From the NCBI GenBank assembly GCA_017591395.1, contig WEDG01000470.1, forward strand, positions 89,408 through 153,407: 64,000 nt of DNA, given 5' to 3'. The notes under the pieces are model-generated. The model saw nothing but the letters and a program-made list of their open reading frames with translations. It ran no database searches and was not told the origin of the DNA. The DNA comes from Schistocephalus solidus (taxonomy: Eukaryota; Platyhelminthes; Cestoda; Diphyllobothriidea; Diphyllobothriidae). This document shows positions 1-64,000 of the stretch, piece after piece (positions within the stretch are counted from its first letter, which is position 1; each line of letters begins with the position of its first letter). The position numbers and the translations under genes are program-made.

Positions 1-1697
1 AGGCAGATTTTGATCTTCACTACCACCAAAGTTGCCGTACTGGTCTCAAGGTCGGGGTTAGGTATACGGTCAGGCCAGTGGTAGGGTGGCCAGGTTTTGG
101 TTTGGATTGCAAAAGATTCCGAAGAAGAAGATGTGATAACAGGAACAAGAGGTTAATTGGCCTGATTCTTACTCGAAATCATCCCCAGGGACAGGAGAAG
201 TGTAATAGACGCACAAGGTGTGCAGTGTTTATTGAATTTACTGGCTACGCCAGCACATGCGTGCTATAATTCGCAGTTCTCGTGATAACCGCTGGGGTGT
301 CTTAATTGGTGCGATGATGGCTTGACCGTCCGCGTTCGAGTCACTGATGGCCGTGATGGCACGGCTCTTTTGTTGGATGTTGGATGACACGGGAATTTCA
401 CTCACCGTCTTTGGTTACCCGCGCTCTACACACATGACTGAGAATCCCCTGCACAGGTTATGCCTCAGGGCTGATGCACTGCGCACCTGATGTCTCTATC
501 ACCCTTATCTACTACTGTCTCAAATGATGAGTTCGAGTGAGAATCCCAAGCGTCAGGCTAATGAGCTTCTTGTTTCAGTGAGAGCATATTCTCCTTTTGA
601 AATGTTTCGTGGAACTATCCTGCTCACTTCTATCAGAGTTAGGGTTAGATTTGTGGCTAAAGTTAAGATAGTAGGGTTTTAAGGCTTGGATTGAGGTCAT
701 GGTTACGTCTGAGATTTCCTTAAATAGTTACGGATGAGTGGTTAAGATGAGCAATTACAAGCAAGACTACGGGTGACGTTAGGACTGCGGTAAATTTACA
801 GTTTTCTTAGTGGGGTTTCATACCCTTTCAAAAAGCTCCCCTGTCTCCGTTTCTTCCTATTCATGCAAGCCCTGCAAAAATGCAGACACATTAACCCTAA
901 CAGGATTTTATTAACTGCCAGACACTTTTCAGACCCTAAATACTGGAATGTAATGACAGCTGAAATGTTAACTTTGACAGACGGTACTTCGAGAAGCAAT
1001 TGTTGATGTTTGGATAATATTTGAGCAGCGTATGGGATATTCTGCGTCACATTATTTTGTGGTCACATAATAAAATTTGACTTGCACGTCAAAAGAGACC
1101 GTTAACAAGTGGGGTTGGGCCCCTTCCCGGTTTCTTTCATCATTAAATCCAACAATCTAAAAAGGTTCTCTTTATTTAAACATCTTTGCGAGACTCGGAA
1201 GATGCCCAGAGCTTTTCCCACACACCTGTCTTTTCCTCAATATCTGCTAGAAACATTTTGGCCATTCGGTTTTTTATTTGATGTCGTTTTTTACAGATGT
1301 AAAACGCACCCACCAGGTCTTTCTTAATCCACTTACCTTGGCGGCTTATCATTTTATTTAGGTAAGGGCAGCAAAATAAGTTCTTGAAATCGATTACCAA
1401 ATACCGTAACATTGAAGGTTATTAGTGATCCTGAACCACCTAGATATCGGTAAGTTGTTGGATGGATTTCTTTCCTGGGACTTTTAACTGTGAGGTTTCT
1501 TAATCCTCCTGCTCGCAACTGCCGAAGGTACCATTTTCTGCACCTCAGGCATGAAGTAGATGACCTAGCCACGGTCTAGTTTAACTTTTTCGATTTTAAA
1601 CGACTAACAAGGGAGCATTGCATAATCGGACGTGGTTCTGAGTATTTTATTTCTTCAATCTTCCTCCACCGAATCACTCTGAACAATTGAATTTCAG
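1..1697. other. No gene seen; upstream intron or flank
   Basis: I see no exon with paired splice sites in this stretch. The short open frames are ordinary for AT-rich DNA. It lies upstream of the EGF-like exon starting at 1,698, whose first base completes a codon begun in an exon that is not visible here, so it is probably intron of the same gene. A few scattered GGGTTAG-like words around 637-690 are too irregular to call a repeat array. Confidence 0.4.
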
Positions 1698-1915
1698 ATG
1701 CCGATGCATGAGTCCCCGCCGATTTTGCACTGAGATCCCGCCAAACCCAAATCTACGAAACGGAAGGCAACCCAAGGGGAAGCCAAGCACTCGTCCACTC
1801 TGCACGCCGGTTTGCTTAAATAGTGGTCTGTGTCGGTGGACACTCATACAGAGAACATGGAAATCAGTTTGCGATTGTTCCAGAACATTTTACTGGGGTG
1901 ACTCTTGCCAGCATG
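1698..1915 (+). CDS. EGF-like exon of neurexin/Caspr-like membrane protein
   Basis: This is the first recognisable exon of a neurexin- or Caspr-like cell-surface protein. In neurons such proteins sit on the plasma membrane and bind extracellular partners through laminin-G and EGF domains. The exon follows a TTTCAG acceptor and ends at a GTAAGT donor (1,916). Near its end the translation has an EGF pattern: C-T-P-V-C-L-N-S-G-L-C, then V-C-D-C-S, then G-D-S-C. The spacing of the last cysteines resembles the EGF module before the last LNS domain of neurexins. The exon starts with one leftover base and ends with one, so it joins in frame to 3,497. The first half (rich in R, P, N) has no domain I recognise. 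The family assignment is inference from domain order; other EGF-laminin-G-transmembrane proteins remain possible. Confidence 0.65.
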
Positions 1916-3496
1916 GTAAGTGAGCGACAGTTAAACTAGATGTGAACGATCTTTTTTTAAAAGAAAAAATGAGCTGATTAAGTAAGATTACATTTGGAAA
2001 AAAAGCTTTCATTTACAGGTTGTTTTAAACTTTACTGTTTGCCACATTTTTCAACAACCATAGCAATTTTAAGGATGGAAATTACAGAAACCACAGAATG
2101 TGGACGCAGGAGGCCCAAAAATTTCCAAGCTCAAGTGGGTATATGTTTATAGGTAAAATTTACAGCAACTGGAAATTCAGTGGATGTTGAGTTCCTTCAG
2201 GCAGAAAAAAATAAAAAATCAGTTTATCTTTCTAACAGTGTTTCAGAGTTTTATTGGGCATAGCTTGCTAACCTTGTTATATTCGCGAATGTTCCATAAC
2301 TTCGCTAAGCCGTTGAGAAAAAAAATGATTTGAACACATACTGTTTTTTCTTTTAGTTGTTTCATTTAGAAGAATAACGTGTATTTTCGATTCGAAACGT
2401 GACATTATTTTCTTCTAAAAAATCCATGCTAGTTGAATTGTCAGACTCGAGACACAAACAATTACCCAGGTAGGCAGTGTGACTTATGCCTGACTGGCGC
2501 TGTATCAAGCTGTAACAGTGTTTGTAACAGGGCAAGTCCATAACGGCTAGAAATATGTACGGGTGCGGTTACTAACCTAATGGAACCAAAGTTGACTCAA
2601 CCTTAATTTCGCATCTTGAGAGTGCCCGTAAAAAGTCGCATAAACGTATTGTTGAATGATCGTATCTTTTGAGGGCTTTGTTCTCATTTCATTTGGCAGG
2701 CCTTCAATTTAGATGTTTATGATGTTTTGCCAGATCAAAAGCGCATCGTAAACTTAATACAGTTGAAAGTTCGTGCTTACAACCGTCAACTGGCTGTTAG
2801 ACGGGGTGCCCGATTATCAGGAAAGGCAGACCACACCTACGAAACGGGTCTTGAGTATACCCTCGCAGCAACGAAGGTAGCCACCCCAAGCCACAAATAA
2901 GACAAGTTGCAAATTGATTGTATCCTGGGCGTCCGATTGAACTCAGCCAATTGATATACCGCTGTGGCACCGGCACTCAGAACCCCGCGCACTAACCATG
3001 AGACCCACGCTATCGACCGCTGATTGGCCATTACTCCCTGTAAATGTTGCGTGTTTTATTGCCGCTCTATATCTGAAGATGGACTTTAGAAAGAGTTTGA
3101 AAATTCAGATTAATGAAGCCATGATTCCCGGCGAGCAAACAACCTTCGTCCTTACTTAGATCAGTTTTACTCCACCGCTCTTCTGTGGTGATCAGTTTGC
3201 AAAGCCTACTTTGGTGGATTGAAGGCGCATTTAACTACAGTACAGGACATGACTTAAGGTCTCATATCGCAAGATCAGTCCATTTTTTTGCTAAATCCTG
3301 ATATAAATACCAAGTATATGTCCTCAAACAAGCAAATAAACATTCTAACACATTCTAAAAAGTACAAAACCTGATGTGTAGCAAGCTACTAACTTCGCCT
3401 CTTGCTTCCAATAAATCAGACCAATAATCAGTTTTCGGACATTATTGTGCTACCTTGAACGGGGCAATTACATACTTCTCAATTTCCCATCTAAAG
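1916..3496 (+). other. Intron of neurexin-like gene
   Basis: Intron between the EGF exon and the first laminin-G exon, from GTAAGT to a pyrimidine-rich acceptor ending CATCTAAAG. It is AT-rich, and I see no RNA gene or recognisable element in it. Confidence 0.5.
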
Positions 3497-3780
3497 AGTA
3501 CGTTGGACGTTTGCCCTTTGAGGACCAAGATGAGTTTTCTGCGCCCGACCAAAACTCGAGCAGGACATCCAGTTTTGCCTTTGTTAACGTTGAATCTGAG
3601 AACAATATACGCCTCCTCTTCCGAATTCCAGTCAATTCAGCTGAAAAGGAAATCGAAAAGTATATAGAATTCCATGGTCGTACTCGGCGATCCGCTCCTG
3701 AACGCTCAAATATGAGTGAACGCAAAGACGTGCTTCTCTCCTTTGAGGGTGAAAATGGAACAATATGTGCCCTGGCAATA
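3497..3780 (+). CDS. Laminin-G domain, first part (neurexin-like exon)
   Basis: An exon of 284 bases between an AG acceptor after CTTCTCAATTTCCCATCTAA and a GTAAGG donor. It begins with two bases that complete the codon started at 1,915 and ends on a codon boundary. The translation reads through from the last EGF cysteine into E-Y-V-G-R-L, then S-F-A-F-V-N-V, N-N-I-R-L-L-F-R-I, and D-V-L-L-S-F-E-G-E-N-G. This is the strand pattern of the N-terminal half of a laminin-G/LNS sandwich. A charged stretch (about residues 60-80 of the exon, rich in R, E, S and K) is an insertion compared with textbook LNS domains. The family assignment is from pattern only. Confidence 0.65.
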
Positions 3781-4026
3781 GTAAGGAAGTTGGTCTCAAC
3801 CATTACGTGAATTTTCTTTAAATTATATTTTATATTGGAAATTTTATATTTTGGAACCTACAAATAATACATACCCCCACTCCAACATAAAAGCGTACAC
3901 TTGGTTTATATGACCTTTCACATCTTGTTGTCCAGTTGATTAAAACGGTAATTAATTTTCAGAAAGACAGTTAGCGTATGGAATGTTATTTTCAAAGTCT
4001 GTAGGACTCATGGAAAAAAAAATCAA
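3781..4026 (+). other. Intron start, no element seen
   Basis: AT-rich start of the long intron (3,781-10,067) of the neurexin-like gene. Nothing is recognisable before the repeat cluster at 4,027. Confidence 0.4.
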
Positions 4027-4262
4027 GGAAATAATTTCTGAAATTATTAAGTGCGGGACCTGGAGTCAGATGATTCGGTCATGAATTTTTAGGGTAAGAC
4101 CCGAAATTTCAATGAACATTTAGGTCGAAGAAAAAGAACGCTGGGGGACCCACTGAGGAGCCGAACCCCTCGTTGCTGCGTCACGCAGCACCAGAAACAT
4201 CAGCGAAACACGTGTCTGGGCTTTTAGCTAGAACCTATTTCGAAAGAACGGTATAATATATG

Positions 4263-4266
<4 letters not shown>
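4027..4266 (+). repeat. Family A repeat, copy 1 (240 bp, hammerhead-bearing)
   Basis: An interspersed repeat of about 240 bp. A second + copy lies at 5,049-5,292 and matches almost base for base over the whole length, from the shared AATAATTTCT start to the shared CGGTATAATATATGTGCC end. Both copies run into TA dinucleotides. There is no open reading frame, no polyA tail and no tRNA-like box. The 3' half folds as a hammerhead ribozyme (separate entry). Decayed copies of the 3' half lie near 16,370, 29,620, 57,880 and 58,085. I infer a non-autonomous, retrozyme- or SINE-like element. Confidence 0.65.
4149..4220 (+). ncRNA. Type I hammerhead ribozyme, family A copy 1
   Basis: The core boxes are CUGAGGA (4,153-4,159) and GAAA (4,205-4,208), with cleavage expected after C4216. 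Stem I is CCCA (4,149-4,152) with UGGG (4,217-4,220), extended across an internal loop by GCU (4,140-4,142) with AGC (4,226-4,228). Stem II is GCCGA (4,160-4,164) with UCAGC (4,200-4,204), with one C/A mismatch, capped by an extra hairpin GCUGCG/CGCAGC. The G-C pair sits exactly at the usual 10.1/11.1 position. Stem III is the self-complementary ACACGUGU. Core, stem order and cleavage triplet all fit the known motif. Activity is inferred, not shown. Confidence 0.7.

Positions 4267-4304
<38 letters not shown>
4267..4304. repeat. (TA)n microsatellite
   Basis: About 19 TA units between family A copy 1 and the inverted SINE pair. Confidence 0.95.
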
Positions 4305-4306
<2 letters not shown>

Positions 4307-4334
4307 ATAATTTGGAACCGACAAAGACAAGGGA

Positions 4335-4379
4335 GACCGGAATGGCCATTTCTGGCTTATTAGCCGTCATCAGCCAGTC
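4335..4379 (-). ncRNA. Hammerhead ribozyme in SINE, - strand copy
   Basis: Read on the - strand, GACUGG (4,379-4,374), CUGAUGA (4,373-4,367), stem II GGCU-AAUA-AGCC, GAAA (4,352-4,349), stem III AUGGCCAU, cleavage after U at 4,341, then CCGGUC (4,340-4,335). Stem I is six pairs, with one G-U. The only deviation from the classic motif is a C/A mismatch at 10.1/11.1, next to the core. Confidence 0.6.
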
Positions 4380-4487
4380 ATACCCAATCCCAAGTGTGGA
4401 ACACCTGGGATTCGAACCCGCGACCTTTGGTATTTGAGTCGAACGCTCTACCATTGACCCAGGTGTTCCACACTTGGGATTGGGTAT

Positions 4488-4532
4488 GACTGGCTGATGA
4501 CGGCTAATAAGCCAGAAATGGCCATTCCGGTC
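4488..4532 (+). ncRNA. Hammerhead ribozyme in SINE, + strand copy
   Basis: Identical to the - strand partner over the ribozyme: GACUGG (4,488-4,493), CUGAUGA (4,494-4,500), stem II 4,502-4,513 with an AAUA loop, GAAA (4,515-4,518), AUGGCCAU (4,518-4,525), U4526 as the cleavage base, CCGGUC (4,527-4,532). With only two stable stem III pairs in the monomer, cleavage may work better as a dimer. Confidence 0.6.
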
Positions 4533-4670
4533 TCCCCTTTGTCTTTGTCGGTTCCAAAATTATCAACATATGCTACATCGTCGCTATGCGACTGCCTGTG
4601 AGTACTCTAGTCTGAGTTCCAGGGCACAACGGAACATAAATGTTCCTTAAGCAGATTGGTGAGCCACACT

Positions 4671-4673
<3 letters not shown>

Positions 4674-4712
<39 letters not shown>
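4674..4712. repeat. (TA)n microsatellite
   Basis: About 19 TA units directly before the GGT-rich repeat. Confidence 0.95.
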
Positions 4713-4716
<4 letters not shown>

Positions 4717-4832
4717 CTTGGGGTGGTGGCGGTGGTGGTGTTCTTTTTGTTTTTGGTCGTGGTGGTGGTGGTGGCGTTGGTGGTGTTGACGGTCTCCGTA
4801 GCTCACGGATGAGCGTTTTTAGGTTTCATCTG

Positions 4833-4835
<3 letters not shown>
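4711..4835. repeat. GGT-rich repeat, copy 1
   Basis: A G/T-rich stretch made of GGTGGT units followed by a unique tail that includes CTCCGTAGCTCACGGATGAG. The same 125 bp recurs at 6,005-6,126 with few changes. Here it is sandwiched between two TA arrays, there it is not, so it was probably copied or inserted into a TA array. Related GGT-rich DNA is at 5,850-5,935 and 50,160-50,340. Confidence 0.75.

Positions 4836-4880
<45 letters not shown>
4836..4880. repeat. (TA)n microsatellite
   Basis: TA units with a few TACATA interruptions, next to the - strand family A copy. Confidence 0.9.
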
Positions 4881-4884
4881 GACA

Positions 4885-5015
4885 AAGACGTTATACCGTA
4901 CTTCCGACATAGATACTAGCTAAAAGCCCAGACACGTGTTTCGCCGATGTTACTGCTGCTGTGTGACACAGCAACGAGGGGTTTGGCACCTCAGTGGGTC
5001 CCCCAGCGTTCTCTA
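4885..5015 (-). repeat. Family A repeat, inverted copy 2
   Basis: The reverse complement of the 3' half of the family A repeat, from the ACCGTACTTCCGACATAG end through the hammerhead region to the CCCCCAGCGTTCT segment. It faces copy 3, which lies immediately downstream on the + strand. Confidence 0.7.
4927..4998 (-). ncRNA. Hammerhead ribozyme, family A copy 2 (core change)
   Basis: On the - strand the boxes read CUGAGGU (4,994-4,988) and GAAA (4,942-4,939). Stem II is GCCAA with UCGGC, stem III ACACGUGU, stem I CCCA with UGGG. The last base of the CUGANGA box is U in place of A, a change in a catalytically essential residue, so this copy is probably inactive. Confidence 0.55.
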
Positions 5016-5048
5016 TGCGGTTTCTGGTATATAGACTCCAGAGAATAA

Positions 5049-5292
5049 TCGGGTAAATAATTTCTAAAATTATTAAGTGCAGGACATGGAGTCAGGTGAT
5101 TCGGACATGACTTTTTAGGGTCAGAACCGAAATTTCAATGAACATTTGGGTCGAAGACAAAGAAAGCTGGGGGATCCACTGAGGAGCCGAACCCCTCGTT
5201 GCTGCGTCACGCAGCACCAGAAACATCGGTGAAACACGTGTCTGGGCTTTTAGTTAGGACCTATGTCGGAAGTACGGTATAATATATGTGCC
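5049..5292 (+). repeat. Family A repeat, copy 3
   Basis: A full-length second + copy of the 240-bp repeat, with the same ends as 4,027-4,266. It ends in GCC followed by a short TA run, after which the sequence diverges. Confidence 0.65.
5175..5246 (+). ncRNA. Type I hammerhead ribozyme, family A copy 3
   Basis: CUGAGGA (5,179-5,185) and GAAA (5,231-5,234) are intact. Stem II GCCGA (5,186-5,190) pairs fully with UCGGU (5,226-5,230), with one G-U. Stem III is ACACGUGU, with cleavage expected after C5242. Stem I UCCA/UGGG plus distal GCU (5,166-5,168) with AGU (5,252-5,254), where the base change from copy 1 keeps a wobble. This is the best preserved copy of the family. Confidence 0.7.
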
Positions 5293-8200
5293 ATATATAT
5301 ATATTTCAACCGTACTTGGAACCGACTCGCAAACACCACACCTCACATCACCGTCCCGGGGCTGACATGCAGGTGTACTTGTTTATGGTCACGTAGATTT
5401 TGAGGCTTCTAAACAACTTCAAGCTAAGCACTCCCAAGGGTAAAGATTGGTGTGGGTTCGAAAGTTAATGGATCAGAAAAACCCGCCCAACGGACAAATA
5501 TGTAAGACAGCCATAAACGCCTTAGTAGGAAGTTAATGCAGCCAAGAATTACAGCACATCCTCAACAGCATTGCGTATGATTTTCAGGCCACTAATCGGG
5601 CCAGTTTATACCTGGAATGTGCGGTCAAAATATGACAGGACGGTATTTGCTTCACATCAATGAAAGCAGTCATGGGCATACTTGATGGCACTGCGGCTTT
5701 CTCATTGCGGCATGTAGGAAAACGTCCGGTAATATGCATGGTGTGACAATCGTGTGAGGTGGGATGAGTGCCTCAAGTAAAGACGCGACTGGTTGTCGGG
5801 TGGTAAAAAGATGTTAGGGAATTAAGCTGGGAATGATAAAGCAATCTTTGGATGGCGGGAATGATGGTGGTGAGGTGGTGGTTGTGGGAGTGGTGGTAGA
5901 GAATTTGAATGAGGTGGTGGCAGTGTCGCTGTGAGTGGCTCTCGTGCTGGTGATGTCACTTGGTGGTCGCCATCGAGGTAATCGTTGTTTTTGGCGTGAA
6001 AATTTAGGTCTTGGGGTGGTGGCGGTGGTGGTGTTGTTTTTGTTTTTAGTGCTGGTGGTGGTGCCGTTGGTGGTGTTGACGGTCTCCGTAGCTCACGGAT
6101 GAGCGTTTTTAGTTGCATCTGTATTACTTGGCACAACGCTGTAGACTTTGCACTTTACCGTTAGTGGAATAATGCCTTCCAAGCTATGCAATGACGTATT
6201 CCCCTTGGGTTGATAATAATGCACTCATATTTGTGTTCAGTGATGTTGCTCATCTCACCGCGTTCCCTACCCCTAGATTCTTTTTGCCTGCGAGATACAA
6301 AAACCTTTTTTAGGCCCTCAAATTTTACCAGTGTCAGATTTCCAGATCAACGAGTTGCATTCTTATTGCCATGGATCCCGTTTTAAAGTAGAAGGGTTTT
6401 TATCTTCCTTGTTGCGGTCGGCACGTCAACTTTGGACTCTAAAGCAGTGTTATGAATTGTGTTCAGTAGCCATATCAGCGCCCTCGCCTGCCTTCAGATA
6501 TTGCTTCAATGCTGGTTTGATACCTCTGTAATTGTTATGTAATCATTAAATTCTGTTTTTCTGTAACAGTAAAAAGCTAGCCTGTTTCTGATGTACCCAG
6601 GTAGTGTGGTTAAAATACTTTGTGTGAGACAAGGAGGAAGTGGTCTAACCAGTGTTCACAATCACGCATCGGCGCTGTCATTTGCGCATCACAGCGATCA
6701 CGTCTACTCTCCCGAAAGTTACCGCTTATGAGGGTACATACAGGTTTTTTTATTGGTTTGAAATGAAGGGGTCGTTGGCGGGTGGTTGTGCGTTGTGTTT
6801 GCACGGTTATACCGCTGCCGAGCCTGTGATAACGTGGCACCTTCCCTGATATCACCATCAGTACTCAAGACGACATTGAAATCATGAGGATACTCTGTTT
6901 ATTCCACCTTGTTTAACCCAGCAGGATTTTGTGCAGGTTTACTGAGAATTCATCTTGTATATTGGCATTACGAATCACTTGCGCAGGCACTGGCAGACGC
7001 AACTACATTCTCCCTAGGGAGTGACGGACTCGTGGCCATGGGCCGATCTTCGATTCTCAGCATTTCACTCTTGATCTTGAAAGTGACTTTAGTTTTTCAC
7101 CACTCTAACTTTGGATGCCAGTTCCAGCCTCTAGGCCCCCCCATCTTTACTGGCTTGCGGCAGCGGGTCTCACTGAGAAGGTGGATGTTTGCTTTGTAGC
7201 GTGCCACTACGTGGGCGTTCATTATTTCTTTAGTATTACTACGTTGTTTAAAATAAAACGAATATTACAGGATGACATATAATGCAAATTCACTCTGCAG
7301 ACGGTAGAAGATAGCCAGATGCCAACCGGAGCTGTCTGTCGTTTCGGGCTGTTATGAGGCCAGTATTTAACGACCCACGAGCTACGGCAGGCTTACAAAC
7401 TGTGTCATTTTCTGTAGGTTTTAGAGCGCAATTTTCCCTAACTTTTCACACGAAGGGCTACGCAGTGTTCTGTCATATTTAACTACTAAGATGCTTAAGC
7501 CGATTGCCGAATTTCGCTACAAAACATGACTTCGGTATAAGGGGAAATTAACCTGACTGAGGTCTGCTTGCCTATAGGATGGTGCGACCCCTTCTAAGCA
7601 GAGCCTGTTGAAGGAGGGGAAATGGAATTACAACTGTCTTGTCAGACATTAGGATGTGCGCGATAAATACTCTCATTTAGTATCACCTGCCGGGTGATCA
7701 ATGCTAACAAAGTGTGCTGCCGTGCTGAAAATATTCTCGTTTAACAAAACAATATAGTTAAACTGTAGAAACATAACAAGGTTAATCACTGCCCAACGTA
7801 CGAATCTGTTTCTAGTGAAATGGACTCCTTCTGAATCTTCATCACCTCATCCCTTCACCCTTCTAGCTGTGATGGTAAGACGGAACTGAGATGACTCGAA
7901 GTTTGCATGTCTACAGTAACTGACAAGAGTTAACAACTCATCTATGCTTGCCACACACGACCTGGTTCCTGACCGCACACATGTCAGGCTCTGCTGGTAA
8001 AGTTGTTTCGTCCCCACTACAGCCAAAGTATGATCAAAAAAACACCGGAAATGTTATTTTTGTTGAGTCCATCTGTGAATCGTGGTCATCAGGTTGCTGT
8101 TACTCTAAAGAGCCCAGCTTCAAAGAGTTTTAAATGAGAGATGTTTTCCAGAGCTGAAGGAGAGTATATGAATTAACCAACTTTCGTCATGTTTTGGCAG

Positions 8201-8729
8201 GAATGCATATCAATCAGTATGAGAAGGCAAATTAATAACATTAAGGTACCCTGCAGGACCGTACGACCGCAACATGATTCCGCGGCCCTTCACGCTGCCG
8301 GTGACCGCATACGTAATATGCAGGTGACATCAGATATAGGTCAATGGTCGAACAAACTGAACGTTATAATATTAACAGAACTGATGGGTATGCCTTATTA
8401 AGATTTTTTATTTAAGTTGCCTAAAAAATTGATTGCTTTCTTAATGCACCTCAGTGTATAGTAAGCTTTTTAGGCGTAGATTGCAAGTCTTTATGAGTAT
8501 TTACGCCGACTTCTATCTGCATCAGCAGGAAAACTAGCCAAAAGGCAGTCAATAGTAAATATACGATAGTTCGATCGTCGTATTTGAGGAGTATCACCAT
8601 GTGCACCACCACAAGGGCCACATTAAGAAGGATCCATTGCAACCTGAATCTCAGTCCGTCACTCAGCCACTCCACGCAAGCATCGTTGTTTGGCGACACT
8701 CTAGCGTTCTGCTACCATGCGATGATTAA
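5293..8729 (+). other. Intron, mostly unassigned
   Basis: Middle of the long intron of the neurexin-like gene. It holds GGT-rich DNA (5,850-5,935; 6,005-6,126, the second copy of the 4,711 repeat) and otherwise unassigned sequence. Open frames at 6,331-6,531, 6,909-7,199 and 7,948-8,133 lack paired splice sites or domain patterns. I see no RNA gene. Confidence 0.4.
6005..6126. repeat. GGT-rich repeat, copy 2
   Basis: Second copy of the repeat at 4,711-4,835, sharing its GGTGGT core and its unique tail CTCCGTAGCTCACGGATGAG. It is not bordered by TA arrays. A proline-rich open frame on the opposite strand is a by-product of the GGT units. Confidence 0.75.
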
Positions 8730-9500
8730 GCAAGCGCGATGAGATGAAGTATTTCAAGATGACCGGCGTTCGGGCATCCCTTTGTCTGTCTTCAAGCAGG
8801 GGGATAGGAAAAATTACGATACCTACCATGGCGTAAGCCTAATCGACGTTGCTGCGAACTTCTTCACCATTGTCCTTATCAAGCGATTCCCGTCTTTACG
8901 TAAATTTAAGACATGACTCAACAAGGCCGAATTCTAAGCTGGGAGTGATTGCGAGACTATATATTAACAGGTTGCGAATTCTGAAATTCCGCCATGGCTA
9001 CCAGCAACTAACAGCCATCTGCTGTGTTGAGTTCGCTGTTGCATTCGATTCTGTTAATCGTTAGCCCTGTAGCCAATAATGGAAATAGATGGTTTGCTGA
9101 CCATTATAATTGCCAGAATAAAGGCATTCAATCACTCCTCGACTGTGCGAGTTCTCATCCATAACAATCTCTCCCAACCGTTCGCTATCCGATTTGGTGT
9201 TAAAAAAAGTTTGCACCCTGGTGCCCATTCTGTTCAACTCCACCATTGACTGGGTCCTTGGAAGGGCCCTACGCGGTTCTTATCCGAACACAGGCGGTGT
9301 GACCTAGATTACCCTGACTGTATCGCCTTGCTAGCCTCAAACTTTACAAATCGACAATTTTTGGTCACGTATACATGAGATCGGTATTTCAGTTGGCTTA
9401 TCCTTTAAACGCTTCGAAAGCAAAATTACATTTGCGCTGCAGCCCTGACCAGATGAAGGCACTCCTGGGGATTACTGGTTGTGAACCTGAAGAAGTAAAG
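8730..9500 (+). mobile_element. Non-LTR retrotransposon fragment (reverse transcriptase)
   Basis: A frameshifted, stop-riddled piece of a LINE reverse transcriptase on the + strand. In successive frames one reads, in the right order: Y-H-G-V-S-L-I-D-V-A-A-N (about 8,824-8,860), Y-Q-Q-L-T-A followed by F-A-V-A-F-D-S-V-N-R (9,001-9,060, the AFDSV block of RT motif A), N-N-L-S-Q-P-F-A-I-R-F-G-V (9,160-9,200), D-Y-P-D-C-I-A-L-L-A-S (about 9,311-9,341, the decayed YADD region) and G-I-S-V-G-L-S-F (9,380-9,405). The gene is dead. It sits inside the intron of the neurexin-like gene, in the same orientation. The clade is uncertain. Confidence 0.75.
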
Positions 9501-10067
9501 GTGAAAAAAATCTCAAGGGTAGATATTTTTTAAAACAAGCTGGACAGCTAATGAAGTTCTTGTTGATATTCTTCACTCTCAGAACAGTTTATCCTTGCCG
9601 ATTAAGTAGCTATTAGCAGCATTCCGTTTCGAAGTAACAGAATGTTCACTCTCCTAGTGTAGAATAGCATGAGCATATGGTTCTTCATGGTATATTGATG
9701 TGCTAAACGAGGCAGAGAGAGACGCACATGATTATTATGGCTTTGGAGAAATGATGTGAACACTCAGTTAAACCTCGTGGTTTAAATTTGTTTTGTAATC
9801 AGTTTCAAACTACGTTTCGAAAACTTGATTTGGCTGACCGAACATTTAGTAAGTTTTCACGTTGAAGCCTTTCCTAGGCTGTTGCCGTGTTCCCATTTCA
9901 TTCTTCTTAAACTAAATCAATTTTTCAAGAGTAAATGGTAGATCGCTGATCACTTCCGAAACATTTTTTTCTTTTGCTTACCTTTTTATTAAGATTTTAA
10001 GATTTGCTGTCAAAAAAATCAACTTTAACCTGCAGCACTCTACATTCTGCTTTAGTTCAACCATCAG

Positions 10068-10332
10068 ATTGGCTATACATGCGACTCAAAATTAGCCAAT
10101 CCGCGGGCGTGGGTGTCCCTAGTCCCATGTTCTGAGCCGTCTTCCGTAACGCTTGACAACGGGATGATGCACGCCCTGGAAATTGACTTGCAGCTTGACT
10201 ACTTTCGAGTGCGGGTCGATCATCAACCCTTTTATCCGCCTGAGGTCCAGTCATTCGCTTGCAAAGAGGAGTTCACTGACGAGAACTGGATATTCGTTCG
10301 CTTCACCGAGTCAGTAGTCAGCAGTGTTTTAG
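10068..10332 (+). CDS. Laminin-G domain, central part (neurexin-like exon)
   Basis: A 265-base exon from an acceptor TTCAACCATCAG to a GTAAAT donor. It starts on a codon boundary, matching the end of 3,780, and ends with one leftover base. The translation includes V-T-L-D-N-G-M-M-H-A-L-E-I-D and D-Y-F-R-V-R-V-D-H-Q-P-F, the centre of a laminin-G domain where most family members read dG-x-W-H-x-v-x-i and v-t-v-D. The tryptophan is methionine here. Two AG sites further in (10,099 and 10,118) would break the phase and are less likely. Confidence 0.7.
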
Positions 10333-13300
10333 GTAAATTGATCATCCGTTGTTATTTTATAAGAGACGAAGGACCTAAAGATGGGGCAAGATCAGAAAAA
10401 CCCATGTCCATCAATAAAACATCTTTGATAATTTTGCACATGCATAAATGCGTGATATGTAGAGAAACGTGCAGCATCAGAAGACATAGATTTCAAAGGA
10501 CTCTACAAGCAAATGCCATTAATCCCGAAAAAATGCTGATTTGTACTACCTTGGGGTAACCATTTTCAATCTTTGACCACAGAATACTTCGGTGCGTTAA
10601 CAAGAATTACTCAGGATGCAGGTTAGTACAGGCAGGTGGAAAACACGTAAAATCTTTACGGGAAGCCAAAGGTTATCGTCTGTACCAGTCAGGGTCAATT
10701 TCTGTGTTCCGAGAAGTAAGTCTATTTAACACGTGGGTATATTCAAGTTAGGCTCAATCCTGAAAAAAGTGTCCCTACTACTCACCCTACGTTAGATCCT
10801 TGGCGGTTTTCAAGCTGCTTCTAATGGTATTAGGGGCCTCGGAATGCTACGCTTGCATCACAAAGATTGAGCAGACACGTATTGCATGACCTCCATTTGG
10901 TTCAAGGCAAATTAAGTGGATCTTAGTTGAATTGAATGTATACCGGCAAGCTAGTGTTCAGTACGAATGCTGGTATAAGTTTGTCCCATGCACTGCTATC
11001 AGTTGATTTTTAGCGAAAAGCCATTGTTTTCTAATTGCTACTTGGTCAAGCTTTTATTCTTAACATTTATGCTTGAGCTCAGTTATGTCTAGCTGTATTT
11101 ATTTGGTGATTTTTAACGAAATTGTTTTTTTGGCTATCTATGACTTTGCTCCACTAGTTAATTGACTTGAAGTATAGAAATTTTAGTAAACTTTAAAGTG
11201 ACACTTCATCATTCCTTTGTAGACATTCCTCTTAGGATGTCCACAGTTTGACCGGCTTTTCTGTAATAAGTGGTAGTATATCAATTTTAATAGTGATAAT
11301 GAATAAAATAAGTGAGTGGCTAATGATCGTTGGTAGGCTACTACTTTAACGTTTTTGTTTGCTGTCTTGTAGGAAGGCAGCTTTAAGGAAAGATCTAAGT
11401 TTTTATTTGCAAAAATATTGACTATAATTTTCACCATGAAGTGCATTTAAATAGAAAAATCGTAAAAAACGAATGATTTACTTTTAGGCTTTAATTGGCA
11501 CTTCCTTTGCGAGAATCGGTCTTCAATCAGTACCATTTCGTTTCTGTACAAAATAAAGCATTTTTAAGCAAGCTGTAGTGGCGCTCCACAGGTCTACAGT
11601 CAGTCAGGTATATAAATACAACAAAACCTCTTATTTAGCTAAGACCCCTGAGGACGTACCATCTGAAAGCTCTCAATAAGTAGCTTTATTATCATACCTA
11701 GAACAATTTTCAGCGTACTCCATAAACAAACTCATGAAGTCTGCTAAAACGGATATATTATTTTGCCATGCCTGGTCACTGTATATACACGAATAGACAA
11801 AAACTTACTCTCAGTCTGCCAATCAGCGACAGAAATAAACAGAGCATTGCGCGTCTCTGTTGTCCAGTGCAGCGTAAAAGTACATTGGTAGCTTGCAAAG
11901 GGTGAGTGTGTATGCGGCGGTAGAAGGGACTGGTTTGGGCCTGTCTGCAAGAATGAACCGTCTTCTTTTTGTCCACCGCAATACGTATGTTGGGTTCGTC
12001 ATTAAATGCAGCCGGCGAGGTATTTGAAGGGTAAATATTTGGGTGTATTCAGAGTTTTCATACCTACTTCAAGCCCTTTGCGATTAGCAACTGGTCCCGC
12101 ACCTTGCTCGTCTATTGATACCAGCATGGCCAAATAAAAGGGACTACAGATTTAAGAGGACCTTCGTTGCTGTAAAATGTGGTTTTTAACGCATCAAAAT
12201 CGCCAAGACCAAATGGAAAACACAAATGAGTTTATTTCCTTGTGCTGTACGGACGTGTATATGGCATCCCCTTCAACAGAGCGAGGCTGTTTGAACCAAC
12301 GAGTTACGATTCCCACTGAAAAGTAACTCATTACTAGGAGCACGAAATATAAACTGTTCAGTAGGCGGATGAAAGTGTTTCTACCGACTTTAGAAAAACC
12401 ATATGTAGCTCGAAAACGAGCAGCATTGTTTTTCATTTGACGATCAGTATCCTATCTGGAAGAACGACGATGGCGTCTATTTCAAACCGTGTTAAATGCA
12501 ATGCTAAAGATTTTTGAGGATTAGTGTGCACCGAGTTTCAAAAACGTGTTTTCAGATAAATTTCACAATCAATTAGATCTCCTGATCTCAAATCAATACA
12601 CAATACTTTAAATTATCTTCAACATATGATTGTTGGACATGAGAACTAAAGCCTTGTTGCATGTGAGTCAAACGCACCTGTTCCTGTACACTGGTGGGTT
12701 TCCGTGACTCAAATATATGATAATCAAAGATTTTTATGCTAAATTGTATGACGTAAATGATCCTACTGGTTTTTTTAAAATAATATGTCTTACATTTATC
12801 AAAAATGAGGCTGATTTTTAAGGGACGATGTTCACATGGTTTTACCCATTTAGGATAGTTCACTGATTTTTCAATTTTGACGGGTTTCATATGGACTAAG
12901 GTGCCATAGAAAGGGGAAAAGAATGATAAATATGTTTTGCAAGCACAGTTAATATTGCTCAACTAATATGAGAGACACAAAGTTACTCAACTCAATCTAA
13001 ATTTGGTCATATCTGATGGATGGGAAAGATGAAAACGGAAACGATTATATGCATTAAGAGACTTAAACTGTCCCAAATATGTTGTTTGTTGATGGTACGA
13101 TGGAGCTGTTTTCACAGTTAAATTCTTTTCCTTGACAACTAGTTATTCAAACTGCAGTTTATGTCATAGTTGCAAAATCTCCGGGGATTAAACCCTAATG
13201 TTTCTCGGCTCGCGTTAAACGCCTGACCATATAGCCTACACAGACTCCAGACCAGTGTCTCAACGTAGAACGGAACGTCCGTTTTCCGCCCTGCATTAGT

Positions 13301-15406
13301 CCATTGGGCCTTGAGTCTTCACAAAACAGACGTATTTAAGTGAATTTTTGGTTTTTTAAGCCAGGTGAAGCAGGAAATAAGCATGAAATGTGCATATTGC
13401 AATGCATTACATACCTAGACGTGTGCTTTGGAATTTGTGTAAATGTTCCTATTCACCATCATTGTGTTAGTTGATGATCGCCAATAGCAATTCACAAAGT
13501 AAACTTTACTGTCTTCGAATGTCTCTTGCATATTTCGCATGTATCAGTGAATATGTGGAAAGTGAATAGGTCACTAGTAGTCAGCCGGAAAACAGAGGGT
13601 TCTATAACGGCGCAAAGTTTCTAATTTTCTAGTTTATTTATTTAGGCGGTTTATAAAAAACTTCTATTGCACTTCTACATCATCAATAAACCTACCCACG
13701 GCAAATTAACATAGGCAAGTTTATAATTATTCAGGAAGCTGTTGAATGCCTTTCACTGATTTTTCATATTAAGGAAGTACTCGAAATGTACTTTCCCTGC
13801 GGTAAACGATGGATCGTATTCATTAAAGGCTACGAACTTTTTTCATCAACCCATTCAAAACACCGTATATATATTCTTTAGCACGTTCAAAGCGTTCTCA
13901 AAATTGTGCACATCTTTATACATTTCCAATGCATGCCCAAAAGTTTGACCATTGCTTCTGACGAGGTTATCCATGCGACAAACAGCAAGCTGACCACATG
14001 GAGGGTGACTTATGTGGGCATTATAATGACAGCAAACTTAAAAAAGCAATAACAGCACAATCTCCTCCCCTCCGACCTATGCTCGGTGCCATGCGATTAT
14101 CGAAAAACTGGGATATGCGAAGGTGCAAGTGGATGAAACGGCGAAACATTGTTCCTAGGCGTACCCACACTCCTCGTGCGTGGCATTATTTAGGAGTGAA
14201 AAACCTCAATAATGCTTGTCATTGCTGATTGACCTCTCCACCTAGTTCAATGTATATATTGCATGGCGCTGTAAAGTGTCACAGGAAAATGGATTTCAAT
14301 GTTCAAATAATGGCGAGATAAAGGCCGTGGAGAATGCAGCGCATGGCTCGTACAGAACTGTGGTTAAGCAGAATTTTAAATAATCTTCCTATATTTGAAT
14401 CTGAGTTGAAACGGCAAAACTGTGCTCAAGACATTGTTTAGGTGGATAGGTGTTTACTAACCCCATTTCTGATAGGATTTTTGTTCTAAATTTCAGGGGG
14501 GAACTCATTCCAATGCCGTTGAACCATGTTCTTCTTTCTTTGGTACAATCATGTGAACCTAAATTATATTCATGTGCAATGTCACAAGCAAATCTCAAAA
14601 AGAAAAATGTAACATAAAATGTTGGAAGTAGACAGCTTACTGCCAATAGAAATTAAAATTTTACTAAGAAAATCGAACGTGTATATACCACTATCGCTTC
14701 ACGACTGCTGTATGCGGAGTAGCATATAAGTTCCAAACCTTGCGTTCCGTAATGACGTGCTACGACAAAGGAAATAACGCCAATTTCTTTAATAAATCAT
14801 GTGCTTTCAAAGGAGAGAATTTGAATTAATCGTAAGAATTTCGGTCTTTATTTGGCGGTTAAATATGAGAACATGCATTCGAGTTGGTTACTCAAATGAT
14901 CGTAAGAATATGTTGCAAATTTGTAAAAATAATATGGCGAATAGGTTAATATCACTGGAGTGGAGGACATAAATGCTTAGGATAAACATATTATTTTTGA
15001 AAAACTCGGAACACGGCTTTACAAATTTTCCGAACATCCACACTCCTCCATCTCACAGAAAAACGCGTCTATTAATAATAGGGGCCATTTATTTGCCTCT
15101 GTGTGCATGGACATTCATTAAAACAAATACTAACCAACCACGTGAGTTTCAATCTGGACATTTAACGCTAACAGAGAAACGTTAAATATTTACCGATTAT
15201 TACATAAGCTTGCGACGTCTTTCAGCATAACAATTTCTTTGTGAACTCTAAAAAGTGTCTTTACTAAATTATTTAATTTCAATCACGACAGTAGCATCCG
15301 CGCGCATTAAGGAGTCCCGATGCCTTTTTTTCGTATGCCAAAATACGCGCATTAGCTGAAACAAAACCAAAGGTCTTAGCATTCCTAATTTCTCCTTTTT
15401 GTCTAG
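10333..15406 (+). other. Intron, no element seen
   Basis: A 5-kb AT-rich intron between two laminin-G exons. Small open frames on both strands (for example - strand 12,588-12,962) have no splice or domain support. A sequence near 13,170-13,235 has a decayed tRNA-like look on the - strand but lacks a convincing A box. Confidence 0.4.
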
Positions 15407-15523
15407 ACCGAACTGCTAAACTCGGCGAAATCGAAAAACAGGCATCAGTTCCACAGGTGTTTCACAAAATATTTATGGGTGCATGGCCGGACGGTAGCGA
15501 TGAGTTTCCAGGTGCACTTGGAG
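15407..15523 (+). CDS. Laminin-G domain, C-terminal part (neurexin-like exon)
   Basis: A 117-base exon between a pyrimidine-rich acceptor TTTTTGTCTAG and a GTACGT donor. It starts with two bases and ends with one, in phase with both neighbours. The key segment is V-F-H-K-I-F-M-G-A-W-P-D-G, then F-P-G-A-L-G. In laminin-G domains this is the I-F-I-G-G-x-P-D ... F-x-G-C-I-G block. The conserved cysteine before I-G is alanine here, so the usual C-terminal disulfide is missing. Confidence 0.7.
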
Positions 15524-16224
15524 GTACGTTACATTTATTCTGCTGCATTCACGTAAGCATGCCAGTTTTGACTCAAGCTTCTAAATATTCGGTTTTAAAA
15601 ATGACTACTTAAGTAGTATGACGTTTTCAAAAGGTTTTTGATGTCTTTATGACTTCAAATACATTTCATAGAAAATAGGAACAATAAGTTTATTCTACTC
15701 AGTTCGCAGCCAATGTGTCTTCTTTCAATGTTATATTTTAAAAGGTATCTTTCAGTTTAAACTAATTCGAATAATGATTTTTTAGACCATGAAATGCTCA
15801 TTCATAAAGCATCACACCCATTTCTTGATAAAAGCTGCGATTTGAAGTACGCTGGGAGGAAGATCGTTCATAAGCCGACGTCTGGGTTTAAATGAAAGAT
15901 CTTGGAACTAGGCAGCACGCTTACGAATATTTTAACGACACTTAAGTAATTCTCTTCGAATCGAAAGCTCATTTCAGAATTTTAGCGTGCATTTCATGAG
16001 GTAGTTAATCTCCTGCAGGGGAAAATTGATTATGAAGTATCTAGTGAATTTTGCCTTAGAAATGCATCAAAATATTTTTTAAAAATTCTGCAACTGACCT
16101 TCTATGTGTGATTTTTTCTTGGACTAAGCACGATATTGCTAACTGAACTGGGCACTACCGTACTTCGTGGATATTTATTCAATAAGAATTAAAGCTGATT
16201 TTAAAGTACCTTATCAATGAATCG

Positions 16225-16293
16225 CTAACTTTAAGTTAATCAGGTGGAATTAAGCTTTATAGACTTAGTTCCACCTGACTTACTTTAGATTAA
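16225..16293. repeat. Imperfect inverted repeat (hairpin)
   Basis: Arms 16,225-16,254 and 16,264-16,293 pair over most of 30 bp around a 9-base loop. The inner part ATCAGGTGGAA / TTCCACCTGA is near perfect. No known element is recognised. It could be a tiny foldback transposon remnant. Confidence 0.7.
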
Positions 16294-16359
16294 CCATTAC
16301 CTTCTGCGGAGATCTCAAATCAGCAATTCCAAAACGGGGAATATCTACCAAACAGACAC

Positions 16360-16500
16360 AGTGAGTGTTGTGGGAACCTGCTGATGGGTCGAATCCCTCG
16401 CAGTGTCCCGGCATACGGTGGCAGAATATTGGCGAACTCCATGGCTGGCCTCTTACGTAATATCTGTGCCGTCAGCATGGTAGGCAGTTAACTGTAGAGC
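16360..16500 (+). repeat. Decayed family A repeat
   Basis: Sequence order matches family A: CTGATGG in place of the CUGAGGA box (16,380-16,386), CGAATCCCTCGCAG, GGCAGAATATTGGCGAAC. The positions of stem II still pair, with wobbles (GUCGA with UUGGC), although the core boxes have changed, so the ribozyme is probably dead. Confidence 0.5.
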
Positions 16501-17051
16501 CAAATCACTGTTTTTGTACTCACAGCACTGCAATCTTCAGTCATAATTCTGAGTTGTAGGAAGACAGAAAACGCTTGTAGGAGGACTTTTTTGTGCACAG
16601 AACTGCGTGTTGCTGTCTCAGGCAGCAGTAGCCACTGACGAAGCCCTTAGTGGTGCCGACTACGTACAGTGATGCAGAGAGATAGAGAGTGTGACAGTGG
16701 TGGCAGCTGTTTGAATGGTTTTGTGTCGTGGTTGCAGCTATCGTCCAGTTGGTGTTGGTTGCATTGGGCGTAGGGTGGCGTTTTCAAATAGCGCTTGGGT
16801 GGCCACGACAACCTCGTATGTCCGAGCGGAAGTCAGCCAAGTGGCTGTAGGTCAGTGGGTCTGGACCTGCTGACGGAAAAGGGCACCGGAAATTGCAGTG
16901 ACGTCGGTCAGCAACCTAAAATATAAATAATGGAAGCGGCCATTTTAACGTACATTTGACCTTCCGAATGGAAAGCCATAGGTGTGGCTTTTTCAAGACC
17001 CCTGTATCAGTTCCCTTTTAACGGAAAAGCTCTCATTTTCATCTTGTTCAG

Positions 17052-17095
17052 ATCTCCTGAAGGAAATTGAAGTCAATTCCAAATTTTACATTCGC
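17052..17095 (+). CDS. Short exon ending the laminin-G domain (tentative)
   Basis: A 44-base exon after a good acceptor CATCTTGTTCAG. It starts with two bases, which fits the exon ending at 15,523, and gives A-L-G-D-L-L-K-E-I-E-V-N-S-K-F-Y-I-R across the junction. This closely resembles the closing strand of laminin-G domains (G-D-L-x-I-x-G). The donor GTTTGA is weak, but using it gives a codon boundary, which matches the next exon at 19,760. The exon is supported by phase and domain pattern together. Confidence 0.5.
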
Positions 17096-19759
17096 GTTTG
17101 ACAAGGGCGCTTGTTGCTAGCATACATGATGATAAAAGAGTTGGTATGATTTGTTTTGGCTGTTTCTTTCCGGGAACCTGGTACACCAAAGTCAGATTTC
17201 TAGAGACGTGTATTTGGCTCTATCATACCATCCCAAGTAGTGACTCTACACAACGGAATGATGGGATTGTGTTCGCGCATCACTGGACAGAAGTCTGTTG
17301 ACACGGCCGTTATAAGGCTCGCAGGCCTAAAGCCGACCATAGAGAAAATGTGCGAACGAATCTGGCTTACTACCCGTCATCGACCGACCATTTAGGTATT
17401 CGCAACTTTGACCTACTGGTGTCCCACTTGAATCTTTGTCACTAATTGACCTAAATTATCATGGAATCTCACGGCCTAGCGCGTCAAAAAGAACCACGCG
17501 CAAATGGAATGGGATGAGCAATCTCACGACAGACATCTTTTTATTTGCACCCCGCAACTGTTTCCGTCTTCGTAGCCTAAAATCTTCCTTTACTATCAAT
17601 GCTGGGGTATGACCTAAACCTTTATTATTCAGTTGGAATCAACCCTAAATTGGACGGAGTCTTCAGCATGCCGAACAAGAGACAAATTCTTGTAAACAAG
17701 GTGTACAATGTGAGGACGCGGATGGCTCTTAGAAGTATTTAGGGAGAGAGGTAGGTTAGTGTTTTACAAATCAGAAAAAATATCGGGTTCTGACAGGGAA
17801 ACAGGAACAATCCAGCCGACAGAGGCATTCTTTAAGGCTTTTTAAATGGGTTATCTAGCTAAGAATATAAGCCAGCTTAACACGCTTGCACAGGCGTGAC
17901 ATCACTTAAAGTTTTATTTGAGATTTGAGTTTACCAAATGAACAAATGCGACTAGGGCGCCTTATTCCAAGTAATGCATTAACTGCAGGGAGTCCGAGAA
18001 AATGGTGTATAAAGGATAACAGTGCGAAAAAAACTCATTTTAGTCAGCTGCAGTGGGTTTTTAGAGACAAGCATTTGATAAAGGAGGACATAGTCAACAG
18101 CAGTAAGAGCTTTATACTCCGTATGCAAAAAAGCAGCCATATCTGATTCTCTGAAATGAAAGTCATTGGTATTTGAAACTTAATGCATTCTGGGAAGGAA
18201 CATAATTGGAAAGTCACGAAAACCGGCAGATAGTGAAAAACGGACGGTTTGCAGAAGTCTCTTGAACATAGCTGTAGGTGCTGAACAAAAATCTCGAGCT
18301 GGTTATAATAAGTTACTTGAAGAAACGTTGAACGGATGTAAAATACCCATATAATTTTAATTGTGTTTATATCTGGAATAACGTGAATCACTAATGTTCA
18401 TTTGCCATTGAGGTCATTGAAGATGAGGATTGAAAATTTTTAGATGAGGCGGTTACCAAAACGAAGAAAAACATAGAGCCTTCAGTTTGAAAATTTCGAT
18501 CTTGATCAAGCGGTGGGTGTCTTGCACATGCACCTCGTAATAGAGATTTTATGGCGTCTAAAAACTCAACAATGATTAGAGCGAATCGCATAAACAATAG
18601 TAAATTCCGTTTTTTTAAACAAAATAGGAAAAAAAGTCTGTGCAAATTTAGGACCGTAAATGATCGTATTTATGCCCTGTTCCGAACAACTGCACAAAGC
18701 CACTCGCTTTATGGAAGTAGTGGACAGGGGGGAAAATTCCACTGATGGGGCATTTGACCACAGAAAAAGTAAATATACGATACTTGCTGAAAGGAAAAAT
18801 CATATTCATAGAGTGTGCTTGTTTTAATGTGTATGAACATGTCATTTAATAGGGGAGGATTGAAAGAAACCAGCGTGAATGAAGTATTCCGCAGAAGAAA
18901 CGCGGGTGACCTAATGTACGACATTCCATTAAAACGTGAAATGAGTAGGCGCTCGATAGGACGAAAGTTCTGCGCGATAAACAGAAGCGTTAGCTTGTCA
19001 AATGCAGGAGAGGGATCAGCACTAGTGTAAATCAGAAGTGTCGATGAATTTGACACATAAAATATTATTTTGACTCCGAATACTTTCAGAAAACATTTTT
19101 TAGCATATTTTTACCTCCAGATTTCTGTACTCTAATCCGCGTTGACCTTGTAACGACGTTTGAAAACTCTTGAAAGCCAGTGATGAGATTTAAATCAACG
19201 TTGTCATTCTTCCTTGTAAAATATTAAATATTGATGCCTAAAATCTGGTCACCAATTAAACTTAAAGAGATACTAAGGTAAGCAATGGTTTAAGGCCTAA
19301 GAGGAGCAACTGTATAAAATTTTCGAACAATGTGCGCTAGCCATAGTCCATAAACGTGTGATACCTATGTAACCTCAGGTACTCCTTCTCACGTCCCACC
19401 TCCCTCTGTTTTACCGTTTTCACTGAAGCCCCATTAGAACCACTGCATCTTGATGATGACGTTCATAAGCAGGTTTTACATTAGCTCAGCTGAGAACTAT
19501 TGGATTCTATGTGTTCGACAGACGAGACTTATCGAATTATATTCATAGCTTGAGGCATCCTCTTGATTGACTGATAGCAAGAAGAATTAAAATCTATCCA
19601 TATGAATTAAGAACAGGTGACCCTATTCACTTCTGTGATAGAAACGAAGTTTCAGGATCATGACGATCAGTTATCCTTAGGTTGCTTGAACCTTTATTTC
19701 GTAACCAACTAGTAAGGGAATAAAATACTTCAACTCTGAGTTTTTTGCACTTTTATCAG
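17096..19759 (+). other. Intron, one doubtful exon
   Basis: Mostly featureless. An open stretch at about 18,855-19,024 (after TTTAATAG, rich in R and S) could be an alternative exon but starts in a phase that does not fit the exon before it. Confidence 0.35.
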
Positions 19760-19961
19760 TGTACCCCTTGCTTTCTGCTTCCCGCCCGCACCGTAGGTTT
19801 CAAGAAGAACAATGATAGTATGATATTGCCAACGTTTACATCGTCAGATGAAAAGACTAATGGCATATACCGGTTCAACAAGCAATTTAACGCTTCGCAC
19901 AGGAGAATCAAGTGGATTTTAATGAGCTCTCTTACTCCTGTTACTGTGCGTTTTGATGACG
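19760..19961 (+). CDS. Extracellular stalk exon (neurexin-like)
   Basis: A 202-base exon with strong splice sites (acceptor CACTTTTATCAG, donor GTAGGT). It starts on a codon boundary and ends with one base, so it joins in phase to the transmembrane exon at 20,753. It opens with C-T-P-C and ends with V-T-V-R-F-D-D. No domain is recognised. By position it lies between the laminin-G domain and the membrane, where neurexins have a variable stalk. Confidence 0.6.
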
Positions 19962-20752
19962 GTAGGTTTTCCGAATACCCCAACTCTTTGAGTAAAAATG
20001 TGCCCTTATGCTAAAAGATCCCAAATGTTTTAACCAACTGATTTTTTCATACGGCAAGGGAACCAAAGTCGACATAATTTAAGCAGGCAAAATGAAAAAC
20101 GGGTCGCAAACCTACTTGATCCTACAGTGGCCTTCAAGGCATATAATTTCCTAGTTAGGTGTCATTGGAAAGATCTGCCGTAAAATTTGACACTGAAACG
20201 AAATAATGTGCCCTTATAACCACTCGTGGGTTGCTTTGCTAGGTAAGCTCTGCCATGAATTGTTCATAAATGATAAAGAAATTGAAGTTCGCTGGTCTAT
20301 ACAAGTCACATCCTATGGCTATGGAGAGACAGTTTCACTGTGAATACTTATTATTATTTCTGTTCCTTGGAAGAATAAAAACACGCTTTCGGAAACGGGA
20401 AACGAGATAACCATGTAGTGAAAGCTGTTCTGTTTTTTATAATGAAATCTAACAGAACGAGATTGGTTCAAGCTTAAGGGGGCAACATTTGTTATTTAAT
20501 CGATTCATAATTATGTGTTCGTCCTGACCCCAGGAGATTACCTACACAGTATTTATAATGCATATTTAAACGTATCGTAGCTTTTGAAAGAGATCGGGAG
20601 GGTGATAGCCACTATTTGCTATCTAGTGAGTTGCAATTCAAATGGGTGAAGTAGACGTCTATGACATACACTACGATTGTATAGGTCTGCAGCGACTGAT
20701 TTGAGGACACTGTGTTTTCCTTCCCTTGATCCTCACATGTATTTCTTTTCAG
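19962..20752 (+). other. Intron, no element seen
   Basis: AT-rich intron between the stalk exon and the transmembrane exon, with nothing recognisable. Confidence 0.5.
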
Positions 20753-20887
20753 AGGATACCAATTATTTGGAGACCAATGGGATATATATTATCCAGTGGC
20801 TTGTAGGGTCTCTGTTTCTCTTGATCGTGTTGAGCGCCCTCTTCGTGCTTCTATGCCTTCTGAGATGGAAAGCAAAAGATTCGCGAG
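20753..20887 (+). CDS. Transmembrane exon (neurexin-like)
   Basis: Follows a classic acceptor TATTTCTTTTCAG. It begins with two bases that complete a glutamate codon with the exon ending at 19,961. After a short acidic lead (E-D-T-N-Y-L-E-T-N-G) comes a hydrophobic run of about 27 residues (I-Y-I-I-Q-W-L-V-G-S-L-F-L-L-I-V onward to V-L-L-C-L-L), then R-W-K-A-K, a positive stop-transfer sequence. This predicts a type I membrane protein with its C-terminus in the cytosol. The donor GTTTTG at 20,888 is weak, so the 3' edge is uncertain. Confidence 0.65.
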
Positions 20888-22167
20888 GTTTTGCTTGTAG
20901 AAAATGCGTCTGGATGCCAAGGATAAACTTATGTAATAAAAGTCCTCTGAGAATTTCTGCGAACCTCTTGAGGGTTGGGGACGTTCGGCGCAGTCTGCTG
21001 GTGCCCTGTGCTAATCAATCGCACAGGCTTTTGTCATCAACGACAACTAAAGGCAAGCGAGTGTTTATTTTTGATTGTTATTTCAATTTAGGTTTTGTTA
21101 AACATTTCAATTAGAGTCATCGTGAAATCCTCAGTAAAAAATATGAAAAATTAAAAATTGTCTGAAATACTTTAACGAAATCGCAAATGTTTGATGCTGT
21201 TTCTTTTTTTAAATCAAGCATAAACTTTTGCTTAGGTGAATTTAATTAAAGGAAAGGGACATACGCTCACCTTAATGTTGCAATAATGTAATTGAATAAC
21301 CTTTATTATTACTTTATTAGTACAATCCCACTAAAAATGGAAAAATACGTGGACGCACCAATGTCGAGGTCGAAATAGAATGAAGCAATATAAAATATTA
21401 TTTTAAATGATAGCTACACGTGACTCCTGGTAAGGAGTCGTTGATGCGGCACATTGTTTGTGTATGCACAAGAATTACGGTATAAAAACCATTAAATCTA
21501 CTGGTTTTGAAAATTCAACTGTAATAAATATTTTTCCCAAAAACCATTTATCACACTTAATAAACCTTACCCTTTTTTTATTCAAATGCTTACTTGGGAA
21601 ATTTCAAGGAAATACTAAAGTATTAATTTTACTGATCGTGTTTTATATGGATGCTCAAGAAAACCAATAAAATGCGTGCAACAAAGTTAATTCGTCATCT
21701 GCTTGCAATTTCAATGTTGAAACCGTAATATGTTGTTTTTAAAACTGTTTTCGGTTATTTACTTCATAATCCTTTTCTTTAAGTAGACTTTTGTTCAAGT
21801 CTTATGGTGTCTTTTCCCACCATCAAACGTTTGTGATTTCGAGAAACCTACCCTTTGCAAATCGTCTACAGAATTCACCGTCAACCTCCGTAATTGCAAC
21901 AGAACTAAATCAGAGCGTTTACCCAGCAAAACATTAACCTCTGTAAATGGAACAGAACTCAATTAGACTTGAAATCCCTCACATTAGATTTTAGTTCTTA
22001 TCCCAACTTAATTATAACGCAATCTCAACATATCTACCAGCTGTTGAAACATTTAAAATACGGTATTTTTCATTGAAAGGTTTAAAGATTAAATACAACT
22101 TTCAAACGTTTGACCAAATTGAGCAATGATCTGCAAACGCAGAATAGTTTACTTCGCTCCTGCTCAG

Positions 22168-22352
22168 AGGTGACTGACAACTTTAAAGTAGGCATGACTG
22201 TAATCCTCCATGCCTTACTATGCACAAGAGTGATTCTGCTATGCATACTAGGGAATATCCCTCAGATAAGCGCATTTTTCCCAACTTGGAATGCCAAATA
22301 TCAAGAGCTCACAGAGTTTTCCCTCTTATTTGTAGAGCCACGCCTGCCACTG
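22168..22352 (+). CDS. Possible next exon (low confidence)
   Basis: An open stretch between acceptor GCTCCTGCTCAG and a good donor GTAAGC, starting with two bases (in phase with 20,887) and ending on a codon boundary. The translation has a hydrophobic patch and no recognisable cytoplasmic motif. It could be the cytoplasmic tail, an alternative exon, or chance. Confidence 0.25.
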
Positions 22353-24405
22353 GTAAGCTCAGACGTTTTACATATTAACTTACCTGAGTTCTTTAAAACT
22401 ACTTGCCATTACTGTGGGAATAAATGCGCGGGTAGTGTTTTTCTGCAAGCAAATCCATATATTTATACCATGAAAAGTTAGATCGTCATCAGGCAGTGCT
22501 ATCTAGAGACCTCACAGGCGGTTGCACAGTGTATTTCGAGTATCGATATGGAAATAGGAAGACTGTCCTATCACACACGCTGATGAGTATCTATCTCATG
22601 AGCAGAAGATAAAAAGTGAATTTTAAGTTTCCTCAGAGAAACGCATGTCTTATCGTGCATAAGTGGAATTATTCCTTTTGACTTACTCTCTGGCACTGAT
22701 GATGCCCTTTTACAACATTTAGGTTACTGATGCTCAAAAAAGCAAGTCCAACACCCGCATATTGACCCTTGGGAAACCTTCAAGGTGAGCTGTCACAAGT
22801 GCATGTTTACCAGGCTTTGCTGTTAAATCAAAGCTAGTCTGACAGTTTCGATTGACTGATTTTGATTTATCTTTTCAAACTTGTCTAGGCAAAGCTATGC
22901 AACTAGTTTGCACTAATAAGGTGTTATTATTGACATTTGCCATAGCAAAATATTGCTCTACAATCATCTTTATTCACGCTTGTATTTTACTTGGGGGCCT
23001 ATCGCTTTGCACTCAAAGCTGCGGTTTTGATTGTGGCCAAATCCTGATAAAACGCCAACCTAGCAATCAGCTTCTTGTGGGATTTTTGAAGTGAGCGACT
23101 GGTGCACTGGAAATCGAACTTAAATACCTCTTCGTACTGTGGCCCTATGGCACTATCGTGCATGTGTTGAAACCTAATGTGTTATGTAGGGTTTATGTTG
23201 TGTGTGTGTATGCTACGCGCAGACGAGCTGTTAAACACTTTTAGCCACTGCAATCAATTCCCGTCTCCAATGACTGAGCAAGGAACAGAGAGAACGCGGT
23301 CGACTCTGGGGACTTAGTATTCACGTCACTCCGCACTTATCTCTCAATATGAACAATCTGACAGAATCAAAACTCTTACAATTCGTTAAAAGCCCTGGCT
23401 TAGTAACCTGGCAACCGATGGAGTAACTCGGCCCCCTCAGGACGGAGATTTAGGCTGCACGGCCTAATTTCGAACGTATTTGCTATGCATTCGCACTTTG
23501 ATGGAATCTGGGTCACCCTCCCTTGTTTGTATGCAACCGAGGTTCATCGTGCGCAGACTAGGCATGTGTGACAAGTACCATGCACTTTTTCGTTGATCTT
23601 CGGGTGTCTTATAAATACAATATGTTATAGTAAAGGGACGCGCATATATTATTTTTTGTACTCATTTGGTAACAACTCACGTAACCTTCAAATTCTATGG
23701 TCAAAGAACGGTTACATTCAGTTTTGAAAAATTGTTTTCATTTCCCGAATAATTTAAAGCCCAATTTACTGTTGAATTTAGGGTTTGTGTTCTACAAGAT
23801 GTATCTTTTCAATGTAAATTTAATCGCGCTTTCGTACATGTCACTAATACGAGTTTATATAGTAATGGTAAAAGTCTGCAATTGATATAAACCATATCGT
23901 ATTCTTCATGAGGAGTTTGAGCAAAATTAGAGATACGATTCTTCTTAATGGGTCTTGCGAGGTCTTAGAAAATCTTGTCACTAGAAACTATTTAAAACTG
24001 AAATATAGCTCTTCTTTCCGTATAAACTTTAAAGAGGGCGTGATTGGCTATCTAGTGAGTAAAATGTGAAATGTTTTAGAGATTTTTTCCATTGAATATA
24101 CTTGCATTCCTATCAGTACAAAACTGAAACTAGTTAAGTAAGTATTTTTACCACATGTGCTTTTTACAGGCATTCGAAAAGACGTCCAGTAAAAATCCTG
24201 CCTCCTCGTTTGTCGAAATAGCTTGTGATTATCCTGTACCATAATAAACATTACAATCTCACTTAAGTTCTCCTTCTTTATTGAATATTAATTTTAGATT
24301 TTCAGTTGATATTTGATGAGCTCGGTCACTGACTGTAGGCTGAGCAGTAAAGGAAATCTTGCAAGTGACTTCACCCATGTGATTGAATTATCTTTATCAT
24401 TTCAG
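22353..24405. other. Intergenic or intron, no element seen
   Basis: Boundary region between the neurexin-like gene and the WD40 gene. The 3' end of the first and the start of the second were not located. No promoter or RNA gene can be supported. Confidence 0.35.
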
Positions 24406-24562
24406 TTTTCCAAATGCAAATATTCAGTTACCGGCATTTTACCCACGACAATCTCATGTTGACGCATATGATGTGGAACGATTCATGGTCACAGTGGATG
24501 GCCAAACAATCATTACCATGACAGCAAATTCTGGGCTTTCATTAAAACTATGGAGTATTAAG
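24406..24562 (+). CDS. WD40-repeat protein, exon with WD blade
   Basis: First recognised exon of a WD40-repeat gene. The acceptor is TATCATTTCAG and the donor GTGAGA. It starts with one base and ends on a codon boundary. The end of the translation reads F-M-V-T-V-D-G-Q-T-I-I-T-M-T and then S-L-K-L-W-S-I-K, a typical WD blade (internal strand followed by the L-W dipeptide). WD40 proteins are propeller scaffolds for protein complexes. Six further exons join in phase downstream to a stop at 37,295. I could not identify the family, and the gene starts further 5'. Confidence 0.65.
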
Positions 24563-25509
24563 GTGAGATATGTCTTGCGAATGAGTACTGATGTCATCTT
24601 AAACTCCTCCTTACAAATTTGATTTTTTGCTCATAATTCCTCTATGATAATCGAATAATGCACCTGCCTCTTAGGAAACACTCACTCTGGACTCAATGCA
24701 AAAATAAGCATATTTTTCTTAGTTTCCCACGTCGCAGGTATTTTTATAAAAGACTTGAATTTTCAGACGGTAGTGAGAATGTAAAAACAGTTGATATTTG
24801 AAAGTGTCTGCATTATGAACGGGCCAAACGTAGAAAACTTCACCGGTCGTTTTGGTGTTAAGCACTAACTGAGCGACAATGAAATATAGATGGCTTGTTT
24901 TTCAGGTAGGTGTGTGGTAAGTTATACCTTTGAGCAAAGCCTAATAATAACGCGAGCTCATTAACCATCCCCTTGTACATCACCTAGATTTGCTTACTCA
25001 TCCAAAATTCTGCCTTGGCTGGATTCGTTCGCCTGTCATAATCTACATGTGACAGTGTTTTTCTTTCAAAAGGCCATACAGCAGGGACTTTTACCGCTTG
25101 TTTACATCGCAGAGCGCAGAACAAATTTAGACTAGCCAAATTCCTTTTATGGGATATATTTCTCCTTCCTACATGTATGAATTATGCTTTAAATAATACA
25201 AGGAGGGCTTTTGGTAGCCTTTCTAGTTTACAAGAATTAGTTATTGTCAGCGGCTGCATAATTTTTTTATAATATCAAAACAGAATCTGATCATTGAATA
25301 TGTACGAATCTCGATAACTTTAAAGTTATTCCAACATTGATCGCAAAGGCTTTAGTTTATGCATCTGGCATAAAAGTACGAAGATAGGTCAAGGAGGGAG
25401 TTTTACATAATTATAGTTGTTTTCATTACTATTCGAGGACCGGAAGGTCAGAAAATAAAGAAAGAAGAAGAAAAAGAAGAAACAATCACTGGTAAATGAG
25501 GTTTGTTGG

Positions 25510-25550
25510 TCAGACGCTTCGCATTCTCGTTTGAACCATCATCAGAGACA
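25510..25550 (-). ncRNA. Decayed hammerhead-like sequence (Penelope-like type)
   Basis: On the - strand: CUGAUGA (25,545-25,539) followed by UGGUUC, then GAAGCGUC (25,520-25,513) where GAAACGUC is expected. Layout and sequence match the family D hammerhead at 45,762-45,806, with one change in the GAAA box. It is likely an inactive remnant of a terminal repeat. Confidence 0.4.
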
Positions 25551-26271
25551 GTTTAAGATCAGGGTGAAAGAGAAGTTAGGAGTGAAGTGTTTATAGGGTG
25601 TTATTTCCAGGCCACCGTGGTCATGATCCAATTAACAGATCTCGCGTTCATTACTGGGCTCGTATTTGAAGTGATGATTGCTCGTTAGTCCGCATCCGAG
25701 TAGTTAATTAGCAAAAGTAGCATCGCTAATTGTTCGCGTGACGTTTGTTTGGTCATTTGGCTCACTGTCACTGGGTTCCGTTGAGGACCAGTGCCTTTTC
25801 GCATACTGAGTTGAGTGGTTATTTCACTTGTTTGAGGACTGCGTGTTTGTGAGCCGATTATTACTCAGTGCAAATAGTTGTCAGACCCTGCAAAAACGTG
25901 GCGTACGTTATACTTAAATATCTGACTGGGTTCTGTCGAATGAGCAGTGACGAGAACTAGCGTCCTTCCCCCTCAATGCTGCCAGATGTTCGGCTCTCTG
26001 CGTATGAACTCCACCTGGTTTCTTCGAAGTAGCTGCTTTGTCTATATACACGCTGAATGTGATGAACGACTCCAGACATTTACTGAGGTAGCAGTGGTTC
26101 GTTTGGCCTCCTTACTTGCTGCCAGAGGGAAACTGTAATGGACCCGTATTTGTGCCACCATTGATCGTTAAAAATTCAACGCCAGTTTTCACGCCCGAAG
26201 TCTAGTCCCGAATAACTTGACCACAAGCCAATGCCCTTACTACTGCTATAAAACCTCGCTTTGTATCGGCC

Positions 26272-26323
26272 GTTATATTCAGTCATATTCATATTCAGTC
26301 AGTTATATTCAGTTATATTCATT
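26272..26323. repeat. Short tandem repeat of TATATTCAG-like units
   Basis: Several imperfect copies of (T)ATATTCAG(T) in a row, with some units shortened to ATATTC. It lies in an intron, and no function is suggested. Confidence 0.7.
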
Positions 26324-29300
26324 TCATGCCGTTTCCATCATACAAAATGTTCGCAATACCTTTTATTCAGAGTCAAGCTACAAAACCTGAGGTCAAATGA
26401 TGAACTCGGAACAAAAAGTTAATTATTTAAGTTGACCGCGTTTCAGGCCCATGTAATTGTAAAATAAAAAATACTGTGATTGCGTTGTCCGGAAAGTTGA
26501 TTAAAGGCTTTGGACTCATCTGTTTGGAAGATAGTTTCTTATAAACTGACAGTTGTGTTGTTGTCCAATAAACACAATTCATTTCTGGGGCCTGCAGAAC
26601 CTTATTTCCTGCTACGACAGACATTATATTTTCGAAAATTTCAATTAAGCTAGTTGACTCAGTTAGAGCAATTCAAATAAGGCAATAACCGCAGTCAAGA
26701 TGGGAACATAGAATAAATGTAAATTCTTTTGATCATCAAAGTTCGATTAGAAGTAAGTGTGTTTTTCCAATATAGTAAAGGTCTCAACTTCTGAAAAAAA
26801 ATGCAAGTTCAAAAAAGTTATTGGCCTTGTCATTACGACTGACATAGCATTTGATTAACAAAGTTTTATTATCAACCGTTTTCTATCTCTTTCGTATGTA
26901 AAGTAGAAACAAAATACATCTCAAAGGTAATACTCCGTTTCTGCTGCCTCATTGTTTTTTTCTCACGCACAGACTTCACAAATAGGTTGATACCGTCACT
27001 GAAAAGTTCTTTGAGTAATTTTTGACATCAAATAAGATGCGGGTTTTCCATTTTAAAATTATATTTGTCATATTGAAATAATTTTAAGACAGACTAAAGA
27101 ATGCTCGAATACATGACGGATGAGGCAGTGCTCTGCAACTAGTTTGAGTACCTGGAATAAATTTGATAACCACACCGGATGTATTGGCCAGCGAAGACAG
27201 TGAATCCCTCTGCTCAAGTACTCATCGTATGGCCCGCAGATGATGAACGTCACGATAGGGCGTTGAGCGATGGAAGACGACCAATGACAACGTTGATGGA
27301 TGAGGGATTTGATTGGGGTTCAAATGTCAAAGCGGGAGAGATTATGATCTAGGTGTGAAGCCACGAGGTAAGGGGAGTGTAAGCAGAGCATTTTTGTGCC
27401 TCTTCGCAATGAGGTAGGAAGGTGAGACTAAACATTTGGGATTTAAAATGCAACTTGGGCTGCAGAGGCTGAAAAGCCTGAACGAAAGCATGTAAAATAA
27501 TGATCGCCAAGAGTTGGATGATGGCCTTTGTCGCCACGAGTGTTTGCTGTCTTAAGGTTATGAAGTGTTTCGGGCCACCTTGTAGAGGAACCGAAAGGCT
27601 CGGTTAACGCCTGCACGATGGAACCTCCATTAGATAAAGTCTTTACAAAGCCTTTGTTACACCCTGCCGGATGGCGATCTCTCATCCGCTTGGATGGGTG
27701 TGGGGTCGTTCGACAAACAGAACCTATCCAACCATCAAAAGGCAAAGGTAGGATCGAATGCGATCAGCGAACTCATCCGCTCACACTCCATACTCCCTCC
27801 CATTTCTACCCATCCCCGAACGCATTGTGTTGCTTTGACAATGCACGATCACGTTCCACTGAAATTTTGGTCCTCTGACGTCAGAACTAGATCGAACTTC
27901 GTCCCTTTTGTTTGCAATATCAAGATGCCCATCAACTCTCACTTAGTGCACTGGTTGGTGAACAGGAAAACAGTCTTTGCTGACAGAACGTTTAGTGTTA
28001 AGGAAACCAAGCCTTCTTTTGGTTAATGACTATCCAAGCGAAAAAGACAACAGCAAAAAAATCAGGAATCGAGAATAAGTGGAGAAGTGCGGGACGGGTA
28101 TAAAATAGCTGGAACAGGACTTTAATTTGCATGGATGTAAGGCTTCGCTCCTGAAACCGCTATCGCAAACAGTGACATTGATGGGTAGTGAATGCGCAAG
28201 GGTCAAAGCATTCGCTGAATGCATTTAATACGTGGTCACATTAATCACCGATGTCTATCCATAGTGTAATGGCTGCCCATTCGCGGCACCCGAATCAATT
28301 TCTACCCTATAATGAGAAATGTTCCTTCTTGTTGTGATAATTATTGGATAGGTTGGTTGGCTGCTAATATCATTGGAGTTAGTGGTCGCTGTTGGGCTGT
28401 TGCGTCTGATAATTTGCAAGAGCTCGGAGAATCACCCAACGGAACCAGCTGTCAATATTTAACTAACATATGAAAATGGTAATTCTGGGTATCCAATTAA
28501 CGATGCAGGAGGAAAAAGACAGTAGGTAGTTTCCCCATCCATCAGCATGATTAAAATTAACTATTTATTAGTATTCAGTCACATGAAAATAGCAATGCAA
28601 GTAGTGAACATTCTCAACAGCCACTCCACTAATCGCAAACGCAATTGCATAAGTGGGCACACTGTAGTAAATTGGTGGTCAGGGTTGCCAGTGAAGAATC
28701 ATTTACAGGTGATTAGAGAGAATGGCTATCGAGGCAAATTTGTTCACTGGTGCATTCTTAAACGGGATCAAAACCGTACCGGTTCCCAAATTCTCATTAG
28801 TTCTCCCATATATCAGTTACATATCGGAGACCGTAAAATGCCTCCTCACATCACTTGAGTCGAGTTTTCAGCGAGCCCAGAGGTAACCATCAGGCGTCGA
28901 GGAATGAAACCGAAAGACCCGTCATTATGACAGGAACTACCAGACGTCTTTGAGCATACTCGATGTAGCTTCGAGGACCTCAGATAAGTCGAAGAATCTA
29001 GAAAGTGTTTAGGATGACAATGATAGGCAAGACAGTAAAAGGGTGGAGACTTAAAGCAGCTCATTCCAAAAGACCCAGCGCAACCTTCAAGTTTGAAGGA
29101 GCTGGAATTCACGCGAGGTGTGTGTTACTTGTTTTGAGCAGCACGCGGGTGAAAAATACCTACAGTGCTCGTGTCAGTGATCTCGACTGAAGAACTTATC
29201 ACTCCAACAACCAACATTGGGCACAATATTGCAGCAACTGACTTGGATGCCAGAAATTAAGCCATTATTGCACCGTGTTCGGCCATCAGTGGAGCATGTG

Positions 29301-29559
29301 TTGGCTGCCAACATTTGTAGGTATGTAATGTCATAGCCAATTCGGCATATAAATGTTGCAACACTTGCCCATTTGTTACGCCTATCTGTTACCGTCTGCG
29401 AGGTTCAAATGCACCGTCAGAGGAATAAATGTTCTATACTGACAATTGATTATTTTATCGGCGAACATATTTATATCCACCTGGGGTTTAAACCATACAT
29501 TAAACTGATACACAAATACTAGCGAAAAGTCTAGCCAGAGGTTAAGACATTATTCTGTC

Positions 29560-29690
29560 ACGGCATGACGCAGCTGTAAGGAATTTGGCACATCAGTGTT
29601 CCCACAGTATTTTTGTATGGCAGCGGCAGAATATCGTCTAAACACATGTTTACGCTTTTAGCTAATACCGGTGCTGCCAGTATGGTCAAT
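29560..29690. repeat. Decayed family A repeats, inverted arrangement
   Basis: 29,579-29,610 resembles the - strand start of the family A ribozyme region (TTTGGCACATCAGTG). 29,622-29,676 resembles the + strand end (GGCAGAATATCG, ACACATGTTT, GCTTTTAGCTAATACC). Two halves in opposite orientation again form an inverted pair. Confidence 0.5.
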
Positions 29691-30236
29691 TTTTTAATTC
29701 GAATATATACTACTGTCAGTCTGTTGACAGTTTATTGAATATGATGCGGTAATACTACTATGGTGTATGGATTTTGGCCCAGCTATTTAAATACACTTTT
29801 GGATTGTGCTTATTAACCTTAATTCTGACTAATTTTTCCAAATTGAGCGATCCATCTCTGAAAAAAATAAAAGGCAACAACATTGAATTTTCCTCTGTAT
29901 TTGAAAAAGGTTTGTTTTTTCTCTGTTCTCCCATAGCGCAGGTTTCCTTTTTGCTATTCGCACACGGCAACTGCATGAACATTACATTACGTGCCATATT
30001 CGGCAACATTTTCTTTAGTCTTTATCAATTGATACCATTATTTTTCTGAAATTCGAACGTTACCTCTCAACATTTTTATCTCACGCACTTCTTTTTATAG
30101 AACAGGATAAGGGTCTTACTGCAGAGAAAGATAGGCAGTAACGTCGAGATCTTATGTTGCTATTCAGTACTTCTCTACACCTGGTTCTGCAAGTGTATTA
30201 TTCCAAACTAAACCTTAAGTGTTTGCACTTCCGCAG

Positions 30237-30387
30237 TTTCTAAAAGCTAATGCAAGGTTACTATATTTGAACTCGGCAGTCCCTGTGAAGGAGAATACAA
30301 GAAAAGTCAATCCATTCTGTTTTAACGATTTCGTCATTGCAAAGCGAGAAGTGCCATCGGTTTATGAGGCGATCTCAATACATGGAT
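30237..30387 (+). CDS. WD40-repeat protein, second exon
   Basis: A 151-base exon after acceptor GCACTTCCGCAG, starting on a codon boundary (in phase with 24,562) and ending with one base at the donor GTAACA. The translation F-L-K-A-N-A-R-L-L-Y-L-N-S onward has no blade signature of its own and would form a linker or variable loop in the propeller. The call rests on splice sites and matching phase on both sides. Confidence 0.5.
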
Positions 30388-32089
30388 GTAACACGCAATA
30401 ACATTACTTTACCCGAAGCCTAATGCGGTTAACAGTTACAGTAGATTAATCATCTTATGAAATGTCAACCAACATTCTTAAATGGGTTAGCGATTCAAGC
30501 AAACTACTTAAATAGCATTTTTGCGCAGCCTAATACCAAGATATTTCAGTCATAGTAGAAAGCTGGCTTTTAATTGAGCTTCTTGCGTAGCGCCCGCAAA
30601 AAGTATGCTACATAAAAAATGGTTACTTAATAAGTGCACAAGTTAACATTTGATTTTCAATTTTCTTAGTAGATAAAAATATTTTACAAAAAAAATTAAT
30701 TAAAATCTTCATTTTTTACCTTTTTGTTATCGCCTGTTCAAATTTTATACTTTAAGAAAGGGTTATTCAGGTTTTCAAAAAGTTTGTAGTGGAGATATTT
30801 AGAATAATCTTGAAATTTCCATCCATAATACATAGTGTCCGTCTATTTATTTATGTTGCATACAATGTCTACAATAGGAGACAAATCCATAATAACATTT
30901 TATGCGAACTGTGTCGTATCGTTTTCAAGCCTTTGCAAAAGTTGTGATTTTTCCTTACGCAGATTTTATAAAACACGTAGTTTGGAAACCTTCAGTTCAA
31001 GTGGGGTTGAAAATTATTCAGCATTGAATAAGACCATCGAAAATCAATGAGAAAATTGTGTACTTCTTCAGCAGCCATGTCTTACGGAGTATATTTTTGC
31101 GAGCGGAGAGTAAGAAACTCGTTCAAAGGCTGATATTATTCTGTGACTGAAATATCTTGGGATTAGTGGGCATGATATTCAATACGACTTTGCTAGCTAA
31201 GTTATTTGTTTGAATCGAAAACACACTTCAGTATTTTGGTTCTCATTTTATAAGACAGGGAGGCTAGTGTAAAATTATATTGGAAAGGATTCATGACAAA
31301 AGGAGAAAAAATTCGTAGGACAACATTTTCACTAGCAGTTAGCCTAATAGTAGACCCAAGAGGAGGGGTCTATGGCAAGTGCTGTCGTTTTTAAAATTTG
31401 GCTTGTTGGTAAAGGCCACTGGTTTGGACAATCAGCGACTTATCTCAGAGAAGAAATTTAGAAATGGCAAATTTCTGTCGATTGTTACGTGCGAATGAGT
31501 GAAGGAGCATATAAGACAGACAAGGAATCCGGCATTAAATGCGCTTTAAAATCCCACATGTAACAGCTCCTGTATGATGTTATTGACTCTAGAATAATCT
31601 AGGGGGTGTTTGGAAAGATTACAATTTTTAGGATGCACTTCAAACCTTTCGTCTGCAATAAATGACTTAATCTAGACTGAAATATGCATAGATATTGTTT
31701 ATATACAATAACGTTCAAGCAGTAATCGATATTTATTTATGCTTCTTAAGAAGAAATCATCGTTATATTTAACATCAAAATTATTTTCAATCGCACATAA
31801 TCGATATCCGCGAACTAATGCGAAAACCGGCCCAACCATGCCTGAAATCGTTTACCCATCGATAATGAAAATGTGGACTGCTTAGACTTCCGCATAACTG
31901 GTCTACCTTTTTACTGCCTTCCCAGATTACACTGTCACAGTTCTTCAAATTACTAGTTCGACTTCTATGTAAAAGGAAATACCAGATGTTAAATTAATCC
32001 GCCGATCCAGTAAATTTTTACACCTCAAGTGTTGGATCTATTAAAACAACGACGTAACAAAACGTAATGTAGGCACGATTACTGATTAG
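30388..32089 (+). other. Intron, no element seen
   Basis: Very AT-rich intron of the WD40 gene, with no repeat or RNA gene recognised. Confidence 0.5.
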
Positions 32090-32248
32090 CCAAGCATTTG
32101 GATGGTAGTGCAGCTGTCGTACACTGCTCAACGTCAGACAGTCAGCATCTGTTAGCTGGGTGTTCTGCACGATTGTTTTCATTCGAACCTCCATTGTACA
32201 TGAGTTCTATTGAAGATATAGATGTCGAAGTTTTTAAAACCAATGAAA
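32090..32248 (+). CDS. WD40-repeat protein, third exon
   Basis: The exon starts with two bases (CC) after GATTAG, completing a codon with 30,387. It reads K-H-L-D-G-S-A-A-V-V-H-C-S-T, then H-L-L-A-G-C-S-A-R-L-F-S-F, a blade pattern (G-H/S-x-V ... L-L-A-G-x-x-x-x-L). The 3' edge is uncertain. The donor GTAATA at 32,249 looks better but leaves one base, whereas a weaker GTTTTT at 32,230 ends on a codon boundary, which the next exon needs. Confidence 0.55.
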
Positions 32249-32667
32249 GTAATATCGTTGAATATTTCCTTTTCAAAAAATTTTGATAAGCCCTCATGCA
32301 AAACTCAGTGGCCCTCTTTTTTAAACTTCATTATATTTACCTGTTGGATGTATTTCGAGGTAGACTGTACCTAAAAGCCTTCAAGGTAGATGTAACCAAG
32401 CGAATTTAACGTATATTTAGGCACTAGCATAATAATCGACCGAGACGTTTGGTGTTGTGATCCCACGGTTCTGAAAACGACTCTTTCAATGCAGTCTCTA
32501 TTCGTGAGATTTCAAATACATCTTCATCCGGTAGCTTGCCCATGGGTTTTTTCTTTAGATATTATTATTAAGTTGCTTCCAGTTTAACATGCCGAAAGGC
32601 TAAGACATGAAATAGAAGAAATATATCTCCACATGCAATTTACTCAAGTTTTTTGCCTTCCCAATAG

Positions 32668-32883
32668 GATGGAAGCTGCCAAGATATACTGACGCAAAAT
32701 AAATCTTCATTCCAAAAGGAGCCTCCAGATTCGGTTGATTTTGCCTTGTTAGAACGAAATCAGTGTCTTCTTGCAGGCTATGGACAGGCTGCTACTCTAT
32801 GGACCCTACCTTTTCTGGGCAAAGGAGAAAAGGTCCACTTTCAACTTAAGAGTCCGGTTTGGAATATCTTCGGGTATGAAGAG
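32668..32883 (+). CDS. WD40-repeat protein, fourth exon
   Basis: A 216-base exon from acceptor GCCTTCCCAATAG to donor GTGTTT, with both edges on codon boundaries. It contains Q-C-L-L-A-G-Y-G-Q-A-A-T-L-W-T-L, another WD blade, and ends N-I-F-G-Y-E-E. The open frame runs on through the following 32-nt intron, but the more protein-like continuation is in the next frame, reached by removing that intron. Confidence 0.65.
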
Positions 32884-32915
32884 GTGTTTTTCTCATCGTT
32901 TCGGCGCCAACACAG
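32884..32915 (+). other. Very short intron (32 nt)
   Basis: Begins GTGTTTTTCT and ends CCAACACAG. Removing it shifts the frame by two and connects the fourth exon to a long open continuation that runs 138 codons to a GTACGT donor. Very short introns of about 30-40 nt are known from flatworms such as schistosomes. Confidence 0.6.
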
Positions 32916-33330
32916 TCAGGCAGGAATGAATGCTTTGCTGTTCTCAGTGTCTGGTCACCTGACACAAAAGCTTTCCTCTATCAAACCAATTTATGCATTC
33001 CTAAAGACAGCCCACTTAAGGATACATACATGCGTATCATCAGACGACAATGCTCAAAACCTCAGGCCATTCTGATTAGTCCAGGAAAGTCGTGCCTTCT
33101 GTTCCGTTGGAGAAACACACCAAACGAATTCCAATCAGGCTTTGAAACGCAGACGAAGCAAAATTTGGGCTCTATCTCTGCTGCTGTTCGTCTCGATGGC
33201 ATTCAGGAAGAACTCCGATATCTAAGAAAGCCGATACTCTTCTTAATGAAACAGCCGAAAATTTCTATTAACAAGCAGCCTTTTGATGTCTCAATGACAA
33301 AGTTTCTGACGGAGACTTTTGTTCTATCTG
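32916..33330 (+). CDS. WD40-repeat protein, fifth exon
   Basis: A 415-base exon. It starts S-G-R-N-E-C-F-A-V-L-S-V-W-S-P-D-T-K-A-F, a blade-like segment, continues through K-P-Q-A-I-L-I-S-P-G-K-S-C-L-L-F-R-W, and ends F-V-L-S with one leftover base at the donor GTACGT. The 5' edge is set by the 32-nt intron. It joins in phase to 36,547, giving F-V-L-S-G-G-C-S-N-G-T-L-Q-I-W-D-V across the junction, which strongly supports both exon edges. Confidence 0.7.
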
Positions 33331-34429
33331 GTACGTTAGCAGCGAGTAAACAGATATTTCTGTACAGTTGTACTGGAATTTCTTACAGTTGTTATGATTT
33401 TTAATGAAATTTTAACCGAAATTCTGAATTATGCTTTCGAATCAAAAAGAGTACTTAGTTTATTTTGTAAACTTTATTTTCATATAGGCAAATCACAAGA
33501 TATTCCAGTCACTTTAACATGCTAGCTTTCCATGAACCTTTTTCCGCCTAACTGCATAAACTTCATTCTTTAAAAATAAATACTTAAGCACGAATTTGCG
33601 TTGTCCTTATAATTGTTTATATATTAAACATAAAGCAGGTAGAAGCTATTTCTTTGAGACATTTAGTGCTTATGACATTTTCTGCAAAAGGTATACTTGA
33701 AGAAAGACCAGCTTTAAAATATTTTCTAATTAGGAGCGTATTTAAGACCGTGAAATGTATATGTGGAAAGCAGCTTAGTCACGCGCTTACTAATGTTGCT
33801 TTCCTGATGGCCCACATCCGTTACAAATAATTTGAGCACTGTGCAAAATCATCCTACGAGGCTTTTGACATGCACGATTGTCCTTAGACAGAAGGATATA
33901 GCATGAATATGTTTTCAAAGCTTTAATTGCAAGTGCGCCTGCAGTTTGGATTAAACATTATTTGGGAACTGAGTGTTTTTTAAACCGACAGGCACACTTT
34001 TTTAACGAATAAAAGTTTGAAGAAGACGTAATTTGTAACCAAATGAGTACAGGAAGAGATATATTTTCACATAATTCCTACAAAATATATTATAATTTAT
34101 GAACACATCAAAAATCTATGGGGGGAAAAGTCGAACCAAATTTTGAATAGTGTAGTTTTTAAAGGCCGCCAGAAAGCAGCACGTTCAAAAGCAGTCATTC
34201 TGAAGTTACAGGAATATCTCGGGATTATGCTGTATGATAATTACCTTATCTTCCTAACTTTAGTACTTTTTCCGAACCAAAAATACATTTTTAGCCTTCC
34301 GTTAACATTTCATGAGATTTTATATAGGAGTTTTTACCGACATAATAGACTGAACCAAGCTCTTGCGTACGTTGTTCTGCCTAAGTAATTGTGTGAAGGA
34401 ATATATAGTAAAGACGTTTAACGGGCAAG

Positions 34430-34545
34430 GAAAAAAACACGGAAATGATCATGGCTGACTTGTCGGCCGTCATTATTAATAAAAATCCCAAACATCTGAA
34501 AGACACGTTCGAGTTTTGAATCAGAGCACATTTACCATGTTAAAC
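34430..34545 (-). repeat. Decayed tRNA-derived SINE
   Basis: The - strand reading shows TAATGACGGCCGACAAGTC, then ATGATCATTTCC, aligning with the SINE body (CTGATGACGGCTAATAAGCC, then GGCCATTCC). A weak tRNA-like head lies next to it. The core of the ribozyme is lost. Confidence 0.4.
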
Positions 34546-34664
34546 TCTCTAAGTTCAGAGCTAAAAGCCCACACAATTTAGTTGGAGATGAAAGATATTT
34601 ATTCATATATAAGTAAAGTTTAACTTATAATAAATAAAAATAAAGCGACAAATAAGGGGATTAG

Positions 34665-35159
<495 letters not shown>

Positions 35160-36546
35160 GAAAAACAGAAAGGCCATTTAATCACCTGAACTATGTATTT
35201 GGGATTTCGAACTTTTACTGGAATCCACAGTCATAGCTAACAACGGCGAGAACAAAAGCCAAAGTTAAAGGGCTTAGGGGACAATCCAAGACCATTAATG
35301 GCCATCGGGAGGTGATTGTTAGAGCCCTGTATGCCGACGCCAGATTGATTTATCCGTTGACTGGGTTCTCATCGGATGTCCAGGCTTCAATCAGATCATG
35401 GTTTGTCTTTTTTCTAGCGTGAGTGAATACCTTCGCGTCTGTGATGATGTTAAATTTTTGATCCATTTCTTCGGTGTTGACAGCCACTATTGATAATTAT
35501 CATCCATTCTAACAGCCGGCTTATATTCACGTATGCGCAATCCAAGCATGAGTGCAGTCTGACCCATGCAATTACAAGGACAGTTTAGGTAGAGGATGTG
35601 ACAAACTTAACCTGCTCATTGCAACTTAACCATGCTCATTGGGATTTTATCGTTTCTTGTTGCGCATGGTAGCTGTTACCCTTTTTCCTGATACTTTCAT
35701 TTCTGAGGATGGAATCCCGTAAGATTTGAATGGTTTAAAAAATGATTCCAGTGATTAAACAGCCGTCCTCTATCATATTTATACTATCATGCGATCATTC
35801 GCCTCTATTTGAGAAATAATGTGTATCAATCTGTTTTACTTGAAGGAGGAAATTGGCATCTCCATTATTACTAGAGTCTAAGGGACTACATCCCACATAA
35901 TATTGGTCGTATAAACTCATTTATGCTACTTATGAGCCACTATAAGACAGTTTGCGTTGCCTGGAGACCTTCAACTGCGAGGCAGGACGGGAACTTTCTT
36001 TACCATCCCACCATGAGAATTAATCTGTACATTGCACTCTCTTATGTCGGAATGGATACTTTACGTAGAACGAATAAGTAATGCGCGGAGCGAAGGCACG
36101 GAAATTACACCCAATAAACGTGAAGAATTTTCAATTTTCGGTGGGACTGCTCAGGCTAGGGGAGTTAAAAACCCAGGAGAGCAGTAGTCGTAAAATGTTT
36201 CTTTGATGGCAACGACTTGTTCGAGCTCTTTAAAAGGAGTTATTTTGATAATATCTGCCTATTTCCGTGGACTTATATACAGTGTATCTCAGTGGGATAA
36301 AGTTTGTCGAGCTTGTTTATTTCACCTTCCTCGAATTGTTTCGACTTCGCTCTGTAACTTTTAGTAAGCGCTATGAAAGTGCGAAAAACTTTCAATTATG
36401 AAAACCATTTTTATATAAAAAAGCAGCTACGAAACATTGTTTTCTAATAAGCCATAGTCCGCATACCTAACTTAATTTATTTTCTGTCATTCACACTAAG
36501 GTGGTCATAGCAACTGCTGTTATTGAATGTTTCTTTTAATCGCTAG

Positions 36547-37295
36547 GCTGCTCCAACGGTACCTTACAAATTTGGGACGTGAATGTGGGCAAGGTGCTTC
36601 GCACTCTCAAAAATGATCCGATTCCGACGCAAAACCCCCTACTACCGGATACAATTCAAGCAAACCTCGGTTTTTCGGAATCCACACTATCTTCAATTAC
36701 TTCCATTGCAGTATCTAATCCTAGCCTAGACGAAATTCATCCTTTTAACTGGCTTTGTTCCGGGGATAATTCTGGTTGCATTGTTGTTCGCCGTTATTCC
36801 GTGGGCCAGTCACAACAAACAGGAATGTCCTCAATTGCTGTGCGCATTCACGGCACGTTTGGACCTCTCTTTAAGAAGGTGGTACCCTTCCAGAAGGATT
36901 CCGTTACCTGCATGTGCCTGTTGGATATTGCCGGATATAAAGGCTCATCACGAGTCACCCTGCTCGCATCGGGTGACACAGTGGGTTGTATAAGACTTTG
37001 GCTGTTGCCTCAATGCACAGAATTAGCACAACTATCGGCCTCGTGTGAAGGCAGTCTAGTGGACTTAGTGCTGACTCAGTATGCGACGACCACGACGCCG
37101 ACAAACAACCCCGAAACTGACGTGGAGAAGGCGGTCAAGGAGCGATGGGTACAGGTTACGGGTCTTGTGAGTGCACAAGCAATGGATGCCAGCCAGGAGC
37201 GCGGACGTGTTGTTGTTGCGCATGTAAATGCAAACGAAAACTGCAGCCTTCGAAATGTCACACACAGTCCCAGGATTCGACATGCTCACAAGTAA
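36547..37295 (+). CDS. WD40-repeat protein, terminal exon
   Basis: A 749-base last exon after acceptor TTTTAATCGCTAG, starting with two bases and ending with TAA. Blade signatures: S-N-G-T-L-Q-I-W-D-V-N-V-G-K-V at the start; L-C-S-G-D-N-S-G-C-I-V-V at about residues 66-77; and L-L-A-S-G-D-T-V-G-C-I-R-L-W at about residues 131-144. The remaining 100 residues are a non-blade tail, polar and threonine-rich, ending R-H-A-H-K. Codon use is balanced and the frame is open over 249 codons, the longest convincing coding stretch in the window. The family is not identified. Confidence 0.8.
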
Positions 37296-40200
37296 TTGTG
37301 TGAGTGCGTGTGTGCGTGAACCGAATCTGTGTGGTAAACATGAACATTGACAAGAAGAAGAGGAAGAAACCCGTCAGCAGGACTGAAAAAGAGGAATGTG
37401 CTTCTGCTTCTTACATTAGGGGTTGATCGACATGTATGCACTCCTGCACTTATGTGCTCTACCACACAAATGTCCGTACTGCAAGTTGATGAAGAGGCTC
37501 GCTTCGCTGTACAGCTTTCCCCCCCCCCATCGCTTGCTCTTCATCCCTAAAACCACGAGTTCAACGACGTATTTTGAGGGTCATTTTACATCACCCTATT
37601 TGACAAGCGGGCATTGGTCACTTCAGATCCGATCCATTTGAAAATTTCAGATGCGTAATGCTTGTTTTTATCGAGTGTAGATGGTGTCTGTCAGCCTTCT
37701 TTTTGACTTCCTTTACCTTTCAGACACCGTGTATTATTCTGTTTTTCCTATGAAATCTGAGTTTGTTCTTTAAGCTTTTGGCTGAAACTGGAGCATAGTA
37801 GTAATGACTTGACATAAACTCTCAAACCAAAACATTATGGATTGAGTTACAGTCTTTACAAACCATTTATAAATTCTGGACCATCTTTGAAAGAGCACAA
37901 TGCCAAGTCTTTACTCAGAAAGCTAATTCTTGTGTTCCGAGTTTTCATTTCTCGGGTGCTAGTAGAATATATTTTATAACAGGCAGATTTCGTAAATGCA
38001 GATAAGCTGTTGTAACAGTAATTTATATATCCAAACATTCGAATCAGGGTGCAGATCCGGTTTCTTGGTAACTCGATGTTCAACGTCAACAATAATTTGC
38101 ACATACAGCTAGGTAACAAAACTTACGACATCATTTCGTCCTGTCCAATAGTAAGTGATTTTCATTGTCATCAGAACAAAAAAGGTCTTGGTGACCAGTT
38201 TTTAAAGCTCGAAACTTACTCCAAACAAACGTGGAGGAAAAGAATATTTCAGATCGATGCCCACAAACTGTTGTTTACAGTAATTAAGGACCGAACAACT
38301 ATAACTAATACAAGTCATAATAGCTTACTTAGAACAACTTGATATACTAGGTCAACAAGAGCGAATAAATACTACGTTGACTAAGAAATAACACGAGATT
38401 TTCCTCCAAAATAACGTGATGTCGTTTAAAAAACCCGGATAGACTCCAGCGAACTTAATGACTTTGGTAAAGTACTCAACGAATTAATGAAGATTTAAAA
38501 GCATCGGGTCACAAGCTTCAAGTAGAAATATCCACAGACAAACCGACTTCAATGGGTTCAAATCAAACCGTTGCAAATCTGTAAGTCCGGTTAACCCACT
38601 CATCCTCCCTGTGTTATTTCAAGATGGGCGACTTAATTGCTGAACGAAATCTGGCTTGAATCGGCACCAGGTGCCTTTTGTGAAACATTTCAGTTCACAA
38701 GAACAGGGGAAAGAAAATCATGCTCGCCTTCAATCGTGCATACCTCTTCACGAACATCCATCTGTAGGATACAAAAGCGTATATGTGCGAGAGGAATCGA
38801 ATATAGCAAATTCCAATTTGATTTTCAATGACTTCACTATGTATATAGTTTTTTGGAAGACAGGCATTCCAAGGAGTATAATTCGAAGAAATGAATTTCT
38901 GTGGGAAACTATAAGAAACTGTATTAGGTAAGTTTACATGCTGGTTCCCCAGGTCATTGTCAGACATGTAGTAAATGTGCAAAAAGCAGTTAAAAATTAA
39001 AACGAAGACTTGGAATATACGCATACACTTCACCGTCAGAGACATTTAGTAGTTATGGAACTGCAACTGAGAAAACTGCTGAGGGATTTGTCTTTTGGCA
39101 ACCCTCAGGAATACCGTACATACCTGCCTATTTGGAAACCGTGTTCCTTTGGGAAAATTTGTGAATTTTGCGTTTCATGGTCTCTTATTAGGTTGAATCT
39201 GACAACAGGTCACTGTTCATTTCCAATGTGGGCAATCATCCTCCTATATGGCTGTAGCGTTGCATAGAGTTAAATCAGGACTCACGTGTTGTAGTCCATC
39301 GAAGTAGTGGCCTATTTTACTGAGAGTTGGGGACATACTGAAATAACAAATCTTTTCATCCGACTTAATGGAAATTTAAGACATGAAAAGGCTTGAAATT
39401 ATAAATAACACGTGACTGTTTCGAGCAATTTTCTATTAAAAAGACACAAAAAACTCAAAATGTACATCGTCCGAATAACAGACCTCATCTAGATTTGTTT
39501 GATTTATGAAAATATATAGTTTAGAAGTATCAACCCAATAAATAACTTCCAAGCAGTGTTAGAGCAAGTATCATTTTGATCTTTTGTGGGGATGTCATGG
39601 AGGACTACCCATGTTGTTACTGTATATTCACTGCAGGCGTGGCAGTACAATTCAATGATTAATGAAAAAATGTAACCTTGGCTAGTACATCCTTACTCAG
39701 CTTCATACGCTAAATGTTTTAGCCAGTCAGCGAGTCCTGATCACAGTGCTAGCAGGTAAATAGCAAGGCATATACAAGCTGTCCCCTCCAAGTGCATTGA
39801 TAAATCTAATAAATGCTTCTTCAACTTCGATCCATTCTAAAACCTGGCTCACACCTGCGCCTAAAGAGTCCGTGCTTTGCACGGCAGCCACAAATCGGGT
39901 ATCTGCTATTGACCAGTGGGATAATTAAGATGAAAGTGACCGTGTGGGTCTTAACATCTGGTACTCCCTGAACTAAACCTCATCCTGTCTCCCCATCTCC
40001 AAGCTAGTGAACCCTACGGAGCGGACAAAATGCAAGCTCATTGGTGGACCAGGCTAATTGGCGCCGTTGTCCCACTCAACGAAAGTCGTAATTCACAGGA
40101 GACTTCGGCAGTTTTCTGGCATGAATAAGCAGCCCTATTGATAGAAAGCATTGCTTATCCTTTGTCAGGAAGTCAGCACGAAAAGGTGCCTGAAAATATT

Positions 40201-40429
40201 CTGGTACAAGTCAACGTGACCAGGTTTCTCAGACGCAAATTTTCGACTGACAATAAGTACAAAGCAACAACCGTCATGTTCACATTCCACCCCCGCCACC
40301 ACAGAGCGCAAGAGCGAAAATTCTCCTTCCTGGTAGCCTTAAATGTTTTGTTTCCTTTTCAACAGCCCAACGTTAAACCAGCAGGTCTTAAAGAAGGCTC
40401 TTTAGCCCAACGATTGTTTCGTTAACTGG
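37296..40429. other. 3' UTR and intergenic DNA
   Basis: The first part is probably 3' UTR of the WD40 gene. The nearest clear AATAAA is at 38,364, about 1 kb beyond the stop. No exon or element can be supported up to the LINE at 40,430. Confidence 0.4.
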
Positions 40430-43400
40430 CGGTCATTTTGGCTCTCAGTATTACGCATTTCTCTGAAGGGGGTTGGTGCCTGGCAAAACTTCTTCTGAAC
40501 TGGATGTCCAAAGACAAAAAGGATGCGACGCCGACGTCAATTTCGCCATCAAGGACGACGCCATGAGATGGGTCTTCCTGCCTGACAAACAGTATCATTG
40601 ACCACCTCGTATTAATCAGGTTGGCACTTTGTGAAACACAAATTCCCCACCATCGTCAGAGTCTATTCACCCCCACCCAGTGGTCAGTTCATAAGTCGTC
40701 AAAAAACAAGCCTTAGGAAGATTTGCACGCCCTCATAGAGACTGGGCCAAATGCGAGCCAGTTGCGTGTCCTTGTTGACCTCATTACTGCTGCAGGTGCC
40801 CATCAGTCCTCCAGAGAGGGAGCAGGAGCTGCTAGGATGATAGACTTATTCTTCAGGCTTGCATGGAACACAGTAAGTTCCAAACCAACACCGTCTCCTG
40901 TACTCTGATCTGATATAGAACGATGAAGTGGTTCTTCGCTCGTATCTCTGGCAGATGCCGGACTACGTCTTTATTTCAGAGGTGTAGTCAGTGGGGCCTG
41001 ATAGTGAAAAAGGCGATCTGTAGTGACCACCGTCTTGTCCACTACAGTTTTAAGCTGCAACGCACCCCTTCACCAGGCGGTTCTTGGTCAGTCAGATTCA
41101 GGGAAGCTAAGTCATACATCATTGTATTCGACTGAATTTTGACTACATTTAGACCGAATTCGCATCAAGTTCAACCTGGGTGGTAATCCAACCCCTGGCG
41201 GTGCATGTCAACTTTGAGATCCATTATTCAACGATTAGGTTGTCATCGGTGTCCGTCTGGTTGCTGTAAATTTTCACCATGTCAGGATTTCCATCGCCAG
41301 AATGAACCCTCTGTTTTCTTGAGATCCATCGGTAAAAATCTCTCAATTCGATACTCAGATATCATCTCACGTGATTGTTAGCGTTTCACCGGCTTCTGCG
41401 CAAGAGCATAGTGGACGCAGGGCCCGGCTACTTTCGTGGGATTTATTTTATGCTGAGGAAGCAGCAGCAACTGCTGCAGTCTCTCCTTCCTTATACTTTA
41501 GCTCCGTAGAGAGAACAATGTCAAGATGACCAAATGTGGGTTCGGACAAAGTGGTTGATAAAATAACCGATCCGTCTCTGCGTGCTGTATACACAATTAG
41601 GTCTCAAAAATGTATAAGATTTTAGATAAGGTATCATGGATTCCACATGGCTGAGATTTTCATAAATGCCACGCTAAGCAGGGGTCAATGCCCAAGACTC
41701 TGTGTCATCGAATTCATAACGTTGTTCCATCCTAATGAGTACGAGCGTGTAAGAATTGCTTGGGTGAGTAAGGTTCTGCTGTTCCGTGTGAATGGGCTGC
41801 TCACTGTTTACCACATCCTCCATTTACTCTCGCATACACACTTCTACTGCCTGAATCTGTCAGCCATTTGGAAGGCACATGTCAGCTTCCAGATCCAGTG
41901 ATGGAAGTACCGGGATACTACCAAGACTACTGCTATGAAAGTCCTCAGTCGTGCATCTCGACAACACCAGACTTGATTGGCTAGCAATAACGTCTTTGCC
42001 TCCTACAGATTTATTTCGCAAACAGTGCTTCAAATACAGATAAATACGAAGGGTGCTGCACGAAACGCCAAAAACTTGTGCATGAAGTGGATAGTAAATC
42101 ATAGGCTGAGGTAGTACAGAAAGAATAATAGCCAGCATCTACAAATACGACAGCTCTTACATCACGGACACGCCTACTCCAATGTTCTAGAAAATGTTGC
42201 TACAAGGATACGTCCTCAAAACTTCAAGGATGTCAATATTAGGCTACTATATGAATGCGAGGAAAACTGACTGTGAATCTTCCTACCATCACAGCCAAAA
42301 CCTCCAACAACTCTTCCTCCTAATTACCTCACTGAAGACGCACCTGGAGCAAGGACTCTTTTCAGAAACACCGCTGATCCCTGCACGTGATCTTCGCGGA
42401 GTGGCAGGTAGCGTTCGTAAACCGGATCAGCCTCTACCCCACGTTCTTAGAGCAGAGAAAGACCATTCATATAGGGAATCGTTAGGGCCTCTGATGCATT
42501 TTCCTTAAAAATCGCTTTTGGAATCACTTACATGAATGGTAAGACAACAGCATAACAGGAGAATGGCGTGCGTCACAGATAACAGAGCAGTCTCTGTAAA
42601 ATTATTGAGGAGCTTCCTACATCCCACTGTCTTTCCTCTTGTGTCCACTGCTATCATAATGGATGCATACCATGAGAAGCGGCAGACGATCCACATCGGC
42701 TACAGAAAGGACAGAAAACAGTTTAACGTCCCCTCCATGTAAGCCACTCCAAAATTATTCAAAGAAAGAGTTAACAGATGATGACAGCGTGCCAAACACC
42801 ACAAGAGAAGAACACATGTAGTGGGCTGTGAAACTCCATGCAGCCGGCTGCTCCATCTTTTGTCTAAGAATCAACAAGGTGAAAGCAGTTGTCTTATACC
42901 AACTGGCGACAAATATTAACTGCAACTAACTCCTACCAATATCAGTTGAACTCGCCTCATGTTAGCGAACAACTTCGTGTACCTTGGGAGTACAATTTAA
43001 AGAAACATTAAGAGGTAAAGTTAAATCGCTAGTCGCATCTCCAAAGCTAGTCCAGCATTTTACCAACTAACTCGCCCCATTTGAACCCATCGCGGCATCC
43101 AACTTAAAGTTAATCTCATGATGTTTCTGGTTTTTTTTGCATGGGATGGATACTTGGGGCTTTTATGAAGATCAATCAAGAAAACTGGACCGTTTTCAAC
43201 CTGGCCTCCTCCAAAGAACACCAGTTGAGATTGGAAGAAATCCTGCAACAGATCTTCGTCTTCAGTATTCACACCCTCATGAGGCGCATTAAACTGCGGT
43301 GAAGTGGTCAAGTCTGGATCATAGACGACGAGTGCTTATCCAAAAGTCTATTTTGTGACAGTTTAACTATGAATGATTGCAGCCATAGTGGTCACAAGCG

Positions 43401-43780
43401 TCACTAAAGGAACACCTTGAAAACCTCCCAAGGGCACCGGCTAATTAACCCTGACTTTTGGTGGATTTCGCTTAATGTCGACAGGCTTGATGCCCTGTCG
43501 TGTAAAACAAAACAATCATCTTCAGAGCCACCTATACAACTTCCGCTAAAGGAAGGAGAGTGATCCGGAGGACTCAAGATCCATGGACCAATAAAGTCGG
43601 CAGCCGACCCCTAAAATATAGTACACACCGTCAACGGGCGTTCAGAACATCTAACGTAGCCATCAGCTTATCCACTGCAATGGCAACAATACCAATCAGC
43701 CTCTTATCTCACATGACACCACCACCACAATCATATCGCCAAAGAGGATACTCCCTCCCATCCCGCAAAACAAAATGAAT
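40430..43780 (+). mobile_element. Decayed non-LTR retrotransposon (endonuclease + RT), interrupted
   Basis: A dead LINE on the + strand, read across many frameshifts. Endonuclease part: A-L-S-x-T-H-F-S-E-G (about 40,440-40,470), D-L-H-A-L-I-E-T-G-P-N (40,720-40,750), S-D-H-R-L-V (about 41,027-41,044, the SDH motif of AP-type endonucleases). RT part: H-L-E-Q-G-L-F-S-E-T (42,340-42,370), M-V-R-Q-Q-H-N-R-R-M-A-C-V-T-D-N (42,536-42,583), I-I-M-D-A-Y (42,655-42,672), N-N-F-V-Y-L-G-S (42,969-42,992), I-S-K-A-S-P-A-F-Y-Q-L (43,035-43,067). Near the 3' end is R-Q-R-A-F-R-T-S, the remnant of a C-terminal zinc-finger-like motif. An unrelated repeat splits it at 41,160-41,905. Confidence 0.75.
41160..41905. 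repeat. Repeat nested in the LINE
   Basis: Shares long stretches with 48,590-49,275 in the same orientation, including TTTCACCATGTCAGGATTTC (41,272-41,291), GCAGTCTCTCCTTCCTTATA (41,477-41,496) and GCGTGTAAGAATTGCT (41,745-41,760). It lies between the endonuclease and RT parts of the LINE, whose reading resumes at about 41,910 (L-S-R-A-S-R-Q-H-Q). So this repeat inserted into, or recombined with, an existing LINE. Confidence 0.65.
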
Positions 43781-43818
43781 ATTGCCGGTAAATGAATATT
43801 GCCGGCAAAGACAAGGGA

Positions 43819-43863
43819 GACTGGAATGACCATTTCTGGCCTATTAGTCGTTGTTAGCCAGTC
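43819..43863 (-). ncRNA. Decayed hammerhead in SINE
   Basis: - strand: stem I GACUGG with CCAGUC pairs perfectly over six bases. The U-G pair of the 4.3-kb copies is U-A here. The core box has become CUAACAA, so catalysis is lost. GAAA is still present. Confidence 0.5.
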
Positions 43864-44068
43864 ACATACAACCCCAGGTAGTGCACCACCCGCGGATCGA
43901 ACCCGTGACCCGTTGATCAGAAGTCACACGCTCTAACTAGTGAACTTGTTTTCACTGGTCATATTGACTTGCATTCGTTGATGAACGCTCAATGGTTAGA
44001 GCGTTGGATTTTTGAGCAACGGGTCACGGATTCGATCCTTGGGTGATGCACAACGTGGGGTGGGGTAT

Positions 44069-44113
44069 AACTGGCTAACGATGGTTAATAAATCAGAAAA
44101 TTCCATTACAGTC
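44069..44113 (+). ncRNA. Decayed hammerhead in SINE
   Basis: Core box CUAACGA (44,075-44,081), GAAA at 44,096-44,099, stem I AACUGG with ACAGUC only partly paired. At 10.1/11.1 this copy has a U-A pair, which may be the ancestral state. Confidence 0.45.
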
Positions 44114-44140
44114 TCCCTTGTCTTTTTCGGCAGTGTGCAT

Positions 44141-45303
44141 CTGCCTATTCCACTACTGGACGCTGTGCGGCTGCTGACGGGGGCTCGAGAGAGAGCCTCA
44201 AGGCCCTTCGGAACGAGTGAGTTCCGTTAGCTATTGGTGAGCATTAATCAAAGAATGCAACAAGAACTTTGGCAACCAGCAAGTAGGGCTCAATCAAAAC
44301 CTGTTTCGTTTGCTAGCAAACATTTGAATTATGCATTAAACTGCTGTCAGTGGGTATTCCAAAATTTGTTTGACAGCAGGTACAAATATGAGGGCGAGAG
44401 AGACTTAGTTGGACCAGTGGAATTGTTACTCCAGTCTGCCTCACAATTATAAGGCTGATATTCCCAAGGTTTATGCATACGCATTCACTTTTTGTATTGG
44501 AAAGCAAAACGTGGTCAGATTGGATCAACTTGTGACTTCAGTGCACTGAGACAGGTGAGCCAGCGCCTGAGGTCCAGACCTACGCACACCCGTCACCCAC
44601 GTTTCAACTGTCCACCGCCTCAGGATATGCGGTCGTCGCATTGACCTACTCAGCCATACGTACCTCCATAAAAACCTTTAGCAAAACAACACGGTCCTGA
44701 CCCCTCACTAAAATTCTTCCCACCTTCACACTGTATAGGCCTACAACGCAACATACACGCGCACGACACTTCTCCCTAACACTCAAAAAGAATGAAGTTC
44801 CTCACCCCCTCTGCCCAATCAGCGCCAATATGGCAAGCAAAACTTTGCATGATAGGACAGACTAACTTTGATAAAGTTAAAAGCATGCCCTTTTATGTGC
44901 CCCGAAACAGGAGGCAGGACACACGTAAACGGGCAGTTTAACTTTGTCGGCCAATGCATCCAATCCCATAACTAGTTAGTTGACCAGCTCGATCAGTCGT
45001 CTGGAGCATGGCAAAGAGGAGAGAGTAAAGTCGAGGAATCCATCCCACATGGCAAACCAAAGGCAGTCCGCACAATAGTAAATCTGACATACTAGAAGCT
45101 ATCAATACGTGTTAGTAGTTATTACCGAGGTAATTCATTTCAACTGAAAACTGAGTTAGGTTGCAATGGTCCCTTCTCATTGCGGCGTTTATGGCATTGT
45201 CAATTGTGTGAGATTCGAGCCTCCTCAACTAGAGCTGGCACAAATGGAGAGAGTCTGGTCAGTGAACGACACATGTAAAGGGTTTGTTTAGCTTGAGCTC
45301 GCC
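44141..45303. other. No gene seen
   Basis: Unassigned sequence between the SINE pair and the tandem repeat. Open frames at 44,234-44,452 and on the opposite strand lack support. Confidence 0.4.
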
Positions 45304-45602
45304 TAAGTTTGCCCTAAAACCATGTCTGTCTAAGACGCCTGTTCCACCCTTAGCAACATATTTGTGCTATATATGTGGTATGTGTCCTATGACACAACGT
45401 TCGTGTATCGCCGGTAGCTAGCTGGCAAGCGGGCGGACAAATGGGATCAAGTGAGATCCTAACCACATCAGTGAGTGATACGGACTTGTTGGACTTGTTT
45501 ATGTACCTCACTGCACAAGGCATGTGACGTACTGATGATCGGTTACGACCGTGAAACAGGTGTCTGCGTCTTGCCTGTTGTACCCTTAGCAACATATCTG
45601 TG
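45304..45602 (+). repeat. Family C tandem repeat with hammerhead
   Basis: The block CCCTTAGCAACATATNTGTGC occurs twice, at 45,348 and 45,583, each time preceded by GCCTGTT and followed by TATATAT. This implies a unit of about 235-240 bp, one full and one partial copy in tandem. The complete copy ends with a hammerhead (45,518-45,576). At the matching place in the partial copy, AAACCATGTCTG (45,317-45,328) looks like the remnant of the ribozyme's GAAAC...GUC end. Tandem short repeats with one hammerhead per unit are the hallmark of retrozymes. Confidence 0.55.
45518..45576 (+). ncRNA. Type I hammerhead ribozyme, family C
   Basis: The most complete fold in the window. Outer stem I AGGCA (45,518-45,522) with UGCCU (45,572-45,576); internal loop UGU/U; inner stem I GACGUA (45,526-45,531) with UGCGUC (45,565-45,570); core CUGAUGA (45,532-45,538); stem II CGGU-UACG-ACCG (45,540-45,551); GAAA (45,553-45,556); stem III AC-AGGU-GU; cleavage after C45564. 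The two-part stem I with an internal loop is what natural type I ribozymes use for loop-loop contacts. The only flaw is a U/U mismatch at 10.1/11.1. Confidence 0.7.

Positions 45603-45696
<94 letters not shown>
45603..45696. repeat. (TA)n microsatellite
   Basis: About 47 TA units with one TAAATA interruption, bordering the left arm of the foldback. Confidence 0.95.
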
Positions 45697-45698
<2 letters not shown>

Positions 45699-45761
45699 CG
45701 TTCATCATCTCCTGAAGAAGACGAAGAAGAGGGGGCGAGTTCATGGACCAAATTGCAGTTT

Positions 45762-45806
45762 GTACTGACGTTTCGGAAAGCCTTCTCGCTTCCATCATCA
45801 GAGTGC
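45762..45806 (-). ncRNA. Hammerhead ribozyme-like, family D left arm
   Basis: On the - strand: GCACU, CUGAUGA (45,801-45,795), stem II GGAAGC with GCUUUCC, GAAA (45,774-45,771), C-GUC, AGUAC. An unpaired U sits between CUGAUGA and stem II. Stem III is only the self-complementary ACGU, so efficient cleavage would need a dimer. The resemblance to hammerheads of Penelope-like elements is from knowledge of that family. Confidence 0.5.
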
Positions 45807-46928
45807 TGAAGTGCTTGCTGCTCCTGGTATCTTGAGTTAGTCAGTCTTGCCGCGTGCCCTCGTATTATATCCATGGTGGACGCGTGAACTTTCTGACCCG
45901 TCCCGATCGCCGCTGACTTCCTTAGACCTCCCCTGAGGTTGAACGCCCGGCGGGCTCGCGTGACTGCTGTCCCCTTTGGAGCCGTCGTAGGTTTGTGCGG
46001 CAAGTGCGCCTGTTGGCCTCCCCACGTCAATCAGGCGGACTGAGCAGTCGTTGCTGCTCTCGTGAGTTGTTATCCGCTTTTTACGGGCGCATTCGTGAGG
46101 CAGTGTTTGACTTTTGGTCATGTGACCTTCGGCCGCCACTCGCTTTCCGTGAGCCTGGGCTCTCGGTTCCGTGTGCTCGTTTGCCTTATTGGCCCTGGCC
46201 GAACTGATCCGGAGCTGTAAATGAAGCGCCCTGGTAGGCGGGATGTAAGTCTATAGCTCGGTTGAGTGTGCCAGTCGAGGACCAGCTCTCGAGCACCCAA
46301 TCTGGCTATCTTTCTCATTGGCTCGGCCAATCACCCCCTTTGTTTTGTCAAAGGCGAAATCATGGTTCAGCTGTTGTGCGTGACCATAAACCAAAGACAA
46401 CTTGTCTTTTGCGGTTGATTGCAAGTTGGTGTTCATGCAACCTCTGTGCTCCAGGCGTTTGCCCGTTTACGACTGGGCAGCACTCAACCGAGCTATAGAC
46501 TTACATCTCGCCTACCAGGCGCTCTTCGTACAGCTCGGATCTAGTTCGGCCAGGGCAATAAAGGCAAACGAGTGAGCACGGAACCGAGAGCCCAGGCTCA
46601 CGGAAAAGCGGGTGGCGGCCGAAGGTCACATGACCAAAGTCAAACACTGCCTCACGAATGCCCGTAAAACGGATAACAACTCACGGGAGCAGCAACGACT
46701 GCTCAGTCCGCTTTGATTGACGTGGGGAGGCCAACAGGCGCACTGCCTTGTCTAAACCTACGACGGCTCCAAAGGGACAGCAGTCACGCGAGGCGCCGGC
46801 GTTCAACCTCGGGGAGGTCTAAGGAAGTCAGCGGCGATCGGGCGGAGTCAAAGTTCACGCGTCCACCATGGATATAATACAGGGCACGCGGCAAGACTGG
46901 ACTAACTCAAGACCACCAGGAGCAGCAC

Positions 46929-46975
46929 TTCACTTTGATGATGGAAAAGCGAGAAGGCTTTCGAAACGTCAGTAC
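46929..46975 (+). ncRNA. Hammerhead ribozyme-like, family D right arm (mutated)
   Basis: The + strand copy has UUGAUGA in place of CUGAUGA and an extra A in stem II, but keeps GAAACGUC and AGUAC. The first C of the core box is essential, so this arm is probably inactive. Confidence 0.45.
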
Positions 46976-47070
46976 AAATACAATTTGGTCCATGAACTCG
47001 CTCTTCTTTCTTCGTCTTCTTCAGGAGATGATGAACGCGATAAGATAACGGGACCTCGAATATTTACGCA

Positions 47071-47076
<6 letters not shown>

Positions 47077-47140
<64 letters not shown>
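47077..47140. repeat. (TA)n microsatellite
   Basis: About 32 TA units just outside the right arm of the foldback. Confidence 0.95.
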
Positions 47141-47141
<1 letters not shown>

Positions 47142-47284
47142 CTGATCGGTAAGCGTTCATCCACTAGTAGGAATACAACTCTCATAAAGAACGTAGGATA
47201 GCAAATTTTTACACTCTGTTGACAAGCATTTTACAGGTTGCTTATAAAGTCTAGCAACATGGTATAGTGGCTCCTGATAATTAT

Positions 47285-47445
47285 ACAATCTATGTGGCTC
47301 AATGGTTAGAGCGTTGCACTTCGGATCAAAGTGTCGCGGGTTAGATCCTCGGGTGGTGCATCACCTGGGATTGGGTATGACGTACTGATGATGGCTAATA
47401 AGCCAGAACTGGTCATACCAAGCTCCCTTTGCTGGTTTTATTTAT
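47285..47445 (+). repeat. tRNA-derived SINE, single copy
   Basis: The clearest tRNA-like head in the window: TGGCTCAATGGTTAGAGCG (A-box region) and GGGTTAGATCC (B-box region, one or two changes), followed by the SINE body and a CTCCC tail. Confidence 0.7.
47379..47424 (+). ncRNA. Decayed hammerhead in SINE
   Basis: CUGAUGA intact (47,385-47,391). Stem II UGGCU-AAUA-AGCCA pairs over five bases, including U-A at 10.1/11.1. The GAAA box is GAAC and stem I is mostly lost. Confidence 0.45.
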
Positions 47446-47825
47446 CTGCTAAGTTAGGAAAATGTGATTGAATTTCCTTCAATACGATTGAGATTCTATG
47501 AGGATTTTAACGTTTCCTTTATTAATGAAGTAGGCGCTCCTTGGATAGTTACAGAAGTCACTCGTTCCGGTTGTGCCTTAGGCTCACCAGCCCCACCGGC
47601 AGCTCGCACGGTGGCTATTAGAAGCCACAAATGTCCATTTCATTCACCCCGGTCTTTGTCAGAGCATATCTCCTTTTATACTACTGGGCCCGGCTATGCG
47701 GCCCGCAGGGAGGACTCTCAGAGTGGACCCATAAAAGCACTAACGGCATGACTGAGTCTCTCGTAACCACTCTGTGAGTTCCTATCTACCCTTTTTATTA
47801 TCCCAGATCGAAACCGACAAGACAA

Positions 47826-47990
47826 CGATCGCGTGGTGTAGTGGGTTAGAGCAGGTTTAACATCTAACAACAGGCCTCGAGTTCGAGCTTCGGGTACCAT
47901 AACATCTGTGGTTGCGGTATGGCTGACTGATAACGGCTAATAACCTAGAATTGGCCATTCCAGCCTCCCTGTCTTTGTTGGTAGTACTTC
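47826..47990 (+). repeat. tRNA-derived SINE, divergent copy
   Basis: Head GTGGTGTAGTGGGTTAGAGC with a B-box-like GAGTTCGAGCTTC, body CTGATAACGGCTAATAACC and tail CTCCCTGTCTTTG. It belongs to the same family but to a different subfamily than the 4.3-kb copies. Confidence 0.65.
47921..47965 (+). ncRNA. Decayed hammerhead in SINE with covarying stem I
   Basis: Stem I is GGCUGA with CCAGCC. Compared with GACUGG/CCGGUC at 4,488-4,532, pair 2 has changed from A-U to G-C on both sides, a compensatory change. Core boxes are CUGAUAA and GAAU, so this copy is dead now. Confidence 0.5.
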
Positions 47991-48589
47991 CGCTTTTGCT
48001 TCTTTTGACGTCTTATTTTTCCGCTCTCCACTCACATTAACAGAAGTGAAATGCAGTAGTTCCGTCGCCTTTCGCCGGAATTTATCGTTGCTCTCCAGTG
48101 CCACATTTGCCACGGAAGATCACTTTTCCAACTAAGGTCAGTCGATGGGAGACCAAGAACAAGGAACATGATGACGTTCGCGAAAACAAAATTAGTCACT
48201 TTTACTGTGCAATAAGATTCACTTTTGGGATCTTCCTAACTATATGCTGACAGTTAACTTAATGCCAAGTTGCCGGATCAAAGTATCAGTGAGATGGATT
48301 TGGTAGGGCAGCCCCCACGTACAAGAAAGTCCGCAAAGTAGGTCAGAGACCAGCGACAGCACCTGTTCCACCACGGCGAGGAGGGGCTATACTCGCTGTC
48401 CTTACACCGTTAGGTGTCAGCCTGCTCTGACTCATGCAGGCCATCAGTGATGGCAAAACAAATGCTGCTACGTTATCGTCCACTGCTATAAAGGAGTCAT
48501 GCCTTTAGTAGAATTCAGCTGACAAGGCATGTGAGCTAGAACACAACTATGTATATAGCATGGCGCTCGCAGCTACAGGTTTGACGCTC
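47991..48589. other. No gene seen
   Basis: Unassigned, moderately GC-rich sequence, probably old repeat DNA. Confidence 0.35.
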
Positions 48590-49275
48590 GTCATGGCTCC
48601 TTCTGTTGTTGTAAATTTTCATCATGTCAGGATTTCCATCGCAAGAACGAACCTTTGTTTCCATGAGGATGCATAGAAACAATTTCTTAATCTGATAATA
48701 AGATATCATCCGCATGACAGCGGGCGTTGAGACCATATGATCGATGCCGTAAACTGTGAAGGAGAGCATGAGTGGACGCAGGAGGGGTTACTTATGAGTG
48801 ATTTTACTTTAGGGTGCAGAGGCGGACTTTGACGGCGGCACCTTTTTCAGTCTCTCCTTCCTTATACTTGAGCTCCGAAGATGACCAAAGGTGCGTTTGG
48901 ACTGACTGATAGCATGATACCGATCCCGTCTACGCGTGCTGCCACCATGCAGTGGAGGTCCCGAAAATGTATGAGGATTTTACAGAAGTCGTCATGCGTT
49001 TCAACCCGGCTGATCACTTTTCGCAAACCAGATACTGCTAAAAGGTCAATGCCTACAGACCTCTGCAAGTCATCCAGGCAGTCCTCCTAACATGCAACTT
49101 CGAATTAATGAATCTATGTGCATCACGAGTTAGTATGAGCGCGTAAGAATTGCTGTGGTGAGTAATGTTCTTCTGTCTCCTGAATGGGCTGTTTGTTTTG
49201 AGCACACCTCCTTTTTACTCTCACGTGCACCGTCCTACTGCCTAAATCTCAGCCATTTGTTGCGGCAATTGGGAG
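48590..49275 (-). mobile_element. Second copy of the nested repeat; possible - strand RT remnant
   Basis: Matches 41,160-41,905 over most of its length. On the - strand, 49,068-48,862 gives an open stretch with G-L-R-K-V-I-S-R-V and later M-V-A-A-R-V-D-G. This resembles, in order and spacing, the G-L-W-K-V ... M-x-A-R-V region of LINE reverse transcriptases between motifs A and B. The match is weak, and the repeat copy itself is better supported than the RT reading. Confidence 0.5.
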
Positions 49276-50100
49276 ACAGTCTATATGGTGTCAAATGCAA
49301 CCTGGTCTCCGCATAAAGGCTACCAGGCTCTCATGCGAGGGTAAGCAGTTCGGATCCCAGATCAAGGACAGTGCCATAAAGTTCGCACTTATTAATAACC
49401 TTTTTAACCTGCATCTATTCATTCATTTTGCGCTGCAAAGCCATACCGAATGTGGGTCAAAAGCTCTACGCTCTGGGTTCTTATCCTCACCTTCCCATTT
49501 TAAAAACGCATTCTCTTTTCCTTCCCAGGTATCGTTCATTTCACTCATGGCTTATTCGTGTGGATGCTGGTGACGCTCATCTCGTTTGCCTCCCAACAGT
49601 CGTAGCAATGTTTTGGCGTTGTGCAGTTCATGAGACCCATTTGGCCAGCTTTCACGTCAAATATTTCACCTTTCTGCGGTTGACTTTCGCGTGAGTGTCG
49701 CTCCACGCTGACCGGACCGCCCGGGATTTACTCAGAACCAATCAGCGGTAACAAAATTATCCGCTGTTCGAGGTCTGCTGTAAAACCTGCACAATGTAAG
49801 GTAAAACTTAGTCGCTTGTGTCTTGGATATCACTCGGTCCGCGACTGTTTTGGCTTTCGTTCGGTAATGCCTCAGTTTGCTTTGTCGATCTTATCGGCGA
49901 TGGCAGCTACGCCACCTCTGTCATCAGGGTTTAATAACCAGACTGGGTACTAACTTCGACAGACCTTGCCGTGTTAACCAACTAAGGCCAGTGGTGCAAT
50001 TACGTCCACCAACACACGCCCTTTTGCCAGATCGTGCATTTGCCTACTTGAACTTGCTCACTTTAGATGACTGAAAAACTTCGAACAAAAGGCGCTTACC
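49276..50100. other. Possible exon 49,529-49,691; otherwise no gene seen
   Basis: A segment at 49,529-49,691 has a strong acceptor (CTCTTTTCCTTCCCAG) and a strong donor (GTGAGT) and is open in one frame, but its translation suggests no domain and could not be linked to other exons. Confidence 0.25.
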
Positions 50101-50159
50101 AGGTTAACAGTCCTTGTAGCGCAATATATTAATCATGCGGACCGGGGTTTATCGTGTCC

Positions 50160-50340
50160 ATGAAGGTGGTGGTGGTGGTGCTGGTGCTGGGGTGGTGGTG
50201 GAGGTGGTGATTTTGCGGTGTTGATGGTGGTGAGGGGGTGCTGGTGCGGGAGGTAGCTGCATTGGTGCGGTGAGTGGTATTGGTTGCGGTCGTGGTTTTC
50301 GCGAGTGAGGATGGTGGCGCGTTGTTATGGTGTTTTGGTG
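50160..50340. repeat. GGT-rich low-complexity DNA
   Basis: GGTGGT and GGTGCT units, with proline/threonine/histidine-rich open frames on the opposite strand that result from the repeat. Similar in composition to 5,850-6,126. Confidence 0.7.
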
Positions 50341-50973
50341 GTGTAAATGGTAATGATTGGTTTTGGCTCCCAAACGTCGTGCATTCCTCATTAAAAAAGA
50401 CTAACGAGTAACTGTCCTGCAAGCGCACAACATTTCAACAAGAGAATCATTTGCATCAAAACACCATTAAAAAGCTGCTTTCCTATTAATATAATCAAGG
50501 TGAATTTTTTCGACATTTGGTTTTGTTTTAATCTCCTACATCAAGACCAGGAATAACTGGAACAAGCAAAATTATTCTTGAAAAGCGCGTTTAGTGCGAC
50601 AGTAACATTTAATCTCATGCATACATCAAGCACGCCCTGAACTAAAAATCTGTCATTCTGCTTTCAGCTAATGCACTCAACCTCAGGCACTTGTTGGACG
50701 ACCGTCACATTAGACTGGTGTATGCGGAGAGAAAAATCAAAGATAGATTGATAGGCAGAGTCTAGCCTCGACATGTCAGCTGATTCTCCACTTTAATAAA
50801 GCTTAACGTGGCTGAGTCTATCGAGTGATAGGAGCTGCAGCGAAACTTGCCCACTGCTGGAATAACAATGTTCTCACAAGGCTTGCGTATGAGGCTCAAT
50901 TTTATGTGGATTTGGTGGAATGTTCATCATAATGGAATCCAAATACCTTAACTGTGATCTGATACGTTTGCAG

Positions 50974-51071
50974 GGGAATCATTCTGCGAAGTCACCGCAG
51001 ATGAATTGCTCAGGGACGGCGATGGACGCCGGACCATCAACTGTCGGCTCATTACGCTAAACAATTTCTTC
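50974..51071 (+). CDS. Possible exon of third gene (low confidence)
   Basis: After acceptor GATACGTTTGCAG the frame reads E-S-F-C-E-V-T-A-D-E-L-L-R-D-G-D-G-R-R-T-I-N, which looks protein-like. It ends before a stop at a weak donor GTTCGT on a codon boundary. It could precede the exons at 52,553 or 53,231, but the donor is poor. Confidence 0.25.
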
Positions 51072-52552
51072 GTTCGTCATTGACGCCGAATGCATAGCTG
51101 GCTTACTTTTATATTTAATTTGTTTAACACAGCTGACGTCCCTGTCGTCTATCTGCTATAAATATCCAAGATATTTTCTCAAATTAATCTTAAAGATATT
51201 TGCTGAAAGATTGTTACAGGATTCATTTTGCTTTACTCTCAATGCTCCTGAGAAGTCATCAAATAGAGCCGACATAGAATAGAAAATTCATGGCGTACTA
51301 TATTTTTGTTCAAAAATATGCTCGGAACAGCCGGTCTTACATAAGACGCCTGCTTTAGGAACTGATTTGGAACCTAAAGTAACTTGGCACTAGGTTTCAG
51401 CTTTATTTCTTGGGTCATTGGGATGCGGTTGAGCATCTTACTCAGCCTGAATTTCTTATGACGTCACTGAAAAAGCCAATATCCAAGTAAATGAAAAACT
51501 AATCTGACCTTTTATTAGCTAAGAATTACACCAAACAGTTAACCAGCTCATTAATCGAAATCTACAGAAGGCAGAAGTGATTTCCGCGTTTCAAAAGATC
51601 CCCTCCTTTAAAATAATCAAACTGAACTGACTGGCTTTTATGATGGGTCGTATTGATGTCCCTGCATTTTGTGCATTCTTCCACACTGTCAACGCGATTA
51701 GATAAATGAAGTTCCTTTGTTTAGGAGCACCTGTCGGAATGTACAAACTTTTTGTAATTGAGGATCAGGGAAAAAGAGTTCAATACTGAAAACGTATGGT
51801 TAATTAAAGGTGTCGAGAAGTGATGAGAATGCCGTAGATAGGCCTTTTGAGAGGTAAAACTAGCCGCTCTTGTGCGTATTCACTTTCTGGTCATATGTGA
51901 GAGACAATGCTCCCCACGCATTTTGAGTAGACCAGTCGGTCACTAGTTCAACACAAGGTTGCACAAATGCCGGCATTGTTTGATATACTTTTCCGTTTTC
52001 AGCTCCAAATCAACCTTCCGAATTAGGCAGTCGGTGAAAGGGAGAAATGTGAGTCAGAACTTTATTTTCTCCGGTACCAGGTACCTTATCGGTACTATTA
52101 TCATGTGAACCAAGCTAATCAACATAATTTAGTATTCATGTCGATTTAAAGAAACCTAGTAGCCGACTGTCGGCTTATTGAGGTGGTGTTAGTCTTTGTG
52201 TGCATATATATGACAATGGGGGTCCAAAACACCTAAGACTCACTAGCAGACTCATTTATTCCAAGAAACGATCTGCTTTCATGCACCCTCTCAATGCGCG
52301 CCAATGGATTCTCTTCTATGTAAACGCATGCCGACCATTTTCGTCGTCATTTGACCTCAACGGAAAATATATATGTTCTCTTAACTGTTGCCCACGGTTT
52401 TAACTTCGGTGCCACCTTTAGCACAAACCACGTTTTCTCTAAATACTTAACCCAAAGGTGAGTTAAATCATCTCTGCTGGCAATATTTAGGCCCTTTAGA
52501 ATTCGGAGACCGTTAAAAGGTATGCTGTTTTAGTATTTTGAGTCGCTTTCAG
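51072..52552. other. Intron or intergenic DNA, no element seen
   Basis: AT-rich. A small open stretch at 52,011-52,048 between TTTTCAG and GTGAGT could be an exon but does not fit the phase of its neighbours. Confidence 0.35.
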
Positions 52553-52578
52553 CTTCTCCTGTTTCAGTGATCAAAAAG
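52553..52578 (+). CDS. Small exon or microexon of third gene
   Basis: Ends at an excellent donor AAAAAG/GTAAGC. Two acceptors are possible: CGCTTTCAG (exon 52,553-52,578, S-P-V-S-V-I-K-K) or TCTCCTGTTTCAG (exon 52,568-52,578, only 11 nt). Either starts with two bases and ends on a codon boundary, which fits the exon at 53,231. Confidence 0.5.
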
Positions 52579-53230
52579 GTAAGCAACGGTCAGTGTGCAG
52601 ACTTTCTGAAATCGCAGATGATGTCATGCGCTCATGGGGATGTATTAAAATATTTTATTTTTAATTCTATCTAAAGAAAATGTCATGTACGTACGGCAAA
52701 AATTGTCAGCACGTCAGTGCTGTTTTCAACCAATTCAGGACTAAATTTGTGCTTGCGTATTCTGGTGCATTTTTTCATTAGGACTAAATGCCTTCCAAAT
52801 GCCGCAAAACAGCTGTTGCTCTACACGTTAATTGCGTTATTTGCGAATTGCCGGAAAGGAATTCAGGACATGTCGATCACCGAAGGAGCGAATGTCATTG
52901 TCAGACATGAATATCCTTATTCATATTTTGAAACTTGGGTAAAGTTTGTTAATTCATTGTGGATATAGCTTTTATGGGAAGGCATAGGTGTAGAGGGTTT
53001 GTTGGAAACAAAATGGTTTTGCATTAATTAGCGAGACTGAAGAAAGTGTCTGAGTGATTGGAACTTTATAATTTTCAGACTTATCTTGAAAGTTTTGTTG
53101 CGTAGGTGGTAAAAAACCTTTTATTAAAAGATTTCCACTTTCTGCGGGAATTTGGAGTAGTTTGTCTTGGTAAACTTACCAAGGACTTTAATTCCATATG
53201 GAAAATAAAAGTTTAACTTGCGCGCTTCAG

Positions 53231-53279
53231 GACTATGTTACGGCTTCTCGAAAACGGATAAAAAATCATGGGACCACAG
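53231..53279 (+). CDS. Third gene, penultimate exon
   Basis: A 49-base exon between acceptor CGCGCTTCAG and a consensus donor GTGAGT. It encodes D-Y-V-T-A-S-R-K-R-I-K-N-H-G-T-T, a basic segment, and ends with one base. It joins in phase to the last exon at 54,787. No family is recognised; its basic, polar nature would suit a cytoplasmic tail. Confidence 0.6.
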
Positions 53280-53848
53280 GTGAGTGAATGCTCATTTTAT
53301 GGTGTACAAACAAACATCCCAACATTGAGGCATACGTATCTAGCAAATATGAGGAGTAAGAGACCAATAAATGGTAATGCGACCTTTCAAAAATAGCCTT
53401 TTGTTTAAGTCTCCACGGGTCACACATAAGCTAAAAACGGACCTCTTTTGTATACAGCTGCCAAATTATTCATAAAGGTAACTGCAAATGCACTAAATAA
53501 AAGACCAGACACGCGTGGTTCGCCCATTTTCGGTACTGAATGACACAATTGTGAGTTCCGTCACCTCAACGGGTCTTATCATCATCCCTATGAACATTCC
53601 CTTATAAATTCCGTTGTATCCCGTTAACCCTGCGAAATTTAGTACTTGGGTCTCTTTTACGATTCCTAAATTCCTGGTGTAAATTATTCGGTGCAGTTGT
53701 TATAGTGTTTATTGCACTTGAGCATCTGAACCTCATCATAAATACAGTTAGCGACAATTTGACACTCGATTTGGATAATATCCCCAACATAGGGGGCACA
53801 GGAATGGTAATTTTTGCCTGGATTACCTTATAATGGTCGATAATGTTG

Positions 53849-53995
53849 TTGATGATGATGATAATAATAATAGTATTGGTCGCAATGATGAGGATGATGA
53901 TAATGGAGTGGAGGAGGGGGAGGAGGAAGATCATGAAGAAGAAGAAGAAAATCAAAAGAAGAAGGGAGGAGGAGGAGGAAGAGGAGGAGGATGAT
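53849..53995. repeat. Simple GAT/AAT and GA-rich repeats
   Basis: A short GATGATGATAATAATAAT run followed by about 90 bp of purine-rich GAG/GAA units. The charged open frames in it (poly-E/K) are repeat products. Confidence 0.85.
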
Positions 53996-54786
53996 ACGTT
54001 AACAGTGACTGAAAGTCATCCGGAAATTCGGCTGTCCTTATACTTCATGAAATACATTATTAAATATTCCTGAAACAGTTGTAAAAGAAACGAGACAAAT
54101 GCACTAAATAATTAAGATAGGAGCCAGAACCCCTTACGCAAGGCTAAGTTTGAAGACGTATGACAATTTTCTGGTGTAACTTTATATTCACGAGTACGAG
54201 ATTGACTCTGCTGCATTTTTAGCTTGAGAATGAGCAAGTAGTTTGCATATCAGTCCTCCAATAGCATTGAAGGATGCCTGATGCTTTTGGTTAGTCGAAC
54301 TAGTACTAATAAGAGGATGCTTCACTAAATAGGAACACAATCGAACGTTCCTTGTTCGGTCATTTACTTTTAATGGGCAAAACAGTTTTACAGGAAATGT
54401 GTGAAGATTCAAACGCATAGAATTTTCACTTCGGAAAATACGTGCATCTCAAGCCTAGTTATTGCAGATTTAAACTCTAGCTTTTTAAAATGCGCAGTAG
54501 CAAAGGTTACGACTTCAGTTCACGTGCTTTCTGTCGCATCAAAACCTGAATAACGCGTGATGAATGCACATTGCCTTGTAGGTATTCAAAAAATTTGTAT
54601 GACAACTCTAGGGCCATAGATTCCCGCGTGTTGTGCAATCAATCAACTGTGGGCTAAAACGGCGAATTTTGAAACTGGGAATAGTGAGCCCAAAGGGGAA
54701 TTCGCACGTGATCTAATATGAGGGAGATTTCCCTACAAGCGATTGGCATGCAAGTAGAGCATTTTAGTAGTTTTCTGTGCATGCAG

Positions 54787-55010
54787 AAAAAGCAGCACGT
54801 GCGATGGGGATCAATAGGGAGGTCGCTGCCAGGCAGGTGCTTGGCTACGAGAGTGAAAAATTACCACATTCTGACTTGAACAGCCGTCGCTGCAAGTCTT
54901 TAACTGACCTGGACGCCAGATCCATTTGCTTTGCCCTGAACGAATTATATCCACGAGAGCATGGGAATCACTATGCAACAGACGAGTTGACACACATGGA
55001 CAATACATAA
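54787..55010 (+). CDS. Third gene, last exon
   Basis: A 224-base terminal exon after acceptor TTTTCTGTGCATGCAG. Joined to 53,279 it reads E-K-A-A-R-A-M-G-I-N-R-E-V-A-A-R and onward in an open frame to TAA, ending T-H-M-D-N-T. The segment is hydrophilic, with a likely helix at its start, and I recognise no domain. An AATAAA at 55,215-55,220, about 205 bases downstream, suits a 3' end. The gene's identity is unknown. Confidence 0.6.
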
Positions 55011-55214
55011 TTAGCCCCTTTAACTGTAAGAGTTTTCCAAGTACTTATATGTACGTATATATACGTATAATGTTAGACCTTTCAATAGGGCGGAGTAAGG
55101 GTGTTTTTGTCATGTTTGAAGACTGATGACTTTAAATGGGCAACCAGCTTAGGATGGATGGTTTACACACCGACTCGTCCGTCCTAACTTCCATAGAGAG
55201 TTGGAATTTTCCCA

Positions 55215-55220
55215 AATAAA
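55215..55220 (+). promoter_or_regulatory. Polyadenylation signal AATAAA
   Basis: Canonical hexamer at a suitable distance after the stop at 55,010. Confidence 0.5.
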
Positions 55221-57534
55221 ATGGGTCAGATACCTATTTTAGCCAGTTTTATGTCTACCCCTTGACGACAGAGAAGGTTCCCTTCTCTTTAAGAAAATTA
55301 TTTGCAAGGTTTTATTTGTCTGGCAGGTTCAGGAAATGTCCAGATTGGTCTTCCTGCGTATGTTTATAGAAGACAAATCCTGTTTGTGTATACACGGTAA
55401 ACGTACCTGTCTGTGCTGTTACTTGCGCATGCCAACTGTTAATAGTTACAAGTTCAACCTTGGCTTCTCCGCCAGAGTTAAAATTCACAGACCTGATATC
55501 TGTCCTTACTTTCACACGTAAAATTAATTTATTGTCTAGAGGTAAGCTACCCCGTCCTGGCAATCTATAGTCTTTTGCGTTCTGGTGCTACGATTTATTT
55601 CCTTCTCAGTCTGTATCGTTTTAGATGACTTCTTCATCGAGAAACGTGTGTGCTCCAAACTCTGGCTGTGCGTTTTCCACACGTTCTTCTAACTTGCTTG
55701 CAACTGAGCGGCACATGTTACGCATTTTCTAAAACGTCAGGGATAGTGAGGGATTATTTTCAGAATGTGGTGGTACCAATAAATCCTGCTGCATGGGCGT
55801 GTTCTCACTGCGTACACAGAACACGATTTTCAAAATTTCTGATGTTTGGTTACAGTTAGTTGTGCCGTGCCGAACTGAATGTACATTGGCCTAAAAACAT
55901 TGTATCCACAAGGACAAATATTTTTACAATCAACTTTTGTTTATGATGGATAAAGGGCATATTTCGCCCACTTCCTCGCTTTTTTTTCCGACACTGATGC
56001 AATTTACTTTTTCAAATAAAAGTTAGGGGTGCCCTGATAGAAGTTGCTGTATAATTCCTATTGGTGCTTGAGGTAGCTTCGCTAACGGATGATCGCAAAA
56101 TGTTTCTTCCACGTAAATATTGTTTTATTCCAAGGCCTATGCCTTATATTTGTACCTGTAACAAAACAGACAGGTTTTCTCTCTTTTTACGAAATCCCCA
56201 GGATTTTGCATGTCAAAAAATATAAAACTGTTCTTCTAAGATGAACCTTCCGAAAGGCGCCTCGACTTCCTTTGTAACTTATCTGCTTTACTTGGCAGAT
56301 TCACTTAATATCCAGGGTTAGAGTGGACGCCTACCTAATTTGCTTGCTGTTTCTTCTTCAAATATGTATAATTGTTAATTTTATGGACGGTGTTTTAACT
56401 ATTAATCAGGTATTTTCCTATGTTAAGCTTGTTTAAATTATGTACGTTAATACCAAAATATGACGCGTTTTTCTTAAATGTCTCTGTTAATACGTTCAAG
56501 TAGATTTTGGTATCATTTTATGCCAATTCCAAGGATTGCAAATGACTTCGGACATAGGCCGCACACACCCGGGTAATCCTTACCTTGTCCGATTAACGAT
56601 AAAGTACGGTAAAAAATAGAACATATCGTATACTTACCCAGACAGATCCCTGTATACATGACTGGAAAATACTTCTGAGCTAGAAACTACAGATTATGAT
56701 CTTTTTCCTAGCAGATTTAATTTTCAGTCCCGATTTGCACCCACCTAGAACACCGCACGTGACAGCACTGCAAAGGAGCTCGTCACCATCGCAATGTTCG
56801 TAAATTAGTAACAATTCACTGTACTTGGACCGTCGCCTATTGTAACACCCGGGTGGTCAACCAGCATCTGCTGAAGGACATTGTTTATCTTTTAGTAGAA
56901 TTGGTGGGAGATCACAATCTTGTTGCAGGACGGAAGTGTAATTCTAAGAAGTCACGTGCATTTGGATCTTTGTTAGGTGTAATTTCGGTAGCCTGATATT
57001 CTGCAGCATGCTCAACCACGAGAAGCTGGTCCAAAGAGACAAACAAGTGGTTGAAATTCTGCAAAACTCTTCAGAGTGGACTGGTGTCAGCTTTCAAGTT
57101 TTTTGAGAAAAAAGAACTGCTTATCCGCGCATTCCCACATTGTAGAATATCAGAATCACTTTGGCAACAAATATATATATATATATACGTGGCCTCGGTC
57201 AGAAAAGGGGAGAAGAGGACTTCTATACTTCGGTAATGGTGGTACTGAGGTTAGGGTAAACTTACCGGCCATATTTATCAAAATTTTGTAGAAGCTTAGG
57301 TTATAGAATAAAACTTACGCCATTAAATTGTATTAATACACCGATAAAGACGAAAAGCGCAAACGCACCATTTGAAATAACAAAGCTTGGGAGCTGTAAG
57401 CGTGTGGGTATTGGATAAATATTGCATCCCCTAATGACCAACCGTATGGAAGGAGAATTTAAAAACATTATTTTTGTTAAATCCAACTTCTGATTGCTGT
57501 GATTGAAGATATAATTGTAGTTGACAAATTCGAT
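55221..57534. other. Intergenic, no gene seen
   Basis: AT-rich with only short open frames. There is a small TA run at 57,170-57,186. No RNA gene is recognised. Confidence 0.4.
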
Positions 57535-57665
57535 TAGATAAAACCTAATCTAAACCTATGCTTAAATGTTCATCTTGACCTTGAACCTCTAAACCTTTAC
57601 GCTAAATCTAACCCAAGTTCAAACCCAGAATTGAACGTCTAACCCTAGCATAAGCTAAACGCTTA
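57535..57665. repeat. Irregular CTAAACC/CTAACCC-rich stretch
   Basis: Repeated words such as CTAAACC, CTAAATC, CTAACCC and CTAACCCTA at irregular spacing. They recall the complement of the TTAGGG telomere repeat used by flatworms, but heavily decayed. Confidence 0.4.
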
Positions 57666-57759
57666 TCTTTTATTACTGCCTTTTAATTTCCTCGGAAAGT
57701 ATTCACTAACTTTGAGTAAATCAGTCTATTTGAAGGCTTATAGGCGTAGACTGTAAGTT

Positions 57760-58215
57760 TATATAAATATTTGGATCGACTTCTCTCAGCCACAGTGACA
57801 TAATCCCATAATATTCAGTAAACTGCCAACATGCAGCCAGTAGTATATTAAGGAGTTACAGATGGAACCGTACTCAAGGCGCAGGTACTAGCTAAAAGCC
57901 CAGACCCGTGTTAAACCTATATTCTGCCGCTTTTTAACACAGCTGCGTGGGGCCGGTTCATCACCATCATCATCATCATCATATCAACTTTCAGTCTGCG
58001 CCTATAAGCCTTCAAAGAGACGGATTTACACCAAGTTAGCGATTAATTTCCTAAGAAATTAAAAAGCAGCAATTTGTGAAGTAGAGTGCTTACCAAAAAG
58101 CCTACAGGAGCTGCTGGACCCCTCGTAGCTGTGCTTAACAGTGGCAGAATACCGGCGAAACACGTGTTGAGCTTTTAACTAGTACCTTTGCTGTGAGTAT
58201 CGTTTCACCTGTAAC
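57760..58215. repeat. Inverted pair of decayed family A repeats
   Basis: A - strand relic (about 57,885-57,960, GTACTAGCTAAAAGCCCAGA) faces a + strand relic (58,085-58,200, with GGCGAAACACGTGTT then CTTTTAACTAGTACC). A CATCAT run lies between them. Flanking segments 57,720-57,765 and 58,000-58,030 (AGTCTATTTGAAGGCTTATA / TATAAGCCTTCAAAGAGACG) are also complementary, so the whole is a larger foldback. Confidence 0.6.
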
Positions 58216-61200
58216 CCCTGAACTAATCTCTTTCCCTATCTCAAGCCAAAAGCTAATAATAGAGGAACACATAAGGGATATGTTACGGTATTTGCGTTAA
58301 AGGGAACGAGGTTAAATAAAACCCACCTAGACACTCAGATCGTTAACCTGCTCTTGTTCAAAAACTCGCGGTCACAATTTGAAAAGTAATGGGTTGAAGA
58401 ACTGTACAAGTTTGCGGTAATGGTAAAGTGGGTTCATGTGACTCTAAAACCGTATTAGGGTACGGCAATACAGTTTGCGGTGCTCTTCGCATTAACTCTG
58501 GCTCAAGAGTCGTGTACACGTTCATCATGCCGTCAAATAGCACTTCGTAGATCGCAGCTGAAGGTAGTACATAAACAAAGCTAGGCATCTCCTCAAAAAG
58601 GCGGCCTCAGACACATCGTGATTGTCACTACCACGCATATGTTAACAGATTCAAAACCTACCCAAAATACTCGCTGCGCTGGTTCACCATGTCCGACATT
58701 GAATCTATCGTCTCCACATTTTTGCCTGTGATCGCCGAATAGGCAGCTCATTTTCAAAATCTAGTGCAGCGTACTCTCAGCTCCTTCTTTAGAAGTGCTT
58801 GCTAGATTACTAGCTGTTTTACTCTGGCCTCTTTTTGTGGTCACCTTCACGCAAAACGTGGGTTCCACAACATAGGTCATTTAAGATTGAATGGTTATGC
58901 AAGCCAATAACTCATACCTCTTTATTAACCAGTCGTAAGATTTAACGAGAGCTGTAATACTTCGGCAACATCTGTTGTGAGTTCGCATTTTTACTATGTA
59001 AACCAGGGCGTAAACCCTAGTTCAGACCACAGTTGATTCACGAAAGACGACCGAAAGTCCACCACTATGTAAAGTAGTGCAGCAAAGCACCTGGACTCTC
59101 GTGAAATGCGGTCGTTAGTGCAGGCTCCTGAGAGCGGTCCACATTCGGCTACCTAGAAAAGTCAGGCTCTTTCGGCAAAATGCGTCTGGATCGTTAGCGA
59201 CTTTGTAACTGCATTGTGGGCGTTTTTCGCTCCTAGCGCCTGCAGCCTAGTTTTGATTGAGAAGTATGGCACGATTTGGTGCTGAGGGTGAATACATCTG
59301 GAAGTGAAGATAACTCGATGTCACCTAGGTTATCTTAAAAATGAATGGTCATAACTACCAAAACAGCTCTAAGCCCAGCTGGATTCCGGCAAACTTTTAC
59401 CTGCGTTCACACCCTGGCTTTTGCTGTGCGGAGGTGAAGGAAGGGCCGAGATGCATGCACGCGTTCCGGCCTTTGAATGCAGGTAAGTTACCACCAACAA
59501 CATGCAGACAAATATCTGGCCGGATTCGTCCTAAGTTTTCCTGGATCTATTTCTTTACGATCTGCATGGAGCTTTCGTACAAACGCAAGTGATTGATACT
59601 GATCGCCAATCCAAGCAAATCCAGCCCTTCTTTCGCGCAAATGACGCATGACGCCAACACCACGTTGCTGCGCTGAATAGATGGTTCTTGACTCCTAACC
59701 CTCTTGCTAGTAGCGAAAAGGCGTGGGTTCCTAAACTGCTTCCTATGTTTCTGGACCGTCTGCAGCGCTCTGACGTGAGCGCTCAGCTGACCAGAACCTT
59801 TCGCTACGATATCTTTAAACTATTAAGCACTGCAGATTTTCAGTAAAATAGATCATGAAGCGTAATCTTTTCAAATCAGCTACTAGTGCGGCGTTAACGT
59901 AAAAAGCGAAATATGCTACATTATTCCAAACCGACGTTCTTATTTTGTAAAGTGGCTTTGACGCATAAGCTAGGATACTTTTGGTGCAATGCCTTCGAAA
60001 CAGCCTTTGGCACCCATTTGTAACAGCCGCACCGGTATTGAAACAAACCCGCAGTCTGCTAACAGTCTCTTGATGACGGCACGTTGTGCCGTTATTGGAT
60101 TTCGATTGCCAAGAAAGTCTGCAAAGTTGAAACAGGTTCCAGCCAGATAATTGTGTCCATTTCACCCGCGCGCGGCTTTCGCTTTAAATTTTAGCTCATT
60201 TCTCTTTACGTAGTCTTTACTTTGATGTCCGCCAGCACATTCTGTAAGTGAATAGATTGGCGGCGTAAAAGCTTCGTCAACTGCTTGCTTCTAATAATCT
60301 TTGAACGCATGGAGATTTTGCGGATTGTCCTATTAATGACCGGGATTGCGGGCAGGGCGGATGCGGGCTGGAAAACATCTGGCGACCTGGGGAGACCTTA
60401 GTGCCCGAGCTGGGATGTGCTGACACCCTCGAGTTTCGGCAAAACAGCGAGGGAGGCGGAAATCGACCTTCATTCCTGAATCACTTGCAGGCATTGAGCT
60501 CCTGTACTGCGGAGCTTACCGGACCGCGCGAGCCCGTGTCTCGCTCCATGTCCATCAATCTGATTGGTTGGCGTGAAAACTCAAAGGGATCGGTTCAACC
60601 CAATCAGCTGACGAACCAGTGTAAACGGCATGTTTGGCAATCGGGCGATCAGTTGTGCGCACATTTAGGATAACAGATGATCCCGCCCGAGATAATCCAG
60701 AAGGCACTCACGACGACGATCCTGGCTAATCGGTCCGGAGCGCAACTCCACTTACTGGTGAAATGCTGAAAAATAAACAACTAACGAGCGAGCAAAACCA
60801 ACAAGTTATCTCCAGGAAAGTAAAGCTTACTTTGGCCAGGATTTTTCCATGGGCTGCGAGAGGAAAATGTGTACATTGCGTATACATAAACATATCGTGA
60901 GCAGTTGTCGTATTCAGTAAAATTTCTAAACGCTGTCCTTTTAGTTTATTGCGTATTATATCTTATATTCAGAAATTGAGTAGCCTAAATACGCAAATTT
61001 AATTTCAAATTAGTTTAGGCTATCCAATGCGTAATAGATGAGACTGGCAAAACGAAAAGATTTAATAAACTACTTAAGGGTCGAGGATCTACGGCAAGTG
61101 TTCGCCAACTGTCAACAGCTTGGGATTCATGAAATCCAGAAGTACATCGGTGAGGATAGAGCCTAAGTATGGGTTCATAAACCAAGGCGAATTCCTCTTC

Positions 61201-62350
61201 AAAAAGTTTACTCGTCCCAGTTACTTTGATGGCCCCTTATCAGATCCCGTAAAAAATAAGTAAAGAGACTCGTGTGTCATTAAATGGCAGCCTGGAGACA
61301 TATGCTCTAAATTTGTCCAAGAATTTAGACGAACAGTCTGCGATGTCTGGGTCAACAGGCTGAAAGCGCGCCATTTTGTCTATTTTACTACTGATGACTT
61401 AATGACTTTTCAAGATCACAACTGCTCACGTACACTGGAGTCGGTACAACTCTCATGCGCCACGTAGAGACCTGGCGACCTGCTATCGCAGGAAAGATCG
61501 ATGTCGTTTTATCTGTGACGACCGTGAAAACCGGAGAATTATTCTGGTTGCAGATCAAAAGACATATCAACAGCAAAGAAGAGGAGAATAACTTTCACCT
61601 TTGCTGCAGGGCAACCGGCCAAATATTCGAGTTTGACAAGGACAGAAGCCACCCAGTGAGTTGTCTCGCCATTGCAGAGCGCACGATTAGGCTGTGCCAT
61701 TGATGAATTGGCTACTTCGAACCAGCAAAATCAATATGCGCCAGAATCGGCTTTGAATACTACCAGCCCATGATATGTGCGGTGAGGTCAAGCGACCTAA
61801 GCAGGCTCAAAGCCCTTCTTCGCGATTTCTATGGCGCACACACGAACGTGAGATCCGACTTTTCCTGAAACCTGGCTGAAAACTGAGTTAAAAGTTTGAC
61901 ACGCCTATATGACCCGTTTAACTTGGTGAGTCACGGCACTGAAGCCATCGTTCTGCCTTCTTCCACCAGAAACTGCGATTGTGAGAGGGTGAGGAGGTTT
62001 CGGAACGGCTCCCTTTACTATAAACCACTAGCGCCCAGCCTACCATTGATGTAACCCATCCCGACACCAAGCTGACGCCATTTCCGCGAAGATCGGAATT
62101 CTACGCACCGCCATAAATATCCAGACGCTCGGGTGCGGTCGCTTTACTTCGTTAAGACCGGTACATCAGCCCCAGAGGCTTCATTTTTAAAAGCATGCGG
62201 CATCCTCTGGCACCGGGTACGCCTTACGCTTAATCCATCTTCAGTCCCGATGCTGCGGACGGGTTTGAGATCAGATAATATTCACTAGCAATCAATACTC
62301 ATTACCCATTGGAATGTTTGGATAACCAAATATCAAGCGTATTTGGAAGC
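58216..62350. other. No gene supported
   Basis: Unassigned DNA, GC-richer after 59,000. A putative first exon at 59,341-59,481 has an ATG and a consensus donor GTAAGT but no partner. Short inverted words TAGCCTAAA/TTTAGGCTA lie at 60,981-61,022. Open frames on both strands show no domain. Confidence 0.35.
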
Positions 62351-64000
62351 CTGAAAACAATGAACCCAGAGGACTTTAAGCCTTCAGTTGCTTGTCTTAT
62401 CATCTGATTTCCAGTATCCCATAAGCATACGTGCAAAGTGTGCAAACCTATATGATGAAGTTTTCGAACAGATTAAAATTGTCAAAGAGCAAACGGACAA
62501 CTATAAGCAAAACCAACATTCCCATCAAAGCCGATCCAGAATACGAGCTGGCGAGCATGCGCTCGTCGGGCCGCAGAACATTATGGAACGGAGTGCTACG
62601 CTTTCATACCCATGATCAATAACGTTCGCCCGTCGTGAACCAGCGAAGAGAAGTTTCGTTAGCGTGAGTTAGCAGTGCGACTACCGTCTTTTTCGGCCGC
62701 TTAATAAAGTTAGTTTACATTCCAACACAGAAGTCTGGAGCTCGGAGGTGTTGCCGAGAATTTTGCCAGATCTCTTTGAGATGAACATCCTTAACGACGC
62801 AGAGGATGGCGTCCTCCTTCCGCATCATTGGCGACCGACGCCTGAAGGCGTTGAAACTGACATATTTCGCATTAAATGTACCATTCACCAATGCTTGATG
62901 GAGTTTGTATTCTGAAGATCCACGGCATCTTCCTTTCAACGACAGATTGCATTGGCGGCGGTTGCGAGGTACCGAACCACTCTGATGTTCAGTTAAAGAT
63001 AGGAGATAGCGAACCAGATCGAAGAATAAACGGTCACCGGCAGCGATATGGAATTACAGCGTCGACCAGCCATGCAAACATCATTTCGCAGCATGAAATG
63101 TTCCGTTTAGCGACCCTGGATTAACCAGCCTGGTCGATCGTTGTTATACCGGCACACAGACAAACGCATCGCGTTCAGTTTAATCATGATACTGATATCT
63201 CGGTATCTTTAATACGGCACAGCGCAAGTAATAATAACAGATTCGACAGTCCATTCCAGCCCGTTAAAATTCGACAGGCGGTTAGTTATGATAACACGCA
63301 GGCATGAAGCGACGATCGCTGTCATTCTCCACGCGAGGAAATACCCGGACGTCGACGTTAGGTTCACGCACCATTCACGCAACCGTTACAGAAATACAAA
63401 GATACCGTAATGAGCTGACGATCATTGTTTCAACGGCATGATTTACCATACAACCTGTTAAGACAGCATCAGCACATCGTGTTAATTTTGATCATCAACG
63501 AATGCACTACCGGAACTATTACGATGCACATAAACGCAGTTACCTTGGACAAGCAAAGCGCGATGGGCCATAGTCGATTACGCGCAACCAGCTGGGCGAT
63601 CGTGATCAATAAATCAGTTATGGTGGCTGAGAGCTGCGATTGCCGTTAGATGCACACAACATACGGGGCTCGTCTTAACGTCGAAGATCGGTCTGAAGGC
63701 GGACTTCGGTAGCTGTTTGCTTGGTTAAAGGTTAAGCAGTTGTTGATCGAAGAGCTCAGAAAGATAGTCCTGAAATAGCTGGCGCAGATGTAGCAGACAA
63801 AAGAACATGATCGAGTTATCATCACTGTAGAAACTGGCTCAAAAACCTCTCAGCGTGATGCAGGCAGCCTGAAATGCCCATCAGCCGTCACACTGATTTT
63901 GGCGAATTATTAATCAGTCCAGCTGACGGATTGTTGTTCACATTATATCCAGCACGTTGCAAAAATGAATATGCTGTTTATAGCTTTAAAATCACCTCCT
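62351..64000. other. CpG-rich end of window, possible old retroelement
   Basis: CG, CGAT and GATC words are clearly more frequent than in the gene-bearing part. A frame at 62,444-62,570 (N-L-Y-D-E-V-F-E-Q-I-K-I-V-K-E-Q) faintly resembles the segment after the integrase core of Gypsy-type elements, but no catalytic motif is visible. No gene is called. Confidence 0.3.

Follow-up and report, generated by a model that had tools for sequence, protein, structure and literature searches.

The genome of the cestode Schistocephalus solidus contains an abundant repeat in which a tRNA-like head is followed by a body laid out as a type I hammerhead ribozyme, and this layout is common to the repeat and to a differently sequenced 236-bp tandem repeat, the stems having changed pairwise between the two. 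On balance, and with considerable reserve, we favor the view of a non-autonomous, retrozyme-like retroelement whose tRNA-derived head, carrying internal A and B boxes for RNA polymerase III (Pol III), is followed by a type I hammerhead and then by a 3′ tail resembling that of the 236-bp repeat. The stretch analyzed here, referred to as the window, comprises 64,000 nucleotides of contig WEDG01000470.1 (positions 89,408 to 153,407), and the genome searched comprises 603,688,359 bases in 8,019 contigs.

In the window, the element lies in a fold-back with two arms of 79 nt each (4331-4409 and 4458-4536), which are 100% complementary and separated by a spacer of 48 nt, and it is bordered by two (AT)n tracts (4267-4304 and 4674-4712). 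The letters given by the original prediction for 4488-4532 (+), GACTGG-CTGATGA-C-GGCT-AATA-AGCC-A-GAA-ATGGCCAT-T-CCGGTC, are present as described, and a mirror copy of this body sits in the other arm, at 4335-4379 (-). A tRNA-like head with a perfect B box had been placed upstream of the plus-strand body; such a head was recognized by both ARAGORN and Rfam and is also present in the satellite consensus, but the window head lies between the arms on the minus strand, so that the head-plus-body element reads leftwards into the minus-strand body and the plus-strand body has no head in its own sense. The window head scored 30.2 bits with the Rfam tRNA model (gathering threshold of 29), and of 11 other element loci submitted to ARAGORN, one yielded a tRNA call. 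In the satellite consensus, the B box is perfect, the A box deviates at one position, and T4 runs are absent; the consensus of a second element family likewise has one A-box mismatch but lacks a perfect B box and contains a single T4 run 3′ of the hammerhead. The element tail carries a hairpin and a ATCGGTGAG block.

Table 1. Positions of the element, its relatives, and other hammerhead-like motifs in the window
Feature	Position	Strand	Remarks
tRNA-like head	4398-4469	-	ARAGORN tRNA-Leu CAA at 4396-4469; Rfam tRNA at 4398-4468
B box GGTTCGAATCC	4408-4418	-	Perfect match, inside tRNA-like head
A-box-like sequence	4450-4461	-	Two departures from consensus; placed by eye
Hammerhead-like body of head-plus-body element	4335-4379	-	3′ of tRNA head in sense
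Hammerhead-like body, mirror arm of fold-back	4488-4532	+	No head in sense
Full type I layout	4482-4536	+	Outer stem GGG/CCC, internal loop UAU/U, stem I, core, stem II, stem III palindrome ATGGCCAT
Element 3′ tail	4533-4673	+	Ends at (AT)n tract
Third hammerhead-like motif	5173-5248	+	CTGAGGA ... GAAACACGTGTC, long stem II; descriptor match at 5179(+) only
Diverged body copy	43815-43869	-	Core broken (CTAACAA), G5 and G8 lost; 6/6 stem I pairs kept
Diverged body copy	44063-44117	+	Core broken (CTAACGA), G5 lost; head-to-head with 43815-43869
Copy of 236-bp tandem repeat	45337-45610	+	Retrozyme-like, no tRNA head
Hammerhead motif of 236-bp repeat	45526-45570	+	GUC triplet, U-U at 10.1-11.1; descriptor scan
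Diverged body copy	47373-47427	+	CTGATGA and tested core kept; stem I lost (1/6 pairs)
Body fragment	47613-47660	+	blastn
Diverged body copy	47915-47969	+	G8 lost (CTGATAA)

The core positions listed for type I hammerheads (C3 U4 G5 A6 N7 G8 A9, G12 A13 A14, A15.1-U16.1, and H17; PMC3088659) are intact in both element consensuses and in 131 of 133 satellite units. The hammerhead fold assigned to the body is partly supported: the core, loop 1, and the stems have the type I layout, but a core-adjacent mismatch and the silence of Rfam speak against it. Core-adjacent pairs 1.1-2.1 and 15.1-16.1 form in the consensus; the third, 10.1-11.1, is C-A in the element consensus and is paired in 18 of 45 copies, and because of this pair, strict membership in the type I hammerheads is withheld. 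Stem I has an internal loop, UAU/U, opposite loop II and an outer stem, GGG/CCC; this loop is the same as that in the 236-bp repeat consensus and is a putative partner of loop II in a tertiary contact. Overall, the body is built like a type I hammerhead and probably works like one, with cleavage predicted at an AUU triplet. AUU is a poor cleavage triplet for hammerheads, and both the triplet and the C-A mismatch are also consistent with a fossil hammerhead, that is, a body that no longer cuts and has been kept as the central domain of a SINE in another role, such as reverse transcriptase recognition or RNA stability. Named central domains of SINEs include CORE, V, Deu, Ceph, Nin, and Meta. Perreault et al. 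rejected matches with such core-adjacent mispairs, and 4 of the 18 consensus-conforming hammerheads that they tested did not cut (PMC3088659).

The original prediction counted six or more copies sharing the fold in the window. Seven bodies or pieces were found (blastn, E below 1e-4), but core and stems are kept in just two of them, the fold-back arms, and none of four further window copies long enough for testing has both core and stem I. In the genome, the pattern GAC-N3-CTGATGA-N14-GAAA, which covers the 5′ two-thirds of the motif only and leaves a CTGACGA family outside the count, had 29,139 matches versus 2 for a reversed-pattern control; among the first-listed matches, most were judged by eye to be the element and two were the 236-bp repeat. 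A first genome search with the element gave at least 79 matches (best 40 of 1,636 candidates scored), and no stretch of viral contigs was matched in exact-word scans, whether the words had 24 letters or 20. The element is also organized as satellite arrays with a unit of ~306 bp, and one 10-kb stretch (contig C625, 27500-37499; L031) is all array, with a period of 307, 32.6 copies, and a 99% match. In total, 133 array units of ~306 bp, with up to 8 changes allowed, were obtained from 10 loci on nine contigs, and 127 of them have both the core and 12/12 pairs of stems I to III; three satellite loci (L002, L004, and L005) contain units on both strands.

A search with the copy at 47.4 kb, which gave at least 43 matches (best 40 of 2,081 candidates scored), led to the second element family, which has CTGACGACGG and a unit of ~304 bp (L064/L065, one overlapping place). 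Among 20 loci of this family and its relatives, two of which overlap, 17 hold more than one piece, 14 hold pieces on both strands, and 3 hold a single piece, and many of the pieces end close to unit positions 160 and 280. The classification as a tRNA-derived SINE is apt for the head, with its A and B boxes, but the multipiece and two-stranded loci suggest something other than a plain SINE. Both units, of ~306 bp and ~304 bp, occur in tandem and lie within the retrozyme range of 150 to 450 bp, a comparison that is valid only if the motif counts as a hammerhead.

The 236-bp repeat had at least 144 matches in the genome (best 40 of 1,562 candidates scored) and forms head-to-head arrays at several places, e.g., on contigs C7118, C2208, and C2491. 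Its consensus, built from 24 near-complete monomers that were selected among 52 matches in the window and in 16 of 20 retrieved loci, reads GACGTA-CTGATGA-T-CGGT-AACG-ACCG-T-GAAA-CAGCTGT-C-TGCGTC, with the palindrome ACAGCTGT. The element and the 236-bp repeat share one geometry: an outer stem, the UAU/U internal loop, a 6-bp stem I, the core, a 4-bp stem II, and a 2-bp stem III with a palindromic loop. When the consensuses are aligned base on base, the fixed core and the UAU/U loop six pairs from the core are identical, both partners are changed in 8 of 15 pairs, and the outer stem differs (GGG/CCC in the element and GCA/TGC in the 236-bp repeat). Single copies deviate: UGU is found in the window copy of the 236-bp repeat, and G8 has been lost in one of the element families included in the set described below. 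Variation is also seen at N7 and H17, both of which are allowed to vary in hammerheads.

Sixteen sequences (9 of the element and 7 retrozyme-like, two of them cut one base off) were chosen by hand from a pool of 55-mers with 70 distinct sequences of the element and 24 of the repeat. This set has 17 invariant columns, 12 of which are core or loop 1 by hand count, and 94.5% of its cells pair versus 74.5% in shuffles and 27% to 44% in slid structures. Double changes occur at 9 of the 15 pairs; 8 of them distinguish one family from the other and one falls within the element, and they represent few independent events since the set is in effect two families. With a template composed after both families had been seen, both element consensuses and the retrozyme-like consensus fit in full, at 13/13 bases of the core and loop 1 and at 15/15 pairs, whereas 200,000 shuffles of the 55-mer reached at most 20 of 28 points and the best of 655,916 windows from the loci and the window that was not plainly a family member reached 21 of 28, windows being scored only if CT or GAA was in place. 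Between the second family and the 236-bp repeat, the tails align colinearly, with a score of 30 versus 18.6 ± 2.9 for shuffles (highest, 36; P = 0.0045); the satellite and 236-bp repeat tails are not significantly alike (P = 0.12), and nhmmer with the element profile found no match in the retrozyme-like repeat consensus. Common descent is not proven, given the latter two results, and a common origin of the two repeats is plausible.

Conservation was analyzed in 46 non-satellite copies (<90% identity to the satellite and >70 letters), drawn from 125 distinct sequences. Core sites are more conserved than base-matched sites (P = 0.001), a value that may be inflated because the copies were found through the conserved centre, and none of 45 copies has a G at H17. 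Positions 7 and 10.1 both rank within the top three sites for variability, which is what CpG decay would give. Of the 46 diverged copies, 16 do not pass the core test, two of these through truncation or a gap. Covariation in the stems across the SINE copies, which was one part of the refutation test set by the original prediction, was not found: in an alignment of 43 sequences, consisting of the window copy and 42 of the 46 non-satellite copies (four cut or gapped ones were omitted), 86.4% of cells pair in the hammerhead, and 86.4% pair in shuffles. Since a null result is also expected of neutrally decaying copies, the 43 copies neither support nor exclude the hammerhead. The missing covariation and the conserved sequence that runs past the hammerhead on both sides would suit a body that has ceased to cut, as would the stronger competing hairpin described below. 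However, both element consensuses retain the core, loop 1, and every template pair, the core and 12/12 pairs are kept in most satellite units (see above), and the axolotl retrozyme hammerhead HHR_Amex2, described with a U-U mismatch at the base of stem II like that of the 236-bp repeat, keeps some self-cleavage (PMC7229834). We regard loss of cleavage as an unlikely but serious alternative.

Single copies are predicted to fold otherwise than as a hammerhead. For a 66-mer, another hairpin is preferred (-22.2 versus -10.0 kcal/mol for the hammerhead), with a stem I probability of ~0.002, and the corresponding values are -12.5 versus -8.8 kcal/mol for the 45-mer and -16.3 versus -13.1 kcal/mol for the 55-mer. 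A long hairpin, either CUGGCU/AGCCAG or GGUAUGAC/GUCAUACC with UGGCU/AGCCA, might accordingly be the working form of the conserved unit instead of the hammerhead, and the former pairs in 87.2% of cells of the 43 sequences, as often as the hammerhead does. We consider this improbable, because neither version covaries above shuffles in the 43 sequences, the latter pairs in 75.9% of cells versus 86.4% for the hammerhead, and both leave the agreement with the retrozyme-like repeat unexplained.

For two copies together, a double hammerhead with additional pairs is predicted. Stem III of both families holds an 8-nt palindrome, and the double hammerhead formed by two satellite motifs has an energy of -42.3 kcal/mol versus a cofold minimum of -44.1 kcal/mol. 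This minimum is the double hammerhead plus two A14-U17 pairs that tie up core bases and would have to open for catalysis. The second-family dimer has a minimum of -45.5 kcal/mol and a double hammerhead of -43.7 kcal/mol; for the 236-bp repeat dimer, the values are -34.7 versus -32.7 kcal/mol, and the core and stem II are somewhat different. Type I hammerheads of metazoans are described as often having a weak stem III and cleaving as dimers (PMC7761336, PMC6155905, PMC3088659).

Descriptor scans, with descriptors composed after the motif had been seen, matched the window at 4494(+), 4373(-), 45532(+), and 5179(+) when pair 10.1-11.1 was left free and only at 5179(+) when its pairing was required. 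In 57 Mb of simulated sequence, the free form had 5 matches and the paired form had 10, corresponding to ~0.01 and ~0.02 per window, both strands included, and a tighter descriptor with 6/6 stem I pairs had 0 matches in 80 Mb. The Rfam release 15 models detected no hammerhead over the window at E values up to 1 or over 101 bases at E values up to 10. The window search missed 4335-4532, the 45.5-kb motif with its GUC triplet (45526-45570), and 5173-5248 alike, and the silence of Rfam weighs little since the retrozyme-like hammerhead was among those missed. A genome search with RF00163 gave no matches and is uninformative, as none of 14 controls was detected. That the element is an ordinary tRNA SINE whose conserved centre resembles a hammerhead by chance, as the silence of Rfam, the choice of the motif after it had been seen, and the missing within-family covariation might suggest, is highly improbable given the low descriptor expectation and the agreement, including loop 1, with an independent hammerhead family.

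The combination of a tRNA-like promoter and a hammerhead-like body points to a way in which repeats of this kind could be produced, trimmed to length, and copied. Pol III would start at the tRNA-derived head and read on through tandem copies; with its perfect B box and without a T4 run, the satellite consensus could allow Pol III to read through tandem units, whereas the T4 run and the lack of a perfect B box in the second family fit read-through less well. Through the palindromes in stem III, adjacent hammerheads would then pair, and the resulting double hammerhead would cleave the RNA; the unit-length RNA would be circularized by a host ligase of the RtcB type, and a borrowed reverse transcriptase, probably Penelope-like, would copy the circles, giving rise to tandem and inverted units and, locally, to satellites. 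The ligation and Penelope-like copying steps follow published models (PMC7229834, PMC7761336). We tentatively propose, as a possibility that falls short of being probable, that the element is a promoter-bearing retrozyme, in which a captured tRNA head drives Pol III multimers, the double hammerhead trims them to circles, and reverse transcription seeds tandems that grow into satellites, with the head-less 236-bp repeat as an ancestral or sister form.

By analogy, schistosome Sm-alpha is the precedent and the nearest relative in kind. Like Sj-alpha, it is a SINE-like repeat with a type I hammerhead; ~38,500 hammerhead motif candidates are reported for Schistosoma mansoni and ~5,000 for Schistosoma japonicum, and S. 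mansoni SINEs resembling tRNA-Gln are stated to be similar to Sm-alpha (PMC2770079). In contrast to the schistosome repeats, to which it is likened by description, the element forms long satellite arrays of ~306-bp units and also has inverted units placed head to head. The non-LTR retrozymes of metazoans (Acropora millepora, mussel, and axolotl) are similar in having type I hammerheads in tandem repeats of 150 to 450 bp, from dimers to long arrays, and the axolotl retrozyme is described with a weak stem III and a palindromic tetraloop (PMC7229834). However, published retrozymes are said to harbor no promoter (PMC7761336), so that the transcription of animal retrozymes calls for explanation, whereas A and B boxes in a tRNA-like head are part of the satellite unit of the element. 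With tRNA-headed and head-less forms side by side in the same genome, retrozyme transcription could be tested directly, and a tRNA-headed element would link SINEs, hammerhead circles, and satellite DNA, which are usually studied apart. Sixteen hammerhead families are known from Acropora millepora. Among the titles and abstract openings listed, no coral tRNA-headed hammerhead element is described, and by title, none of the papers listed as using words of the motif sequence is on SINEs.

The minimal type I hammerheads of Penelope-like elements also resemble the body in being tandem, with a stem III that is short or missing and perhaps with cleavage as dimers (PMC7761336, PMC6155905), and a motif like theirs lies beside the fold-back in the window (see below), but the ~306-bp unit of the element is without a visible protein gene and has a 6-bp stem I with an internal loop. 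The limpet satellite PcH-sat, derived from Nin-SINE, is another SINE-related unit amplified into satellite arrays; it is described without A and B boxes, unlike the element, and the word hammerhead is absent from the main text of that paper (PMC11121367).

The fold-back is flanked by repeats, direct at 4018-4278 and 5044-5304 and inverted at 4838-5012, which carry the CTGAGGA ... GAAACACGTGTC motif and are possibly terminal repeats of a Penelope-like element. In addition, the window contains a GAT triplet tract of 494 bp with a 97% match (34665-35158).
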